From NCBI GenBank assembly GCA_021820465.1, contig JAKADP010000009.1, forward strand, positions 1 to 51,838: DNA of 51,838 nt, given 5' to 3'. Position 1 is the stretch's first letter; each line of letters opens with the position of its first letter. The notes beneath the pieces were generated by a model. That model saw nothing but the letters and a program-made list of their open reading frames with translations. It did not search any database and was not told where the DNA came from. Of this stretch, positions 1 through 51,838 are shown piece by piece. Both the position numbers and the translations under genes were made by a program. Source of the stretch: Bacillota bacterium. Its GTDB lineage: Bacteria > Bacillota > Sulfobacillia > Sulfobacillales > JAIMBI01.

Positions 1-280
1 AGTCCCGATCGTATGGCCAAGGTCGCGAGCAGCGCGGGCAAGCGCTCGCGATGCTTTTCTCTGGGCCGGTCGCCCGCCCGCGCTCCCTAACATGGCTGCG
101 GTGTCGGCGGGCCATGGGATCGGCAGAGCGGGACGACGACTTGGCTACGGTGGAGAAGGGGGCAGGATGGCGTCATCATGGTGGGCATCCCGCCTCTCTG
201 GAGCTCCGAAGGCGACCCGCTGCAAGACTTCGCCAGCGAAGACGCGGCGCGAGAGACCCGGTGTCGGGCGGCTGGCGCGA
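1..280. other. No gene recognised at left edge
   Basis: Several overlapping reading frames exist here, but all have arginine/alanine-rich compositions typical of out-of-frame GC-rich DNA. None has a convincing ribosome binding site or a recognisable domain. The segment lies downstream of the terminator of the minus-strand secreted-protein gene. Confidence 0.5.
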
Positions 281-318
281 CAAAGAACCGCCCCGAGCCT
301 TGACGCCCGGGGCGGTTC
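281..318 (-). terminator. Rho-independent terminator of the secreted Y_Y_Y/Ig-like gene
   Basis: An 11-bp perfect inverted repeat, GAACCGCCCCG at 285-295 and CGGGGCGGTTC at 308-318, is separated by a 12-nt loop. Read on the minus strand the stem is followed by a T-rich stretch (TTCTTTGT). It lies about 28 bp beyond the stop codon at 346, as expected for that gene's terminator. Confidence 0.85.
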
Positions 319-345
319 CGACGTGCGGGCACGACGAGCGATCGG

Positions 346-3324
346 TTACGTGTCGCTGCCTGAGATGGGTTCGTCGGTCGTGGCGCCGGATGTCGTGCCG
401 ACCAGCCACACCGGCGCGCTCGAGGCGCTGACGGGAATGTCCACCGTCACGCTGCCCGACGACGTAGGCCCGGCCGCCGTCGTCCGCCACACGAACCCGC
501 TGGGTGGCGTAGGCAGCGTGACCGCCAGCGCATGGCCCGTGCTGTTGGGAATGGGATCGCCACCCGCATCCACGTTCACCACCTGCAGCTCCTGAGCCTG
601 ATTGGTGTTGAGGGTCAGCGGGTTTGCATCCGAGATGGGCGAGCCGTTGAGCTCCACCGCAGGACCCGATGTGGCCGGTCCCGGAACGACCGTCACGGTG
701 AAGGACACGGGCGGTACGGTCGGGTTGGACACATCCTGGATGGTGATGGTGGCCGTCCCGGCGTGGCCCAAGACCAGAGGCTTCATGTAAAGGGTCGTGG
801 CGTTGTCACCCGTGTACCACTCATCAGACGTGAACCACTGGTTGGATACCCCAAACGATCGGACATCGAAGCCGTTCGGATGAAAGGATGCCACGCCGCT
901 GTTGCTTGATGTCACGACGAGGCCATCCCCGCCATTGTTCCAGTAGTGATTGAACACCACCGGGGCGCCCAGGGCGTTGAACGCCTGCAAGTCGAGCCCA
1001 TACACCTTCGATCCCGCGCTGAGATTCCCGGTGCCGGGCCAGTTGCTGTGGCTGATGGAAGAGTGGTCTTCGCTGAAGTTGACGTGAAGGCTCGTGGCGT
1101 ACGAGCTCGCGGGCACCACCGTGTACTTGTCGGTCTTCCAGGCACGCCGCACCTGCCGCGCGCTTGACATCGTATAGAACGAATGGCCCAAGTCCGCTTG
1201 ACCGTACACCCGGAACGCGAAGTGGTCGTGGCGGTTGGCCGCCGCACCCGACGGCGTGCTCACCTCAATCGTGGCCACACCCTGGCCATTGGTGAACGCC
1301 TCATACAGGTCACCCGAGTGAGAGGCCCCGTTCGGCAGGATGGCGGTGCCGGTCGTGGGCTGCAGGAGGTCAAACCAGATGGGCTGCCCCGCCTGGGCCA
1401 CCGGCGTGCCAAACTGATTGGTCAGCTGTGCCGACACGGTAGTGCTGTGCCCCGCCAGAACGCTGAACCCGCTAGGTTGGTCACCGTTCCGGGTCTCGTG
1501 GAACATCGTCTTCATCCACGCCGGCGCCAGCACGGCGTAGCCGTTGACCGGCGCCGCGAAATCGTAGGGCGCGGTCGCGGTGTATCCGGTCGTCGTGTCC
1601 GTCACCGTGATGGTGGGGTTGGTGGCCGTGTGGGTGTAGTCCGTCGACACGTACACTGTGGCCAATCCCGAGGTGGTGAGGATGCTGTCCGAGGAGATGT
1701 TGGAGCTGGTGTACCGAGTCCCCAAGCTCAGCCCGTGCGTGGTTTCGACGGGGTCGGGGTAGTAGTACAGCTGGGCATGCTGGGTGTTGTCCTGAAGCAT
1801 GAATGTGGCGGCAGCCCCGGCTCCCGTGGTCACCAGGTTTCCGTTTTGATCCACCACTTCGATCTGATACTCCGTGTACGCACTGCCGTTGACGAACACC
1901 TGGCTGGTGGAAATGGCCAGATGGTTGGCTGCCCGCACTTCGTCCAGCGCAATGGTAGCGCTGGCGCCCGCCAGTCCCGACGAGGCGGCGCTCACCGTGA
2001 TGCTGCCGGACCCGGCCTGCACGTCATACACTTGGGCCGACGCCTGCGAGGTGCCGCGGGGAATGTACACGGATTCGGTGGTTTGTGTGCCGCTGGGGCT
2101 GAAGCTCCCGGGTCCTGCCAGAGTGAGGGTGACGTAGCGGCCCACCGACGTGGAGTCGGCATTGGCGGCCTGGTCATTGAGCCCCACCCAGACCGTGTCG
2201 CTGTTGGCGAAGTTGTTGGCCAGGCTGGGCAGCATGGGGGTCACGGTGAGCGAGGCGGCTTGCGGCACCAAGGCCGACACCACCGCGCTGGCGTAGCTGA
2301 CGTTGGCGGCTTGGCTTTGGCCCGCCGCACCGCCCGCGGACGTGGCCGCTGACTGCAGATGGTCCGCCGAGACGGTGTAGGTGGCGCCGCCGCCCCCCGG
2401 CGGCACGTCCAGCTGAATCGTGCCCACCCCGCTCGTGATCGAGACCGTCGCGGGGCCCTCTTGCCCCCCGAAGTTCACCAGGGAGCTGGATCCCGTCACC
2501 ACGACCGAGCCGTTGAAGTTGGCCACCGTGTTGTGGTTCGAGTCCTGCACCGTGACGGTGACGGTGTCGGTGGCTACGCCATCCGCCACCACCGTGGGGC
2601 TGGCCAGGGACACGGCCACGGCGGACGCCATACCGTACTCGGTTGTGGTGCCAACGAGGCTCATCAGCGCACCGTGCGGATTGTTGGCCGCCAGCGGACT
2701 TTTGGCGTAGGCCACGTAGGTCACGGCGCCACTCCCGGGCGGCGTAAACGAAAAGGTGCTGCTCGACTGGTAGGCCCCGCTCTGGTGCCACTGGCCGTTT
2801 TGCTCCCACCAAAACTGGTACACGGGGTCAAAGATGTGCTGAGCGGTGGCCGTCAGCACAATCGAGGTGCCGGCGGGCGCGTCGGTCGTGGACGCGGACA
2901 CCGTGACGGCACTTTGGACAAACACCCCGTCAGGCAGGGTCGTCTGGGCCGCGGCCCAGTCTCCGGCCGCCACCTGGCTCTTGTCCAAGACGTCGACCGC
3001 CACGAGGTAGTTGCCGGCCGACGGCGTCGAGAGCGTGAAGCTGGAGCTCTGCGAGTAGTTTTGGGCGTCCACCCACTGCCCGTTGGGCTCCTGCACCCAG
3101 AACTGATACAAGGCGGTGCCGTTCGGGTCCTGGGCACTAGCTTGGAACGTCACGCTCCCTTCGACCGAGGAGCGCGTAGGGCCGGACAGCGACACAGAGC
3201 CCGGCGTGACCGTCGGCCCGCTCTGGGCCACCGCCAGCGCCGGGGGAAGCAGGGAGAGCCAGAGGAGCGATGAGGCCAATGTCAACCCGTAGCGGGCCTT
3301 GCGGGATCCTGCGGAGGTCACCAC
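346..3324 (-). CDS. Large secreted protein with Y_Y_Y-type and Ig-like (Big-1-like) domains
   Basis: The product is about 992 residues. The GTG at 3324 was chosen because AGAAAGG lies 6 nt upstream; an ATG at 3384 would place 20 extra residues before the signal peptide. The N-terminus is a clear signal peptide: basic (SRKARYG), hydrophobic core (LASSLLWLSLL), likely cleavage after AVA. Two repeats follow, each with YQFW...NGQW and a Y...SSSF...P..G.Y pattern, resembling the Y_Y_Y (three-tyrosine) beta-sandwich. Next come Big-1/invasin-like segments (VVADGVATDTVTVTVQDSN) and several Thr/Ser/Val-rich beta-sandwich regions. There is no LPXTG motif or C-terminal membrane helix, so it is probably released or non-covalently surface-bound. 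An adhesin or S-layer-associated role is inference. It is monocistronic with its own terminator. Confidence 0.75.
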   Translation of the reverse strand: MVTSAGSRKARYGLTLASSLLWLSLLPPALAVAQSGPTVTPGSVSLSGPTRSSVEGSVTFQASAQDPNGTALYQFWVQEPNGQWVDAQNYSQSSSFTLSTPSAGNYLVAVDVLDKSQVAAGDWAAAQTTLPDGVFVQSAVTVSASTTDAPAGTSIVLTATAQHIFDPVYQFWWEQNGQWHQSGAYQSSSTFSFTPPGSGAVTYVAYAKSPLAANNPHGALMSLVGTTTEYGMASAVAVSLASPTVVADGVATDTVTVTVQDSNHNTVANFNGSVVVTGSSSLVNFGGQEGPATVSITSGVGTIQLDVPPGGGGATYTVSADHLQSAATSAGGAAGQSQAANVSYASAVVSALVPQAASLTVTPMLPSLANNFANSDTVWVGLNDQAANADSTSVGRYVTLTLAGPGSFSPSGTQTTESVYIPRGTSQASAQVYDVQAGSGSITVSAASSGLAGASATIALDEVRAANHLAISTSQVFVNGSAYTEYQIEVVDQNGNLVTTGAGAAATFMLQDNTQHAQLYYYPDPVETTHGLSLGTRYTSSNISSDSILTTSGLATVYVSTDYTHTATNPTITVTDTTTGYTATAPYDFAAPVNGYAVLAPAWMKTMFHETRNGDQPSGFSVLAGHSTTVSAQLTNQFGTPVAQAGQPIWFDLLQPTTGTAILPNGASHSGDLYEAFTNGQGVATIEVSTPSGAAANRHDHFAFRVYGQADLGHSFYTMSSARQVRRAWKTDKYTVVPASSYATSLHVNFSEDHSSISHSNWPGTGNLSAGSKVYGLDLQAFNALGAPVVFNHYWNNGGDGLVVTSSNSGVASFHPNGFDVRSFGVSNQWFTSDEWYTGDNATTLYMKPLVLGHAGTATITIQDVSNPTVPPVSFTVTVVPGPATSGPAVELNGSPISDANPLTLNTNQAQELQVVNVDAGGDPIPNSTGHALAVTLPTPPSGFVWRTTAAGPTSSGSVTVDIPVSASSAPVWLVGTTSGATTDEPISGSDT

Positions 3325-3602
3325 ACCACACCTTTCTGAGACAGCACTGCGCGCAGGGAAACCCCACCGAGGGAATAACGCCAAGGGGCGCTGGGGCTAG
3401 GTGGAACACCGCTATCTTACCACCAATAAAGGGTGTTGGCTCCTGTAAGGCTATAAAAGGTTAAACATTCGACGCGAGCGCGCGGCAACGCCGCCGCACC
3501 TCGCCCTTCGACGGGGTCCTTTGTCATGGGGGACGAGCGAACCCGGGCGTGAATGCGGCCGGGGGGCGGCCGTCACCCGGTTGACGGGCTCCCGATGTAA
3601 CC

Positions 3603-4676
3603 CTAGTGGAGCGGCCCCAGGCGAGGCAACAAGGTGAGTGCGGTCTCGTGGTACAGGGCGGCCAGTGCCTCTGAGGAGAGGTCGAGGCCATAAATCTTCC
3701 AGCGGCCCTGCAAGCCTGGGTGGCGCGCTTGGCCAGGGCTGTAGTCAAAGTACTCGTCGCGGGTTTCCAGCATGCGGTACACCGTGCGGTAGTCCTCACG
3801 GGTGGCCGGCCAGTCATCCAAGCCGAAAGCCACCCGGCCCCGGTGCGCCTCCAGAAAGTCGTGCGCCGTGTACGGCTGGCGGCCCAACTCCGCCGTGCGG
3901 GCAGCAATGTCCACGGTCAGATTGGGGTGGCGAGCCAGCAGGGCGGATGCCAGGGCGAGATCCTCCGCGCACGAGGCGACGTGCGCCCCGATAAAGCGCG
4001 TCTGGGGATGGCGGGCCATGACCGCTTCCCAGTCCCCAATCAGGTCAGCATGGCGGGGCACGCCGGGGCCATAGAAGTGCCAGTCCGGGTGGCGGACCAG
4101 CTCCTCGTACCGCTCGTTGGTGGCATCCAGCGGCTCGAAGAACGCCATCGGGTCTGCGACGTGAATCATGATGGGGACGCCGCGCTCGCCGCACGTGGCC
4201 CACAGGCCATCCAGCCGGGGATCGGAGAGGGCTAGCCGCTGGCCGTCCGGCGTCCGGCGGGTGAGCCCGACGTCCTTCCACACCTTGAGCCCCTCGGCGC
4301 CGTCGTCTAGCGCCTGGCGCAGTTCGCGGGTCAAGCGCTCGCCGAAGGCCTCATCGCGGAGCGCATGGTCCCAGTCCACGGTGGCAAACACCGCAAACCG
4401 GCTCGGGTATGGCCCGCGGAATCGCTCGAGGTGGGCCGCCAGCCGCGCGCCACTCCCGCCATCCAGGTCCACCATGGCGGCGACGCCCGCCGCGTCCATC
4501 TCGTCCACCAGCGCCGGGACGTCCGTGACTTGCCACTGCCCGCCCCACTGAGAGTGGTTGTGCAGGTCGATGACTGGATGCCGCGGATGCGCGACCGGGT
4601 GCGTGGGCACCCGCAGCATCGAACGGGGGCGAAAGTCCGACAGGGGCAACTCGGCGGGGGTGGGGGCATTTGGCAT
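3603..4676 (-). CDS. Amidohydrolase-2 family metal-dependent TIM-barrel hydrolase
   Basis: The product is 357 residues. The ATG at 4676 follows AGGAGGG with 5-nt spacing. Family signatures run in order: an N-terminal metal motif VIDLHNHSQWGG (HxH type), GLKVWKDVGL, IMIHVADPMAFFEP, FIGAHVAS and the late aspartate in FGLDDWP, ending with a KIYGLDLSSEALAALYHETA helix typical of this amidohydrolase subgroup. Such enzymes hydrolyse or decarboxylate small aromatic or lactone-like substrates; the substrate here cannot be told from sequence. The gene follows the Rieske gene by 57 bp on the same strand and may be the last gene of the suf transcript. No strong terminator separates the two. Confidence 0.8.
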   Translation of the reverse strand: MPNAPTPAELPLSDFRPRSMLRVPTHPVAHPRHPVIDLHNHSQWGGQWQVTDVPALVDEMDAAGVAAMVDLDGGSGARLAAHLERFRGPYPSRFAVFATVDWDHALRDEAFGERLTRELRQALDDGAEGLKVWKDVGLTRRTPDGQRLALSDPRLDGLWATCGERGVPIMIHVADPMAFFEPLDATNERYEELVRHPDWHFYGPGVPRHADLIGDWEAVMARHPQTRFIGAHVASCAEDLALASALLARHPNLTVDIAARTAELGRQPYTAHDFLEAHRGRVAFGLDDWPATREDYRTVYRMLETRDEYFDYSPGQARHPGLQGRWKIYGLDLSSEALAALYHETALTLLPRLGPLH

Positions 4677-4733
4677 AGTGGCCCTCCTGTGCGGAATACC
4701 GTGTGGGGAATCCCGGCATCAAAGAGGCGCCAT

Positions 4734-5042
4734 CTACACCACGTCGATGTAGATAGCGCCATCCAGAATCTTGGTCGGATAAGTCGCGACCGGTGCAAAG
4801 GCGGGGTAGTGCACGGCCTTGCCCGTGCGGATGTCAAACTGCCCGCCGTGGCGGGGGCACTCGAGAATGGTGCCCCGCTGCTCACCGTCGGAGAGGGTGG
4901 CCTCGGCGTGGCTGCAGATGTCGTCCAGCGCGAAAATCTGGCCCTGCCACGCCAAGAGGCACACATCGTAGCCGGCCACCGAAACACCAAGGGGAAAGCC
5001 TTCCGTCAGCTCGTCGACGGCGGCTGCGCGTTGCCATGCCAT
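4734..5042 (-). CDS. Rieske [2Fe-2S] ferredoxin-like protein
   Basis: This is a 102-residue single-domain Rieske protein. The two cluster-binding motifs are CSH (Cys43, His45) and CPRHGGQF (Cys62, His65), the spacing expected of soluble Rieske ferredoxins of the NirD/dioxygenase-ferredoxin type. There is no signal or membrane segment, so it is cytoplasmic. The ATG lies 2 bp after the sufB stop codon, with GGAGGGAG inside the end of sufB, so translation is probably coupled to sufB. As a 2Fe-2S protein encoded in an Fe-S assembly operon it could be a client or an electron donor for the pathway; either role is inference. Confidence 0.9.
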   Translation of the reverse strand: MAWQRAAAVDELTEGFPLGVSVAGYDVCLLAWQGQIFALDDICSHAEATLSDGEQRGTILECPRHGGQFDIRTGKAVHYPAFAPVATYPTKILDGAIYIDVV

Positions 5043-5044
5043 AC

Positions 5045-6445
5045 TCAGCCGATGGCTCCCTCCATCTCGAACTTGATGAGCCGGTTCATCTCGACCGCAA
5101 ACTCCATCGGCAGCTCCCGCGTGAACGGCTCGATGAAGCCCATCACCACCATGCGGGTCGCGTCCTCTTCCGACAGGCCGCGGCTCATCAGGTAAAACAG
5201 CTGCTCTTCACTCACCTTGGTCACCGTCGCCTCATGCTCCATCTCCACGCGACTGTCAGACACCTCGGTGTAGGGAATCGTGTCGGAGTTTGACTCCTCA
5301 TCCAAAATCAGTGTGTCGCACTTGACGTTGGACTTCGCTCCCTCGACGCCCTTGGCCATGTGCACCAGCCCGCGGTAGGTGGTTTTGCCGCCGTGCTTGG
5401 AAATCGACTTGGACAAAATGGTCGACGTCGTGTGCGGGGCGTAGTGGTACATCTTGGACCCGGTGTCTTGGTGCTGGCCCTTGCCGGCGACCGCGATGGA
5501 CAGCACCATGCCGCGGGCGCCCTCGCCCACCAGGTACACGGATGGGTACTTCATGGTGACTTTGGACCCGATGTTGCCGTCAACCCACTCCATGGTGGCG
5601 TTCTTCTCGGCGATGGCCCGCTTGGTCACCAAGTTGAACACGTTGGACGCCCAGTTTTGCACGGTCGTGTAGCGCATGCGGGCGCCTTCTTTGACCAGAA
5701 TCTCCACCACGGCCGAGTGCAGCGACTCGGAGTTGTACGTGGGGGCGGTACAGCCTTCCACGTAGTGCCCGAAGGAGCCTTCATCGGCAATGATGAGCGT
5801 GCGCTCAAACTGGCCCATGTTTTCCGAGTTGATGCGGAAGTACGCCTGCAGCGGGATGTTGCAGTGCACCCCCTTGGGCAGGTATACAAACGACCCGCCA
5901 CTCCACACCGCCGTGTTGAGCGCTGCGAACTTGTTGTCCTCGGACGGGATCACGGTGCCAAAGTACTCGCGGACCAAGTCCGGGTACTCACGCAGGGCGG
6001 TGTCGGTGTCGGTGAAGATGATGCCCTGCTCCTCGAGGTCCTTGTGGATGTTGTGGTACACCACCTCGGAGTCGTACTGCGCCGACACTCCGGCCAGGAA
6101 CTTGCGCTCCGCCTCGGGGATCCCCAGGCGCTCAAACGTGTCCTTGATTTGCTGAGGCACCTCGTCCCAGGTTTTGCCCTGGCGGTCGGACGGCTTGACG
6201 TAGTACACGATCTTCTCAAAGTCCAGCGCCGACAGGTCGGCACCCCACTTCGGCATCGGCTTCTTCAAGAAGATGTCGAGCGCATGCAGGCGGAAGTCCA
6301 GCATCCAGGCCGGCTCCTGCTTGATCCGGGAAATCTCCTCGACCACTTGGCGGGTGAGGCCCTTCTGAAACTTCAGGACGCCGACGTCCCCGTCGTTGAA
6401 CCCATACTCGTATTCCTCGGACACCAGCTGCTGTCGCGTTGCCAT
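5045..6445 (-). CDS. sufB: Fe-S cluster assembly scaffold protein SufB
   Basis: The product is 466 residues, the normal SufB length. The ATG at 6445 is preceded by AAAGGAGGC; an in-frame ATG at 6517 would add 24 uncharacteristic residues. SufB hallmarks are the N-terminal [11 protein letters not shown] region, [30 protein letters not shown], the beta-helix core with [21 protein letters not shown], and the C-terminal [21 protein letters not shown]. SufB forms the SufBC2D scaffold with SufC and SufD (both upstream), receiving sulfur from SufS via SufU. It is the fifth gene of the operon, 93 bp after sufU, and that gap starts with a stem-loop. Confidence 0.97.
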
Positions 6446-6507
6446 CGTGCGCCTCCTTTCAACTCGATGCCTTGAACTCTCGTGGCGCCGTGGGCGCCCC
6501 TGCATGT

Positions 6508-6550
6508 GAGCCACCACGCCTACGCTTGCTCAGCGTACCTAGTGTGGCTC
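6508..6550 (-). other. Intercistronic stem-loop between sufU and sufB
   Basis: GAGCCAC at 6508-6514 pairs with GTGGCTC at 6544-6550 (7 bp). Inside these arms TACGCT and AGCGTA form a second 6-bp stem. The structure covers the sufU stop codon and is not followed by a T-run, so it looks like an mRNA-processing or stabilising element rather than a terminator. Confidence 0.5.
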
Positions 6551-7003
6551 GGCACGCCCGCCCCGAGCCGCGAGCGCCTCCATCAGCGCGTTGTGCGCCA
6601 GCGTGGCACACTTGACGCGCGCAGGAAACTTCCGCACGCCCCCCAGGGCCTCCAAGTCCCCGGGCGGCGCCCCCTGGCCCGTGGGGTTCGTCAAAAAATG
6701 GACGAAGCCGCGGGCGACCGCGGTGGCTTCAGGCACCGGCTTTCCGACCACCGCGTCGCCCAGCATCGAGGCGGATGCCATGGAAATGGAGCACCCGTGG
6801 CCCGAAAACCGGTAGTCCGTGATGCGGCCATCTTCCACCCGGAGGTCCACGGCAATTTTGTCGCCGCACGTGGGGTTGTGCAGGCCCATCGAGTGGGTGG
6901 GCTCAGGGAGCGTCCCCATCCGGCGGGGATTTTGGTAGTGGTCCAAAATCACCTCGCGGTACAACTCGTCCAAGTTAGCGCCCAAAATATCGCCCCACTT
7001 CAC
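6539..7003 (-). CDS. sufU: SufU: zinc-dependent sulfurtransferase partner of SufS (NifU-like fold)
   Basis: The product is 154 residues. The zinc/sulfur-acceptor residues of SufU are present: Cys46 with Asp48 (TCGDK), Cys71 (GHGCSIS) and Cys132 (RVKCATL), plus the LYREVILDHYQNPRRMG N-terminus. The 18-21 residue insert between the second and third cysteine regions (TNPTGQGAPPGDLEALGGVRKFPAR) marks the Gram-positive SufU type rather than IscU. The GTG start at 7003 overlaps the end of sufS by 29 bp, so translation is probably coupled; an in-frame TTG slightly downstream is the alternative. SufU accepts the persulfide sulfur from SufS and passes it to SufBCD. Confidence 0.95.
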   Translation of the reverse strand: MKWGDILGANLDELYREVILDHYQNPRRMGTLPEPTHSMGLHNPTCGDKIAVDLRVEDGRITDYRFSGHGCSISMASASMLGDAVVGKPVPEATAVARGFVHFLTNPTGQGAPPGDLEALGGVRKFPARVKCATLAHNALMEALAARGGRAEPH

Positions 7004-8222
7004 GGAGGCCGTCCACCAGCCGGTCGACGTCCTCTCTTGTATTGTACAAGTAAAAGCTGGCGCGTGCCGAGGACTGGATCGCCAGGGTCTGCATGAGGGG
7101 CTGGGCGCAGTGGTGGCCCGCCCGCACCGCGATGCCCTGGCTGTCTAACACCTGGGCGACGTCGTGGGGATGCACCCCCTCACAGTTGAAGGTTACGAGA
7201 GCCTGACGGTCGGTGGGCGGTCCGTACACGGTCACCCCGGGCAGCTGAGTCAGGCGCTCGGCCGCCTCTTGGGCCAGCGCGCGGCTGTGGGCGGCGATGC
7301 GGTCCATCCCCACGCGGTCGAGAAAGGCGACCGCCGCTCCAAGCCCAATGGCGCCGGCCACATTGGGCGTGCCGCCCTCAAAGCGATACGGCACGTCGGC
7401 CCAGGTGGCCCGCTCGCGATCCACCTCGGCAATCATCTCGCCGCCATAAAGCAGTGGGTCGGTTTCCGCGAGACGCTCCGGGCGCCCGTACAAGCCCCCG
7501 ATGCCCGTGGGCCCACACATCTTGTGGCCGGAGAAGGCAAAAAAGTCCACGCCCAGGTCAGACACGGACACAGGGAGGTGGGGGACGGACTGGGCTCCGT
7601 CCACCACCACCACCGCGTCTTGCCGGTGTGCCAGCTGCACCACGTCGCGAATGGGGTTTTCGGTGCCCAGCACATTGGAGACGTGCGCCAGCGCCACCAG
7701 GCGGGTGCGGGCGGTGAACGCGGCCCGGAGCGCGGCCAAGTCCAGGCGCCCCTCGGGCGTCAGGTCCACGTAGACCAGGTGGGCCCCGGTAGCGCGTGCG
7801 GCCTGCTGCCAGGGCACCAAATTCGAGTGGTGCTCGGCTGGTGTCAGCAAGATTTCGTCGCCGGGCTGCAAGTGGCGCCGGGCCCATCCATACGCCACGA
7901 GATTCAAGCTTTCGGTCGTCCCGTGCGTGAACACCAGGGTGTCCGGCTGGGCACCGATGAACCCGGCCACCTGCGTGCGCGCTGCTTCGTAAGCCTCGGT
8001 GGCGCGCCCTGCCAGCGTGTGCACGCTGCGGTGGACATTGGACGGGTAGTCCCGATAGTACTCGCACACGGCATCAATGACCGCCGTCGGCTTTAAGCTC
8101 GTGGCCGCGGAATCCAGGTACACCAGCGGATGGCCGTTCACCGTCTGCTGGAGGGCGGGAAATTCCTGCGCCAGCGTGGTCCAAGACGGGGTGGTGCCGG
8201 CGGCGAGCGGGGAAGCGCTCAT
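6975..8222 (-). CDS. sufS: Cysteine desulfurase SufS (group II)
   Basis: The product is 415 residues. It is a PLP fold-type I enzyme that removes sulfur from L-cysteine. Lys234 in SGHKMCGPTG is the Schiff-base lysine and Cys372 in RAGHHCAQPLM is the catalytic cysteine in the group II motif. EHHSN and the VDGAQ aspartate bind PLP. The C-terminal ARASFYLYNTREDVDRLV is standard for SufS. The start overlaps the sufD stop as ATGA. Adjacency to sufU fits the dedicated SufS-SufU pair of Gram-positive bacteria. Confidence 0.97.
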   Translation of the reverse strand: MSASPLAAGTTPSWTTLAQEFPALQQTVNGHPLVYLDSAATSLKPTAVIDAVCEYYRDYPSNVHRSVHTLAGRATEAYEAARTQVAGFIGAQPDTLVFTHGTTESLNLVAYGWARRHLQPGDEILLTPAEHHSNLVPWQQAARATGAHLVYVDLTPEGRLDLAALRAAFTARTRLVALAHVSNVLGTENPIRDVVQLAHRQDAVVVVDGAQSVPHLPVSVSDLGVDFFAFSGHKMCGPTGIGGLYGRPERLAETDPLLYGGEMIAEVDRERATWADVPYRFEGGTPNVAGAIGLGAAVAFLDRVGMDRIAAHSRALAQEAAERLTQLPGVTVYGPPTDRQALVTFNCEGVHPHDVAQVLDSQGIAVRAGHHCAQPLMQTLAIQSSARASFYLYNTREDVDRLVDGLREVGRYFGR

Positions 8223-9499
8223 AAGGTGCCGCGCCCCCTTTCTTCCTGGAGCTTCGCGTCGATGGCCTGCCAGATGCGGTTCTGGACCGCGGGGAGCGCG
8301 ATGCGCTCCACCACCGGGCCCAGAAACCCCCGCACCAACAGGTCAATGGCGTCGGCGCGGGGAATGCCCCGGCTGGCCAGGTAATACACGGCCAGCTCGT
8401 CGATGGGTCCGGCACTGGCCGCGTGAGCGGCAAACACGTCGTTGTCGTCAATGAGCAGCGAGGGGATGGCGTCGGCGCGCGCATCGGGCGACAGCATTAA
8501 GGTTTCTTCCTTTTGGCGGGCGTCCGTCCGCCGGGCGCCCTTGCGAATCTCCGACAGCCCGGTGAAGATGCTGCGCGACCGACCGCTCATGACGCCTCGG
8601 GCCCGCATGTCGCTCGTCGTGTGGGGCCCGATGTGCACCACCTCGGCATCGTAGTCAAAGTGCTGGGCCGCGGATCCAAAGGTCACTGTGTAGCTCGTGG
8701 TGCGGGCGCCGGACTCCGCCAGGTCGGTGTGGTGCCCGGCCACCGACAGGGCCGCGCCAAATTCGGCGGTAGCCCAGTCCAGCCGCGCATCGTGCTGCGC
8801 CCGTCCACGGCGCCGCAGGAATGCCTCGGCGCCGGGCGGCAACTGCTGGAGCGCGGAGACGGACACATGGCTCCCTGGCCCGGCGATCACTTCGGTGGTG
8901 GCGGACACCAAGACCCGGTGGCTGTCCGTGGGGTCGCCCAAGTACGTTTCCACCACCGCCACCGAGGCATCGTCCCGTGCCACGATGAGCGTTCGGGGAA
9001 ACACCCCGGCGGCGGCCGCGCCGACCCAGTGCACGATCGTAATGGGTTCAGCGACGGCAATGCCCTGCGGCACCACTAGCAGCACGCCATCGCGCCAAAA
9101 GGCGGCGTTGGCGGCGGTGTAGCGATCTGTGTCCACGGCGACCAGCGATCCCAGGTGCTCGGAAACCAGCGCGGCGTCCTGATGCGCCGCTTGGGCCAAG
9201 CTCAGGAGCCTGACGCCAGACTGGCGCGCGGCCTCACTCAGCTGGCACACCACCACGTGGCCGTTGGATAGCACCACGTGCCCGGCCGAGTCGGGTGCCG
9301 ACCGGAGCGCCGCGGGCACTTCGTCCAGATCCGCCGCGGCGGGCTCGCGGTAGGGGATGGCCTCGAGGCGCCGGGCCTTTAAGGGCGTGCGCTGGCGCGT
9401 CGGCACCGGCAGCGCGTCGTACAGGTCTCGGGCCGCGCGCCGGCGGTCCGCCAGCACGGTGGGCTCATCGGGCAGGGTCAACAGCTCCGGCGTGCTCAT
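8219..9499 (-). CDS. sufD: Fe-S cluster assembly protein SufD
   Basis: The product is 426 residues with ATG at 9499 overlapping the sufC stop (ATGA); GGGAG lies upstream. The conserved SufD/SufB C-terminal beta-helix core is recognisable: HYDAEVVHIGPHTTSDMRARGVMSGRSRSIFTGLSEI, then the DARQKEETLMLSPDARADAIPSLLIDDNDVFAAHAASAGPIDE block with the histidine used by SufD at the SufB interface, and the VYYLASRGIPRADAIDLLVRGFL helix. The N-terminal third is alanine/proline-rich and poorly conserved, as is usual for SufD. It acts as structural partner in SufBC2D. Confidence 0.95.
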   Translation of the reverse strand: MSTPELLTLPDEPTVLADRRRAARDLYDALPVPTRQRTPLKARRLEAIPYREPAAADLDEVPAALRSAPDSAGHVVLSNGHVVVCQLSEAARQSGVRLLSLAQAAHQDAALVSEHLGSLVAVDTDRYTAANAAFWRDGVLLVVPQGIAVAEPITIVHWVGAAAAGVFPRTLIVARDDASVAVVETYLGDPTDSHRVLVSATTEVIAGPGSHVSVSALQQLPPGAEAFLRRRGRAQHDARLDWATAEFGAALSVAGHHTDLAESGARTTSYTVTFGSAAQHFDYDAEVVHIGPHTTSDMRARGVMSGRSRSIFTGLSEIRKGARRTDARQKEETLMLSPDARADAIPSLLIDDNDVFAAHAASAGPIDELAVYYLASRGIPRADAIDLLVRGFLGPVVERIALPAVQNRIWQAIDAKLQEERGRGTL

Positions 9500-10275
9500 G
9501 CCGGGCTCCCCTCGACGGCGGGCACCAGCTCTTCGCGGATCCACTCGTAGCCGCGGCTTTCCAGAGTTTCCGCCAGCTCAGGGCCCCCGGACTTCACAAC
9601 CCGGCCATCGTAGACAATGTGCACGTAGTCCGGCTTGATATAGTTCAGGATCCGCTGGTAGTGGGTGATGATCAGCAGGCCCAGCTCGGGGCTGCGCGAT
9701 GCGTCCACGCCCTGGGCCACGATGCGCACCGCGTCAATGTCCAAGCCGGAGTCGATCTCGTCCAGCACCGCGATGCGGGGCTTCAGCAGGAGCATCTGGA
9801 GAATTTCGTTGCGCTTCTTCTCCCCACCGGAGAATCCCTCGTTGAGATAGCGGTTCGCAAAGCCATGATCGATGGACAGAATGTCCATCGCGTGGTCCAG
9901 CTCGTCGCGAAACTCCTTGAGGCGCACGGGATCCTTGGCGTCTCGCCGCGCGTTCAGCGCCGTGCGGAGAAAGTTGGCGGTTGTGACGCCCGAAACCTCG
10001 TTCGGATACTGCATCGCCAGAAACAAGCCGGCGCGTGCCCGCGCGTCGGTCTTCATCGCCAGCAGGTCCTGGCCATCCAGTGTGATGGACCCGCCCGTCA
10101 CCTGATAGCGCGGGTGGCCCATAATGGTCTGCGCCAGCGTGCTTTTGCCGGTGCCGTTCGGGCCCATGACGGCGTGCACCTCGCCCCCCCGAATCGAGAG
10201 CGTGAGCCCCTTCAGCACCGGCGTGCCATCCACCGCCACGTGCAAATTGTCGATTGCCAACTCCGGACCAGCCAT
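9496..10275 (-). CDS. sufC: Fe-S assembly ATPase SufC (ABC-type)
   Basis: The product is 259 residues. It has an ABC ATPase fold with Walker A GPNGTGKST at residues 38-46, the SufC-specific signature FSGGEKKRNEILQ and Walker B IAVLDEIDSGLDIDA. It lacks membrane segments and is cytoplasmic. ATP hydrolysis by SufC remodels the SufB-SufD scaffold. The ATG at 10275 has GAGGAGG 5-6 nt upstream. It is the promoter-proximal gene of the suf operon. Confidence 0.97.
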   Translation of the reverse strand: MAGPELAIDNLHVAVDGTPVLKGLTLSIRGGEVHAVMGPNGTGKSTLAQTIMGHPRYQVTGGSITLDGQDLLAMKTDARARAGLFLAMQYPNEVSGVTTANFLRTALNARRDAKDPVRLKEFRDELDHAMDILSIDHGFANRYLNEGFSGGEKKRNEILQMLLLKPRIAVLDEIDSGLDIDAVRIVAQGVDASRSPELGLLIITHYQRILNYIKPDYVHIVYDGRVVKSGGPELAETLESRGYEWIREELVPAVEGSPA

Positions 10276-10325
10276 GACTGCCTCCTCGCATCGATACCCT
10301 AGCGTTTTAGTCGGGTTTCAAGCTC

Positions 10326-10353
10326 AGTGTAGCCCATAGGGGCCAAAAGTCAA
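10326..10353 (-). promoter_or_regulatory. Sigma-A-type promoter of the suf operon
   Basis: Read on the minus strand, TTGACT (10348-10353) and TACACT (10326-10331) are separated by 16 bp, about 50 bp upstream of the sufC start. No obvious regulator-binding palindrome was seen beside it. Confidence 0.65.
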
Positions 10354-10483
10354 CGCCGGCTCCACCCAGACGGCGTCCTGGCAAACGGGGCTTGCCGGGC
10401 CGCGCCTGCTACAATGCGCTAGGCGGTGCCGCGTCTTTGGGATTTCCGCGGCGTGGCCCGAAGAAGCAGGGATGGAGGGCGCC

Positions 10484-10915
10484 ATGGGGATTTTCAAGCG
10501 TCAGCCGCCACCCGCCCCGGTGCGAGAAGACGCTCCCGCATCGGTGGTGGATGGCCGGGTGGAGTCTGCTCTGGATCAGGCTGTCCGCACGGGCATGCTG
10601 GACGACGTGGCCGGCAAGGGCGCGCCGCTCCCGCCCGAGTACCTGCGCGAGGACGGCGGCGGATTTCTCATGAATAAAATCTTGAAGGAACAAGGCTTTG
10701 TGCCCGATTGGGCGCTGTGGGGTCAGGCCGTCGATCACGCAGACGCGCGGCTGGCGGAGCTGGTGGCCGCCGGGCGCCACGACGAGGCGAGCGCGCTGTT
10801 GGCCGACCGCAACCAGCTGGTCCGGACGCTGAATGTCCACGTGCCGTCGCCGCTTCTCCAGCGCGGTGTGCGCCGCCTGGCGTCGTACGGCCCATCGGCA
10901 CCGGGCGGCGACTGA
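10484..10915 (+). CDS. DUF1992 (DnaJC28-like conserved domain) protein
   Basis: The product is 143 residues from the ATG at 10484, which has GGAGG 5 nt upstream; the ATG at 10472 overlaps that ribosome binding site. The DUF1992 core is visible: VDGRVESALDQAVRTGMLDDVAGKGAPLPPE followed by FLMNKILKEQGFVPDW. Members are short cytoplasmic proteins related to the non-J part of DnaJC28; their biochemical role is not settled. The gene stands alone, transcribed divergently from the suf operon, and converges with the phosphotransferase gene 31 bp away. Confidence 0.75.
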   Translation: MGIFKRQPPPAPVREDAPASVVDGRVESALDQAVRTGMLDDVAGKGAPLPPEYLREDGGGFLMNKILKEQGFVPDWALWGQAVDHADARLAELVAAGRHDEASALLADRNQLVRTLNVHVPSPLLQRGVRRLASYGPSAPGGD

Positions 10916-10946
10916 ATGTGGGCAATGTGGGTGCGCGCGGCCGCAC

Positions 10947-11771
10947 TCACTGCCCGCGTCGTGGCGGTGTGATGCGCGGGCATCCCGCGATGGACGCGGC
11001 GAAGTCCCGAATGGCCGCCGTGAGGCGGGCCCGCTCTCGCGCATCATCGGTCCACGCGGCCACGCGAGCCCGCGCGCGGTTGGCCGCCCAGGCGTCGTAG
11101 GCAGCCAGCCTGCGGGTGTCGAGGTGGGGGGCGGCCGCGCAGTACTCGCGGGTGAAAGTGGCCGCGCCATGCGCGCCAAACCGAATCCACACCTCGAGGC
11201 GGGCGTTGGCCACGTCTTCTAACGGGTCGCCCCGGTGGGCATCTTCCCAGTCCAGTATTCCCTGGAGGCGGCCCTCGTGCCATACCCAGTTGCCCGGCCA
11301 ATAATCCCCATGCTGAAGAGTCAGCTTGTGGCCGCGCGGCGGGCTTGGCGTGTCGGCAGGGCGGTCGGGAAGAAATGCGAACGCGGGGTCGCGCCCGTCC
11401 ACGGCGTGAATGCGGGCCAGCAGGCGGGCCGCTGGTGCGAGACGTGGCTGGAGGGTGCCGCTGCAGAGGTCCGGGCGACCGGGCAGCCACGACAGCAGGA
11501 GGCCCCCGCGCGCCAGCAGGGGCCCGGGCGGCTCCAGCCACAGAGGCCGCGGAACGGGCAAGCCTCGCTCGTGCAGCAGCGACAGCAGCCGAAACTCGAA
11601 GGCGGCCTGGTCGGGTTGCCGCAGAACCAGGTGGACGCTGCCGCGGCGGGTGCGCACCGAGAGCTTGGTCACAGGCGCGGAGATGCCGCCCCGCAGGGGT
11701 GACGCCTCCAACAGCACCCCGTCAGGGTGCACACGCCGCACGAGCGTCTCCAACGCAGCTGTCGTGTCCAC
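10947..11771 (-). CDS. Phosphotransferase (APH/choline-kinase-like) family protein
   Basis: The product is about 274 residues from GTG at 11771. This start lies 1 bp after the stop of the upstream membrane-protein gene; an ATG at 11834 would overlap that gene by 62 bp. The aminoglycoside-phosphotransferase fold is recognised from the catalytic-loop motif LTLQHGDYWPGNWVWHEGRLQGILDWEDAHRGDPLEDVAN, which holds the Brenner-type HGD...N and the DWE metal-binding segment. The N-lobe motif LVLRQPD and a hinge region LLLSWLPG are also present. The phosphate acceptor cannot be predicted. It is the last gene of a PadR-led operon, possibly concerned with a toxic small molecule (inference). Confidence 0.8.
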   Translation of the reverse strand: MDTTAALETLVRRVHPDGVLLEASPLRGGISAPVTKLSVRTRRGSVHLVLRQPDQAAFEFRLLSLLHERGLPVPRPLWLEPPGPLLARGGLLLSWLPGRPDLCSGTLQPRLAPAARLLARIHAVDGRDPAFAFLPDRPADTPSPPRGHKLTLQHGDYWPGNWVWHEGRLQGILDWEDAHRGDPLEDVANARLEVWIRFGAHGAATFTREYCAAAPHLDTRRLAAYDAWAANRARARVAAWTDDARERARLTAAIRDFAASIAGCPRITPPRRGQ

Positions 11772-11772
11772 C

Positions 11773-12624
11773 CTACGCGAGCGGCGCGGGGTGCTGTGGG
11801 TCTCCCGCGCTCGGAGGCGACAGCGGCTGGGCATGCCCCACCACGCCCACGATCACGCCCTGCAGGGTGAACAGCAACGCCGCCAGCAGTGTCGCCAGGC
11901 CCAGCGGTGTTGCCGGCGGCACAGACAGGGGTGGCAGCCATCCGGGGTGACGTGTCCATCCCAGCACCATGATGAGCCACGCCGCGACCGCCGCCACGCC
12001 GGCCCCAAAGGGATAGGCGCTCCGCCCGGCCATCCGCACGCAGGCGAATAGCCCGACCAAGCCCACGGCAAACAAGGGCCACAGCGGGCCGCTGCCAGTG
12101 TGGTACGCGGGATACAGCCGCAGGGTGAGCCATCCCACCGCGCCTCCGTACACCAAAAACGCCCAGGCACGGCGGAATGCCGCGGCCACCGCCCGGTGCG
12201 TGGGCATCAGGCCGGCCTCGAGGTAGCCGGCGTACCGACACGAGGAGAAGCTTCGCCAATGGCCCACGGCCCACACCAGGGACCAGATGGCCAGCCAGCC
12301 CGACGGACCGCCTGCCGGTCCGGTCCAGCGCGGCGTGGACGTCAGGGGCACAAACACCAATAGGACGCCCACCACCCAGACGGGCACCGGCCAGAAGGGC
12401 GGCGCATGAACACTGTGCCGCCACGCCCGGGCCAGGTCGGGGGCGGGCCCAAACGAAGCCATGGCGGCTTGGCGCGCGGCCTCCGGGTCGAGCCCGTCCG
12501 CCCGTGCCGCCGCATAGAGGGCGTCCAAGTGCGCCGTGAGCTCTGCGCGGCAAGCTTGGCGATTCTCGGTCGCGGCGACGGCTTGCAGGACCTCGTCCAA
12601 GTAGTCATGCCACATCCCACTCAC
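11773..12624 (-). CDS. HAAS-type membrane protein following a PadR regulator
   Basis: The product is 283 residues. The N-terminal 75 residues (DYLDEVLQAVAATENRQACRAELTAHLDALYAAARADGLDPEAARQAAMASFG) match the permease-prefix/HAAS signalling domain commonly encoded next to PadR genes. About six hydrophobic helices follow, from residue 78 to the end. GTG at 12624 overlaps the padR stop (GTGA), indicating coupling; ATG at 12615 is the alternative. Domain known, function not known. Confidence 0.75.
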   Translation of the reverse strand: MSGMWHDYLDEVLQAVAATENRQACRAELTAHLDALYAAARADGLDPEAARQAAMASFGPAPDLARAWRHSVHAPPFWPVPVWVVGVLLVFVPLTSTPRWTGPAGGPSGWLAIWSLVWAVGHWRSFSSCRYAGYLEAGLMPTHRAVAAAFRRAWAFLVYGGAVGWLTLRLYPAYHTGSGPLWPLFAVGLVGLFACVRMAGRSAYPFGAGVAAVAAWLIMVLGWTRHPGWLPPLSVPPATPLGLATLLAALLFTLQGVIVGVVGHAQPLSPPSAGDPQHPAPLA

Positions 12625-12938
12625 CGAGCCACCCCCAACAGCCGGCTCAGCACGCGGACCTCACGGGACCAGCGCTGGCGGCCGTCGGTAAGCTCCCGGC
12701 GGCCCGACTCGGTCAGCCGATAGTACTTGCGGTCACGGCCCGCGTCTGGGCGCTCCCAGCGCGATTGAACCAGTCCGTCCCGCTCCAGCTCATGCAGCAG
12801 CGGGTACAGCATCCCTTCGCTGAGGCGGACGAGCTCCTCCGACTGATCCCGCACGCGCTGCGCGATGCCGTAGCCATGCAGCTCGCCGCCCTGCAGCGCG
12901 CTCAAGACGACCAAGGGCACCCAGGGAGACTCCTTCAT
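12621..12938 (-). CDS. PadR family transcriptional regulator
   Basis: The product is 105 residues from ATG at 12938, preceded by GGAGGACGAGG. It is a winged-helix PadR protein: LVVLSALQGGELHGYGIAQRV, then the RLSEGMLYPLLHELERDGLVQSRWE recognition/wing region and GRDRKYYRLTESGRREL. It is the short (PadR-s2) form with one C-terminal helix for dimerisation. It leads a three-gene operon, so it probably autoregulates and controls the membrane and phosphotransferase genes. The upstream DNA has TGCA...TGCA half-sites (12958-12971) that could be its operator. Confidence 0.9.
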   Translation of the reverse strand: MKESPWVPLVVLSALQGGELHGYGIAQRVRDQSEELVRLSEGMLYPLLHELERDGLVQSRWERPDAGRDRKYYRLTESGRRELTDGRQRWSREVRVLSRLLGVAR

Positions 12939-13286
12939 GCCTCGTCCTCCTATGCCTTGCAATACGATGCATTAAACCGTGAGGCGGCGAAGGGGTCAAG
13001 TGGACGAGGCCGCCGATGCCCGGCCGATCCGTGACATTTTGGCCGCCGGGGCGGCGTCCGAGCCCGCGTGCACTCCGGAGGGGGCGTACGTGTGGCGGGC
13101 GGTCAGGCCCGATCTGGTGCGTGTGGGTCGGTGCCAGGCCAGTCGTGGGTCAGCGGGTGCCCCACAGGACGCGGAACGATGGGCTGCCCGTCATCCACCC
13201 GGTCCGTCGCCGCATGAACCTCGACGGCCTGGTCGGAGAGGACATTGAGGACCCGGGGCTAGCCGGCGCACGGCTCAGAGTGCGCG
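12939..13286. other. Intergenic region with no recognised gene
   Basis: About 350 bp lie between the divergent PadR operon and the yqeG operon. The left end holds the short TGCA-type dyad near 12958-12971. The remainder is GC-rich without a convincing reading frame, ribosome site or hairpin. Confidence 0.5.
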
Positions 13287-13295
13287 TGCTATAAT
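13287..13295 (+). promoter_or_regulatory. Extended -10 promoter of the yqeG operon
   Basis: TGCTATAAT is a perfect extended -10 element (TGn-TATAAT); no good -35 is visible, as extended -10 promoters allow. It overlaps the ATG at 13294, which argues that this ATG is not the translation start of yqeG. Confidence 0.7.
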
Positions 13296-13341
13296 GACAC
13301 CTACTCCAAAGCCAGGAACCGAACCAGGGGGGAGGCGACGC

Positions 13342-13893
13342 TTGGTTGAGCGGCTTCGGCCCCGCCTTTACGTGTCGTCGATTTACACCATCAACCTGGA
13401 CCGGCTGAAGGGCCGGGGCATCGTGGGGCTGGTGGTGGACTTGGACAACACCCTGGTGGCGTGGAACAACGACCGCGCGTCCAAAGAGCTGTCGCGCTGG
13501 GTTCAGCGCGTGAAGCAGCAGGGATTCCGCCTGTGCCTCGTGTCCAACAATTTTCCGGCCCGCGTTCGGCGCTTTGGCCAGTGGCTGGACGTGCCCTCGG
13601 TCGCCAACGCGGCGAAGCCCCGCCGCCGGGCATTTCGGCGGGCCATGGAGCTCCTCGGCACCGAGCCCGGCAACACTGCGGTGATCGGGGACCAGGTGTT
13701 CACCGATGTGTTGGGCGGCAACCGCCTGAAGTGCTACACGATCCTGGTGCTGCCCATGACCGAGCACGAGTATTGGACCACGCGGCTGGTGCGCCGCGTG
13801 GAGCGGCTGGTCCTGCCGCAGGCCGTGCGCCGCCGGCGCGTGGACCACCCGCCCGCCCGCGGCGTGCCGCCTAGCCATGGCCAAACACCCTAA
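13342..13893 (+). CDS. yqeG: YqeG family HAD-IIIA phosphatase
   Basis: The product is 183 residues. TTG at 13342 was chosen because GGGGAGG lies 6 nt upstream and the resulting N-terminus (VERLRPRLYVSSIYTINLDRLKGRG) matches the usual YqeG start. The upstream ATG lies in the -10 box. HAD motif I is VVDLDNTLV with nucleophile Asp33 and Asp35; motif II is CLVSNN; motif III is AAKPRRRAF; motif IV is VIGDQVFTDVLGGNR. Substrate is unknown. It overlaps aroE by 17 bp and heads the yqeG-aroE-prepilin peptidase operon. Confidence 0.9.
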   Translation: MVERLRPRLYVSSIYTINLDRLKGRGIVGLVVDLDNTLVAWNNDRASKELSRWVQRVKQQGFRLCLVSNNFPARVRRFGQWLDVPSVANAAKPRRRAFRRAMELLGTEPGNTAVIGDQVFTDVLGGNRLKCYTILVLPMTEHEYWTTRLVRRVERLVLPQAVRRRRVDHPPARGVPPSHGQTP

Positions 13894-14716
13894 GCCCGCC
13901 CTGTATGCGGTGCTGGGCCACCCCGTGGTGGCCAGTCAGTCTCCGGCCATCCACCGCGCCGCCTACCAGGCGGTGGGATGGACCCACTGCCACTACGTGG
14001 CCGTGGACACCACGCCGGACCGATTGGCCGACGTCCTCGCCGCCTTCGGCGCGCTGGGCGGTCGCGGGCTCAACGTCACCATCCCGCTGAAGGCCGCCGT
14101 CCTGACCCTGCCGTTCATGCACAGCCGCGATCCGTGGGTGATCCGGGCCGGCGTCGCCAACACCCTCGTCCGCAGGCCCGATGGGTCCTGGGAAGCCTTC
14201 AACACCGACGGCCCTGCCCTCCATGCGGCGCTGGCGCATCGAGCGCTGGCGCCCCGCCGGGTTCTGGTGCTAGGTGGCGGGGGAGCGGCCCGAGCGTCCG
14301 TGCTGGCCGTGCAGGCGACGGCGGAGACGATCGTGGTGGCCACCCGCACCCCGGTCGCGTGGGTGGAGGCGCTGGGCGTGCCGGCATGCCGGCGGATGGC
14401 GTGGGCTGACGCCGTGCCGTGGATGCCGGAGGCTGACCTTATTGTCAATGCTACCCCCTTGGGACAGGAGGGGCAGGCAGCGTGGGAGATTCTGCCGCGG
14501 TTTCATCCGGGCCAATGCGTGGTGGATTGGGCCTACGGTTCGGCACCCACGGCCCTGCTTCAGCAGGCCTTGCGCGACGGCGCCGCCGCCATCGATGGGC
14601 GAGAGCTGCTGGTGAGGCAGGCGGGTGGGGCGTGGGCCCGGTGGTTTGGCGAGGCGGCGCCGCTGTCCGCGATGGCGCAGGCGGTGGGGCTGTCGGGGAG
14701 CGAGTGGTCCTCGTGA
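13877..14716 (+). CDS. aroE: Shikimate dehydrogenase
   Basis: The product is 279 residues. It catalyses NADP-dependent reduction of 3-dehydroshikimate to shikimate in aromatic amino acid synthesis. Substrate-binding residues are present: Ser20 and Ser22 (VASQSPAIH), catalytic Lys72 in GLNVTIPLK, Asn95 (VANTLV) and Asp111 (FNTDG). The nucleotide-binding loop is LVLGGGGAARA, and VNATPLGQ and the C-terminal GRELLVRQAGGAWARWFGEAAP are typical. The start overlaps the end of yqeG by 17 bp. Confidence 0.95.
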   Translation: MAKHPKPALYAVLGHPVVASQSPAIHRAAYQAVGWTHCHYVAVDTTPDRLADVLAAFGALGGRGLNVTIPLKAAVLTLPFMHSRDPWVIRAGVANTLVRRPDGSWEAFNTDGPALHAALAHRALAPRRVLVLGGGGAARASVLAVQATAETIVVATRTPVAWVEALGVPACRRMAWADAVPWMPEADLIVNATPLGQEGQAAWEILPRFHPGQCVVDWAYGSAPTALLQQALRDGAAAIDGRELLVRQAGGAWARWFGEAAPLSAMAQAVGLSGSEWSS

Positions 14717-15318
14717 TGGGCTGGGCCCTGGCGGCGGGGTTGGTGGGCGGCGCGGTGGCGTGGTGGGCCACCGCGCGCCCCGAGCGCTGGGGCTTGGAGC
14801 GTGCCGTGCGTCCGCGGTGGCGGGTGCCGCTGGTGGGGGTGGCCGGTGCTGTGCTGGCCGTGGCCGTCGCGCTGGGCCACCCGGCGGGCGCGGTCGCCCT
14901 GTGGGCAGCGGTGCTGGCGGCCGGGGCTGATATGGTGGACCGGGTCATTCCCCATCGTTGGCTGGCCGTCATGCTGGCGGCGGCGGCCGTGCGGTTAATG
15001 TCGGGGTCGGTCGCGTGGGCCCCGGACTTGGTCCTGGCGGCGGCCCTCGGGGCTTTTTTTCTGCTGGCGCACCTCGTTTCCCGGGGTGGGTTTGGCATGG
15101 GGGACGTCAAGTTGGGGGTGGCTATGAGCCTCGTGCTGGGATGGCCTGCCGGCTTCTCGGCTGTGGTGCTGGGGCTCCTAGTGGGGGGGCTGTATGGCCT
15201 CGGACTTGTGGTGGCCCGCCGGGCCACGCTTCAGGACGGCATACCGCTGGGTCCCTTCTTGACCCTTGGCCTGGCGGCCGCGGTGCTGCTGTCACTGTCA
15301 CCGGTCGTGGGCAGCTGA
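14716..15318 (+). CDS. Prepilin peptidase, short A24 type without methylase domain
   Basis: The product is 200 residues, starting at the ATG overlapping the aroE stop (TGATG). It is an integral membrane aspartyl protease with roughly six hydrophobic helices. The two catalytic aspartates are Asp72 in GADMVDRVIP and Asp130 in the GxGD motif GFGMGDVKLG. The usual N-terminal cytoplasmic methyltransferase domain with paired CxxC is missing, as in CpaA/TadV and archaeal-like prepilin peptidases. It would cleave type IV pilin-like or Tad/Com pseudopilin leaders; no pilin gene is nearby. Confidence 0.88.
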   Translation: MGWALAAGLVGGAVAWWATARPERWGLERAVRPRWRVPLVGVAGAVLAVAVALGHPAGAVALWAAVLAAGADMVDRVIPHRWLAVMLAAAAVRLMSGSVAWAPDLVLAAALGAFFLLAHLVSRGGFGMGDVKLGVAMSLVLGWPAGFSAVVLGLLVGGLYGLGLVVARRATLQDGIPLGPFLTLGLAAAVLLSLSPVVGS

Positions 15319-15381
15319 GGAATTTCTTTCGCACTCAGCAGGATCCCCTGGCGCGGCGGCGAATCCAATCTTAAACTTGTG

Positions 15382-15408
15382 GTTGAACCACAGTTCTCAT
15401 ATGAGAAT
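15382..15408 (+). promoter_or_regulatory. Candidate operator, copy 1, upstream of the rhamnose-type cluster
   Basis: The segment reads GTTGAAC, 3 nt, AGTTC, 4 nt, ATGAGAAT. It contains a perfect 14-bp palindrome, TTCTCATATGAGAA (15394-15407), plus GAAC-N4-GTTC overlapping it. It ends 12 bp before the GTG start at 15421. A second copy at 19649-19675, ahead of the transporter gene, agrees at the same spacing. The IclR-type regulator encoded at 21211 is the obvious candidate ligand. Confidence 0.7.
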
Positions 15409-15420
15409 CGGAGGTGGGCT

Positions 15421-16230
15421 GTGCCGTACTCGCTTCGCATCGTTCAGGTCGCCGACCTGGGAGAAGTGCCCGGCCCGGAGGTATTTTGGATGAGCCACTT
15501 CGGCCAGTGGCTGCCCCTTCGGGTGTACGTAGGCATCATCCGCGGCGAGGGCCGGACGGTTTTGGTTAACTCGGGCCCCCCCCAAGACTATCTGGACGTC
15601 ATGAACGACGTGTGGCGTGAGGAGCTGGGGCCACGCGCGCACATGACCGTGGACGGGGCGGACGCGGTGGCAGCGTGGCTGGACCGCGCTGGGGTGGCGC
15701 CCCAGGAGGTGGACGCCGTGATTGTCACCCCGCTCCAAGCGTATGCCATTGGGAACATCGACCGGTTCCCCAATGCCGAGGTGTGCGTCAGCCGCCGAGG
15801 ATGGGAAGATCTGGTCGCGCCGGCGCGCTTTGATCCTCGCCGGCGCATGGCGGTCCCGGATCGGCTGCTGCGCTACCTGTTGGAAGACCGCTGGGCGCGC
15901 CGGCGGTTTCGGCTCTTGCGCGATGCGGCAGACGAAGTGGTGCCGGGGGTGCGCACCTGGTGGGCCGGCACCCACCACCGGAGCTCACTGGCGGTCGAGG
16001 TGGACACGCCCCAGGGAGTGGCGATCCTGTCCGACGTGGCGTTCTACTACGACAACCTGGAGCAAGACCACCCGCTGGGCATTCAGGAGAGCATGGCGGA
16101 GTGCCGCCGAGCGTATGACCGCATCCGGGCCCGCGGCGATCGCTTTGTGTCGCTGTACGACCCGCGCAATGGCGTGCGCTTTCCCGATGGCTGGGTGGCG
16201 CCGCCGCCAGGGATGGAGGTGGCCGAGTGA
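15421..16230 (+). CDS. MBL-fold (AHL-lactonase-like) protein with degenerate metal site
   Basis: The product is 269 residues from GTG at 15421, with GGAGG 6 nt upstream. The layout follows AttM/AHL-lactonase-like metallo-beta-lactamase proteins: TVLVNSGPP in place of LVDTG, and VIVTPLQAYAIGN (residues 101-112) where HxHxDH should be. GTHHRSS follows and keeps one histidine, then LSDVAFYYDNLEQDHPLG keeps the bridging aspartate, and LYDPRNG replaces the final GHDP. Most zinc ligands are therefore lost. It is the first gene of the cluster, overlapping the next by 4 bp. Its place suggests a lactone- or substrate-binding role, but classical zinc lactonase chemistry is doubtful. Confidence 0.75.
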   Translation: MPYSLRIVQVADLGEVPGPEVFWMSHFGQWLPLRVYVGIIRGEGRTVLVNSGPPQDYLDVMNDVWREELGPRAHMTVDGADAVAAWLDRAGVAPQEVDAVIVTPLQAYAIGNIDRFPNAEVCVSRRGWEDLVAPARFDPRRRMAVPDRLLRYLLEDRWARRRFRLLRDAADEVVPGVRTWWAGTHHRSSLAVEVDTPQGVAILSDVAFYYDNLEQDHPLGIQESMAECRRAYDRIRARGDRFVSLYDPRNGVRFPDGWVAPPPGMEVAE

Positions 16231-17006
16231 CAGAGGGGCGGCTGAAGGGCAAGGTGGCCGTGGTGACGGGGTCCGGCCGCGGCATTGGGCGCGCGGTGGC
16301 GGAGCGCCTCGCCCAAGACGGAGCGCTCGTCGTCGTCAACTTTCCGGGCGAACCGGGCGAGGCCGACCACGCCGCGTCGCTCGTCGAGGAGATTCGGCGG
16401 GCGGGGGGCGAGGCCTGGCCGGTGGAGGCGGACGTCTCACAGGCCGACCAGGTGGCACGCCTGTTTGACCGCGTCGCCGCCGACGCCGGCTATGTCGATA
16501 TTTTGGTGAACAACGCGGGCATCTGCCCCTTCCAGGATTGGTGGGGCATGACCGAGGCGCTTTGGGACCGGGTTGCCGCAGTGAATCTTAAAGGAACGTT
16601 TCTGTGCAGCCATCGAGCGTCTCGGATGATGCGGGACCGCGGGGCCGGTGGCCGGATCATCAGCCTGTCCTCCATCTCCGCCCTGGTGGGCGGTGCCCTG
16701 CAGACGCACTACACGCCGACGAAGGCCGGGGTCCGGTCGCTGATGCAGTCGCTGGCCATCGTGCTGGGGCCGTACGGCATCACCTGCAACAGCGTGATGC
16801 CTGGGTCAATCCTGACGGACATCAACCGGGCCCACTATGAGGAGCCCGGCTTGAGGGCGCGGGATGAGGCGCGGATCCCGGTGGGCCGGCTGGGGCAGCC
16901 GCGCGACGTGGCCGGGGCCGTGGCTTTTCTGGCCAGCGATGAAGCGGCCTACATCACGGGAGCAGACATTCTGGTGGACGGCGGCCTGTTTGTGAATCTG
17001 CAGTAA
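16227..17006 (+). CDS. SDR oxidoreductase, probable L-rhamnose 1-dehydrogenase
   Basis: The product is 259 residues, GTG start overlapping the previous stop (GTGA). Classical SDR features: cofactor motif TGSGRGIG (residues 14-21), NNAG at 95-98, Asn120, Ser149, Tyr162 and Lys166 (YxxxK), and the terminal GADILVDGGL. The region after beta-2 (VNFPGEPGEAD) lacks the acidic residue of strictly NAD-specific members, so NADP use is possible. With rhamnose mutarotase and L-rhamnonate dehydratase in the same run of genes, oxidation of L-rhamnose to L-rhamnono-lactone is the most likely reaction. SDR substrate calls from sequence alone are weak, so this rests mainly on context. Confidence 0.8.
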   Translation: MTEGRLKGKVAVVTGSGRGIGRAVAERLAQDGALVVVNFPGEPGEADHAASLVEEIRRAGGEAWPVEADVSQADQVARLFDRVAADAGYVDILVNNAGICPFQDWWGMTEALWDRVAAVNLKGTFLCSHRASRMMRDRGAGGRIISLSSISALVGGALQTHYTPTKAGVRSLMQSLAIVLGPYGITCNSVMPGSILTDINRAHYEEPGLRARDEARIPVGRLGQPRDVAGAVAFLASDEAAYITGADILVDGGLFVNLQ

Positions 17007-17051
17007 TTCGGGCGGCGAGGTGCCGCAGCCAGGTCTGAGGAGGGATGGCGG

Positions 17052-17369
17052 GTGCAGCCAGCAGTTTTTCGGATGCGCATACGGCCGGGGATGGAAGAGG
17101 TGTACCGCGCCCGCCATCAGGCCGTCTGGCCGGAAGTGGAAGCCGCCCTCCGGCGCGCGGGCTTCTCGCGCTACAGCATTTTCGCGGCAGGAACGGAACT
17201 GGTGGCGTACTTTGAGGCGGTGGATCCGGCGTCCACTCTGGAGCGCTTGGCGGAAGATCCGGCGATGCAGCGGTGGTGGGCGTGGATGGCGCCGGTTATG
17301 GCGGACGAGCCCCCCGATGCCCATGACTACGTCCGGGTGTACCAGCTGGATGGACCAGGAGAGGAGTGA
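17052..17369 (+). CDS. rhaM: L-rhamnose mutarotase
   Basis: The product is 105 residues, GTG at 17052 with GAGGAGGG upstream. The RhaM/RhaU fold is recognised from FRMRIRPGMEEVYRARHQAVWPEVEAAL (His22 is the likely catalytic residue), YSIFAAGTELVAYFE and MQRWWAWMAPVM. The enzyme interconverts alpha and beta anomers of L-rhamnose, which helps a dehydrogenase that prefers one anomer. It lies between the SDR and MDR dehydrogenase genes and supports the rhamnose assignment of the cluster. Confidence 0.92.
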   Translation: MQPAVFRMRIRPGMEEVYRARHQAVWPEVEAALRRAGFSRYSIFAAGTELVAYFEAVDPASTLERLAEDPAMQRWWAWMAPVMADEPPDAHDYVRVYQLDGPGEE

Positions 17370-17373
17370 CGGG

Positions 17374-18405
17374 ATGCAGGCATTGGTCTGGGAAGGGCCC
17401 GAGCGCATGACCTACCGGAGCGCCGACGCTCCGGCGGCGTCGGCGGGCCACGTGGTCGTGCGCGTGGCTGGGGTGGGCGTGTGCGGGTCTGAACTGGGCG
17501 CCTACATGGGGCACAACGAACTTCGCCACCCCCCGCTAGTTATGGGCCACGAGTTTTCGGGCGTCGTGGTGGAGGTGGGGGACGGGGTCGACCCCGTCTG
17601 GAAGGGTGCCAGCGTGGTGGTGAACCCTCTGGTCACGTGTGGAACTTGCCGCTGGTGCCGAGGAGGCCAGCGGCAGCTGTGCCGCACCCGCCGGATTCTC
17701 GGGATTGACTTCCCGGGTGCCTTTGCGGAGCGCGTGGCTGTACCCGTCGGGGCGCTGCGCGCGGTGCACTGCGAGCTCGACAATCTCTGGACCGGGGCCC
17801 TGGTGGAGCCGCTGGCCTGCGCCGTCCGCGCCACGGGCCAGGCGGCGATTGAGGTGGGCGACGCGGTGCTCATTTACGGCGCCGGCATCATTGGGCTCAT
17901 GGCGGCGTGGATGGCGCGGCGGCGTGGCGCCGGGGCGGTGTGGCTGGTGGACGCCAATCCGGTACGCCTCCGCCACGGGGCGGTGTGGGGCGCGGACCGG
18001 GCGCTCAACGCCGTGGCTGACGACGTGGCCGCCTTGGTGCGGCGCGCGTGGCCCGACGGAGTCGACCGCGTGATTGACGCGGTAGGGATCTCGGCCACCC
18101 GCCGCGAGGGCCTAGAGCTGCTGACGCGCGGCGGGCGCATGGTGTTAGTGGGGCTTCACGAGCCAGCCACGGCGCTCGACGGCAATCGGTGGGTGCGGGA
18201 CGAGGCCGAGGTGGTCGGGTCATTCTGCTATCGGGACCAAGACTTTTCGGCCGCCGCCACCTTATGGGAGGCGGGTGCGCTGCCCACAGCGGGCGAATGG
18301 CTGGACCGCCGCTCACTGTCGGCGGGGGATGCTGCCTTTCAGGAACAGGCTCGGGGCCCGGCCCCGTTTGCCAAAATCGTGCTGGACGCGGAGGAACGCC
18401 CATGA
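17374..18405 (+). CDS. Zinc-dependent MDR dehydrogenase, candidate L-2-keto-3-deoxyrhamnonate 4-dehydrogenase
   Basis: The product is 343 residues, ATG 4 bp after the rhaM stop. It is a sorbitol/threonine-dehydrogenase-like MDR enzyme: catalytic zinc ligands Cys37 (GVCGSE), His59-Glu60 (GHEFSG) and Glu145 (LVEPLACA), structural zinc cysteines 89, 92, 95 and 103, and the Rossmann motif GAGIIG at 169-174. The known Sphingomonas 4-dehydrogenase (LRA5) is an SDR, so this would be a non-homologous replacement. Alternatives are an L-lactaldehyde or another polyol dehydrogenase. It overlaps the dehydratase gene by 4 bp (ATGA). Confidence 0.75.
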   Translation: MQALVWEGPERMTYRSADAPAASAGHVVVRVAGVGVCGSELGAYMGHNELRHPPLVMGHEFSGVVVEVGDGVDPVWKGASVVVNPLVTCGTCRWCRGGQRQLCRTRRILGIDFPGAFAERVAVPVGALRAVHCELDNLWTGALVEPLACAVRATGQAAIEVGDAVLIYGAGIIGLMAAWMARRRGAGAVWLVDANPVRLRHGAVWGADRALNAVADDVAALVRRAWPDGVDRVIDAVGISATRREGLELLTRGGRMVLVGLHEPATALDGNRWVRDEAEVVGSFCYRDQDFSAAATLWEAGALPTAGEWLDRRSLSAGDAAFQEQARGPAPFAKIVLDAEERP

Positions 18406-19574
18406 GCGGGGAGCGGATTCGGGCTGTGCGTGCGCTGACCGTGCGCGGAGGGGGCGCCGACTACCACGACCAGGCGGCGGACCATTGGATCGTGGGGCAG
18501 ATTGCCACCCCCATGTCTCGATACCCCGAATATCGCACGACGCGGTCGTCGTGGGGGATTGATGCGCTGGGCTCGGTGGTGGTGGAGGTGGAAGATGAGG
18601 CGGGCCGGGTGGGTGTCGGGGTTAGCACGGGCGGGGTGCCCGCGGCGTGGCTGGTGGCCCACCACTTGGACCGCTTTGTAGTGGGGCGGCAGCCAAGCCA
18701 GGTCGAGCTGATTTGGGACCAGATGTACCGGGCGTCACTGTACTACGGCCGCAAGGGCGTCGCCTTAAACGCCATCTCGGCCGTGGACTTAGCCCTGTGG
18801 GACCTTTGGGGGCGCCAGCGGCAGGAGCCCGTGTTTCACCTGCTGGGGGGGCCGGTTCGCCAAAAGCTTCCGTGCTACGCCACCGGGCCCCGTCCCGATT
18901 GGGCGGTGGCGGCCGGGTTTATCGGCGGAAAGCTGCCGCTGGTACACGGCCCCGACGAGGGCGCGGCCGGGCTGCGCCGGAATGTGGACCGAGTGGCGCA
19001 CGCGCGCGAGCAGGTGGGTCCCGATGCGCTTCTGATGGTGGACTGCTGGATGGCGCTGGATCTGAACTACGCGGAGCGGCTGCTGGCGGAGTTGGCGCCG
19101 CTGGGGGTGTACTGGGTCGAAGAGTGCTTTCCGGCCGATGATTATTGGTCGTATCGCGAGCTGCGCCGACGCCGGCCGCCGGGCATGCGAATCGCCACGG
19201 GGGAGCACGAGGCCACGCGGTGGGGCTTTCGGCTGCTGCTGGAGATGGAGGCCGCCGACGTCGTCCAGCCCGACGTGACGTGGTGTGGCGGGTTGACGGA
19301 GCTGATGCGGATTGCCGCGCTGGCGGACAGCTGGCAGGTGCCCGTGATTCCCCACGGGTCGAGCGTCTACAGCTACCACTTCGCCGCCGCCCGCGCGGCC
19401 ACCCCGTTTTCCGAGTTCCTCATGATGCATCCGACCGCGACGGGCCTCACCCCCATGTTTGACCCGCTGCTGCTGGGCGAGCCGCTGCCCGTGGGCGGGG
19501 TGATCACCGTGCCCGATACGCCGGGGTTTGGGGTGGAGCTCAATCGGTCCCTGGACTTGATCCCGGCTCCGTAA
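18402..19574 (+). CDS. rhmD: L-rhamnonate dehydratase (enolase superfamily)
   Basis: The product is 390 residues (E. coli RhmD is about 400). The resemblance to RhmD is strong end to end: GGADYHDQAADHWIVGQIATPMSRY, the LYYGRKG loop, YATGPRPD, GFIGGKLPL, LMVDCWMALDLNYAERL, WVEECFPADDYWSYREL, ATGEHE, QPDVTWCGGLTEL and IPHGSSVYSYH. Metal ligands are Asp214, the Glu240/241 position and Glu268; His318 is the catalytic histidine. The enzyme dehydrates L-rhamnonate to 2-keto-3-deoxy-L-rhamnonate. It is the most secure marker that this cluster handles L-rhamnose or a close 6-deoxy/lyxo-type sugar acid. Confidence 0.93.
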   Translation: MSGERIRAVRALTVRGGGADYHDQAADHWIVGQIATPMSRYPEYRTTRSSWGIDALGSVVVEVEDEAGRVGVGVSTGGVPAAWLVAHHLDRFVVGRQPSQVELIWDQMYRASLYYGRKGVALNAISAVDLALWDLWGRQRQEPVFHLLGGPVRQKLPCYATGPRPDWAVAAGFIGGKLPLVHGPDEGAAGLRRNVDRVAHAREQVGPDALLMVDCWMALDLNYAERLLAELAPLGVYWVEECFPADDYWSYRELRRRRPPGMRIATGEHEATRWGFRLLLEMEAADVVQPDVTWCGGLTELMRIAALADSWQVPVIPHGSSVYSYHFAAARAATPFSEFLMMHPTATGLTPMFDPLLLGEPLPVGGVITVPDTPGFGVELNRSLDLIPAP

Positions 19575-19648
19575 CCCGGGCCGTCGCGTCAAAATTTTTT
19601 GTGAAGCGTGGATGGCGGCAGGACTTGGCGGCCTGCAGCGCGAATAAT

Positions 19649-19675
19649 GTTGAACGGGAGTTCACGGATGAGAAT
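19649..19675 (+). promoter_or_regulatory. Candidate operator, copy 2, upstream of the MFS transporter gene
   Basis: GTTGAAC, 3 nt, AGTTC, 4 nt, ATGAGAAT occurs with exactly the spacing of copy 1 (15382-15408). It keeps GAAC-N4-GTTC and a degenerate TTC-N8-GAA dyad. It ends about 22 bp before the transporter start and overlaps the upstream in-frame ATG at 19668, which argues against that ATG as the start. Confidence 0.7.
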
Positions 19676-19697
19676 TGTTCGGAGGGGAGTGTTGCTT

Positions 19698-21059
19698 GTG
19701 AGCACCGCACCGGGATCCGGTGGGGGGGCGTTGGCGCAAGTGGACGAGGCCCGCCTGAGCGGGGCGCACTGGCGCTGGACCATTCTGTCCGCGCTGGGAG
19801 ATTATTTGGATGCCGGCTCTATCGTGGCCGGCGGCGCGTCGGTCTTGTTGTGGACGCAGCTGTACCACCTGGACTCGTCCACCGTGGGCCTCATTGCAGC
19901 GGTGGGGTCGAACGGCTTTTCCACAGCTGTGGGGGCTCTCATTGGGGGGCGGCTGGGCGACTTCTACGGTCGGAAATTTATTTATTCGATTGACTTGCTG
20001 ATTTATGCCCTGGGGGCGGTGGTTGTGATGCTGTCGGCCAGCCTCCCCCTGCTCATCGCGGGCTTAGTGGTCATGGGCCTCGCCGTCGGCGCGGACATAC
20101 CCACCTCCTGGTCCCTCATCGCCGAGTTTTCGCCGCGCCGCGAGCGGGGCAAAATGATGGGCTTCACCAACATCTTCTGGTACATCGGCCCCATCGTGAT
20201 TCTGCTGCTGTCGCTGGCGTTCAGCCACCTGGGCATCACCGGCGTGCGGCTGGTGTTTGGGAGCCTGCTGCTCGTGGCCGTGGTCACGTGGTTTCTGCGG
20301 CGGCGGCTGGCGGAGTCACCGCGTTGGGCGCTGGCCCGGGGCAAGACGGCTGAGGTGGAGAGTGCGGCTCAGCAGCTAGGCTTCCACGCTGAGGCGGCTG
20401 CCCCTGCCGCCGTGCCGGCGGTCGCGCCGTGGCGCGAGATGTTCCGGAATGGCGGCTGGCGGCGACTGGCGTTCATCACGCCCATCTACGTGCTGTGGGG
20501 CATCCCGGCCGGGACCTATGGGTTCTTTCTCCCGTACATCTTCAAGACCGAAGGCGCCACGACCGCCGCGGGGGGCGACTTGCTGGAGATTCTGTGGTTC
20601 GCCTCCGCTATCGTGGCCGTCCTCGTGATTTTCATGCCGTTCAACGATCGGGTGGACCGACGCATTCTGTATGCGATTAGTGCGGCGTTCTGTGCGGCGG
20701 CGTTCTACCTGCTGGTGGCGTTTCCGATCACGGACCCCACGGTGGCCATCTTAAACGTGCTGCTGTTTGGATTTGGCCAAGGCATTGGGCTGTGGCCGCT
20801 CCAGCGCGTGTGGTCGGTCGAGCTGTTTCCCACCAGCGTCCGCAACACCGCCCAGGGCTCGCTGTGGGCGGTCATGCGCATCATGATTGGCGGGTGGAGC
20901 CTCTTCCTGCCCGTGCTGGCAGGGGCCTCCGGGTTCAAGCTGGTGGCGGTGATCATGGGGCTGATGTTCACCTACAACCTGGTTGTCGGAGGATTGTTTG
21001 GACCGCGGACTGGCGGCCAGTCCTTGGAGGCGATTCAGTCCGGCAGCCTTGCGACCTAA
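19698..21059 (+). CDS. MFS transporter, sugar-porter type, probable rhamnose/6-deoxysugar uptake
   Basis: The product is about 453 residues from GTG at 19698 (GGAGGGGAG upstream; TTG at 19692 is the alternative). Twelve hydrophobic segments are apparent. The loop 2-3 motif is GGRLGDFYGRKFIY, and PTSWSLIAEFSPRRERGKMMG and the C-terminal ELFPTSVRNTAQGSLWAVMRI repeat are those of the sugar porter/SP-like MFS family. It has its own copy of the candidate operator and is followed by a strong GC hairpin. Substrate is inferred from neighbours. Confidence 0.85.
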   Translation: MSTAPGSGGGALAQVDEARLSGAHWRWTILSALGDYLDAGSIVAGGASVLLWTQLYHLDSSTVGLIAAVGSNGFSTAVGALIGGRLGDFYGRKFIYSIDLLIYALGAVVVMLSASLPLLIAGLVVMGLAVGADIPTSWSLIAEFSPRRERGKMMGFTNIFWYIGPIVILLLSLAFSHLGITGVRLVFGSLLLVAVVTWFLRRRLAESPRWALARGKTAEVESAAQQLGFHAEAAAPAAVPAVAPWREMFRNGGWRRLAFITPIYVLWGIPAGTYGFFLPYIFKTEGATTAAGGDLLEILWFASAIVAVLVIFMPFNDRVDRRILYAISAAFCAAAFYLLVAFPITDPTVAILNVLLFGFGQGIGLWPLQRVWSVELFPTSVRNTAQGSLWAVMRIMIGGWSLFLPVLAGASGFKLVAVIMGLMFTYNLVVGGLFGPRTGGQSLEAIQSGSLAT

Positions 21060-21072
21060 GGGTTAGGTGCAC

Positions 21073-21098
21073 GCGGCCGCGGGGCAGCCCGCGGCCGC
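21073..21098 (+). terminator. GC-rich hairpin after the MFS gene
   Basis: An 11-bp perfect stem, GCGGCCGCGGG (21073-21083) and CCCGCGGCCGC (21088-21098), has a 4-nt loop and begins 13 bp after the MFS stop codon. The following sequence TGTCTGTC is only weakly U-rich, so termination may be partial. Confidence 0.6.
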
Positions 21099-21210
21099 TG
21101 TCTGTCGGCTGAGCGCGGTGGCCTCCGCGAGCGGTTTGATACTATGGCCGCAAGGGCATGGCCCCAAACCGTGGGCCGAGGAGCGAAGAAGGCCAACCAA
21201 GGAGGCGCAT

Positions 21211-22026
21211 ATGGCGGAGCCGAGGGGCGCGGGTGCGGTGAAGTCGGCAGCTCGGGTGGTGGAAGTCCTGCAGGCGGTGGCGCTGCGGCCCCCAGGTCTG
21301 ACCTTCACGGAGCTGTTGGACGCGACGCACATTCCACGCAGCAGTCTCCACGGCTTGGTGCACACCCTGGCCGAGCGGGGGGTGATCCAGCTGGATGCCG
21401 CCAGCAAGCGCTATGCTCCGGGGCCGAAGCTGTGGGAGCTGGCCATGAGCTATGCGCAGCAGCTGCAACTCGTCCCCCTCGCGTGGCCCGCCCTCGAGGC
21501 TCTGCGCGACACCTTCGACGAAACGGTCCAGATGGGGGTCTTAAACGGCGCCGATGTGGTCTACGTGGCCAAAGCGTCGTCGAGCCACCCGATGCAGATG
21601 GTGTCCCACGTGGGTAGTCGCCTGCCGGCGTACGCCACCGGGCTCGGCAAAGCGCTGCTGGCGGGCTTGGCGCCCGCCGCTGTGGAGGCGCTCTTGCCCC
21701 CATCCTTGCCCCGGTTCACCCGAGACACCCTCACAGAGCGTGCGGCGCTGCAGGCGGAACTGGCGCGCGTGCGTGAGCGGGGCTATGCGCGGGATGCGGG
21801 CGAGTACTCGGCTGACGTGCGGTGTGTGGCGGCGCCGCTGGTGGACCACACGGGAGCCGTGGTGGCGGCCGTGTCGGTGACGATGGCCAGCGAGCGCTTT
21901 CAGCCCGAGCGAGAGGCCGCCATAGCGCCCGCGCTCGTGGCGGCGATGCAGCGGCTCAGCGCGCAGCTGGGCTGTCTGGATTGGCATCGCTGGCGGCAGA
22001 AAGGGGTGAAGCGTGGAGCAGGTTGA
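21211..22026 (+). CDS. IclR family transcriptional regulator
   Basis: The product is 271 residues, ATG at 21211 with GGAGG 5 nt upstream. It has an N-terminal winged helix (VKSAARVVEVLQAVALRPPGLTFTELLDATHIPRSSLHGLVHTLAERG) and a C-terminal effector domain with ADVVYVAKASSSHPMQMVSHVGSRLPAYATGLGKALLA and CVAAPLVDHTGAVVAAVSVTM, the IclR signature. It is positioned between the transporter gene and lutA, overlapping lutA by 14 bp, and likely regulates the flanking catabolic genes through the 15382/19649 motif. Its effector could be rhamnose, rhamnonate or KDR. Confidence 0.93.
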   Translation: MAEPRGAGAVKSAARVVEVLQAVALRPPGLTFTELLDATHIPRSSLHGLVHTLAERGVIQLDAASKRYAPGPKLWELAMSYAQQLQLVPLAWPALEALRDTFDETVQMGVLNGADVVYVAKASSSHPMQMVSHVGSRLPAYATGLGKALLAGLAPAAVEALLPPSLPRFTRDTLTERAALQAELARVRERGYARDAGEYSADVRCVAAPLVDHTGAVVAAVSVTMASERFQPEREAAIAPALVAAMQRLSAQLGCLDWHRWRQKGVKRGAG

Positions 22027-22843
22027 TTTGTTTGTCTCCTGTTTGGTTGATGCGTTTGAACCTGCAACTGGGCGGGCTGCCGTGGCCGTGATGGAGCGGC
22101 GCGGGGCCCGGGTGGCGTTTGCCGCCGGCCAGACGTGCTGCGGTCAGTTTGCGTACAACGCGGGCCATTGGCCTGAGGCGTGGGGCATGGCCAAGAACTT
22201 GCTGGAGGCGCTGGATACGCTGCCGCAGCCGGGGCCCGAGGCCGCGCGAACGACGGTGGGGTTGTCCGGGTCGTGCGTGGCGATGGTCCGGGAGGAATAC
22301 CCGAAGCTGTTGGACTGGGCAGCGGACCAGCCGGGCTGGGACACCAGCTGGCCGGTGCGCTACGCCCGCGTGGCGGGCCGACTCCTCGAATTCTCCCAGT
22401 GGCTCGGGCGAGCCGTCCCGGCGCCTCCGCCGCCCGAGGCGGCGAGCCCGACCCGCATCGCGCTTCATACCGGTTGCCACATGCGGCGGGTGCTGGAGGC
22501 GGGCGGGGAAGCGGCCCGGGTCATTGAGACCTTGGGGCTGACCGTGGCCATTCCGGAGGATGAGGATCAGTGCTGCGGGTTTGGCGGCACCTACGCCATG
22601 ACCGAGCCGAAAATCTCGACGGCGCTGGCGGATGCCAAGCTGGCAGCGCTGCAGGCCACCGGGGCGGAGGCCCTCGTCAGTTGCGATTGGGGTTGCCTGC
22701 TGCACCTTGGGGGGCGGCTGTCGCGCAGGGGGGCGGCGTGGCCGGTGCTGCATCTCGCCGAGCTGGTGGACTTGGGCGACCGCGGGGACTTGAGTCCCGC
22801 CCGCCTCGCCCAGGTGGGCCAGTTTGTCCGGGAGGACCCCTGA
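22013..22843 (+). CDS. lutA: LutA-type (Fe)-S oxidoreductase, L-lactate utilisation
   Basis: The product is 276 residues, GTG start with AAAGGGG upstream, overlapping the iclR end by 14 bp. It contains two CCG (cysteine-rich) domains: CLVDAFEP...GQTCCGQFAYN and GCHMRRVLEA...DEDQCCGFGG...SCDWGCLLHLGG. With LutB and LutC it forms the FAD-independent lactate dehydrogenase complex that oxidises L-lactate to pyruvate. It is slightly longer than the common 238-residue form because of an extended linker and C-terminus. Confidence 0.92.
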   Translation: MEQVDLFVSCLVDAFEPATGRAAVAVMERRGARVAFAAGQTCCGQFAYNAGHWPEAWGMAKNLLEALDTLPQPGPEAARTTVGLSGSCVAMVREEYPKLLDWAADQPGWDTSWPVRYARVAGRLLEFSQWLGRAVPAPPPPEAASPTRIALHTGCHMRRVLEAGGEAARVIETLGLTVAIPEDEDQCCGFGGTYAMTEPKISTALADAKLAALQATGAEALVSCDWGCLLHLGGRLSRRGAAWPVLHLAELVDLGDRGDLSPARLAQVGQFVREDP

Positions 22844-24312
22844 TGGCCGGCTCGCTGCCGCGCGACCCGGCGCCATGGGCGGTGCGCCGGGATCGGGCGC
22901 TGGCCAACCCTCGGCTCCGGGCCAACATCGGAAGGGTCGCACGCCGGCTGGCGGGTGCCCGCCAGCAGGCCTACGCCAGCTATCCGGCGGGTCGGGCACT
23001 GCGGGTGGCCGGACGGGATGCCAAGCGTCGTGCAGTGGCGCACTTGGAGCCTCTGTTGGATCAGCTGCGCGACCAACTCTCAGCCAACGGGGCTCGGGTG
23101 ATTTTTGCTGAGGGTCCCAAGGAGGTGGCCGACTACATTGTGAGCCTAGCCGCCCGGCGGGGAGCCCAGCGCGTCGTCAAGTCCAAAAGCATGCTGACGG
23201 AGGAACTGGACCTGAACCGGCGCTTGGCAGCGGCCGGCTTGACCGTCCGGGAGACGGATCTGGGGGAATACATCATCCAGTTGCTGGACGAGCGGCCGAG
23301 CCACATCTTGGCGCCCGCGGCCCACCGCAATCGCCAGGAAATTGCGGCCATCTTTCAAGACACGGCTGACCGGGCGGGGGTGCCCGGCCCCACCTCCGAC
23401 GAGGTGGGGCCACTCGCCGCGTTCGCGCGCGCCCGCCTGCGGGAAGAATTTCTGGCGGCGGACATCGGCATCACGGGAGCCAACTTCCTGGTGGCCGAGA
23501 CGGGGACCGTCGTGCTGGTCACCAACGAGGGCAACGCCGACATGGTGGCGTCCCTGCCCCCGGTGCACGTCGTCGTCGCCGGCATCGACAAGGTGCTGGA
23601 TACATGGGAGGACTTAGCGGCCGTAATCCAGCAGCCGGCCCTGTCGGGCGTGGGGCAGCGCCTGTCGGCCTACACCACCCTCATCTCGGGGCCGCGCGCG
23701 CCGGGGGCGGAAGAGGGGCCCGAGGAACTCCACGTGCTGCTGGTGGACAACGGCCGCCGGCCACTGCTCGGGGGCCCCTACGCGGACGTCCTGACCTGCA
23801 TTCGGTGCGGGGCCTGCTACAACGTGTGCCCGGTCTACCGACAGGTGGGGGGACACGCGTACGGCTCCACGTACGCTGGTCCGATTGGGGCGGTAGAAAC
23901 CCCCCTGCTGGCGGGATTGAATTTCCTGCCGGAGCTGCCCAAGTCGCTCTGCACGCTGTGCAACGCCTGCGTGGACGCTTGCCCGATGGATATAGCGCTG
24001 CCAGACCACTTCATCACGCTGCGCCGGCAGCAGGTGGATGAGCGCGGGGAGCCGAGCACCACGCGGCTTACGTATCGGACGTGGGGGCGTCTCTGGTCCT
24101 CTCCACGACAGTACCAGCGCTTTCTCGCGTGGGCGCGTCGGGGTCAGCGCTTCATGATGCGCCAGGGTCGGCTGGTGCGCGCACCGGGCTTCCTGGGCGG
24201 GTGGTTCGAGACGCGGGACATGCCCCCCATCGCGGCCGAAACCTTTCACGAGTGGTGGGCCCGCCGCGCGTCTTCGCCGGCCTTATCGCGCTCAGACGAG
24301 GCGCCGTCATGA
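22843..24312 (+). CDS. lutB: LutB-type iron-sulfur protein, L-lactate utilisation
   Basis: The product is 489 residues, ATG overlapping the lutA stop (TGATG) with GGAGG upstream. The N-terminal LUD domain includes VVKSKSMLTEELDLNRRL, the SHILAPAAHRNR segment and the ADIGITGANFLVAETGTVVLVTNEGN signature. Two 4Fe-4S motifs follow: CIRCGACYNVCP from Cys319 and CTLCNACVDACP from Cys370. The C-terminal FxxWARRGQRFM region is typical. It overlaps lutC by ATGA. Confidence 0.95.
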   Translation: MAGSLPRDPAPWAVRRDRALANPRLRANIGRVARRLAGARQQAYASYPAGRALRVAGRDAKRRAVAHLEPLLDQLRDQLSANGARVIFAEGPKEVADYIVSLAARRGAQRVVKSKSMLTEELDLNRRLAAAGLTVRETDLGEYIIQLLDERPSHILAPAAHRNRQEIAAIFQDTADRAGVPGPTSDEVGPLAAFARARLREEFLAADIGITGANFLVAETGTVVLVTNEGNADMVASLPPVHVVVAGIDKVLDTWEDLAAVIQQPALSGVGQRLSAYTTLISGPRAPGAEEGPEELHVLLVDNGRRPLLGGPYADVLTCIRCGACYNVCPVYRQVGGHAYGSTYAGPIGAVETPLLAGLNFLPELPKSLCTLCNACVDACPMDIALPDHFITLRRQQVDERGEPSTTRLTYRTWGRLWSSPRQYQRFLAWARRGQRFMMRQGRLVRAPGFLGGWFETRDMPPIAAETFHEWWARRASSPALSRSDEAPS

Positions 24313-24932
24313 GCGGACGCGGCACGAGCCCGCTTCTGGAGGCATTTCGCATGCGCTGGGAGGCGCTGGGCGGGCACTACTGGGAGAGCGAGCCCGGGGC
24401 CGGCTTGGCACAAGCGGTGGCCGCGGCCGCCGACCGCCTGGTCGAGCGGGCGCCCGAGCGCATGCCCTCGGTCCTGTGGTGGCCCGGGCCGGCGTGGGCG
24501 GCCCTCGCGTGGAAGGCGGCGCTGCCGGCGGGCCGATGGGCCGTCACGCCGGTCACCGGCGGCGGTCCCATGGAGCCGGGCGCCCTGCGGAGCGTGGCCG
24601 CGTCGGCCGCCCTTGGGGTCACCGGGGCTGCCTGGGCGGCGGCCGACACCGGGTCGGTGGCGCTTGCCAGCGAGCCGGGGCAGGGTCTCTGGCCCAGCCT
24701 CCTGCCTCCGAGCCACCTTATCCTGCTGCGGGCGGCTCAGGTGGTGCCCACCCTGGCCGATGGCCTCAGGGTGATGCGATCCGAGGGCGGGATGCCGCCC
24801 ATGGCCAAAATCATCTCCGGACCCAGTTCGACCGCTGACATTGAAGGTCAGCTGTGGGTAGGGGTGCATGGGCCCGGGCGTGTCGGCGTGGTGGTGGTCA
24901 CCGGCCCGATGCCCGACGACGGCGGCCGCTAG
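24309..24932 (+). CDS. lutC: LutC-type LUD-domain protein, L-lactate utilisation
   Basis: The product is 207 residues, ATG overlapping the lutB stop (ATGA). The LUD fold is recognised from the GVTGAAWAAADTGSVALAS segment, the HLILLRAAQVVPTL strand-helix and ISGPSSTADIEGQLWVGVHGP near the C-terminus. It completes lutABC, placed directly after the iclR gene. The gene converges with dppA, overlapping it by 4 bp. Confidence 0.92.
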   Translation: MSGRGTSPLLEAFRMRWEALGGHYWESEPGAGLAQAVAAAADRLVERAPERMPSVLWWPGPAWAALAWKAALPAGRWAVTPVTGGGPMEPGALRSVAASAALGVTGAAWAAADTGSVALASEPGQGLWPSLLPPSHLILLRAAQVVPTLADGLRVMRSEGGMPPMAKIISGPSSTADIEGQLWVGVHGPGRVGVVVVTGPMPDDGGR

Positions 24933-25750
24933 CGGTCGGCCGTGGATCCTAGGAGCAGCGCACCCATCGCCATCCGCCACGCCGTGACCACGTCGCCGCC
25001 GGTGACCGCGATAGTTCGGGCATCTACGCGCTCCACCGCGGGGAACCAGCACGCCACCTCCGCGTGCGTGGACCGCACCATTTCGATTTGGAAGGTGACT
25101 GGGCCGTCCACGCGCACGGGGGCCACATCGGCTCGCCCGCGGATGGCGGCTTCCACGCCTTCGCGAAGGTCGTGGTGCACGGCGCTGCGCGGCCGCGACC
25201 GCGCGGCGAGGGTGTCGAGGGCGTACTTCACGACGACCGTGCGGGTGGCGGGCAGGGTCGCCTCCACCTGCTGTGCCAGCTTGTCGTCGCCGCTGACCAG
25301 CACAAGGGGCGCGCCGAACGAGCCAGCCAGCGCCGCATTGATTTGGGTTTCGCCCACCAGGACCCCGTTCATCCACCAGTTGTGCACCTGGGCTCCCGAG
25401 ATGGTGTGGTCCAGCACGGCCTGGGCCGTGCCCGCCCACGCATGGTAGCCAATGCACACCACGGCGTCGGAGCCGTCGACGCCCTGCATCATGCAGAGGG
25501 GCTTGTTGAACCCGGAGATGAGCTCTGCGCGCGGGTCCAACTCTTCGTACAGCAGGTTGCGCATGCCCCCATGCGAGTCGTTGACCCAAATCTCATCGGC
25601 TCCGGCCGCAGCCGCGCCGGCGATAGCCTGATTGGCTTCGTCCGTCATCAGGCGGCGGAACCGCTCGTACTCCGAGTGGCCCCGCGCCACCTCGTCGCGA
25701 CCGGTCACACCTGCGATGCCTTCCATATCGACAGAAATCAACACCTTCAT
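24929..25750 (-). CDS. dppA: M55 family D-aminopeptidase (DppA-like)
   Basis: The product is 273 residues, ATG with GGGGAGGTGCGCG upstream. M55 zinc ligands are present: Asp8 and Glu10 (VDMEGIAGV), His60 (NDSHGGMRN) and His103 (GYHAWAG). HTISGAQVHNWWMNGVLVGETQINAALAG and VSGDDKLAQQ are family hallmarks. DppA-type enzymes form toroidal complexes and release N-terminal D-amino acids from short D-Ala peptides, often in peptidoglycan recycling or sporulation. It is monocistronic, convergent with lutC. Confidence 0.93.
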   Translation of the reverse strand: MKVLISVDMEGIAGVTGRDEVARGHSEYERFRRLMTDEANQAIAGAAAAGADEIWVNDSHGGMRNLLYEELDPRAELISGFNKPLCMMQGVDGSDAVVCIGYHAWAGTAQAVLDHTISGAQVHNWWMNGVLVGETQINAALAGSFGAPLVLVSGDDKLAQQVEATLPATRTVVVKYALDTLAARSRPRSAVHHDLREGVEAAIRGRADVAPVRVDGPVTFQIEMVRSTHAEVACWFPAVERVDARTIAVTGGDVVTAWRMAMGALLLGSTADR

Positions 25751-25920
25751 CGCGCACCTCCCCGGAATGGCTCCAGATGCCTCGTGGCCCGAAGCTCATG
25801 GTAGCCGAATGCCGGAGTGAGGACACGTCGGGCGGGATAGTGCGGGCGGCACCGAGCGGTGCGGGCGAGCGGGCGCGGGCCGAGGACCGGACCAGGCAGA
25901 AGACGGGTCTCCTGGCTTGG

Positions 25921-26415
25921 CTACGAAGAGTCCTGGGATCCCGAGGCGCTGGAAGAGGCTTGAAAGACACTCACTTGCCCCGTAGGCTCCAGATACGCGT
26001 CGCGAACCTGTTGGACCGATTGAATGCCCTTCTGGCGAAGCTCCATGAGGAGATCGGCCTGCGACATGCGCTCAGCGCGCATGGCCGCGGTCTGCACTTT
26101 GCCGTCCTTCACCACGGCGGTTTCGGTGCCTTGGGTGAGGCGCTCCAGCGGGGGCCACCGGACATTCAGAAAGGTGAGGGCCCACTGCAGCAGGCCGAGC
26201 AGCACGACGATGGCGATGGGAATAGCGAGGGCTACGTGTGGGTCTTCCATGCCGATGGCCGTAGCTTCGCCCATCATGATGATTACGGCAAAGTCGAAGG
26301 CGCCCATCTTGCCCAACGTGCGCTTTCCGACGAGGCGAAACACGGCCAGCGCCACGGCCCAGAGGACGGCCGTGCGCCACAGGGACATCCAGAGCTCTCC
26401 GGGACTTCCAAACAC
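25921..26415 (-). CDS. DUF421 (YetF/YcaP-like) membrane protein
   Basis: The product is 164 residues. GTG at 26415 has GAGGAGG 6 nt upstream; the longer frame to 26667 adds 84 residues without domain character. Three N-terminal hydrophobic helices (LWRTAVLWAVALAVFRLVGKRTLGKMGAFDFAVIIMMGEATAIG, then ALAIPIAIVVLLGLLQW) precede the small cytoplasmic DUF421 domain (TAVVKDGKVQTAAMRAERMSQADLLMELRQKGIQSVQQVRDAYLEPTGQVSVF). Paralogues in Bacillus include spore-associated and membrane-stress proteins; the function here is not known. Confidence 0.88.
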   Translation of the reverse strand: MFGSPGELWMSLWRTAVLWAVALAVFRLVGKRTLGKMGAFDFAVIIMMGEATAIGMEDPHVALAIPIAIVVLLGLLQWALTFLNVRWPPLERLTQGTETAVVKDGKVQTAAMRAERMSQADLLMELRQKGIQSVQQVRDAYLEPTGQVSVFQASSSASGSQDSS

Positions 26416-26695
26416 GGTCTGCCTCCTCGCCTCGGACGGGACTGGCCCGACGGCGATAGTATCGAGGGGTCCGCGGGGGTCTATACGCGACGGCGAGGCG
26501 CGCACGCCCTCACCCGAGCGACCCTGCCCTGGCACGTCGACAATGGGGCGGTCATGGCGTCCGAGCCCGTCGCGGCGCTCTTGACGGAGCGAGGTGACGA
26601 AGAGCCATTCCCGCCCCCATGCCTCGAACGACAAGCCATACGCCGAGGCCCAGTACAAAGCGCTCAAGTATCGGCCCGACTTCCCGGACCGCTGC

Positions 26696-26804
26696 TCGAG
26701 TCTACCCGCGGCACGCCGGTGGTTGCGGCATTTTGTCCCACTGGTGCCACACGGAGCACCGGAACAGCCGGATCGGGTGGCTGACGCCGGCGGTCGTGCG
26801 TCGG
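26696..26804 (+). repeat. Dispersed repeat, copy A (about 109 bp)
   Basis: This segment starts TCGAGTCTACCCGCGGCACG and is nearly identical to 30170-30276 over its whole length. The differences are a handful of substitutions and one 2-nt gap. It includes GGTGC-N8-GCACC as an internal dyad. No copy was noticed elsewhere in the window. It sits upstream of the broken sialidase-like gene. Confidence 0.85.
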
Positions 26805-26860
26805 GGGGAAGCGCCGGTCCGCCGTTCTAGCGGTGATCTACGCCGGCCACCCGCGACGGT

Positions 26861-27645
26861 GTGCGGCCGGTCCGCCCCAGCCCCGGGCCGTGCCCGACTG
26901 CGTGGCCGTCAATCCCCCGAGGACCCCCCGTAAAGAGGGACCGTCCCTTTCTTGTCCAACCTGTCCCTCGGGGTTTGACACCTACCGCGCTGGGTGCCAC
27001 GAGCGCGATGGTCTGGCTGTCGTCGACCGGCGGGTATCGGGTGGTGGGCCCGACGGTCTGGCGCACCGCCCCCGGGGTCGGTCCAGTCGTGGCACGGGCC
27101 TTTTCGGCTCCCGTGGTCGGGTCGGGCTGGATGAGCCACTGTGTGGCACATTCTGCGGAAAGCGTGTGGTTGCTGCTGTCGGGCGGCGTCGATGGGATGA
27201 GCCAAGCGGGAGTCGTCCAGTGGCATGACACTGACCACGGCAGGCGCTGGACAACCGTGACCGATGACCCGAATTGGGCGCCGCCGGCTATCCGTCGGTG
27301 CACCCGGCGATGGCCGCCGGCCTCATCCAGCCGGGCCCCCGCTTGCAGTGGGCGCCATGGCGGGGTATTTTGCCGGATGGGCCGTCAACGGTGCGCGCCA
27401 CCGGGTGGTGCTCACCCACGCGCGGGGTCGTGGCAGCGGTACACCATCCCGATTACGGCCCCACGGCCGCCTTTCGCGGTTCAGCCGGCGAATCTTTTGT
27501 GGCACAGGCCCTGCCGCCCTTTTCCTCGAACACCACTGGGCTTTTCATGGGCAAAGCGGCTAGCGGAGGCGGCACTCCGATGATGACGACGGATGCCGGC
27601 GGCTTCGCTGTCAGTGACGCCTGGCGAAGCGCTGCGAGCCTTTAG
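26861..27645 (+). pseudogene. Broken secreted sialidase/BNR-like gene
   Basis: Two partly overlapping frames look like one decayed protein. The first (26861-27583) contains MVWLSSTGGYRVVG...TVWRTAPG...SAESVWLLLSGGV...HDTDHGRRWTTVTDDP, the beta-propeller pattern of exo-sialidase/BNR-like proteins (D/H-x-GRRWT resembles the Asp-box). From about 27275 the protein-like sequence moves to another frame (GYPSVHPAMAAGLIQ...STVRATGWC...NTTGLFMGKA...MMTTDAGGF). There is no signal peptide or good start, so the 5' end is also missing. Family call is tentative. Confidence 0.4.
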
Positions 27646-28902
27646 GGAGGTGGGGGCGGCCAGCCTCGCTCCCAGGGGAGATCGGGCCGGCAGCCAGAAC
27701 TACGTTGGCATCTATCCCCCGCTGTACTATGCGGTGATTGGGCGCGTGGAGGCAGGGCTCCACATCCGAAACGTCTTCGACCAAGCTTTTGGCGCCCGGC
27801 TCGTGTCCGCGGCATTGCTGGGCCTGACGGGTGTCCTGATGGACCTGGTCGTGGGCCTCGTCTTACGACGAGCCCGTCCACGCGCGGCGCTCACGGCGGC
27901 CGTGGGGCTCCTATTTCCGACCCTCGGGATGCTGGGGGGCGCCGTAACCAACGACCTCATGGCGGACGCCGCCAGCCTGGCCGTGTTTTATCTGGCGGCC
28001 GGTGCGATGGCGGGGCGTGTGCGCGCGGCGGCGGCGGTGTGGTTTGGCGTGGTGGCCGGCCTGGTTACTGGACCAAAGAAGAAGCGTATGTGGGACTGGC
28101 CGTCTCGGTGCCGTTCGTGCTACGGCGCGTATGGAAGCCGGGGGCTGTTCGCGACGCGATGCGCTGGACCGCCGTGGCGGCGGGGATTGGACTCCTGGTC
28201 GGAGGGCCGTGGCTGCTCTTTTCGTGGCACGCCGACCACGGCCTAGTGCCGCCGCTGACCTATCAAGGCGTCGGAACAGAGCCGCGCACCTTCGCGTGGG
28301 TCCTGACCCAGCAACTCGTCAACGCCGCGTTCATTCAAAACGTGCTCATCACCCAAACGGTGTTCGGCGTCAACTTCCCTTGGTGGCGACCCTGGCCCCA
28401 CCATCAGGCGGTGTTCACCGTCATAGGGTGGATGCTGGCCGCGTGGCTGGTGGCGGGGATGGCGGCAGCGCGTCGCCAGCCCGCCTTCTGGCTGGCCGTG
28501 AGCTGGCTGGTGGCCGGGGCGGGCGTGATGGCCGCCCTGCAGGTTCAGTACACGCTGGCTACCGGTAATTCGTTTCTGCAGGGGCGGTATTTCTTCTTCC
28601 TGCTGGGACCGTTCATCTGGTTGGCGGCGCACGCTGTCAAGCGCGTGGCGCGCGTGGCCGTTCCCCTAGTGCTGTTGGGGGCCGCCGTCCTGTCGGGCGC
28701 CGTCGTCAATGCCACACTGGCACGGTACTATCATGCGAACATCGGGATGTACGTGGCGGGTCGGGTGGTGACATTTGGCCCCCCGCTCGCGCTGGCCCTC
28801 GGACCGATCGCGCTGGGAGTCGTGGGTCTCGGGGCACTGGCTCTCGCGGTGGGCGCGGTGACCTGGCGCAGAGGGCCCGCCGACGACGCTGGGCCCGCGT
28901 GA
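27593..28902 (+). pseudogene. Frameshifted DUF2142-like polytopic membrane protein
   Basis: The frame from 27593 has SQNYVGIYPPLYYAVIGRVE, then hydrophobic helices and VVAGLVTG. At about 28065 the coherent sequence jumps to a second frame: YWTKEEAYVGLAVSVPFVL, AFIQNVLITQTVFGVNFPWW, and FLQGRYFFFLLGPFIWLAAHAV, which runs to 28902. The PPLYY and LQGRYFF(P) landmarks match DUF2142/glycosyltransferase-like membrane proteins. The N-terminal hydrophobic part expected before PPLYY is also missing. It is either a decaying gene or a sequencing frameshift plus a truncated start; the truncated start favours decay. Confidence 0.65.
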
Positions 28903-28949
28903 GCGGGTCATGGGCCACCGGCCGTACCGCGTGACGCGAAGGAGCTCCG

Positions 28950-28982
28950 CTGGTCGGATGCTGGTCGGATGCTGGTCGGATG
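28950..28982 (+). repeat. Three tandem copies of an 11-bp unit
   Basis: CTGGTCGGATG is repeated three times without interruption, within the non-coding stretch after the DUF2142-like pseudogene. The rest of 28903-29220 has no recognised gene. Confidence 0.9.
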
Positions 28983-29220
28983 AGGATGCATCACATTCGC
29001 GGTCACGAGTGCCTGGGAGGGGGCCATCGCGGAGACCGGTACGGTGCTGAGCCTGGGCGAGGCGTTGTCGCAGGAGGGGACTACGTCCCCCGGTACATCC
29101 GCCAGGTGGTCGGGTAATCCCGGGCCTCCGCTCGGACGACGCGGAGTATCCGCCTCGTCTGGTCCCGATCGCCTGCCCCGCGCGGAGCCCATTTCCCCGT
29201 CGCTCCTTTTTCAGCACGAT

Positions 29221-29679
29221 CTAGCCGCGGTCGATGCCAGTCACCATCAGGACCGTCCCGGTCACCGCACTGACCACGCTCAGCGTATAGAGCCATGTTC
29301 CGGCCTCTGGGCCATAGAAAGGTTGCTGCCACGTCAAGATCCACGCTGGCTGTCGCTGGTGGAGCGTCGTGCCGGGCATGGACCACATGACGAGCTCCGC
29401 CGCAAACGGACTGGCTGCCAGAGAATCATGGGTACGCACGGCAGCGATAGCTTGGCTCTCGGACACGGGGATCGGCGTGGAGGTCGGCTTATCGAGAAAG
29501 GCCGCTACCTCACTGGGTGCAATGGGTACCGCCACGACATCCATGTGAGCCAGTTGCGCAGCAGTAGGGAGTGGGGGCATCGCCGGGGCCTCCCCGCCAG
29601 CTAACAGCGTGAGCAACGCGCTCACCGCCCCCACCCCGATGGCGGTCTTGGTCCGCCGTCGCCAAGTCTTGTCAGCCAT
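29221..29679 (-). CDS. Hypothetical exported or membrane-anchored protein
   Basis: The product is 152 residues, ATG at 29679 with GGAGAG about 8 nt upstream. The N-terminus is a plausible signal/anchor (WRRRTKTAIGVGAVSALLTLLAGGEAPA). A middle part (PIAPSEVAAFLDKPTSTPIPVSESQAIAAVRTHDSLAASPFAAELVMWSMPGT) precedes a tryptophan-rich segment (QPAWILTWQQPFYGPEAG) and a C-terminal hydrophobic helix (LYTLSVVSAVTGTVLMVTGI). No family was recognised. The good ribosome site and regular layout suggest a real gene despite the decayed surroundings. Confidence 0.55.
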   Translation of the reverse strand: MADKTWRRRTKTAIGVGAVSALLTLLAGGEAPAMPPLPTAAQLAHMDVVAVPIAPSEVAAFLDKPTSTPIPVSESQAIAAVRTHDSLAASPFAAELVMWSMPGTTLHQRQPAWILTWQQPFYGPEAGTWLYTLSVVSAVTGTVLMVTGIDRG

Positions 29680-29695
29680 CTACGTAACTCTCCTT

Positions 29696-29902
29696 TCAGC
29701 TCCTTGTGTCGTAAACTTTGTGATAGTCCCAGCCGTGGGAGGAGTAGGCCCCGTATGTCGCGTTGTCGGCGAGCGGCAGCGGCTCGCCGACAAGGCGACC
29801 CGTAGCAGTGCCACGCGCCACCTTGTAGATATTGCTCATTGTAAGTCTTGGCCACGGAAGCGGACGCACCCAAGATACAGGCCTGCGTTTGATGAGCACC
29901 AA
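29696..29902 (-). pseudogene. Possible relic of a lactococcin-972-like small secreted peptide
   Basis: The open frame ends TYGAYSSHGWDYHKVYDTRS, while an overlapping frame on the same strand supplies ASASVAKTYNEQYLQGGAWHCYG. Joined by a frameshift these resemble the order seen in lactococcin-972 family bacteriocins: signal-peptide end, GG-x-W-x-YG motif, then a Y/H-rich S-x-Y-x-H segment. It lies directly upstream of the exported 152-residue gene. The evidence is short motifs only and no complete signal peptide is visible. Confidence 0.2.
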
Positions 29903-29993
29903 GACCTCTTTCGGCGAGGACTCACCCGAAACCGCGATGGAGCACGCCTTTCTTGCGGAACACCTATGAAGAGTGTTGCCTGGGCACGACGGC

Positions 29994-30467
29994 CTATCCG
30001 GAGTCCCTCATCCGACGCGCCATGAGGTCGGCCGCCTCGTCTTTGGCGATCCCGTCGGGCAGCCGGATGTGGTGCGCGCCGAGCCACGCGAGCTACTGGG
30101 GACTCGCCGGCTCGAGGCGCCAAGGAGCCGCCGGGTCATGGAGCCGGGCTGGCGCCCGGGCATCATCCGTCGAGTCTACCCGCGGCACGCCGGTGGTTGC
30201 AGCACTTTTCCACTGTTGCCACACGGAGCACCGGCACGGGGGGATCGGGTGGCTGACGCCGGCGGTGGTGCGTCGGACCCGTGCTGAAACTGGGGAATTC
30301 CCGTTGCCGATCCTGGGTATTTTGAGGGTACGACTTACACGCGAGCAAGCGGTGGCCACGGGGGCCAACTCGGCCTGGATGGCCGCTTCCCGGGTGGCCC
30401 ACGCCACCGGCCCCGCCGCCAGGGGGGCGGCCCGTGGCTCGGCCAGGGGTGCGATCGCTGCCGCCAC
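29994..30467 (-). pseudogene. Decayed accessory gene with in-frame stop, overlapping repeat copy B
   Basis: One minus-strand frame reads AVAAAIAPLAEPR...WATREAAIQAELAPV, passes through repeat copy B, then reads PWRLEPASPQ, a TAG stop (30093-30095), and continues in frame as LAWLGAHHIRLPDGIAKDEAADLMARRMRDSG to a stop at 29994. The last part resembles the short C-terminal PASPxQLxxL...G...KxEAxxLM unit found on many phage/plasmid proteins. It is probably a fragment of an extrachromosomal-element gene disrupted by the repeat and a nonsense change. Gene identity unknown. Confidence 0.35.
30170..30276 (+). repeat. Dispersed repeat, copy B (about 107 bp)
   Basis: This is the second copy of the element at 26696-26804, in the same orientation, 3.4 kb away. 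The outer parts (first about 35 bp and last about 30 bp) are nearly identical, with a 2-nt gap and most substitutions in the middle. It lies inside a decayed minus-strand reading frame. Confidence 0.85.
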
Positions 30468-30495
30468 CGCCTCCGCGAGGATGCTCCGGATCTTG

Positions 30496-30795
30496 TCACT
30501 GTCTCACAATCGTAAGCCGCACCCTGTTGGGTCCGTCGCCTTGACAGCCTTGCACGTCAGGGTAAATAGGCAAGTAGCCCGACCCGTCCGCCACGCGGCG
30601 GCTCACCACGCCCAGGATGGTCGCCTCGCACGCGAGGAAGCCTCCCGTCACGCCGATCGTACGTCCCCCTTCCGGGGGTATCCGGACCCCGAGGGACTTG
30701 AGGCGGCGTTGCAGGCAGCGCCCCAGCAGGCAGTGCGCAGCAAGTGCGTGACGGCGCCGGGGCACAACTTGCAGCGTCGGGCCGGGTTCGCTCAT
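30496..30795 (-). CDS. Possible small hypothetical protein (accessory region)
   Basis: A 99-residue frame starts at ATG 30795 (MSEPGPTLQVVPRRRHALAAHCLLGRC...). The C-terminal half, GGRTIGVTGGFLACEATILGVVSRRVADGSGYLPIYPDVQG, looks protein-like, with regular alternation and few arginine runs. The ribosome site is weak. It ends just before the decayed frame at 30467 on the same strand, suggesting a former operon of a mobile element. No family recognised. Confidence 0.3.
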   Translation of the reverse strand: MSEPGPTLQVVPRRRHALAAHCLLGRCLQRRLKSLGVRIPPEGGRTIGVTGGFLACEATILGVVSRRVADGSGYLPIYPDVQGCQGDGPNRVRLTIVRQ

Positions 30796-30872
30796 CTCTA
30801 CGATTCGTCCACCCTGGGGCGATTGGCCAGCGCCTGGACCGAGCGCACACGGGCAAACGGTCGTGATGGCAG

Positions 30873-30884
30873 ATCGCTTGCGAT
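30873..30884 (+). promoter_or_regulatory. Palindrome upstream of vapBC, candidate autoregulatory operator
   Basis: ATCGC-TT-GCGAT is a perfect inverted repeat ending 16 bp before the antitoxin ATG. Ribbon-helix-helix antitoxins usually bind such short dyads over their own promoter. Confidence 0.45.
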
Positions 30885-30900
30885 GTGATAGCATGGAGAC

Positions 30901-31122
30901 ATGAAGACGCTGTACTTGCGCAACGTGCCGGACGAGGTGGTCCAGAACTTGGAGCGCCTGGCTGCTCGTGCAGGCATCTCCGTCTCAGCGGCTGCCATAC
31001 GCGAATTGGGAACACTGGCCTCGCGCGCTAACAACCCCGAAATCGTGGCGGGTCTGCCGAATCTGGAGATTGATGTGTCCACCCTCGTGGAGGCGCTTCG
31101 AGCGGGACGGCCCGACGCGTGA
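30901..31122 (+). CDS. VapB/FitA-like ribbon-helix-helix antitoxin
   Basis: The product is 73 residues, ATG with GGAG close upstream. The N-terminal MKTLYLRNVPDEVVQNLERLAARAGISVSAAAIREL is an RHH DNA-binding domain of FitA-type antitoxins. The tail (NNPEIVAGLPNLEIDVSTLVEALRAGRPDA) would wrap the toxin. It overlaps the PIN-domain gene by 4 bp (GTGA). It is intact inside an otherwise decayed zone. Confidence 0.88.
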   Translation: MKTLYLRNVPDEVVQNLERLAARAGISVSAAAIRELGTLASRANNPEIVAGLPNLEIDVSTLVEALRAGRPDA

Positions 31123-31502
31123 TCGTCCTCGATGCGTCCGCTGCCCTGGCGGGGCTGGTGCGGGAGGGACACGCACGGGCCCTGATGGCGGAGGAACATC
31201 TCGAAGTGCCGCACCTTATTGATGTGGAGGTGTCGAATGCCCTGCGCCGCCTCATGCTGGCGAAGCAGCTTTCCGAGGCCCAGGCCAAGGCGAGCTTGGA
31301 CGCTTGGCGGCGGCTGGGCATGAGACGGTGGCCCATCTTGCCGATCCTCGGGGAGATGTGGGAACTGCGGCACAACGCCTCCGCCTACGATGCGGCGTAC
31401 GTGGTCCTAGCGGAAACCCTTGGCTGCCCTTTGGTCACGGCCGATCAGCGGCTGGCCGCGGCGGCCAGCGGGCGGTGTTCGGTGCTGACGGTGCCTCGGT
31501 AG
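31119..31502 (+). CDS. VapC-like PIN-domain toxin ribonuclease
   Basis: The product is 127 residues, GTG overlapping the antitoxin stop. The PIN acidic residues are all present: Asp5 (MIVLDASAAL), Glu37 (IDVEVSNAL), Asp91 (SAYDAAYVVLAE) and Asp109 (LVTADQRLA). VapC toxins are Mg-dependent RNases held inactive by the cognate antitoxin, here the upstream gene. Confidence 0.92.
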   Translation: MIVLDASAALAGLVREGHARALMAEEHLEVPHLIDVEVSNALRRLMLAKQLSEAQAKASLDAWRRLGMRRWPILPILGEMWELRHNASAYDAAYVVLAETLGCPLVTADQRLAAAASGRCSVLTVPR

Positions 31503-31595
31503 CGGTGCGGGGCGCGAGCGCGCTCCGGACGCCTTCGCCGTGGGTATGGGGGATAGGCTACCCTGGGACACCGCCTCGCTGGCAGAAGGAGGACG

Positions 31596-31800
31596 TTAAT
31601 CCCAGCGACGAAACCCGCCCACGACGCTCCAGGCGACAGCGACAAGCGTGAAGACTGCCGCTCCAAAGCCGACCGCCACCGCGAGCCCTCCAAACGAGGT
31701 GGACGTGGCGTTGGTGACCAGGAAAACAACGAGCCAGATGGCAAATCCGACCCCGGCACACGCCGCGCCTAGCCACCTACACCCGCGGGAACCAGCCGGG
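31596..31800 (-). pseudogene. Membrane-protein fragment without a start
   Basis: A minus-strand frame encodes two hydrophobic helices (WLGAACAGVGFAIWLVVFLVTN and LAVAVGFGAAVFTLVAVAWSVVGGF) and a stop at 31596. No start codon or ribosome site fits close to the first helix, so it is probably a remnant. The rest of 31503-32002 shows nothing else recognisable. Confidence 0.3.
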
Positions 31801-32002
31801 CAGGCGGGCGAACGGAGGAAAATGGTTCGCCACGAGGCATGATCGGATGCTCGCGCCCGCCGCAGGGATTCGATCGCGGTGAGCGGCCCCAAGTGAGTAA
31901 TGCAACGAACGCGCCCGGCGCGGAGGCGCAAGCGCTGGGGTCGCGGCCGTGGAGGAGGTGGCTGGACTCGACTTATCCGCGGGGGACCAATGTAGAGGGC
32001 GG

Positions 32003-32645
32003 TCACGGGAGACCCGGGCCCGGAATCTCCAGTTGGCCAAGGGTTTCGGGATCCGCCATCCGTCTTAGAGCGTCCCGGACGGTGTCCCAGGACCAGGGGG
32101 CCAGCACTTCAGGCATGGGCGTTGCCTCGGATGCCGTGAACACCGTGAGGCTGCGCGTCACGTGGACTTGATTTAAGCCCGGAGCGCATTGGAATGCGCG
32201 CTGCAGCACGAGGGTAATTCCGCCGAGTGCCAAGCCAAATCTATCGAGGACGTCCTTGCGCTCGCCGCCGCCAGAGCGCCCGTTGCATTTGTGGGCGCAC
32301 AGGGAATCGAGGGACGCCACCGGGACGCCCGCGTACTCCCGATCCGTGGTGAGGGGCATGCCGCGCTTGTGGATGTGGGAGATCGGCACGTCGCCCAGCC
32401 GCCCATGGAGCGTGCCGGGAGACACCACGTCGACCGTTTACCTGGGCAGCGTCCGCCACAGGGTGTCGGCCAGCGTGCCGGGATCAAAGGCGTCGCCGCT
32501 GAAGAAGTCCAAATCGACGGACCGGCGATGGCCCAAGTGGAGGGCCTCCGCTGCCCACCACAGAGAAGAAATCCTTGGGTCAGAGGGTGGTCCCGTAAGC
32601 TCTTAACGCGTGGTCGGTCGCCGGTGCCACTGTCTCGGGATGCAC
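32003..32645 (-). pseudogene. Broken AbiEii-type nucleotidyltransferase toxin gene
   Basis: Protein-like pieces occur in the right order across frames. VHPETVAPATDHALRAY comes first, then LTQGFLLCGG, then after a frameshift LHLGHRRSVDLDFFSGDAFDPGTLADTLWRTLPR, an in-frame TAA near 32440, and VDVVSPGTLHGRLGDVPISHIHKRG with VASLDSLCAHKCN. A further frameshift around the KDVLD(LAW) helix precedes the C-terminal VTRSLTVFTASEATPMPEVLAPWSWDTV. These match the AbiEii/AbiGii (minimal nucleotidyltransferase) family, including the DLDFF catalytic motif. At least three lesions make it non-functional. Confidence 0.7.
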
Positions 32646-32810
32646 CCCCGTGCCTCCGTCCGTGAGCACGTGGCTCCAATAGGAACGCAACGGCTCGGGG
32701 AGGCTGCGATGGGATTGGGCCATCTCGAGGACCTGACCGACCCCGCAGACGCGGAGGATCCGGCGGACGTCGTCAAGCTGCCGCCGCCAAAAAACCGGGC
32801 AATCAGCCAT
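32646..32810 (-). pseudogene. Remnant of the AbiEii partner (DUF6922-like) gene
   Basis: CPVFWRRQLDDVRRILRVCGVGQVLEMAQSHRSLPEPLRSYWSHVL runs directly into the AbiEii N-terminus. It resembles the short helical DUF6922-type protein often encoded just ahead of AbiEii toxins (pattern L-x-RY/CG-x-x-x-LR.. S..LP...SFW). The N-terminal LFWD part is degraded. Assignment rests on position and a faint motif. Confidence 0.4.
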
Positions 32811-32978
32811 GCGGCATGGCGGTCCACATCACCCGCTCGCGGGGGTGCATGGCCTGACGCCCGATCCTGCCTGTTAACGGATGAAGTACACCAAGGGCCG
32901 CGCCCAGCGGTATGCCGCCTCACGCTGGGAGATGCGGGGTTCAGATCGAACATGAAGCCAGGCCCGCGCGCGTGGGAG

Positions 32979-33956
32979 TCACCGGAATCCCTGGTGGCGC
33001 CGCACCCACCACAGCAGTGTCAGGGTGACCGACGTCATCAGCGCCAGGCTGTACCAGTAGCCAAACCACCAGTGCAGCTCAGGAATTTTGAAGTTCATCC
33101 CATAAATCGACGCGATGGTGGTGGCTGGCAGGGACAGCACGGAGATGATGGTCAGCAGCTTGACCACCTTGTTGATTTCATTCGACTGCATGGACGTATA
33201 AGCCTCGACTGTCCCAGACAGCCCTTCTCGGGTGGCCTCCACCTCGTCCACGAGGTCGGCCATCCGATCCGTGACGTCCTGAAAGTACGGCCGATGACTC
33301 CGCTGAACGAAGTCAAAGTCGCTGGACCCCATTAGCTGAAATATCTCGGCTTCTGGGCGCAGCAGCCGGTTGAATGCCAACAGCGCCCGCCGCGCCGCCA
33401 AGATGCGTGGGGCCAGGTTCGCGTACGGATGCAGCAGCATCTCGGCCTGGATGGATTCGTAGTCGGCAATCAGGTGGCCACGCAGCCGCTCCCACGCGGA
33501 CAGATAGGCCGTCAGCACCTGGTACAGCGCTAAGTCGACGCCCTCGCTCAGTGTTTCGCCGCGGCGCGTCTCGTCCCATGCCATGGCCAACAGGTCCGAA
33601 GCCGCCACGTGCGCGGTCACCAGCACCTGGCGGTTCAGCACCACGTGCAGGGCCCGCTGGCGGTCGGCGGCGACACTCACCGCGTGGCCGGCCTCCAACG
33701 CCATGTCGGCCAGCACAAAGGTGACCGCCTCCGGATACAGCAGCAAGCTGGGCCGGCGCTTTTCATGGCGCACGATGCGGGTGGCCAGACCCACACGGTC
33801 GCGTGCCACGTGGGCGAGGACAGGGTCCAGCAGATGTTCCTCCTGGCTCAAGTCTAAGTCTGCCCAGACGGCGCGCGCGCCGCGCGGCCAGTCGCCGGCA
33901 CCGGCACCGCTCCGATCGTGGAGCCTGCCAGCGCTGTCCGACCAGGTTAAGCGCAC
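32979..33956 (-). CDS. corA: CorA-family Mg2+/divalent cation channel
   Basis: The product is 325 residues from GTG at 33956 with GGGAGG 5 nt upstream. A large cytoplasmic alpha/beta domain and long helical stalk precede two C-terminal membrane helices. The first ends in the selectivity motif YGMNF, and the periplasmic loop is KIPELHWWFGYWYSL. The family signature LPATTIASIYGMNFKIPE is clear. It forms pentameric channels. The C-terminus is basic (WVRRHQGFR) as usual. The gene is divergent from prkA. Confidence 0.94.
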   Translation of the reverse strand: MRLTWSDSAGRLHDRSGAGAGDWPRGARAVWADLDLSQEEHLLDPVLAHVARDRVGLATRIVRHEKRRPSLLLYPEAVTFVLADMALEAGHAVSVAADRQRALHVVLNRQVLVTAHVAASDLLAMAWDETRRGETLSEGVDLALYQVLTAYLSAWERLRGHLIADYESIQAEMLLHPYANLAPRILAARRALLAFNRLLRPEAEIFQLMGSSDFDFVQRSHRPYFQDVTDRMADLVDEVEATREGLSGTVEAYTSMQSNEINKVVKLLTIISVLSLPATTIASIYGMNFKIPELHWWFGYWYSLALMTSVTLTLLWWVRRHQGFR

Positions 33957-34180
33957 GCTGACCTCCCATCCGTGGACCCGGGATCCACCTGTCCTCCGCA
34001 CACCTTATGCTGGCTGGGCGCTCGCCCCGTATGCACGCCTCGCCCGCTCGCACACGCGGGGGCCAGTGGGCGCAAGGATGGCGGGAATTCCATTCGTCCG
34101 CTGCAATGGATAAAAGCGGTCGTTCTGGGGAGCCTACCGGCAAGCAGAAGCAGCAGCAGAGGCACCACAGAAGTCACCAA

Positions 34181-34210
34181 AGACCAAAGGAGACCAAACG
34201 AGACCAAAGG
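34181..34210 (+). repeat. Triplicated 10-bp unit carrying Shine-Dalgarno-like sequences before prkA
   Basis: AGACCAAA(G/C)G occurs three times in tandem and runs straight into the real ribosome site AAAGGAGG of prkA. Units 1 and 3 each make AAAGGAG. Partial copies continue upstream (CACCAAAG). Confidence 0.85.
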
Positions 34211-34219
34211 AGGTTGGGT

Positions 34220-36109
34220 ATGGCTTTGGAAGAGGCGCGCCCTTCAGGCGCGCTGTCAGGGTGGTCCGGGACCCTCGCCCAGTATCTGGAGTTGGTGGTG
34301 GACCGCCCCGAATTGGCGGACGATGCCCACGCCCGCCTGTACCGCATGATTCATGCCGCCGGACGCCGCCCGGGGGAACAGGGCGGTCCGGCCGTGTGGG
34401 CGTTTTTCGATGGGGAGCTCTATGGCTTGGAGGCCGCGGTGGACGTCTTGGTCGAGGAGTACCTGCACAGCGCGGCGCTGGGGCTGGAGCCGCGGCGCCG
34501 AATCCTGCTCCTCGTGGGTCCGGTCGGTGGGGGCAAGTCCACGCTGGTGTGGCTCCTAAAGCGCGGCCTCGAAGCCTGGACGGCCACCGACGCGGGAGCA
34601 GTGTATGGGATTGTCGGGTGCCCGATGCAGGAAGATCCTCTGCATCTCCTGCCGCCAGCGCTGCGCCGAGACTGGGCCCGGCGCATGGGGACCTTTCCGT
34701 CCGGAGACCTGTGTCCGCGCTGCCGGCTTGTGCTTGACGAAGAGTACGGCGGGCGCTACCTGGACATGCCCGTCGCCCGAATCTGGTTTTCCGAGGCGGA
34801 GCGCGTAGGCATCGGGACATTTGTGCCGTCTGACCCGAAGTCACAGGACGTCGCGGAGCTCACGGGCTCATTGGACTTCTCCACCATTACGCAGTATGGG
34901 TCTGAGTCGGATCCCCGGGCCTTTCGCTTTGACGGCGAGCTGTACCGAGCCAACCGGGGCCTGATGGAATTTCAAGAAATGCTGAAGCTGGATGAGCGAT
35001 TCTTGTACCAGTTGCTGGGGCTGGCCCAAGAGGGCCAATTCAAGGCGGGCCGCTTCGCTCTCATCTCCGCGGACCAAGTGGTGGTCGGGCACACCAATGA
35101 GCATGAGTATCGCGCGTTTGCGGCCAACCCCCGCAACGAAGCGCTGCTGTCTCGCATGATTGTCATCCGGGTGCCGTACCCGCTGAAAGTGCGAGACGAG
35201 GTCGCCATTTACAAGAAACTTCTGGGCCACAGTCGGCTGATGGAGACCGTTCACTGGGCCCCGGGCGCGCTCGAGGCCGCGGCCTCGGTCTCCGTGCTGT
35301 CGCGCCTCAAGGACCGGCCGGATACCGTGGCAGACCCGGTGACGCGCCTGGAGGTGCTAAATGGTGAAGACGTCCCCGGCCTGTCGCCGGACGAGGCCGC
35401 GGCCATTCGGGAGCACGCCGCCCAGAGCAGTGCCGGGATGGAAGGGCTGGATCCGCGCTTTGTGGTGAACCGGCTGGCGGCGGCTGTCGTCCGACGAGGA
35501 GGGCCGTGCATCGACGCGCCGGCGGTGCTGCGGGCCCTGGAGGCGGGTATGGGGCAGCACGCGCTGGCGGAGCGCACGGGCTCGGAGCGCCTGCAGCAGT
35601 GGATCGGACAGGCCCGGCGAGCTTATGACGAGCGCGTCCGGCGCGATGTCGAGCGCCAGTTTGTCGCCGTCTTCTCCGATCATGCCCGGGCCCTGTTTCA
35701 ACGCTACCTGGACCAAGTGGACCTGTGGCTGCGCCCCCCCGCACCGCGCGGAGGGGATGCTGACGGGCCGGCCGTGCCGGATGAGGCGCTGATGCGCAGC
35801 ATTGAGGAGCCGCTTGGCATTCTCGAGGCCCAGCGCCGCACCTTCCGCGAAGAGCTGTGGCTCCGGGTATCGGCGGTGGGTGGGCAGCGCGAGGCTTGGG
35901 ACTACCGGGTCCACGCGCGCCTTCGCCAAGCCGTCGAGCGCCGGGTGTTTGACCAGCTGGCGGACCTGCTCGCCCTAGAAGCGACAGGCGACGCCTCAGG
36001 CGCGGGAGGCCGGCTGCGGGCGGTGGTGGAGGGGCTGGCCGAGGCCGGCTACTGCGCCCGATGCGGGCCGGGCGCGCTGAAGTACGTGGCGGAGCTGCAG
36101 GCGCGCTGA
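34220..36109 (+). CDS. prkA: PrkA family serine protein kinase / AAA+ protein
   Basis: The product is 629 residues, matching the usual PrkA length (about 631). ATG at 34220 follows AAAGGAGG by 6 nt; the frame is open further upstream but without domain sequence. The N-terminal AAA domain has Walker A GPVGGGKST at residues 100-108. The PrkA-specific region contains CPMQEDPLHLLPP, LCPRCRLVLDEEYGG, DVAELTGSLDFSTI, GELYRANRGLMEFQEMLK and the EHEYRAFAANPRNEALLSRM segment. A C-terminal kinase-like helical domain follows. In spore-formers PrkA acts with YhbH and SpoVR, encoded next. Confidence 0.95.
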   Translation: MALEEARPSGALSGWSGTLAQYLELVVDRPELADDAHARLYRMIHAAGRRPGEQGGPAVWAFFDGELYGLEAAVDVLVEEYLHSAALGLEPRRRILLLVGPVGGGKSTLVWLLKRGLEAWTATDAGAVYGIVGCPMQEDPLHLLPPALRRDWARRMGTFPSGDLCPRCRLVLDEEYGGRYLDMPVARIWFSEAERVGIGTFVPSDPKSQDVAELTGSLDFSTITQYGSESDPRAFRFDGELYRANRGLMEFQEMLKLDERFLYQLLGLAQEGQFKAGRFALISADQVVVGHTNEHEYRAFAANPRNEALLSRMIVIRVPYPLKVRDEVAIYKKLLGHSRLMETVHWAPGALEAAASVSVLSRLKDRPDTVADPVTRLEVLNGEDVPGLSPDEAAAIREHAAQSSAGMEGLDPRFVVNRLAAAVVRRGGPCIDAPAVLRALEAGMGQHALAERTGSERLQQWIGQARRAYDERVRRDVERQFVAVFSDHARALFQRYLDQVDLWLRPPAPRGGDADGPAVPDEALMRSIEEPLGILEAQRRTFREELWLRVSAVGGQREAWDYRVHARLRQAVERRVFDQLADLLALEATGDASGAGGRLRAVVEGLAEAGYCARCGPGALKYVAELQAR

Positions 36110-36130
36110 CGCGCGAGAGCGGAGGACGTG

Positions 36131-37288
36131 ATGGGTGACAGCGCGCGGCCATCCACGCCGTGGGAGCACCCGCGCTACCGGCTCACGGCGCGCGGCTGGG
36201 ACCTCATGTTCCCGGCGGAAGATGATGCGCGGCGGCACAAGGAGCGCGTGGCTGACGCGATTCTGCGGCATCTCACGGACCTGGTCCAGGAGGAGAGCAT
36301 CGTGGTGTCCCGGGGGGACGACAGCCGGCGGGTCCTTCGGGTGCCTGTCGAAACCTTGACGGAGCCGCGCTTTCGCTATCAGGGACCCGGAGGCGCGTCC
36401 GACGGCCCGGGTGCTGAGGGGCCCGCCCGCGGGCAGCGGGAGTCCGGAGCGGCCGGGGGTCGGGGGCCCGGGCTCGACAACCTGGTGGACGCCGAGGTGA
36501 CGCTCGAAGAGGTGGAGTCGACCCTGCTTCAGGCGCTGGCGCTGCCCGAGTGGGACCCGCAGCGGCGCCATCGCGAGGTGGGGGGCGACGAGGCGGCGGT
36601 GCTGGCTCCGCATGGCGTGTCGGCCAGCCTGGCGCGGGCCCGAACCGTGGCGCAGAGCCTCACCCACCGTCAGGCCGGGCCGCGCCTGGCCATCTGGCCC
36701 AGCGACCTGCGGTATTGGCAGGCGCGACCCGCCGAGGCGGAAGAGGCAGGAGCCGTGGTGCTGGCGCTCATGGACACTTCCGGGTCGATGGGCAACTTTG
36801 AGAAATTTCTCGCCCGCACGTTCTTCTATTGGGCCGTGCGCATCCTCCGGACGCGCTACCCGCGCATACAGCTGGTGTTCTTGGCCCACGATGTTCGGGC
36901 GCGCGAGGTGGATGAAGACACATTTTTTCATCGGGGTGCCAGTGGCGGCACCGTGTCGTCTTCCGTCTATCGGCTGGCCTTGGAGGTGCTCGAGCGCTTT
37001 CCGGCCGCGCAGTACAACGCCTATGCGTTTCACTTCACGGACGGCGGCAATCTCACATCCGACAACGGCGCGGCGCTGGCGGCCGGCCAAGCCTTGGCGG
37101 CGCGCGTCAACTTGTTTGGCTATGGGGAGATTCACGACACCGCGCGCCATGCCAGCCCCCTCTACGAAGGTTTCCGCACGCGCGATCGGACCCGGGCCGT
37201 CCTGCTGCGGGGACGCGAAGACGTGTTTCGGGCGCTGGTGCGCTTCTTGGGCGCAGGGGGGAGGACTGACACCGATGGTGGCGACTGA
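36131..37288 (+). CDS. yhbH: YhbH family (DUF444) protein
   Basis: The product is 385 residues, ATG at 36131 with GGAGG 5 nt upstream (GTG at 36128 is the alternative). DUF444 proteins carry a von Willebrand A-like fold: the MIDAS motif is LALMDTSGSMGNFEKFLARTFFYW, followed by VFLAHDVRAREVDEDTFFHRGASGGTVSSSVYRLALE and YAFHFTDGGNLTSDN. A charged/Gly-rich linker (residues 80-120) separates a short N-terminal region. It lies 21 bp after prkA and overlaps spoVR by 14 bp. Confidence 0.93.
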   Translation: MGDSARPSTPWEHPRYRLTARGWDLMFPAEDDARRHKERVADAILRHLTDLVQEESIVVSRGDDSRRVLRVPVETLTEPRFRYQGPGGASDGPGAEGPARGQRESGAAGGRGPGLDNLVDAEVTLEEVESTLLQALALPEWDPQRRHREVGGDEAAVLAPHGVSASLARARTVAQSLTHRQAGPRLAIWPSDLRYWQARPAEAEEAGAVVLALMDTSGSMGNFEKFLARTFFYWAVRILRTRYPRIQLVFLAHDVRAREVDEDTFFHRGASGGTVSSSVYRLALEVLERFPAAQYNAYAFHFTDGGNLTSDNGAALAAGQALAARVNLFGYGEIHDTARHASPLYEGFRTRDRTRAVLLRGREDVFRALVRFLGAGGRTDTDGGD

Positions 37289-38504
37289 GCCTGCCAATCC
37301 GGTGGCCGCTTGGCAGCCGCTGCTGGAGGACACGGCCGAGGCCGCGGCGCGCGCGGGGTTGGACCCCGGCCCGGTGGACTTCCAGGTGGTGCCCGCCCGC
37401 CTGCTGGAAACCGTGACCGCCTATGGTGGGCTCCTGACGCGCCTCGGGCACTGGTCCTTTGGCAAGTCGTACTATCGAATCCGGATGGCGCAGCAGTATC
37501 GCGAGCTGCGCTTGTATGAGCTGGTCGTGCCCACGCGCCCGGCGGCGGCTTATCTCTTGAACACGACGCCGAAAGCCGAGACGCGCCTGGTGATGGCCCA
37601 CGTGCTGGCCCATGCGGACTTTTTTCGCCATCATGTGCGCTTTGCCCAGCAGCCACCCGACATGGCCCGCCGCAGCCGAGTCTGGCGCGAGTGGATGGAG
37701 GAGGCTTGGCCGCTTCAGCGGGGACGGGGATGGGAGGCGTTCCTGGATGACGCGGGCGTGCTGGCGGACCTGATTGACCCCTACAGCGCGGACCCGGCCG
37801 CGCCGCAGAACGTCCTGCCATGGGTGGCACGCGAGGCGGCCCACCTCACGGATCGCGAGCGGCAGGTGCTGTGGGTCGTGGAGCAGCAGGCGCGCTTCAT
37901 GCGTCCCGCACTGGAGACCAAGATTGCCAACGAGGGCTGGGCGACGTGGTGGCATCGCCGCCTCGTGCGCGACCAGGAGCTCCCCTTAGCCGACGTCCTG
38001 GACGCCGCCGCGCTCCATGCCCAGGTCGTGGCGCCCGGGCGGGCGCTGAATCCCTACGCGCTGGGGCTGGCGCTTTGGGAGCGTGCGGCCGCCGAGGACC
38101 CGGAGCGGCCCTGGCAGGACCGCCGCTGGATCAGCGATGAGGCGCTGGTCCAGCGCTATCTCGATGAATCCACCGCGGCACTGTGTCTGTCGCACGTCGA
38201 CGGCGCGTGGCCCACCGCAAAGGCGCAGCTGCTGGCCGAGCTGGACAATGGCGGGATTCCCCGCATCGAGCTGGACGGGGTGGACGCGGGCACCTTGCAG
38301 TTGGTCCACCGGTTCGACGGTCGGGAGTTGGACGCGAACCTCCTGCCGCATGCCTTGGCGGCCGTCAGCCGACTCTTTGGAGGGCCGGTGGCCCTGTGCA
38401 CTCGGCGCGGCGGGACAGAGGTGGTGCTGACCTCACGAGCCGCGGAGGGACAGTCGCAGCTGGCGGAGCGAGTGGTGGCGGGAGCGGACGGCGCACCGCG
38501 GTAG
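37275..38504 (+). CDS. spoVR: SpoVR family protein
   Basis: The product is 409 residues, ATG at 37275 (GTG at 37278 also possible) overlapping the end of yhbH. SpoVR landmarks are the FQVVPARLLETVTAYGGLLTRLGHWSFGKSYYRI segment, YELVVPTRPAAAYLLNTTPKAETRLVMAHVLAHADFF, the QNVLPWVAREAAHLTDRERQVLWVVEQQARFMRPALETKIANEGWATWWH core and NPYALGLALWE. In B. subtilis SpoVR is needed for normal spore cortex; the prkA-yhbH-spoVR set occurs widely. It is about 50 residues shorter than the Bacillus protein, mainly at the C-terminus. Confidence 0.94.
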   Translation: MVATEPANPVAAWQPLLEDTAEAAARAGLDPGPVDFQVVPARLLETVTAYGGLLTRLGHWSFGKSYYRIRMAQQYRELRLYELVVPTRPAAAYLLNTTPKAETRLVMAHVLAHADFFRHHVRFAQQPPDMARRSRVWREWMEEAWPLQRGRGWEAFLDDAGVLADLIDPYSADPAAPQNVLPWVAREAAHLTDRERQVLWVVEQQARFMRPALETKIANEGWATWWHRRLVRDQELPLADVLDAAALHAQVVAPGRALNPYALGLALWERAAAEDPERPWQDRRWISDEALVQRYLDESTAALCLSHVDGAWPTAKAQLLAELDNGGIPRIELDGVDAGTLQLVHRFDGRELDANLLPHALAAVSRLFGGPVALCTRRGGTEVVLTSRAAEGQSQLAERVVAGADGAPR

Positions 38505-38513
38505 CGCAAGGCC

Positions 38514-38759
38514 CTACCCGTGCCAGATGTATGGCAGGATGAGGGCAATCACCACCAACCCCACCCAGATCCACGCCAGTCGAAACCGCCTGCGCGGCGG
38601 AGGCGGCGGCACATGGCGGGACGGGCCGCGGCGAGGCGGGAACGGCACAACCTTGCCGCGAACCGGCGCGATGCGCAGAGACTGCCCGGCCCGCTTGGGT
38701 GCGGGCGGCCGGGCGGCTGGCTGATCACTGTCCCCCCGAGGATGCCCTCCCCGCTTCAT
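38514..38759 (-). CDS. Small proline-rich protein with C-terminal membrane helix
   Basis: The product is 81 residues, ATG with GGGAGG 5 nt upstream. The first 60 residues are basic and proline-rich (PAARPPAPKRAG; VVPFPPRRGPSRHVPPPPPRRRFR), followed by one membrane helix (LAWIWVGLVVIALILPYIW). No family recognised. It is convergent with spoVR. The clear ribosome site and tail-anchor layout favour a real gene. Confidence 0.6.
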   Translation of the reverse strand: MKRGGHPRGDSDQPAARPPAPKRAGQSLRIAPVRGKVVPFPPRRGPSRHVPPPPPRRRFRLAWIWVGLVVIALILPYIWHG

Positions 38760-38783
38760 ACGGCCTCCCGCCCCCTCCCTCGG

Positions 38784-39335
38784 CTAGTCCGACGGCCGCT
38801 GGCGGCGCAGGGTGTCGGCCGCCGGGGCGATCCATCGGCCATGCTGCCACACCCATCCCTGCGACACCAGAAAGTACACCAAGCCCAAGTGAGTCTTCGA
38901 GTCCGCTGCCCGGCCGTCCATCAGCATGGCCGGAATTTGGTCCAGCGGCACTTTGGTGACCACAATGTCCTCGGTCGCGTCCCAATGCATCTCGCCCAGC
39001 TGCGGATTTTTGGTGTAGTACAGGTGGCACTTGTTCCGCGCCACCCCGACCGACGGATAAAAGCGCGCGAGGAACCGCATGGGTCCCGCGATGAAGCCGG
39101 TCTCTTCCTGCAGTTCGCGGCGGGCACCGGCCACGGGATCTTCGCCGCGGCGCAGTCGGCCCGCCGGCAACTCAAGAATGCGCCGGCCCAGGGTCGGCCG
39201 GTATTGCTCCACCAGCACGACGCCCTCCGGCGTCTCGGCCAACACGGCGGCCACATCCGGCAAAATCAAATACTCGTGCACGTAGTGGGTTTCCCGAATG
39301 GTCACGGGCACCTGTCTAATGCGATTGCGCAACAT
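38784..39335 (-). CDS. Nudix hydrolase, ADP-ribose pyrophosphatase type
   Basis: The product is 183 residues. The Nudix box is complete at residues 59-81: G-x5-E-x7-RELQEETGF. The N-terminal PVTIRETHYVHEYLILPDVAAVLAETPEGVVLVEQYRPTLGRRILELPAG arrangement is that of ADP-ribose/NDP-sugar pyrophosphatases (NudF type). It hydrolyses ADP-ribose or similar to AMP plus sugar phosphate. It is divergent from the TetR gene, sharing a 120-bp upstream region. Confidence 0.9.
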   Translation of the reverse strand: MLRNRIRQVPVTIRETHYVHEYLILPDVAAVLAETPEGVVLVEQYRPTLGRRILELPAGRLRRGEDPVAGARRELQEETGFIAGPMRFLARFYPSVGVARNKCHLYYTKNPQLGEMHWDATEDIVVTKVPLDQIPAMLMDGRAADSKTHLGLVYFLVSQGWVWQHGRWIAPAADTLRRQRPSD

Positions 39336-39455
39336 AGAGCCAACGTCCTTCTGCTCAAACTGTTTCGGTCCGGCCCGGGGTGACGCCCTCGCGCCCCGCT
39401 GTATTAAGATTGAGTATACCAGGTACGGGCGCGCTGCACCCGGGGAGGTGCCCAG

Positions 39456-40085
39456 TTGGTTGAAGATCGGCGCGAAGCCCTGCTGAGGGCGGCGATTCTC
39501 GTGTTTCTGCGCGAGGGGTACCAGGGAGCGTCGGTCAAGGCCATCACCGAGCAGGCCGGGTGCGCGACCGGCACCTTCTATCTATATTTTCCCTCGAAGG
39601 ACGACTGCCTGTCGGCCCTGATTGACCGACTGTACGAGCGCGTGCTGGCCGGAGTGGCGGCCGCGCGGGCGCGCGAGACGGCCGTCACGGATAAGCTGTG
39701 GGTGTCGATGGAGGCGGCGGTGCGCGTGTTTGATGGCGAGCGCCAGCTGGCCGCCGTCGTGCTGCGAGATGCCCCGGGCGCGTCGCCCCTGTTTCGCGAT
39801 CGGCTGGATCGGGTGCGCGCGACGCTGGCGGCGCTCATCGCGGAGGACCTAGGTGATGCCGGAATGGACACGTGGGAGCGGGAGTGTGCGGCGCGCATGC
39901 TGGAAGGCGCGCTGGGGGAAGTGCTGGTGTGGCAGATGGCGCAGGACCCCGCAGCCAGTCGCCTGTGGGACGCCGGCCAGGTGGTGCGGCGGCTGTTTTG
40001 GCGCGGATGCGGCCTCCCCGCCCGACAAGACGAGCCGCCCGGGGAGATCGTGCGCGCCGGGGGACCCATGACACGCGAGGCATGA
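39456..40085 (+). CDS. TetR/AcrR family transcriptional regulator
   Basis: The product is 209 residues, TTG at 39456 with GGGGAGGTG upstream. The N-terminal HTH is LLRAAILVFLREGYQGASVKAITEQAGCATGTFYLYFPSKDDCLSALI, a canonical TetR domain. The C-terminal ligand domain is variable, with a long helical stretch RVRATLAALIAEDL. It is followed at 21 bp by a small unknown gene and then citrate synthase. The DNA just upstream (TATTAAG..GTATAC) is AT-rich and may hold the operator. Confidence 0.92.
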   Translation: MVEDRREALLRAAILVFLREGYQGASVKAITEQAGCATGTFYLYFPSKDDCLSALIDRLYERVLAGVAAARARETAVTDKLWVSMEAAVRVFDGERQLAAVVLRDAPGASPLFRDRLDRVRATLAALIAEDLGDAGMDTWERECAARMLEGALGEVLVWQMAQDPAASRLWDAGQVVRRLFWRGCGLPARQDEPPGEIVRAGGPMTREA

Positions 40086-40106
40086 CACACAAAGGAGGAG
40101 CGCCAA

Positions 40107-40391
40107 ATGTTGAAAGTGGTCAAGATGACGCCTGAGGGAGAAAATTGGGAGGTGGAGCTGTCCGTGTATGACGGGGTGTACCAGATGGACCGGTACCCCG
40201 TGCGCGTGGAGCGGGTGCCGCTGGCGCCGGACGGGCTGGACGCCGCGGCGCAGCACGATCGGATGACGCAGTTCGTGCTGACGGAGGTGATGCGCCACAT
40301 GCGGCGCGGGTCACTGCCGCCGCGGGGCACCCGGCTGGATGGCCGGGCCGTCTGGACATGGGCGCCGACGGACAAGGCCGTGGCCGACTGA
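40107..40391 (+). CDS. Hypothetical 94-residue protein
   Basis: ATG at 40107 has an excellent ribosome site (AAAGGAGGAG). The sequence MLKVVKMTPEGENWEVELSVYDGVYQMDRYPVRVERVPLAP looks like a small beta-rich cytoplasmic domain, followed by a helix (HDRMTQFVLTEVMRHMRRG). No family recognised. It is probably cotranscribed with the TetR gene 21 bp upstream. Confidence 0.7.
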   Translation: MLKVVKMTPEGENWEVELSVYDGVYQMDRYPVRVERVPLAPDGLDAAAQHDRMTQFVLTEVMRHMRRGSLPPRGTRLDGRAVWTWAPTDKAVAD

Positions 40392-40507
40392 GTCCGCCTG
40401 GGCTCCCGCTCCAGCCCCAGGGCTTGTCGGGCGCAAGGATGAGAGTAGTAGAATGAGACCGTCCGGGGTGGCGATGAGAAGCGCGCCCGGCGAGGAGGGA
40501 CCGTATT

Positions 40508-41638
40508 ATGCCCGAGACTCCGTTCAAGGCCGGCCTCGAAGACGTGGTGGCCGGCACCTCCGACATCTGCTTCATTGATGGCCATGAGGGCCGCCTTTTG
40601 TATCGCGGGTACAACATAACCGACTTGGCCGCCCACTCCAGCTTTGAAGAGGTGGCCTTTTTGCTGTGGTACGGGCACCTGCCGACGAGGCAGGAGCTGG
40701 CGGCCTTTACCCGCGAGCTTTCGGCGGAGCGCGAGGCGCCGGCGCCGGTCATGGCGCTCCTGCAAACCCTTCCCCACTCCACGCATCCGATGGACATGCT
40801 GCGTACGGCCGTGTCGCTGATGGGGATCTACGACCCGGAGCGCGACGACATGACGCCTGAGGCCAATCGGCGCAAGGCGGGCCGGCTGACGGCCCAGATG
40901 CCGACCGTGGTGGCGGCGTTTGACCGCATTCGGAATGGCAAGGCGCCCGTGGATCCCGACCCCAGCCTGCCCCTGGCCGAAAATTTTCTGTACATGCTGC
41001 ATGGCGAGCGTCCTCCCGCGCTGCATGCGCACGTGATGGATGTCGCCCTGATGCTCCACGCCGACCATGAGCTCAACGCGTCGACGTTTGCCGCGCGCGT
41101 CACCGCGGGAACGCTGTCGGACATGTACTCCGCCATCACCTCAGCGATCGGGACGCTGAAAGGGCCGCTGCACGGCGGCGCCAACGAGCAGGTCATGCAC
41201 ATGCTTGAGGAAATTGGCAGCATCGACCGCGTGGAGGGTTGGATGGCCGATGCCCTGGCGGCGAAAAAGAAAATCATGGGCTTTGGCCATCGGGTGTACA
41301 AGGCGGAGGACCCGCGCGCCACGATCCTGCGGCGGTACTCCGAAGAAGTGGGGCGCGCGGCCGGCAACCTGAAGTGGTATGACATGCTCCGCAAGGTGGA
41401 AGCGCTCTTTCCCCAGGGCAAGCCGCTGTACCCCAACGTGGACTTCTTCTCGGGCTCGGTCTACGCGCTGATGGGCATCCCTCGGGACGTCTTTACCCCC
41501 GTGTTTGCCATGAGCCGCACGGCCGGCTGGACGACGCACGTTCTTGAGCAGTACGGCAACAATCGCCTGATCCGCCCGCGTGCTGAGTACACCGGGCCCA
41601 CGCGTCTCGAGTACGTGCCTATAGACCAGCGGGCGTAG
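40508..41638 (+). CDS. Citrate synthase (citrate/2-methylcitrate synthase family)
   Basis: The product is 376 residues, ATG with GAGGAGG upstream. Catalytic residues are present: His222 in GPLHGGANE, His261 in GFGHRVYK and Asp312 in VDFFSGSVY. LHADHELNAS (His184, His187) is also typical. The length and sequence fit the short type I, dimeric Gram-positive/archaeal citrate synthases, a group which also includes 2-methylcitrate synthases; no prpBD genes are nearby, so the TCA role is preferred. A long inverted repeat follows the stop. Confidence 0.93.
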   Translation: MPETPFKAGLEDVVAGTSDICFIDGHEGRLLYRGYNITDLAAHSSFEEVAFLLWYGHLPTRQELAAFTRELSAEREAPAPVMALLQTLPHSTHPMDMLRTAVSLMGIYDPERDDMTPEANRRKAGRLTAQMPTVVAAFDRIRNGKAPVDPDPSLPLAENFLYMLHGERPPALHAHVMDVALMLHADHELNASTFAARVTAGTLSDMYSAITSAIGTLKGPLHGGANEQVMHMLEEIGSIDRVEGWMADALAAKKKIMGFGHRVYKAEDPRATILRRYSEEVGRAAGNLKWYDMLRKVEALFPQGKPLYPNVDFFSGSVYALMGIPRDVFTPVFAMSRTAGWTTHVLEQYGNNRLIRPRAEYTGPTRLEYVPIDQRA

Positions 41639-41654
41639 CCGGCGCCAAGGCCGC

Positions 41655-41711
41655 CACGACATAACCCCGGAGCGCGCCCGACAGCAGTCGGGCGTCCGGG
41701 GTTATGTCGTG
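41655..41711. terminator. Long inverted repeat between convergent genes, possible bidirectional terminator
   Basis: CACGACATAACCCCGGA (41655-41671) and its exact complement (41695-41711) form a 17-bp stem. Inside, CGCCCGAC (41675-41682) pairs with GTCGGGCG (41687-41694) after a 3-nt bulge, around a 4-nt loop. The right arm includes the TAA stop of the minus-strand gene at 41702. No T-run flanks it on either side, so intrinsic termination would be atypical. Confidence 0.6.
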
Positions 41712-42760
41712 GGATGGGGCGGGGGTGTCTCGCCCGCGTGGGGATCGCCCAGCCAGAAGCGCTGCCACCACAACCCCCCCTGCACTTCGTAGGACCCCGA
41801 CCGAAACGCGGCCACCTCTTTGCGGGCGCTGGCGGGCAGGCGCGCCAAGAGTCGCTCCCAGTCAGAAATCCCCAAGGGATCCCAGTCCGTCCACCGCTCG
41901 TGGCCAGAGAAGTACTCTCCGTAGCGGATGAGGCACTGGCTTACGCCGGGGGTGTTCCACCCCTCGGTGTCGCCCCACTCCCGGGGCCCGTGATAGAGCG
42001 GGACTGGCAGGCGGAGCGTGCGGCCATCGAGCCACGACAGCTGGACATCATGCAGTGGCTCGGGTTCCACGGGCTCAGCCGCGGCGGCCATCGCGATCAT
42101 CCACTGCTCGAGGGTCATGAGGGGATTCTCCAGCAGTCGCGCCGGCCCCACCTGGACCGGCAGCGTGACCGCTTTCCTGAACCCGGGCACCCAATCCACG
42201 GGGTGAAGGGTCAGGCTATGCAGGCGCACCATGGGACCGGGGTCCCCATCGGATTGCACGACGGTCACCCAGTCGTCGTCGTCTCCTGCCTTCGGTTCCA
42301 CCCCGTGGTGGCGCTTGAGTTGAGACACCCGGATGTATTGCGTCTCCCGGTAGGGCGCCAACGGCACGACGCCTTCGGCGGGCGTGAAGACCGGCGGCAA
42401 CCGGGGCTGGGAGGCCACTAGGGCCCGAATGGCGGCCAGCAGCGCTTCCACGTAGGGGCCGTCTGGGGCCTGCGGCCATCCGGTGGGAGATTGCTTCAGG
42501 TGCCGCCAGCGCCGCTGCTCGAAATACAGAGCCGCTCGCAGGCTGGGCAGATCGGGCGGAAGCTCGCGGTGGCTCTCCCAACGGCGGCGGGCCCGAGGCC
42601 CCAGGGTCCTGGGATCCGGTGCGTGAGGGAGGTGAAGGTACGTGGCCGAGGCAAAGGCATAGATGGCCGGCCAATGCCCCGCGGCGGGAATGTGATCGGG
42701 GCGCAGATCCTCGTCGCGAGTAGGATGCGGCTGGCGCCGGCGAACGAACTTGCGGGGCAT
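41702..42760 (-). CDS. Hypothetical 352-residue protein, no family recognised
   Basis: ATG at 42760 is preceded by GGGGAGGTC at good spacing and by a sigma-A-like promoter. The N-terminus is basic (MPRKFVRRRQPHPTRDEDLRPD). The body has several tryptophan-rich segments (YFEQRRWRHLKQ; LDGRTLRLPVPLYHGPREWGDTEGW; HERWTDWDPLGISDWERL; GGLWWQRFWLGDPHAG). There are no cysteine clusters, membrane helices or signal peptide, so it is cytoplasmic. It is monocistronic. Function cannot be suggested. Confidence 0.75.
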   Translation of the reverse strand: MPRKFVRRRQPHPTRDEDLRPDHIPAAGHWPAIYAFASATYLHLPHAPDPRTLGPRARRRWESHRELPPDLPSLRAALYFEQRRWRHLKQSPTGWPQAPDGPYVEALLAAIRALVASQPRLPPVFTPAEGVVPLAPYRETQYIRVSQLKRHHGVEPKAGDDDDWVTVVQSDGDPGPMVRLHSLTLHPVDWVPGFRKAVTLPVQVGPARLLENPLMTLEQWMIAMAAAAEPVEPEPLHDVQLSWLDGRTLRLPVPLYHGPREWGDTEGWNTPGVSQCLIRYGEYFSGHERWTDWDPLGISDWERLLARLPASARKEVAAFRSGSYEVQGGLWWQRFWLGDPHAGETPPPHPTT

Positions 42761-42800
42761 GGCCTGACCTCCCCCCGGGCCTGCGTCTCACCTTGGGGAA

Positions 42801-42829
42801 ACTATAGCCGAGGCCCAGCCAGGCGGCAA
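42801..42829 (-). promoter_or_regulatory. Sigma-A-type promoter of the 352-residue hypothetical gene
   Basis: On the minus strand TTGCCG (42824-42829) and TATAGT (42801-42806) are separated by exactly 17 bp, about 40 bp upstream of the ATG at 42760. Confidence 0.6.
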
Positions 42830-42873
42830 CGGGTGCTCTGCCCACGGCATGGGCCCTGTCCCCCCTACATACC

Positions 42874-45582
42874 GTGTACGGCGCGGAGGTGGGACAAACG
42901 GATCAACTGTGGCATACCCTCACGCCCGAGGAAGCCGTGGCCACGCTGGACAGCGACCGAGCACGCGGGCTGACGGCGGCCGATGCCCGCCGGCGCCTGG
43001 CGGAGACAGGTCCGAACCTCCTCGTGAGTGCACCGCCGACGCCCTGGTGGCGGTTGCTGCTGACTCAGTTCACGGACTTCATGGTCCTGGTGCTGATGGC
43101 CGCGACGGCCGTCTCGCTCGTGCTGGGCGAGACGGGGGATGCGCTCACCATTTTGGCCATCGTGGTCATGAACGGGCTGTTGGGCTTCTACCAAGAGGGG
43201 CGCGCTCAGCAGGCCGCGCTGGCACTGAAGTCGCTGACGGCCCCGCGGGCGAAGGTGCTCCGCGACGGGCGCGTGGAGGCTGCCGATGCCGCTGGCATCG
43301 TGCCAGGCGACATCCTGGTGTTGGACGCGGGCGACCGGGTGGCGGCGGACGCCCGGCTGCTGGACGCGGCCAGCTTGGCCGTCGACGAAGCGGCCCTCAC
43401 GGGGGAGTCGCACGCCGTCGCCAAGCGGACGGAGCTGGTGGCCGATCCGCGGGCGCCGCTGGCGGAGCGCCGCGACATGCTGTTCATGGGCAGCACGGTG
43501 GCGCGCGGCCGCGGGCGGGCCCTGGTTGTCAGCACGGGCATGGCCACCGAGATGGGGCAGATTCAGCATCTCATGAATCAGCCCCGCAGCGAAAGCACAC
43601 CGCTCGAGCGCCGGCTGGAGCACCTGGGACGGGTGCTCGTGTTTCTGTCGGTGGCCATCGTGCTGGGAGTGGTCGGCGCGGGGGTGCTGCGCGGCGAACC
43701 CCTCTACCTCATGTTTCTAACCGGCGTGAGCCTCGCGGTCGCCGCCATTCCGGAAGGGCTGCCCGCCATCGTTACGGTCGCGCTGGCGCTGGGCGTGCAG
43801 CGCATGATTCGGGCGCACGCCATTGTGCGCAAGCTGCCGGCGGTGGAGACGCTCGGCTGCACGACGGTGATTTGCTCGGATAAGACGGGCACGCTGACGA
43901 AGAATCAGATGACGGTGCTAGACGTGTATGCCGGCGGTGCGCGGCGGCAGCGGCGGTCGGCCCAAGAGCTGTTTTCCGGCCCGGATCCGATAGAGCCCGG
44001 AGATGCCGACCGCTTGTTTGAGGCCGCAGTGCTGGCGTCCACCGCCCAGCTGGCGGACGAGGCTGACGGCGAGGCGGTGGGGCAGGGGGATCCCACGGAG
44101 CTGGCGATGCTCGCGGCGGCCGCGCGGGCCGGGCAAGTCCCGACCCGGGTGTGGGAGCGGTACCAGCGCATCGCCGAGCGCCCGTTCACCTCGGAGGAGC
44201 GGCGCATGGCCGTGGTGGTGAGAAATGCGGCCCAGCAGGCGGTCGCGTTCGTCAAGGGGGCCCCGGACACGCTGCTGGCCCGGGCGCAGTTCATCTGGTG
44301 GCAGGGGCGCGTGGCGCCCCTGGATGCCAATCGACGAGCCGCGTGGATCCGCGCCCACGAGCAGATGGCCGCCCAGGCACTCCGGGTGCTGGCGGTGGCC
44401 TTCCGCCCCCTCGCGCCCCAGGAGGTCGATGACCCCGCACGCTGGGATGCGGACCTCATCCTCCTGGGCCTGATGGGGATGATGGACCCGCCCCGGCCGG
44501 ATGCCATCGAGGCGGTGCGGCTGTGCCGCCGCGCAGGGCTCGCGACCATCATGATTACCGGCGACCATCCCGACACGGCGCTGGCGATTGCCCAGCAGAT
44601 GGGCATCGCGCAGCGCCGGGAGGAGCTGCTTACGGGTCGGGACCTGGACGCGCTCGACGACGGCGCGCTGGCGGAGCGCGTGGCGGGGATCCGCGTGTTT
44701 GCCCGCGTGTCGCCGCCACACAAGCTGCGCGTCGTGGAGGCATTGCGGCGCAAGCGCCACGTCGTGGCCATGACGGGCGACGGGGTGAATGACGCCCCGG
44801 CGCTGCTTGCGGCGGACATCGGCATCGCGATGGGGATTACCGGCACCGACGTGGCCAAGGAGGCAGCCGCCATGATCCTGACCGACGACAACTTCGCGAC
44901 AATCGTGCGGGCCGTGCGGGAGGGCCGCGCCATCTACGACAACATCCGCAAGTTCTTGCGCTACCTGCTGTCCTGCAATGTGGGTGAGGTCCTGGTGATG
45001 TTCCTGGCGGTGGCGATGGGCCTGCCACTGCCGCTCCTGCCCATTCAGATTCTCTTCGTGAATCTGGTGACGGACGGCTTGCCGGCGCTGGCGCTGGGCG
45101 TGGACCCGCCGGACCCCGCCGTGATGTCCCGGCCACCCCGCCCGCCGGGGGAAAGCATCTTTGCCCGTGGCCTCGGAACCAAAATTGTGGTGCGGGGCTT
45201 CCTGATTGGCGTCACTACGGTGCTGGTGTTTCTGTGGGCGCTGGCGCTGGGAGGACTTGGACTGCGCGAGGCGAGGACCCTGGCGCTGGCCACGCTGGTG
45301 ATGAGCCAGCTGTTCCATGTGTTTGATGCGCGCGTGGAAGACCGAAACTTTCTCGAGGTAGGGCTGTTCACCAATCCGTGGGCCCTGGCGGCGGTGGGGT
45401 CCAGCATCGTGCTGCTGCTGGCAATCACGTATCAGCCGGCGCTGTCGCTCCTGTTCAAGACGGATCCCCTGACCGTCGGGGACTGGATAATCGTTGTCGC
45501 TGCCTCGGGCTTCATTCAGGCAGCGTCCGCCGTCAGGCACCTGTTTCGGGCCGCGCCGGCCGCGGCACGCGCCTCGTCCTGA
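42874..45582 (+). CDS. Cation-transporting P-type ATPase, Ca2+ (PMR1/SERCA-like) type
   Basis: The product is 902 residues. It is a P2A-type pump: N-terminal actuator domain with [13 protein letters not shown]4 motif [11 protein letters not shown] (Glu294), phosphorylation site Asp336 in [13 protein letters not shown], nucleotide-binding [11 protein letters not shown], hinge [23 protein letters not shown]6 motif [20 protein letters not shown] with the Asn/Asp calcium ligands, and six C-terminal helices. It exports Ca2+ (or Mn2+) from the cytoplasm. The GTG start at 42874 has a poor ribosome site; GTG at 42889 is a possible alternative. Confidence 0.93.
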
Positions 45583-45678
45583 TACCGCGGCGGCTTTTCG
45601 GTCCCCGTTCGGTTATCGTAGAGGGCGGAATGGGGGGCCGGTCTCGCGAGGACTGGCCCACCCGTGGAGGTGGATGGT

Positions 45679-46845
45679 GTGCAGTTTGCGGATCGGCTGG
45701 CGACGGTAGGACCCTATTTGTTCTTTGAGCTGGATCAGAAGGCGGCGGCCGCCCGCGCGCGGGGGGTGGATGTGATCAACCTGGGCATCGGCGATCCGGA
45801 CCTGCCCACGCCCGAGCCCATCGTTGACGCGCTGATCGCCGGGGTGCGTGATCCCGCCACCCACCGCTACCCCGACTACCGGGGCGCGGCCGTGTTTCGC
45901 GAAGCCGTGGCCGGCTTCTACGCTCGGCGGTTCGGGGTGGCGCTGGACCCCGCCGACCAGGTTCTGGGGCTCATCGGCTCCAAGGAAGGCATCAGCCACC
46001 TCACGTGGGCGGTGGTGGGCCCGGGCGACGTGGTGCTGGTGCCCGAGCCGGCGTACCCAGTCTATGCCGTCCAGGCGCGGATGGCCGGCGCTACGGTGTT
46101 TCCGCTGCCGCTCACCGCGGCGCGTGGATTTCTGCCCGACCTGGCCGCCATCCCCTCGGATGTGTGGCAGCGCGCCAAGCTCCTGTGGATCAACTACCCC
46201 AACAACCCCACCGGTGCGGTGGCCGACCGCGCATTCCTGGATGAGGCCGTCGCCCGCTGCCGCCAGCACGATGTGCTGCTGGCGTCGGATCTGGCGTACT
46301 CCGAAGTTGGCTACGGGGGCTATCGGGCCCCGTCGGTCCTGGAGATACCCGGCGCCGGGGAGGTGGCGGTGGAATTTTTTTCGCTGTCCAAGCCGTATCG
46401 GATGACCGGATGGCGTCTCGCGGCGGCCGTGGGGCGCGCGGACGCGCTGGCGGCGCTGGCTGTCGTGAAAACCAATACGGACTCGGGACAGTTCACCGCC
46501 ATCCAGCGGGCCGGGGTTCGCGCGCTGGCGCCGGACCAGGATGCCGCAGTTGCCGAGGCGGTCGCTGTGTATCAGCGCCGGCGCGACCTGGCGGTGGCGG
46601 CGCTACGGGCGGCAGGATTCGATCCGCCGACTCCGGCGGCCACGTTTTACCTGTGGGTGCCCACGCCCGGGGGCGTGAGTGCGCGGGACACTGCCGCCCG
46701 CGTGCTGGAGGAGGCCGGGGTCGTGCTGACACCCGGATCCGCGTATGGCGCCGCCGGCGAAGGCTACGTCCGCCTATCGCTCACAGCTTCGGATGCGCGG
46801 CTGGAGGAGGCGTGCGCCCGCATCGCGAACCTTCGGCTGGCGTGA
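45679..46845 (+). CDS. dapL: Class I/II PLP aminotransferase, LL-diaminopimelate aminotransferase-like
   Basis: The product is 388 residues. GTG at 45679 has GGAGG 8 nt upstream (GTG at 45664 overlaps that site). Fold-type I features: FADRLATVGPYLFFELDQKAAAARARGVDVINLGIGDPDLPTP, the YPDYRG segment, GSKEGI, YPNNPTGAV, DLAYSEVGY and PLP Lys238 in SLSKPYRMTGWRLA, then NTDSGQF. These match the bacterial DapL2-type LL-diaminopimelate aminotransferases, which convert tetrahydrodipicolinate directly to LL-DAP in lysine and peptidoglycan synthesis. Other aminotransferase specificities cannot be excluded. Confidence 0.85.
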   Translation: MQFADRLATVGPYLFFELDQKAAAARARGVDVINLGIGDPDLPTPEPIVDALIAGVRDPATHRYPDYRGAAVFREAVAGFYARRFGVALDPADQVLGLIGSKEGISHLTWAVVGPGDVVLVPEPAYPVYAVQARMAGATVFPLPLTAARGFLPDLAAIPSDVWQRAKLLWINYPNNPTGAVADRAFLDEAVARCRQHDVLLASDLAYSEVGYGGYRAPSVLEIPGAGEVAVEFFSLSKPYRMTGWRLAAAVGRADALAALAVVKTNTDSGQFTAIQRAGVRALAPDQDAAVAEAVAVYQRRRDLAVAALRAAGFDPPTPAATFYLWVPTPGGVSARDTAARVLEEAGVVLTPGSAYGAAGEGYVRLSLTASDARLEEACARIANLRLA

Positions 46846-46858
46846 CGGGCGGTCCCCG

Positions 46859-47491
46859 CTACTCGTCGGGCTCGGGCTTGAGCGCGGCCACAGGCTGGCG
46901 GCCGTAGTGCCGCCAGCCCCACCAGGCGAGGGCAGCCGCGGCCAGCCCGCCCAGCGCGTAGTCTTCCGCGGTGTGGAGCGTCGCCAACAGCCCGAGGACC
47001 CGCGGGCCTGCGATGGCCCCGACCCCGGTGGCCAGCGCCGCCCACGCCAGGGAGCCCACGATTGTCGCGGGCATGAACTGAGCCCAAGACACGCCAAACA
47101 GGCCGGCGGGGTACGAGATCAGCATGCGGACGCCGGAGATGACGCGCCCGACGGCTACGATGCCAAACCCCCGGCGGGCGAATTGGGCTTCCCATCGGTC
47201 CCACGCAGCCAGCCGGGCGCTCACATGGCGCATGCGCCGCCGGACAAATTCCCGGCCCCGCACTCGGGCCAACGTGAATGCCACCGTGGCGCCGGTCGTG
47301 CTGCCCAGCGCCCCGACCAGCACGACGGCGACAAACGAAAAGTGCCCTTCGGCCACCAGAAGGCCGGCCAGCAGCAGCACCACTTCCGAGGGGGACGGGA
47401 TGCCGAGGCTCTCTGCCAGCAAGATCACAAACACCGTGGGCAGGCCGAGGCGGGACAGCCACATCAGCGTCCAGTGGATCAGCGCCAGCAT
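46859..47491 (-). CDS. DedA/SNARE-associated (VTT domain) membrane protein
   Basis: The product is 210 residues from ATG at 47491, with GGGAGG upstream; the longer frame adds 22 residues that overlap the remA promoter region. It is a polytopic DedA protein: LAESLGIPSPSEVVLLLAGLLVAEG, VGALGSTTGATVAFTLARVRG, then FARRGFGIVAVGRVISGVRMLISYPAGLFGVSWAQFMPATIVGSLAW containing the conserved arginine and glycine residues. DedA proteins act in lipid scrambling and membrane homeostasis. Convergent with dapL, divergent from remA. Confidence 0.93.
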   Translation of the reverse strand: MLALIHWTLMWLSRLGLPTVFVILLAESLGIPSPSEVVLLLAGLLVAEGHFSFVAVVLVGALGSTTGATVAFTLARVRGREFVRRRMRHVSARLAAWDRWEAQFARRGFGIVAVGRVISGVRMLISYPAGLFGVSWAQFMPATIVGSLAWAALATGVGAIAGPRVLGLLATLHTAEDYALGGLAAAALAWWGWRHYGRQPVAALKPEPDE

Positions 47492-47523
47492 GAGCCGTCC
47501 TCCCCTCAGGCGACTGCTTGAAA

Positions 47524-47552
47524 TTGACAGGCTCCGGGCACTTTCGTACGAT
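47524..47552 (+). promoter_or_regulatory. Sigma-A-type promoter of the remA-rpoZ-coaBC-priA operon
   Basis: A consensus -35 TTGACA (47524-47529) and TACGAT (47547-47552) are separated by exactly 17 bp, about 54 bp upstream of the remA start. Confidence 0.8.
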
Positions 47553-47605
47553 AGCACGCAGGCCGGGCGAGATCATGAGAGCGCGCTGGGTCGAGGGGTG
47601 GCAGA

Positions 47606-47911
47606 GTGGATATCAAGCTGGTGAACATCGGGTTTGGCAACATCGTATCGGCCAATCGCATCATCGCGATTGTGAGCCCGGAGTCGGCGCCCATCAAGAG
47701 AATTGTGGCAGAGGCGCGAGACCGCGGCTCGCTGATTGATGCCACCTACGGCCGCCGCACGCGCGCCGTCATTATCGCGGACAGCGATCATGTGATACTG
47801 TCAGCGGTGCACCCGGAGACGGTGGCCAACCGGCTGTACCGGGGATCCGGTGGGGAAGCCGAGGAGGGCGACGCCGAAGAGCTCGCGCCCGAGGGGGGCA
47901 CGGCATCGTAG
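47606..47911 (+). CDS. remA: RemA family extracellular matrix regulator (DUF370)
   Basis: The product is 101 residues, GTG start with GAGGGGTGG upstream. The RemA/DUF370 sequence is clear: [73 protein letters not shown]. RemA is a ring-forming DNA-binding regulator of biofilm matrix genes in Bacillus. The acidic tail ([17 protein letters not shown]) makes it longer than the usual 80-90 residues. It is followed directly by rpoZ; gmk, which usually lies between, is absent. Confidence 0.95.
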
Positions 47912-47963
47912 CGCCCTCGGGGGGCGCAGGCAGGCAATTCAAACCAGGCTGGGGGATGGTGGC

Positions 47964-48170
47964 GTGCTGAAGCCGTCGTTGGACGAGCTCATGGCCCGAG
48001 TAGACAGCAAGTACGCGCTGGTGGTCGCCGCGTCGCGGCGCGCCCGCGAGCTCATGGCGGGTGCGGGCCCGCTGGTGGATACCGACGCGACCAAGCCCGT
48101 CACGATTGCGCTGCAGGAAATCGCGGACGGGCGTCTCGACATCGTGCTGCCGCCCGTCGCCACGCGCTGA
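47964..48170 (+). CDS. rpoZ: RNA polymerase omega subunit
   Basis: The product is 68 residues from GTG at 47964, with GGGGGATGG upstream. The sequence LKPSLDELMARVDSKYALVVAASRRARELM...TKPVTIALQEIADGRL is the standard omega core, with the VxxSRRARxL helix and the TKPVxxALxEI motif. Omega aids beta-prime folding. It lies 6 bp before coaBC. Confidence 0.93.
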   Translation: MLKPSLDELMARVDSKYALVVAASRRARELMAGAGPLVDTDATKPVTIALQEIADGRLDIVLPPVATR

Positions 48171-48176
48171 CGGCCC

Positions 48177-49361
48177 GTGCGGGTAGTACTGGGTGTCGGC
48201 GGCGGCATCGCGGCCTACAAGGCGTGCGAGGTGGCCAGCCGGCTCGTGCAGGAGGGGCACACGGTCGATGTGGTGATGACAGAGGCGGCGCGGCAGTTTG
48301 TCGCGCCGTTGACGTTTCGCGCCCTGACGCACCGCCCGGTGAGCACGGCTGTCGCCGACGAGCCGGCGGGGGTGCTGTCCCACGTGGCGCTGGCGCACGC
48401 GGCCGACGTGATGGTGGTGGCACCGGCCACCGCCGATCTGCTGGCGCGCCTCGCGTCCGGCCGCGCCGACGATATGCTGACCGCCGTGTACCTGGGCGTC
48501 CGGTGCCCGGTGCTGGTGGCGCCTGCCATGGAGCCGGAGATGTGGACCCATCCCGCGACTCAGCGCGCAGCCGCGCAGCTGGCCGGTGATGGGGTCGTGT
48601 GGGTCGGCCCGGCGTCGGGCCGCATGGCGTCGGGGGAGCAGGGCGTGGGCCGCATGGCGGAGCCCACCGCGATCGTTCGCGCCGTGCGCCGCGCCGCGCC
48701 GCCCTCCGATTTGGCGGGGCTCCGGCTGCTGGTCACGGCCGGGCCCACGTGGGAGTTTTTTGACCCCGTGCGCGTGTTGAGCAATCCGTCCACGGGCGCC
48801 ATGGGGGTGGCGGTGGCCGAGGCCGCGTATTTTCGCGGGGCCGAGGTCACCTTGGTGCATGGGCCGCTGTCGGTGCCGATCCCGCCGGAGGTGTCGGCCG
48901 TGGCCGTCACCACCACCGAGGAGATGGCGGGGGCCGTGGCCCAACGGTTTTCTGATGTCGACGCCGTGGTGGCAGCGGCCGCCGTCGCGGACTTTCGCCC
49001 GGCGGCCCCGAGCGCGGTCAAACTGAAGAAGTCGGCCGGCGACCCGCCGACCGCATGGCCCGTCGAACGGACGGTCGATATTCTGGCTGGGCTGGGCGCC
49101 GCCAAGCGGCCGGGCCAGACGGTGGTGGGCTTTAAAGCGGAGACCGACCACCACATCGAGCGGGCCGTCGCGATGTGGCACGAAAAGCACCTCGACTTGG
49201 TCGTGGCCAATCGGGTGGAGGCGGGGCGCGGATTCGGGGCCCGCGAGACGGATGCGTGGCTGGTGTGGTCGCCGGACCACATCGAGCCGTACCGCGGCTC
49301 CAAGGCCGGCCTCGCGGATGCTTTGCTGGACGCCTTGGTGAGCGTGCGTGGAGGCCGCTAA
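48177..49361 (+). CDS. coaBC: Bifunctional phosphopantothenoylcysteine decarboxylase / synthetase
   Basis: The product is 394 residues, GTG at 48177. The N-terminal CoaC flavoprotein domain has GVGGGIAAYKACEVASRL, the LSHVALAHAADVMVVAPATADLLARLASGRADD region and VLVAPAMEPEMWTHPATQ. The C-terminal CoaB domain starts LLVTAGPTWEFFDPVRVLSNPSTGAMG and includes AAAVADFRP and VGFKAET. It makes 4'-phosphopantetheine for CoA synthesis. The PAMN position is Glu here (PAME); that site varies among CoaBC proteins, so the enzyme is taken as functional. It overlaps priA by 14 bp. Confidence 0.95.
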   Translation: MRVVLGVGGGIAAYKACEVASRLVQEGHTVDVVMTEAARQFVAPLTFRALTHRPVSTAVADEPAGVLSHVALAHAADVMVVAPATADLLARLASGRADDMLTAVYLGVRCPVLVAPAMEPEMWTHPATQRAAAQLAGDGVVWVGPASGRMASGEQGVGRMAEPTAIVRAVRRAAPPSDLAGLRLLVTAGPTWEFFDPVRVLSNPSTGAMGVAVAEAAYFRGAEVTLVHGPLSVPIPPEVSAVAVTTTEEMAGAVAQRFSDVDAVVAAAAVADFRPAAPSAVKLKKSAGDPPTAWPVERTVDILAGLGAAKRPGQTVVGFKAETDHHIERAVAMWHEKHLDLVVANRVEAGRGFGARETDAWLVWSPDHIEPYRGSKAGLADALLDALVSVRGGR

Positions 49362-51495
49362 GCGGGTGCAGGTGGTGCTGGACCGCGTCGCGGCCAGCCT
49401 GGACCGCCCCTTTGACTACCTCGTGCCGCCTGAGTTCGACCGCATCGGGCCCGGCTGGCGTGTGGCCGTGCCGCTGGGGCGCACCGCGGCCACCGGCCTG
49501 ATCGTGGGGTGGGCCGATCCCGATGCGCCCACTCCGGCGCCGCTGCGGCCTATCGTCGGCCCGCTCGGCGACGAGCCGCTCCTGCTGCCCGACCTCGTGG
49601 CGGTGGTCCGCTACCTGCGCGAGGAGTGGTGTTGCTGGTGGGGACAAGCGGTGCGCACCAGTGTGCCGGCCCCGGTGCGCCAGCAGCCGGTGCCGCCTTT
49701 CGAGCATCTGTATGCGTCAGAGTCGGCGCCGCGAGGTCCGGTGCGGCAGCGGCTCTGGGCGTTTGTCCGCGAGCACCCTGGCGCGCGGGAGGCGGACGCC
49801 CGCAGCGCCACGGGGGCCTCCGCCGGGGTCGTATCGGCCTTGCTGGCGTCCGGGTCGCTGCGGCGCGGGCCGGCGCCGCGCGTGGCGCCGCCGGGCGGCT
49901 CGCACGTGCTGAATCCCGCCCAGGCCGCGGCGGTGGCGGTGCTGGGCCGCTATCTCGAGGAGGACCGGCCATCGACTGTCCTGCTGGAGGGCGTTACGGG
50001 CTCCGGAAAGACCGAAGTGTATCTGGCGGCCGTGGAGCGCGTGCTGGCGCAGGGCCGCCAGGCGGTGATCCTGGTCCCCGAGATTGCGCTGACCCCGCAA
50101 ATGGGGGCGCGATTCCGCCAGCGATTTCCGGGTCGGGTCGCCGTGTTTCACTCGGCGATGGCGGACGGCGAGCGGGTGCGGGAGTGGCACCGGGCGCGCC
50201 GGGGCGAGGCAGACGTCGTGCTGGGGCCCCGGTCCGCCATCTTCGCGCCGTGCCCGCGCTTGGGCTTGGTGGTCCTGGACGAGGAGCACGAGTCCACCTA
50301 CAAGCAGGAGGAGCATCCCCGCTATCACGCGCGCGACGTCGCGGCGGAGCGGGTGCGGCAAACCGGCGGACTCCTCGTGCTGGGCAGCGCCACTCCCAGT
50401 CTGGAGACGGCGCATGCGGCCCGACAGGGCCGCATTGGGTGGGTGCGGCTGCCCGAGCGGGTCGCGGGCCGCCCGCTGGCGGCGGTCCAGGTCGTGGACC
50501 TGCGGGCGGAGCTGGAGGCCGGCAATTATGAAATGTTTTCCCGGACCCTGGCCACGGCGGTGGATGAAACCCTGGGCCGGGGGGACCAAGTCCTTCTGCT
50601 GTTGAACCGGCGCGGATTTGCCAAAAGCGTCGTGTGCCGCACCTGCGGCCATACCGAGCGTTGCCCGGACTGCTCGGTGAGCCTCACGTGGCACCGGGAA
50701 GACCAGCGGCTCTGGTGCCACTACTGCGATTATCGCCGCGCCGTGCCGCGGCAGTGCCCGGCCTGTGGGTCGAACCGCCTCCGGAGCTTCGGCGTGGGCA
50801 CCGAGCAAGTGTTGGAGGCCGCGGCGGCGCGGTGGCCCGGGGCGCGGATCGCTCGGGCGGACCGCGACAGCCTGAGCCGCCGGGGCAGTCACGAGCGGCT
50901 GTTTCGGTCGTTTGCCGACCGGGAGTTGGACATGCTGGTCGGGACACAGCTGCTGGCCAAGGGGATGGATTGGCCGCATGTGACACTAGTCGGCATCATT
51001 GCCGCCGATTTGGCGCTGTCGCTGCCGGACTTTCGCGCCGCCGAGCGAACCTATGACCTCTTGACGCAGGCGGCCGGTCGGGCGGGCCGCGGGGAGAGCC
51101 CCGGCCGCGTGGTGGTGCAAACCTACAACCCTGAGCACTACAGCGTCGCCGCGGCGGCGCTGCAGGACTTCCAGCCGTTTTACGAGCAGGAGGTGGGCTT
51201 TCGGGAGGAGTTGGGCTATCCGCCCTTTGGCCACCTGCTGCTGGTCGAGTCCAGTGCGTCAAGTCCCGAAGAGGCCCGCGCGCCGCTGGACCGGCTGGCT
51301 GCCGCGTTGGGGGGGCACGAGGATGTCACCGTGCGGGGCCCGTCTGCGGCGCCGGTGGATCGCGTGCGCACCCAGCATCGGTGCCATCTGCTGATTCGGG
51401 GAAGCGACCGCGCGGCGCTGGTGGCCGTGGCCCATGACGTGGCGGCAGCCTATCCGGGCTTGTCCCTCACGCTCGACCCGTATAATTTCCTCTGA
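49348..51495 (+). CDS. priA: Primosomal replication-restart helicase PriA
   Basis: The product is 715 residues from GTG at 49348; GTG at 49366 is a plausible later start. It has an N-terminal 3'-DNA-binding domain (VVLDRVAASLDRPFDYLVP) and helicase motif I GVTGSGKTEVYLA with Lys221. Motif II is DEEHE (VVLDEEHESTYKQEEHPRYHARDVA). The zinc-binding insertion runs CRTCGHTERCPDCSVSLTWH...CHYCDY...CPACGS, with eight cysteines. Motifs V/VI are GTQLLAKGMDWPHVTLVGI and QAAGRAGRGESPG. It restarts stalled forks. Confidence 0.96.
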   Translation: MEAAKRVQVVLDRVAASLDRPFDYLVPPEFDRIGPGWRVAVPLGRTAATGLIVGWADPDAPTPAPLRPIVGPLGDEPLLLPDLVAVVRYLREEWCCWWGQAVRTSVPAPVRQQPVPPFEHLYASESAPRGPVRQRLWAFVREHPGAREADARSATGASAGVVSALLASGSLRRGPAPRVAPPGGSHVLNPAQAAAVAVLGRYLEEDRPSTVLLEGVTGSGKTEVYLAAVERVLAQGRQAVILVPEIALTPQMGARFRQRFPGRVAVFHSAMADGERVREWHRARRGEADVVLGPRSAIFAPCPRLGLVVLDEEHESTYKQEEHPRYHARDVAAERVRQTGGLLVLGSATPSLETAHAARQGRIGWVRLPERVAGRPLAAVQVVDLRAELEAGNYEMFSRTLATAVDETLGRGDQVLLLLNRRGFAKSVVCRTCGHTERCPDCSVSLTWHREDQRLWCHYCDYRRAVPRQCPACGSNRLRSFGVGTEQVLEAAAARWPGARIARADRDSLSRRGSHERLFRSFADRELDMLVGTQLLAKGMDWPHVTLVGIIAADLALSLPDFRAAERTYDLLTQAAGRAGRGESPGRVVVQTYNPEHYSVAAAALQDFQPFYEQEVGFREELGYPPFGHLLLVESSASSPEEARAPLDRLAAALGGHEDVTVRGPSAAPVDRVRTQHRCHLLIRGSDRAALVAVAHDVAAAYPGLSLTLDPYNFL

Positions 51496-51591
51496 GCGCT
51501 GCGGTGAGGGCTGAGGGTGGCGCAAGAGGTGCGAGGACAGCGCGGACGCCGCAGGCGGCGCGAGGCGGGCCCGAAAGGGGGAGCGGTAGGC

Positions 51592-51838
51592 TTGCGACTG
51601 GTGTTCATGGGAACGCCGCTGTATGCCGTGCCGGTGCTGCGGGCCCTCGTGCAGCTGCCCCGGGTGGATGCGGTGCTGGTGATTACGCGGCCGGCTGCCG
51701 CACGGGGCCGCGGGAGGCAGCCCGCACTGCCGCCGGTGGCGGAGGCGGCTCGCCAGTTGGGGCTGCCGGTGTGGACGCCGAGCCGCCTAGGGCCACAGGC
51801 GGCGGCGCGGCTGGCTCGCTGGCGGCCTGATGTGGCCC
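51592..51838 (+). CDS. fmt: Methionyl-tRNA formyltransferase, N-terminal part (cut by window edge)
   Basis: TTG at 51592 (AAAGGGGGAG upstream) opens a frame reading LRLVFMGTPLYAVPVLRALVQ...VDAVLVITRPAAARGRGRQPALPPVAEAARQLGLPVWTPSRL, the Fmt N-terminus: the FMGTP motif and the RGR...PPV segment with tetrahydrofolate-binding contacts further on. The window ends after about 82 codons. There is no def between priA and fmt, only 96 bp. Fmt formylates initiator Met-tRNA. Confidence 0.9.
   Translation, partial: MRLVFMGTPLYAVPVLRALVQLPRVDAVLVITRPAAARGRGRQPALPPVAEAARQLGLPVWTPSRLGPQAAARLARWRPDVA

Follow-up and report, generated by a model that had tools for sequence, protein, structure and literature searches.

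Gene content of the cluster

The locus lies in a window of 51,838 nucleotides, meaning the whole stretch of DNA that was analysed, from an uncultured Sulfobacillus relative. Ten genes, all on the + strand, occupy positions 15421-24932 (Table 1). An earlier note had named nine of them, and each was found on that strand within the stated interval; the first gene of the interval, encoding an MBL-fold protein, had gone unnamed.

Table 1. Genes and candidate regulatory elements of the rhamnose-lactate locus
Feature	Position	Strand	Basis or location
Operator-like palindrome GTTCTCATATGAGAAT	15393..15408		directly upstream of MBL gene
MBL-fold protein, candidate L-rhamnono-lactonase	15421..16230	+	AlphaFold model and structure matches
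SDR, probable L-rhamnose 1-dehydrogenase	16227..17006	+	top NCBIfam model RhamDHLra1
L-rhamnose mutarotase RhaM	17052..17369	+	PF05336 86.5 bits, cut-off 23.4
MDR zinc dehydrogenase, probable 2-keto-3-deoxy-L-rhamnonate 4-dehydrogenase	17374..18405	+	ADH_N and ADH_zinc_N above cut-off
L-rhamnonate dehydratase RhmD	18402..19574	+	NF011968
Second operator-like palindrome GTTCACGGATGAGAAT	19660..19675		upstream of MFS
Sugar-porter MFS, probable L-rhamnose uptake	19698..21059	+	PF00083 120.9 bits
GC hairpin, 11-bp, 3' of MFS; possible attenuator, weak evidence	21073..21098		fold vs shuffles
Promoter-like conserved element GGTTTGATACTATGG	21133..21147	+	upstream of iclR
IclR-family regulator	21211..22026	+	PF01614 160.1 bits; HTH_IclR 46.8 bits
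LutA, two CCG domains	22013..22843	+	PF02754 95.3 bits, two stretches
LutB, LUD domain and 4Fe-4S	22843..24312	+	PF02589 158.1 bits
LutC, LUD domain	24309..24932	+	PF02589 82.9 bits

The strong match previously claimed for RhmD is borne out by a score of 603.9 bits against the L-rhamnonate dehydratase model NF011968 (cut-off 393). In alignment, its motifs DCWM, EE, GEH, QPDV and PHGSSVYS are identical to those of 2oz3 and 2i5q; we take these letters to represent the acidic metal ligands and the histidine base. RhmD is predicted from its sequence to dehydrate L-rhamnonate. The SDR scored best, out of 230 models, against NF053807 (RhamDHLra1), with 328.1 bits, below the cut-off of 400. RhaM passes the Pfam cut-off and reaches 60.8 bits against TIGR02625, below its cut-off of 99.6. 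The domain scan of the MDR protein returned zinc ADH domains only, and relatives with 50-52% identity sit in rhamnose clusters of Sulfobacillus isolates. By analogy with the Sulfobacillus 2-keto-3-deoxy-L-rhamnonate (KDR) dehydrogenase described in the available text of PMC5674754, it is a probable KDR 4-dehydrogenase, oxidizing C4.

The start of the MFS gene was set at GTG 19698, since the ATG at 19668 lies in the second palindrome and the four same-genus sequences are alike from 19698 onward. With the GTG at 22013 taken as the lutA start, iclR overlaps lutA by 14 bp, as had been noted. The last three genes, adjacent to one another, encode a CCG protein, a LUD and 4Fe-4S protein and a LUD protein, the composition of LutABC; LutB scored 409.4 bits against TIGR00273, below the cut-off of 444.8. 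A domain scan of the ten genes found no FAH-family diketo-acid hydrolase in the cluster.

An MBL-fold protein at the expected place of the lactonase

The AlphaFold model of the MBL-fold protein (pLDDT 92.9) has AHL lactonases as its best PDB matches, e.g., 8x78 (Z 30.4), and also matches the 4-pyridoxolactonase 3aj3 (Z 25.6). Superposed on 8x78, 253 of 269 residues align at 2.5 A, which corresponds to the overall zinc-lactonase fold. The protein lacks the zinc-lactonase ligand set, namely HxHxDH with a distal His and Asp. TPLQAYA stands in place of the HxHxDH run in all 22 orthologues found by homology next to RhmD, which is the unbiased count; in a contig scan for further relatives, TPLQAYAxG[NG] was one of two search patterns and conservation of the motif is there largely built in. 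The distal SHDP has become YDP or similar, while the histidines of GxHHRSS and aspartate 205 are retained. Five of the seven metal-ligand positions, assigned from the ligands of AiiA, are replaced. The nearest canonical relatives carry THLHYDH and, of eight more distant matches fetched, the five that aligned all have HxHxDH (three did not align at that setting).

Among 61 genomes, an orthologue of the MBL-fold protein with at least 54% identity occurs in 23 of the 25 with an RhmD orthologue and in none of the other 36. Members of this family are spread over Bacillota, Acidobacteria, Ignavibacteria and Burkholderiales, with a rhamnose setting in Bacillota and Acidobacteria. The MBL-fold protein is the best candidate for the rhamnonolactonase. 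It may, more tentatively, represent a new class of L-rhamnono-lactonase with a different and strictly conserved site made of TPLQAYA, GxHHRSS, D205 and Y246, being either metal-free or dependent on one unusual metal. An amidohydrolase encoded at 3606-4676 (- strand) was considered for the lactonase role and rejected: it possesses an Amidohydro_2 domain but does not travel with rhmD. A 55% relative lies beside FAH-lutABC in genome G031, the sole match among 127 loci.

The MBL-fold protein could instead act on the diketo acid, as the missing hydrolase, being the only hydrolase-like product of a cluster devoid of FAH and having lost most of the expected metal ligands. This role is unlikely, as the gene is equally present where FAH is part of the cluster and also next to an aldolase-family gene, its nearest structural neighbours are lactonases, and a fucose-like locus of the same taxonomic order has an amidohydrolase lactonase homologue in its stead.

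Conservation and linkage with lactate oxidation

The three same-genus relatives examined (G001, G002 and G003) all carry these ten genes with their order unchanged, and the palindrome described below recurs in other regions; the arrangement is therefore not due to chance. In the broader set of related genomes, LutB is encoded near RhmD in 13 of the 20 having both and unlinked (on different contigs or far apart) in the remaining seven, and 5 of the 25 RhmD genomes are without full-length LutB. Among 35 full-length LutB copies, 13 have RhmD no more than 10 kb away and 19 have an FAH gene no more than 5 kb away; 26 are near either, and nine are near neither. One link, in G033, involves a 56-residue RhmD fragment 8 kb away, and excluding it gives 12 linked copies. 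Rhamnose-linked LutB proteins do not form a single clade, a grouping ruled out by the tree (6 changes, p-AU 2.6e-54); part of the change count is explained by two nearly identical copies in G012, one linked and one unlinked.

The start of LutA is 7-25 bp downstream of RhmD in four loci. Linkage between the MBL gene and LutA extends to Acidobacteria: among 22 non-Bacillota loci, eight have the MBL relative near LutA, six of these with LutB too, and one (L091) also carries FAH, an enolase-family dehydratase and a GH78 rhamnosidase. A GH78 rhamnosidase is likewise present in the source genome.

In this 96% complete draft genome, the cluster LutB is the only full-length LutB found, FMN_dh gave short matches only and the lactate permease family PF02652 had no match, which fits with lactate made inside the cell.

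Regulatory elements and transcription units

RTTC-N8-GAAY has two matches in the whole window, the palindromes of Table 1. Both sites, of the form GTTC-N8-GAAY and ahead of the MBL and MFS genes, are kept in G001, G002 and G003. Of 23 regions searched, 15 have the palindrome in the ~110 bp preceding the MBL gene, against 0.25 expected, the regions being related sequences and not independent draws; the other eight lack it there. It was first spotted in four same-genus sequences, and of the 19 other regions 11 also have it ahead of the MBL gene. Neither iclR nor lutA has a copy upstream. The element preceding iclR is identical in three of the four same-genus sequences, with two changes in the fourth, and was not picked up by a sigma-70 scan. 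The single site given by a promoter scan falls within the SDR gene, on the - strand (0.7 expected), and a terminator scan gave seven against 5.2 expected, no excess. The 76-nt stretch containing the hairpin 3' of the MFS gene folds no better than shuffled sequences (z -0.94; 32 of 200 as good).

Given operator-like sites at two places and the distinct conserved element that iclR has upstream, a single transcription unit for all the genes is unlikely and not supported, and there are probably two or three. IclR would probably bind the sites before MBL-SDR-RhaM-MDR-RhmD and before the MFS gene and control these genes in response to a pathway intermediate. Co-induction of lutABC with rhmD stays unsupported, because no operator-like site precedes iclR or lutA and iclR has its own element.

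This separate upstream element is consistent with LutABC being an operon for lactate utilisation in general, linked to the rhamnose cluster by position only, as are the unlinked RhmD and LutB of seven of 20 relatives and the nine LutB copies near neither RhmD nor FAH; the sole full-length LutB of a genome may also serve other lactate sources. Such an arrangement is quite unlikely, since the linkage turns up again on separate branches of the LutB tree and, in Acidobacteria, close to the MBL gene, lutA starts less than 50 bp after rhmD or FAH in several relatives, and the genome has no PF02652 permease match. It is very likely that the functional unit is real. The joining of lutABC to the rhamnose genes in such a unit, proposed earlier, holds as regards the conserved cluster and its order, while lutABC lacks the palindrome and the hydrolase gene is not part of the cluster.

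Proposed pathway

From the observed genes, their order, conservation and co-occurrence and the operator-like sites, we infer the enzyme activities of a cluster that is likely to oxidize the plant sugar L-rhamnose completely, giving two molecules of pyruvate, by a non-phosphorylative route extended by LutABC. L-rhamnose would enter via the MFS transporter and its anomers would be converted by RhaM. The SDR would oxidize C1, yielding a lactone which the MBL-fold protein may open. RhmD would then convert L-rhamnonate into KDR and the MDR dehydrogenase oxidize it at C4, and a FAH-family hydrolase encoded elsewhere, on contig C92, would cleave the product into pyruvate and L-lactate, the latter being oxidized to pyruvate by LutABC.

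A diketo-hydrolase route is probable, because a search for the RhaA isomerase (PF06134) gave no match in the 96% complete draft genome; the same search recovered RhaA in E. coli, B. subtilis and Bacteroides ihuae. This route had been assumed in the earlier note, with the qualification now that the lactate-forming hydrolase lies outside the cluster. Two FAH genes are present in the genome, both outside the cluster, and the best candidate, on C92, has NF053535 as its top model (198.3 bits of a 500 cut-off). Relatives carry FAH in the cluster or directly before lutABC. In nine relatives of family f3, G029 among them, it is inside the cluster, one copy being frame-broken (G040); the one in-cluster FAH scored fits best 2,4-didehydro-3-deoxy-L-rhamnonate hydrolase (222.1 bits of a 500 cut-off).

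An aldolase route, in which lactate derives from lactaldehyde, would agree with the absence of FAH from the cluster, with genes of two relatives' clusters that read like the DHDPS family (named by reading) and with a DHDPS-family gene beside MBL in Acidobacteriaceae L071, but is distinctly improbable given that none of the ten genes encodes an aldolase, that the nine relatives have FAH, one copy frame-broken, in the cluster, and that the available text of PMC5674754 describes an MDR-type KDR dehydrogenase characterised in Sulfobacillus. An aldolase branch is possible in the two relatives with the DHDPS-like gene.

Comparison with known systems

Pathways yielding pyruvate and L-lactate appear to bring their own lactate oxidation genes, a recurrent genomic answer to a metabolic loose end. 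The pattern is wider than rhamnose, since FAH-lutABC blocks in the same taxonomic order also exist where RhmD is absent from the locus, in one case an L-fucose-like locus. The coupling itself has published precedents, and the ligand-poor MBL family is the more novel part: the cluster points to this conserved, uncharacterised family as the likely missing lactonase. In open-licence papers, no report was found joining FAH, lutA and rhamnose, or the L-rhamnose diketo-hydrolase route and lactate, and nothing linking metallo-beta-lactamase proteins to rhamnonate lactonase.

The available texts of PMC5674754 and PMC6336799 describe Route III, the diketo-hydrolase pathway of Sphingomonas (LRA1-3, LRA5 and LRA6). 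Common to both systems are a rhamnose dehydrogenase, a rhamnonate dehydratase and a KDR dehydrogenase, with pyruvate and L-lactate as products. Here, the KDR dehydrogenase candidate is an MDR and not an SDR, FAH is missing from the cluster itself, an MBL-fold protein is at the expected place of the lactonase, and LutABC is attached. An MDR-type KDR dehydrogenase is known from Sulfobacillus thermosulfidooxidans (Bae 2015, as cited in the available text of PMC5674754), a relative of the same order, the two enzymes being likened by description and not by sequence. The MBL-fold protein shares the whole fold of AiiA, 8x78 and 4-pyridoxolactonase and differs in its five replaced ligand positions.

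Similarly, the RhaR regulons with lldD or lldEFG of Actinomycetales and Rhodobacterales (Rodionova 2013; available text of PMC3870299) co-regulate rhamnose genes with L-lactate oxidation and reach pyruvate; those genomes contain the phosphorylative RhaEW, whereas the present route is non-phosphorylative. In Haloferax volcanii, deletion of LudBC (HVO_1692/1693) impairs growth on rhamnose (available text of PMC8305020, citing Reinhardt 2019). There too, a LUD-type lactate oxidation serves a rhamnose route to pyruvate and lactate, but the archaeal system is very distant to LutABC according to PMC8305020, and a shared gene cluster is absent from the available part of that account.

Cluster Content and Conservation

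The window is contig C77 of a 2.88 Mb draft genome. Its rhamnose and lactate genes, which the earlier note had joined in one unit, constitute a real functional cluster, the same ten genes following one another in identical order in the three genomes of the same genus (G001, G002 and G003). Nine of these genes had been named in that reading; the tenth, first in order, had not, and it encodes a metallo-β-lactamase-fold (MBL) protein whose match to PF00753 is marginal (22.5 bits, cut-off 22.7). The assignment of RhmD, the L-rhamnonate dehydratase, is secure (603.9 bits against a cut-off of 393), while the SDR protein scores highest with the L-rhamnose 1-dehydrogenase Lra1, yet below the model cut-off.

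Features of the window and of compared loci
Feature	Position	Strand	Remark
Ten-gene cluster	15421-24932	+	
MBL gene	15421-16230	+	First in order
M55 D-aminopeptidase	24932-25750	-	Directly behind lutC, convergent
Amidohydro_2 protein	3606-4676	-	No NCBIfam match
LarA (lactate racemase) homologue	L094:13586-14872		Vicinamibacteraceae MAG; near MBL gene, RhaT and GH78 rhamnosidase
Acidobacteria loci with LutA near MBL	L079, L081, L083, L084, L087, L088, L089, L091		

An RhmD orthologue (at least 54% identity, fragments included) was found in 25 of the 61 genomes searched. The MBL protein, at the same threshold, occurs in 23 of these 25 genomes and in none of the 36 others; the two exceptions are G006, whose contig ends inside the cluster, and G036, which is 71% complete. 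The related family f3 usually has MBL-MDR-(FAH)-SDR-RhmD as its core, with iclR often adjoining or divergent and lutABC directly behind rhmD in several members. One genome, G025, combines in a single cluster (L039/L052) two adjoining MBL paralogues, a pair of RhmD-like genes and an FAH-family gene of distant similarity (32%). In G035 and G038 (L043 and L044), genes resembling the DHDPS family lie between the MBL and MDR genes of the rhamnose cluster; named by reading and reduced to a short piece in G038, they hint at an aldolase branch. In G001 and G003 the M55 D-aminopeptidase gene likewise adjoins the cluster, and in G002 it lies ~3 kb away.

The MBL-Fold Protein

The predicted structure of the MBL protein is confident (pLDDT 92.9), and zinc lactonases are the experimental structures nearest to it. 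In place of the canonical ligand run, TPLQAYA is present in all 22 aligned orthologues and in 44 of 44 rows of a wider set, itself largely selected for this motif. Three canonical relatives of the same order (29-33% identical) exhibit THLHYDH, GGHTPGST and SHDP where the family has TPLQAYA, GxHHRSS and YDP or similar. Five of the seven metal-ligand positions of AiiA are changed, and the first histidine of HHRSS and D205 align with the other two. The forty columns invariant among the 44 sequences argue for an active function.

Outside Bacillota, LutA is encoded near the MBL gene in eight of 22 loci, all from Acidobacteria, and LutB as well in six of the eight. Among the few such loci scanned for genes, a GH78 rhamnosidase was found in L091 and L094, the latter also containing RhaT, and a GH106 rhamnosidase in L071. 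In a Paenibacillus locus (L068), the MBL gene occurs with an enolase-family dehydratase near a GH127 enzyme, a setting from which the substrate range may be wider.

The Diketo-Acid Hydrolase and the Lactate End

No diketo-acid hydrolase (FAH) is encoded in the cluster of the window. Two FAH genes are located elsewhere in the genome. The protein from contig C92 shares ~50% identity across ~210 residues with the in-cluster FAH of relatives, and its top model is 2,4-didehydro-3-deoxy-L-rhamnonate hydrolase (198.3 of 500 bits); it is the best candidate for this step. Nine relatives have an in-cluster FAH, including G029, where it lies on the contig piece bearing the MBL gene; in G040, a frame change breaks the copy. 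Searches of the draft genome of the window returned one GH78 rhamnosidase, no RhaA and no PF02652 lactate permease. Four FMN_dh matches were obtained, all short and three above the Pfam cut-off, the best reaching 36.1 bits across 115 of 350 positions.

Families f1 and f3 have 35 counted full-length LutB copies (at least 51% identity). RhmD is no more than 10 kb away from 13 of them, and an FAH gene no more than 5 kb away from 19; 26 are near one or the other and nine near neither. RhmD and LutB co-occur in 20 genomes, linked in 13 and unlinked in seven (some breaks in these drafts may be contig ends), and full-length LutB is absent from five RhmD genomes. The RhmD-linked copies require six changes on the tree and do not form one clade (p-AU 2.6e-54); the linkage was thus gained or lost repeatedly. 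The gap from rhmD to the lutA start is 7-25 bp in four loci and 134-218 bp in three more; in G038, FAH, not rhmD, precedes lutA (36 bp).

Five further loci (L123-L127), picked for a known FAH adjoining LutB without an RhmD orthologue, have FAH, lutA, lutB and lutC in a row. One of them, L126, also encodes altronate-type dehydratase domains, an aldo-keto reductase, an SDR, RhaM and, ~9 kb away, an amidohydrolase with L-fucono-1,5-lactonase as top model (205.9 of 400 bits), and looks like an L-fucose diketo-hydrolase-like route with an amidohydrolase lactonase. In G031 (L125), a 55% identical relative of the Amidohydro_2 protein of the window adjoins FAH-lutABC.

Regulation

The palindrome RTTC-N8-GAAY occurs twice in the window (1.2 expected), before the MBL and MFS genes, and is kept at both places in all three same-genus relatives. 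It lies at a nearly constant distance upstream of MBL genes in 15 of 23 regions against 0.25 expected, or 11 of 19 without the four sequences in which it was first seen. Upstream of MFS it was found in four of eight regions, all from this genus; the MFS genes of L042 and L045, outside this count, have one nearby. The IclR protein is the obvious putative binder. No palindrome precedes iclR or lutA, and iclR is preceded by another conserved element; lutABC may therefore be driven separately or by read-through.

Comparison With Known Systems

In the literature searched, we found no report of a non-phosphorylative route physically joined with LutABC and repeated across one order, of an FAH-lutABC block, or of a ligand-poor lactonase-like family. 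The diketo-hydrolase rhamnose route is known, as is an MDR-type KDR (2-keto-3-deoxy-L-rhamnonate) dehydrogenase in Sulfobacillus (PMC5674754, PMC6336799). For RhaEW genomes, lldD or lldEFG in RhaR regulons have been proposed to carry rhamnose breakdown on to pyruvate (PMC3870299), and the growth of Haloferax volcanii on rhamnose is impaired when LudBC is deleted (PMC8305020).

Follow-up and report, generated by a model that had tools for sequence, protein, structure and literature searches.

MBL-fold proteins that lack the metal motif are usually regarded as dead enzymes. In the stretch of DNA analysed here (the window, 51,838 nucleotides of a contig of a Bacillota bacterium), the gene for such a protein stands among sugar genes, and the question is what its product does there. 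The initial annotation, made from the letters alone, described an AHL-lactonase-like protein with altered metal motifs, encoded at the head of a sugar-lactone operon, and offered three readings: a new type of lactonase, a regulator or a binding protein.

Fold and metal site of the MBL protein

The gene and the residues that bear on metal binding are as follows.

15421..16230, + strand: gene of the MBL-fold protein, 269 aa, GTG start; proposed L-rhamnono-lactonase
15568..15570, + strand: N50, where the VDTG motif has aspartate; all family members have N and 7/7 ligand-intact relatives have D
15727..15747, + strand: T103-P-L-Q-A-Y-A109, in place of T-HLHxDH; H104, H106, D108 and H109 become P, Q, Y and A, invariant in 26/26
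15973..15984, + strand: H185-H186-R187-S188; H185 is the retained H169 ligand, and H186, R187 and S188 are invariant and family-specific
16033..16035, + strand: D205, the retained bridging ligand (AiiA D191), by alignment
16156..16158, + strand: Y246, aligned with AiiA H235, the last histidine ligand

The open reading frame starts with GTG at 15421, with a GGAGGTG ribosome site at 15410, and ends with TGA at 16228-16230, the stop overlapping the GTG of the next gene (16227) by four bases. The protein scores 22.3 bits against Pfam Lactamase_B, just under the cut-off of 22.7. Against the NCBIfam models AiiA (31.3 bits, cut-off 375) and AttM (27.5 bits, cut-off 390) it reaches about a tenth of the cut-off and stays below equivalog level. 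The gene context points to rhamnose, not to quorum sensing.

Structure prediction bore out the AHL-lactonase-like fold of the initial annotation. An AlphaFold2 model built from a 33-row alignment has a mean pLDDT of 94 and a pTM of 0.92, and its top matches among PDB structures (Foldseek, VIA-align) are AHL lactonases and 4-pyridoxolactonase, with Z of 25-30 over 241-253 residues and a highest value of 29.6 over 253 residues. Among solved structures, the model comes closest to the AHL lactonase 8X78 of Pseudomonas poae, AiiA, AiiB, GcL and 4-pyridoxolactonase. The model has the alpha-beta-beta-alpha fold of the MBL superfamily, and the metal motif of that superfamily, HxHxDH with downstream H, D and H, is replaced by PLQAYA and a final Y.

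We aligned 26 family members with seven ligand-intact relatives from the same order. At the positions of AiiA H104, H106, D108, H109 and H235, the residues are H, H, D, H and H in each of the seven intact relatives and P, Q, Y, A and Y in each of the 26 family members. Thus five of the seven ligands are gone from the ligand-less family, and H185 (AiiA H169) and D205 (AiiA D191) are kept in both groups. The motif changes first read by eye hold up against these AiiA-type relatives: TPLQAYAIGN stands for HxHxDH, and the alignment of residues 103-109 is unambiguous; VNSG stands for LVDTG, with N50 in place of the aspartate; LYDP stands for GHDP, with Y246 in place of the histidine; and GTHH and the LSD aspartate remain, as H185 and D205. 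Independently, a PDB sequence search placed TPLQAYAIGN opposite HxHxDH in both AiiA and lactonase 8X78. The ligand loss belongs to the whole family, beyond the single protein first noticed.

The family has 25 invariant polar or aromatic residues, many of them family-specific and within the old active-site motifs, and H185 and H186 are its only invariant histidines. The residues gained as invariant are Q106, Y108, H186, R187, S188, Y209, E20, D130, E223, C228 and Y246, several again within the old active-site motifs.

The L-rhamnose operon

As initially annotated, the gene comes first in its operon, and the flanking genes identify that operon specifically as one for L-rhamnose oxidation.

15385..15410, + strand: operator-like motif GAACnnnAGTTCnnnnnnnnGAA(YYG), directly in front of the MBL gene, by core pattern search
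16227..17006, + strand: SDR of the L-rhamnose 1-dehydrogenase type; NCBIfam Lra1 is the best of 230 matches, 328 bits (cut-off 400)
17052..17369, + strand: L-rhamnose mutarotase RhaM; Pfam rhaM, 86.5 bits
17374..18405, + strand: zinc-dependent MDR, candidate KDR dehydrogenase; MDR match, with a Sulfobacillus precedent cited in PMC5674754
18402..19574, + strand: L-rhamnonate dehydratase RhmD; NCBIfam NF011968, 604 bits (cut-off 393)
19652..19677, + strand: the operator-like motif again, in front of the transporter gene, by core pattern search
19698..21059, + strand: MFS sugar transporter, start uncertain; Pfam Sugar_tr / MFS_1
21211..22026, + strand: IclR-family regulator, candidate reader of the operator-like motif; Pfam IclR_C, 160 bits
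22013..24932, + strand: lactate oxidation genes LutA (22013-22843), LutB (22843-24312) and LutC (24309-24932); CCG, LUD_dom, LutB_C, TIGR00273 409 bits; LutC assigned by position and homologous loci

Across the 2.88 Mb genome, the GAACnnnAGTTCnnnnnnnnGAA core pattern matches at exactly two places, each within the rhamnose cluster, and the reversed control matches nowhere; none is expected in shuffles of the window, and the motif recurs upstream of most MBL orthologues. The IclR protein probably has its operator here, which would make the MBL gene the first one of the regulated operon. A DNA hairpin upstream of the MBL gene was not significant (z -0.7).

Sulfobacillus thermosulfidooxidans has a characterised KDR dehydrogenase that belongs to the MDR superfamily (Bae 2015, as cited in PMC5674754), and the MDR gene at 17374..18405 fits this enzyme. 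With the clusters of relatives counted in, the predicted pathway, which runs from L-rhamnose through the lactone, rhamnonate, KDR and a diketo acid to pyruvate and lactate, lacks only a lactonase, and among the pathway-linked genes the MBL gene alone has no assigned step. In relatives, the same rhamnose gene set recurs in varying order with the MBL gene inside it, often adjoining the KDR dehydrogenase gene. Three such clusters (L024, L026 and L029) hold genes for the SDR, RhmD, the KDR dehydrogenase and an FAH hydrolase, and in part for the mutarotase, a rhamnosidase (GH78 in one relative) and LutABC. The best NCBIfam match of the FAH hydrolase in relatives' clusters is 2,4-didehydro-3-deoxy-L-rhamnonate hydrolase. 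These three clusters hold no lactonase candidate besides the MBL gene, their other genes being assigned to other steps.

The gene for the FAH-type 2,4-diketo-3-deoxy-rhamnonate hydrolase is present in the operons of relatives and absent from that of the window (16227-19574 compared with the same three clusters). An unlinked FAH protein elsewhere in the genome (G000:C92, L064), whose best NCBIfam match is the same hydrolase model at 197 bits (cut-off 500), may replace it.

The MBL gene and the dehydratase gene occur together. Of the order's 42 genomes, 23 carry a strong MBL copy, every one of them together with a strong rhamnonate dehydratase, and 17 have neither gene (Fisher p 7e-10, without correction for kinship). 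RhmD is found without the MBL gene in two genomes, G006 and G041, both cut at contig ends: the G006 contig starts inside the SDR gene, which in the sister genome G005 directly follows the MBL gene, and the G041 contig ends inside the dehydratase gene. The association extends to paralogues. Clusters with ligand-less paralogues (L030, L031 and the second copy in L045) also hold a rhamnonate-dehydratase-like MR_MLE paralogue, and at L053 such a paralogue adjoins the MBL gene.

Known rhamnonolactonases belong to the amidohydrolase superfamily. The genome has no SMP-30 protein and no PF10282 lactonase, and it encodes four Amidohydro_2 proteins, all unnamed by NCBIfam and outside the rhamnose cluster, one of which could hydrolyse the lactone. 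Proteins of this family are present in 42/42 genomes of the order, with or without RhmD.

3603-4676, - strand: one of the four Amidohydro_2 proteins, no NCBIfam assignment; near apparent SUF iron-sulfur genes

On the same strand of the window, 346-3384 encodes a repetitive 1012-aa protein that looks like an exported surface protein with Ig-like repeats.

Selection, origin and distribution of the family

The replacements at the ligand site have the same letters in strong orthologues from nine genera, and dN/dS of the MBL gene within the genus is 0.12-0.16 (Nei-Gojobori). In the maximum-likelihood tree, the ligand loss falls on a single long branch with support 100/100 and a length of about 4, both the length and the root being uncertain. 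Invariant replacements, a single origin and low dN/dS argue that the ligands were not lost by decay and, at the level of sequence, that the site is a rebuilt one under selection. Chance, frameshift, decay, contamination or sequencing error in the reading frame was ruled out by the identical letters in nine genera together with these dN/dS values.

The hosts of the ligand-less family are acid-loving bacteria. The family was not found outside the order among 299 genomes sampled from the phylum (E 1e-20). A search of the class (154 genomes, 42 of them of the order) gave no strong match outside the order, the sole weak one being in G340 (2.7e-18). Plasmid records contained one match of 28.7%, and viral contigs no homologue.

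The three nearest ligand-intact relatives (L032, L033 and L034) are about 30% identical to the MBL protein. Their neighbours are an SDR and an MFS transporter (L032), an SDR (L033), and an MR_MLE dehydratase and an MFS transporter (L034). Because the nearest intact relatives lie near such genes, the ancestor of the ligand-less family was probably already a sugar lactonase. The MBL protein would then descend from a di-metal lactonase of the AHL-lactonase type. On the simplest history, metal-dependent sugar lactonases would have worked in such operons, and one branch of them became fixed in the rhamnose pathway and lost its metals; this branch may have kept its lactonase job after the loss.

Proposed role and alternatives

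We slightly favour the reading that the MBL protein is the L-rhamnono-lactonase of the non-phosphorylative L-rhamnose pathway in the Sulfobacillus-containing order, and that it works without the canonical di-zinc centre. A lactonase is favoured because this is the only unassigned step, the gene strictly co-occurs with the dehydratase, its paralogues lie near dehydratase paralogues and its intact cousins lie among sugar-acid genes. Of the three roles first offered, the evidence thus favours the new lactonase; a regulator or a binding protein is less favoured. We consider it slightly more likely than not that the family has a working non-canonical active site made of the His/Asp pair, two tyrosines, a glutamine and an arginine, either metal-free or with a single tyrosine-bound metal.

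In the mechanism that we propose, the SDR would oxidise L-rhamnose to the lactone, which would sit in the old metal pocket of the MBL protein. The retained H185/D205 pair could serve as the general base that activates water. The invariant Y108, Y246, Q106, H186 and R187, which took the place of ligands or lie beside them, would bind the hydroxyls of the sugar and polarise the carbonyl of the lactone. The resulting L-rhamnonate would pass to RhmD, the KDR dehydrogenase, the FAH-type hydrolase and LutABC.

The AHL lactonases AiiA, AiiB, GcL and 8X78 and 4-pyridoxolactonase have the same fold and the equivalents of H169 and D191, and lactone chemistry would be expected in both. However, they are only 13-19% identical to the ligand-less family, which differs by P, Q, Y, A and Y at H104, H106, D108, H109 and H235, by invariant H186, R187, S188, E20, D130, E223 and C228, and by its link to L-rhamnose catabolism. 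LRA2/LraB, the L-rhamnono-gamma-lactonase of fungi and bacteria, is an amidohydrolase and thus of a different superfamily, and no homologue of it is linked to the rhamnose cluster. The proposed reaction and place in the pathway are the same as those of LRA2/LraB (PMC5674754, PMC3870299). The AhlD-like proteins of Sulfobacillus (PMC9040811) belong to the same fold family and come from related hosts, but AhlD keeps HXHXDH-H-D, whereas the ligand-less family does not. In the literature searched, no paper described an MBL-type rhamnonolactonase, and none gave a proven case of an MBL-fold enzyme that catalyses without metal.

The main rival, which we judge unlikely, is a non-catalytic pseudoenzyme whose ligand is L-rhamnose, the lactone or rhamnonate and which acts as sensor, chaperone or scaffold for the pathway enzymes, the lactone being opened spontaneously or by an unlinked amidohydrolase. 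Sugar lactones can open spontaneously, so a lactonase is not strictly required, and both the four unlinked Amidohydro_2 proteins and the IclR regulator in the same cluster are compatible with such a role. However, IclR regulators sense their own ligand, which makes an extra sensor unneeded, and the Amidohydro_2 proteins occur in all 42 genomes whether RhmD is present or not. CPSF100 and INTS9 (PMC4819959) and the cyanobacterial Flv1/Flv2 (PMC4390876) are likewise MBL-fold proteins that have lost their metal ligands and are kept by selection. CPSF100 and INTS9, the clearest ligand-less cases, are partners without catalytic activity, and CPSF100 shows no bound metal (PMC4819959); whether Flv1/Flv2 are active has been questioned (PMC4390876). 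CPSF100 and INTS9 pair with an active paralogue, whereas the MBL protein is encoded by a sugar-operon gene and has no close paralogue in its genome to act as an active partner: at E 1e-3 the query matches itself alone, so that there is no second member of the family. A distant MBL partner is conceivable among the eight Lactamase_B matches elsewhere in the genome. Also at odds with a pseudoenzyme, the paralogues accompany dehydratase paralogues, as the enzyme of the preceding step would, and the pocket motifs do not drift but have been remade with reactive residues that are invariant.

Less probable still is an altered-metal enzyme, in which Y108, H185, D205 and Y246, with R187 nearby, would bind one metal such as Fe(III) and open the lactone. 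Tyr-rich Fe(III) sites exist, two canonical ligands are kept in 26/26 members with two ligand positions now invariant tyrosines, and the hosts are kin of iron-oxidising acidophiles (Sulfobacillus); but tyrosine is much longer than aspartate and Y108 need not point at the old site, and Tyr-His-Asp metal sites are uncommon in hydrolases. We give somewhat less weight again to an enzyme that isomerises the 1,5- to the 1,4-rhamnonolactone, or that acts on the lactone or rhamnonate in some way other than hydrolysis. The first product of sugar dehydrogenases is often the 1,5-lactone, and another, unrelated hydrolase superfamily includes a dedicated isomerase for galactaro delta-lactone, which is metal-independent. 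That enzyme, as cited in PMC12076931, is a member of the amidohydrolase superfamily of metallohydrolases acting on sugar lactones, of a different fold from the MBL protein and an isomerase. Isomerisation is also spontaneous, however, and a hydrolase would still be needed, with none linked. Fold and operon position taken alone would suit an ordinary zinc lactonase with ligands supplied by shifted residues, a very improbable reading that is largely refuted. The alignment shows no shifted residues taking over as ligands, and the five histidines of the canonical di-zinc site in MBL proteins of this type cannot be rebuilt from shifted residues when only H185 and H186 are invariant; nor did a proven zinc enzyme with the same motif emerge among homologues, the best PDB match, 8X78, having an intact HxHxDH. 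Least probable of all is that the MBL protein replaces the 2,4-diketo-3-deoxy-rhamnonate hydrolase. The window's cluster has no FAH gene and the MBL gene often stands next to that of the KDR dehydrogenase, but this substitution was rejected because the FAH hydrolase and the MBL protein share an operon in relatives; the unlinked FAH protein in the genome also speaks against it.

If the MBL protein is indeed a rhamnonolactonase, the missing step of the Sulfobacillus-type L-rhamnose pathway would be filled and the fold would be able to catalyse without a di-metal centre. Across the order, the ligand loss is fixed and goes back to one origin; invariant replacement residues accompany it, inside an obligate catabolic operon. 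The intact cousins (L032-L034) and the ligand-less family would then form a natural before/after pair for the study of metal abandonment, and the annotation of MBL-fold proteins without HxHxDH would change.

Some of the paralogue clusters have further features. Two tandem ligand-less MBL genes lie at L045 7223-8871 (G019), with about 62% and about 52% identity to the window protein. At L030 435-3739 and L045 8086-13521, the ligand-less paralogues adjoin a class-V aminotransferase-fold protein (SufS-like by score), and near them in both lie genes for an RhmD-like dehydratase and for a protein about 840-890 aa long, whose L045 copy matches no Pfam model at 1e-5. These two clusters possibly encode a second sugar-acid pathway.
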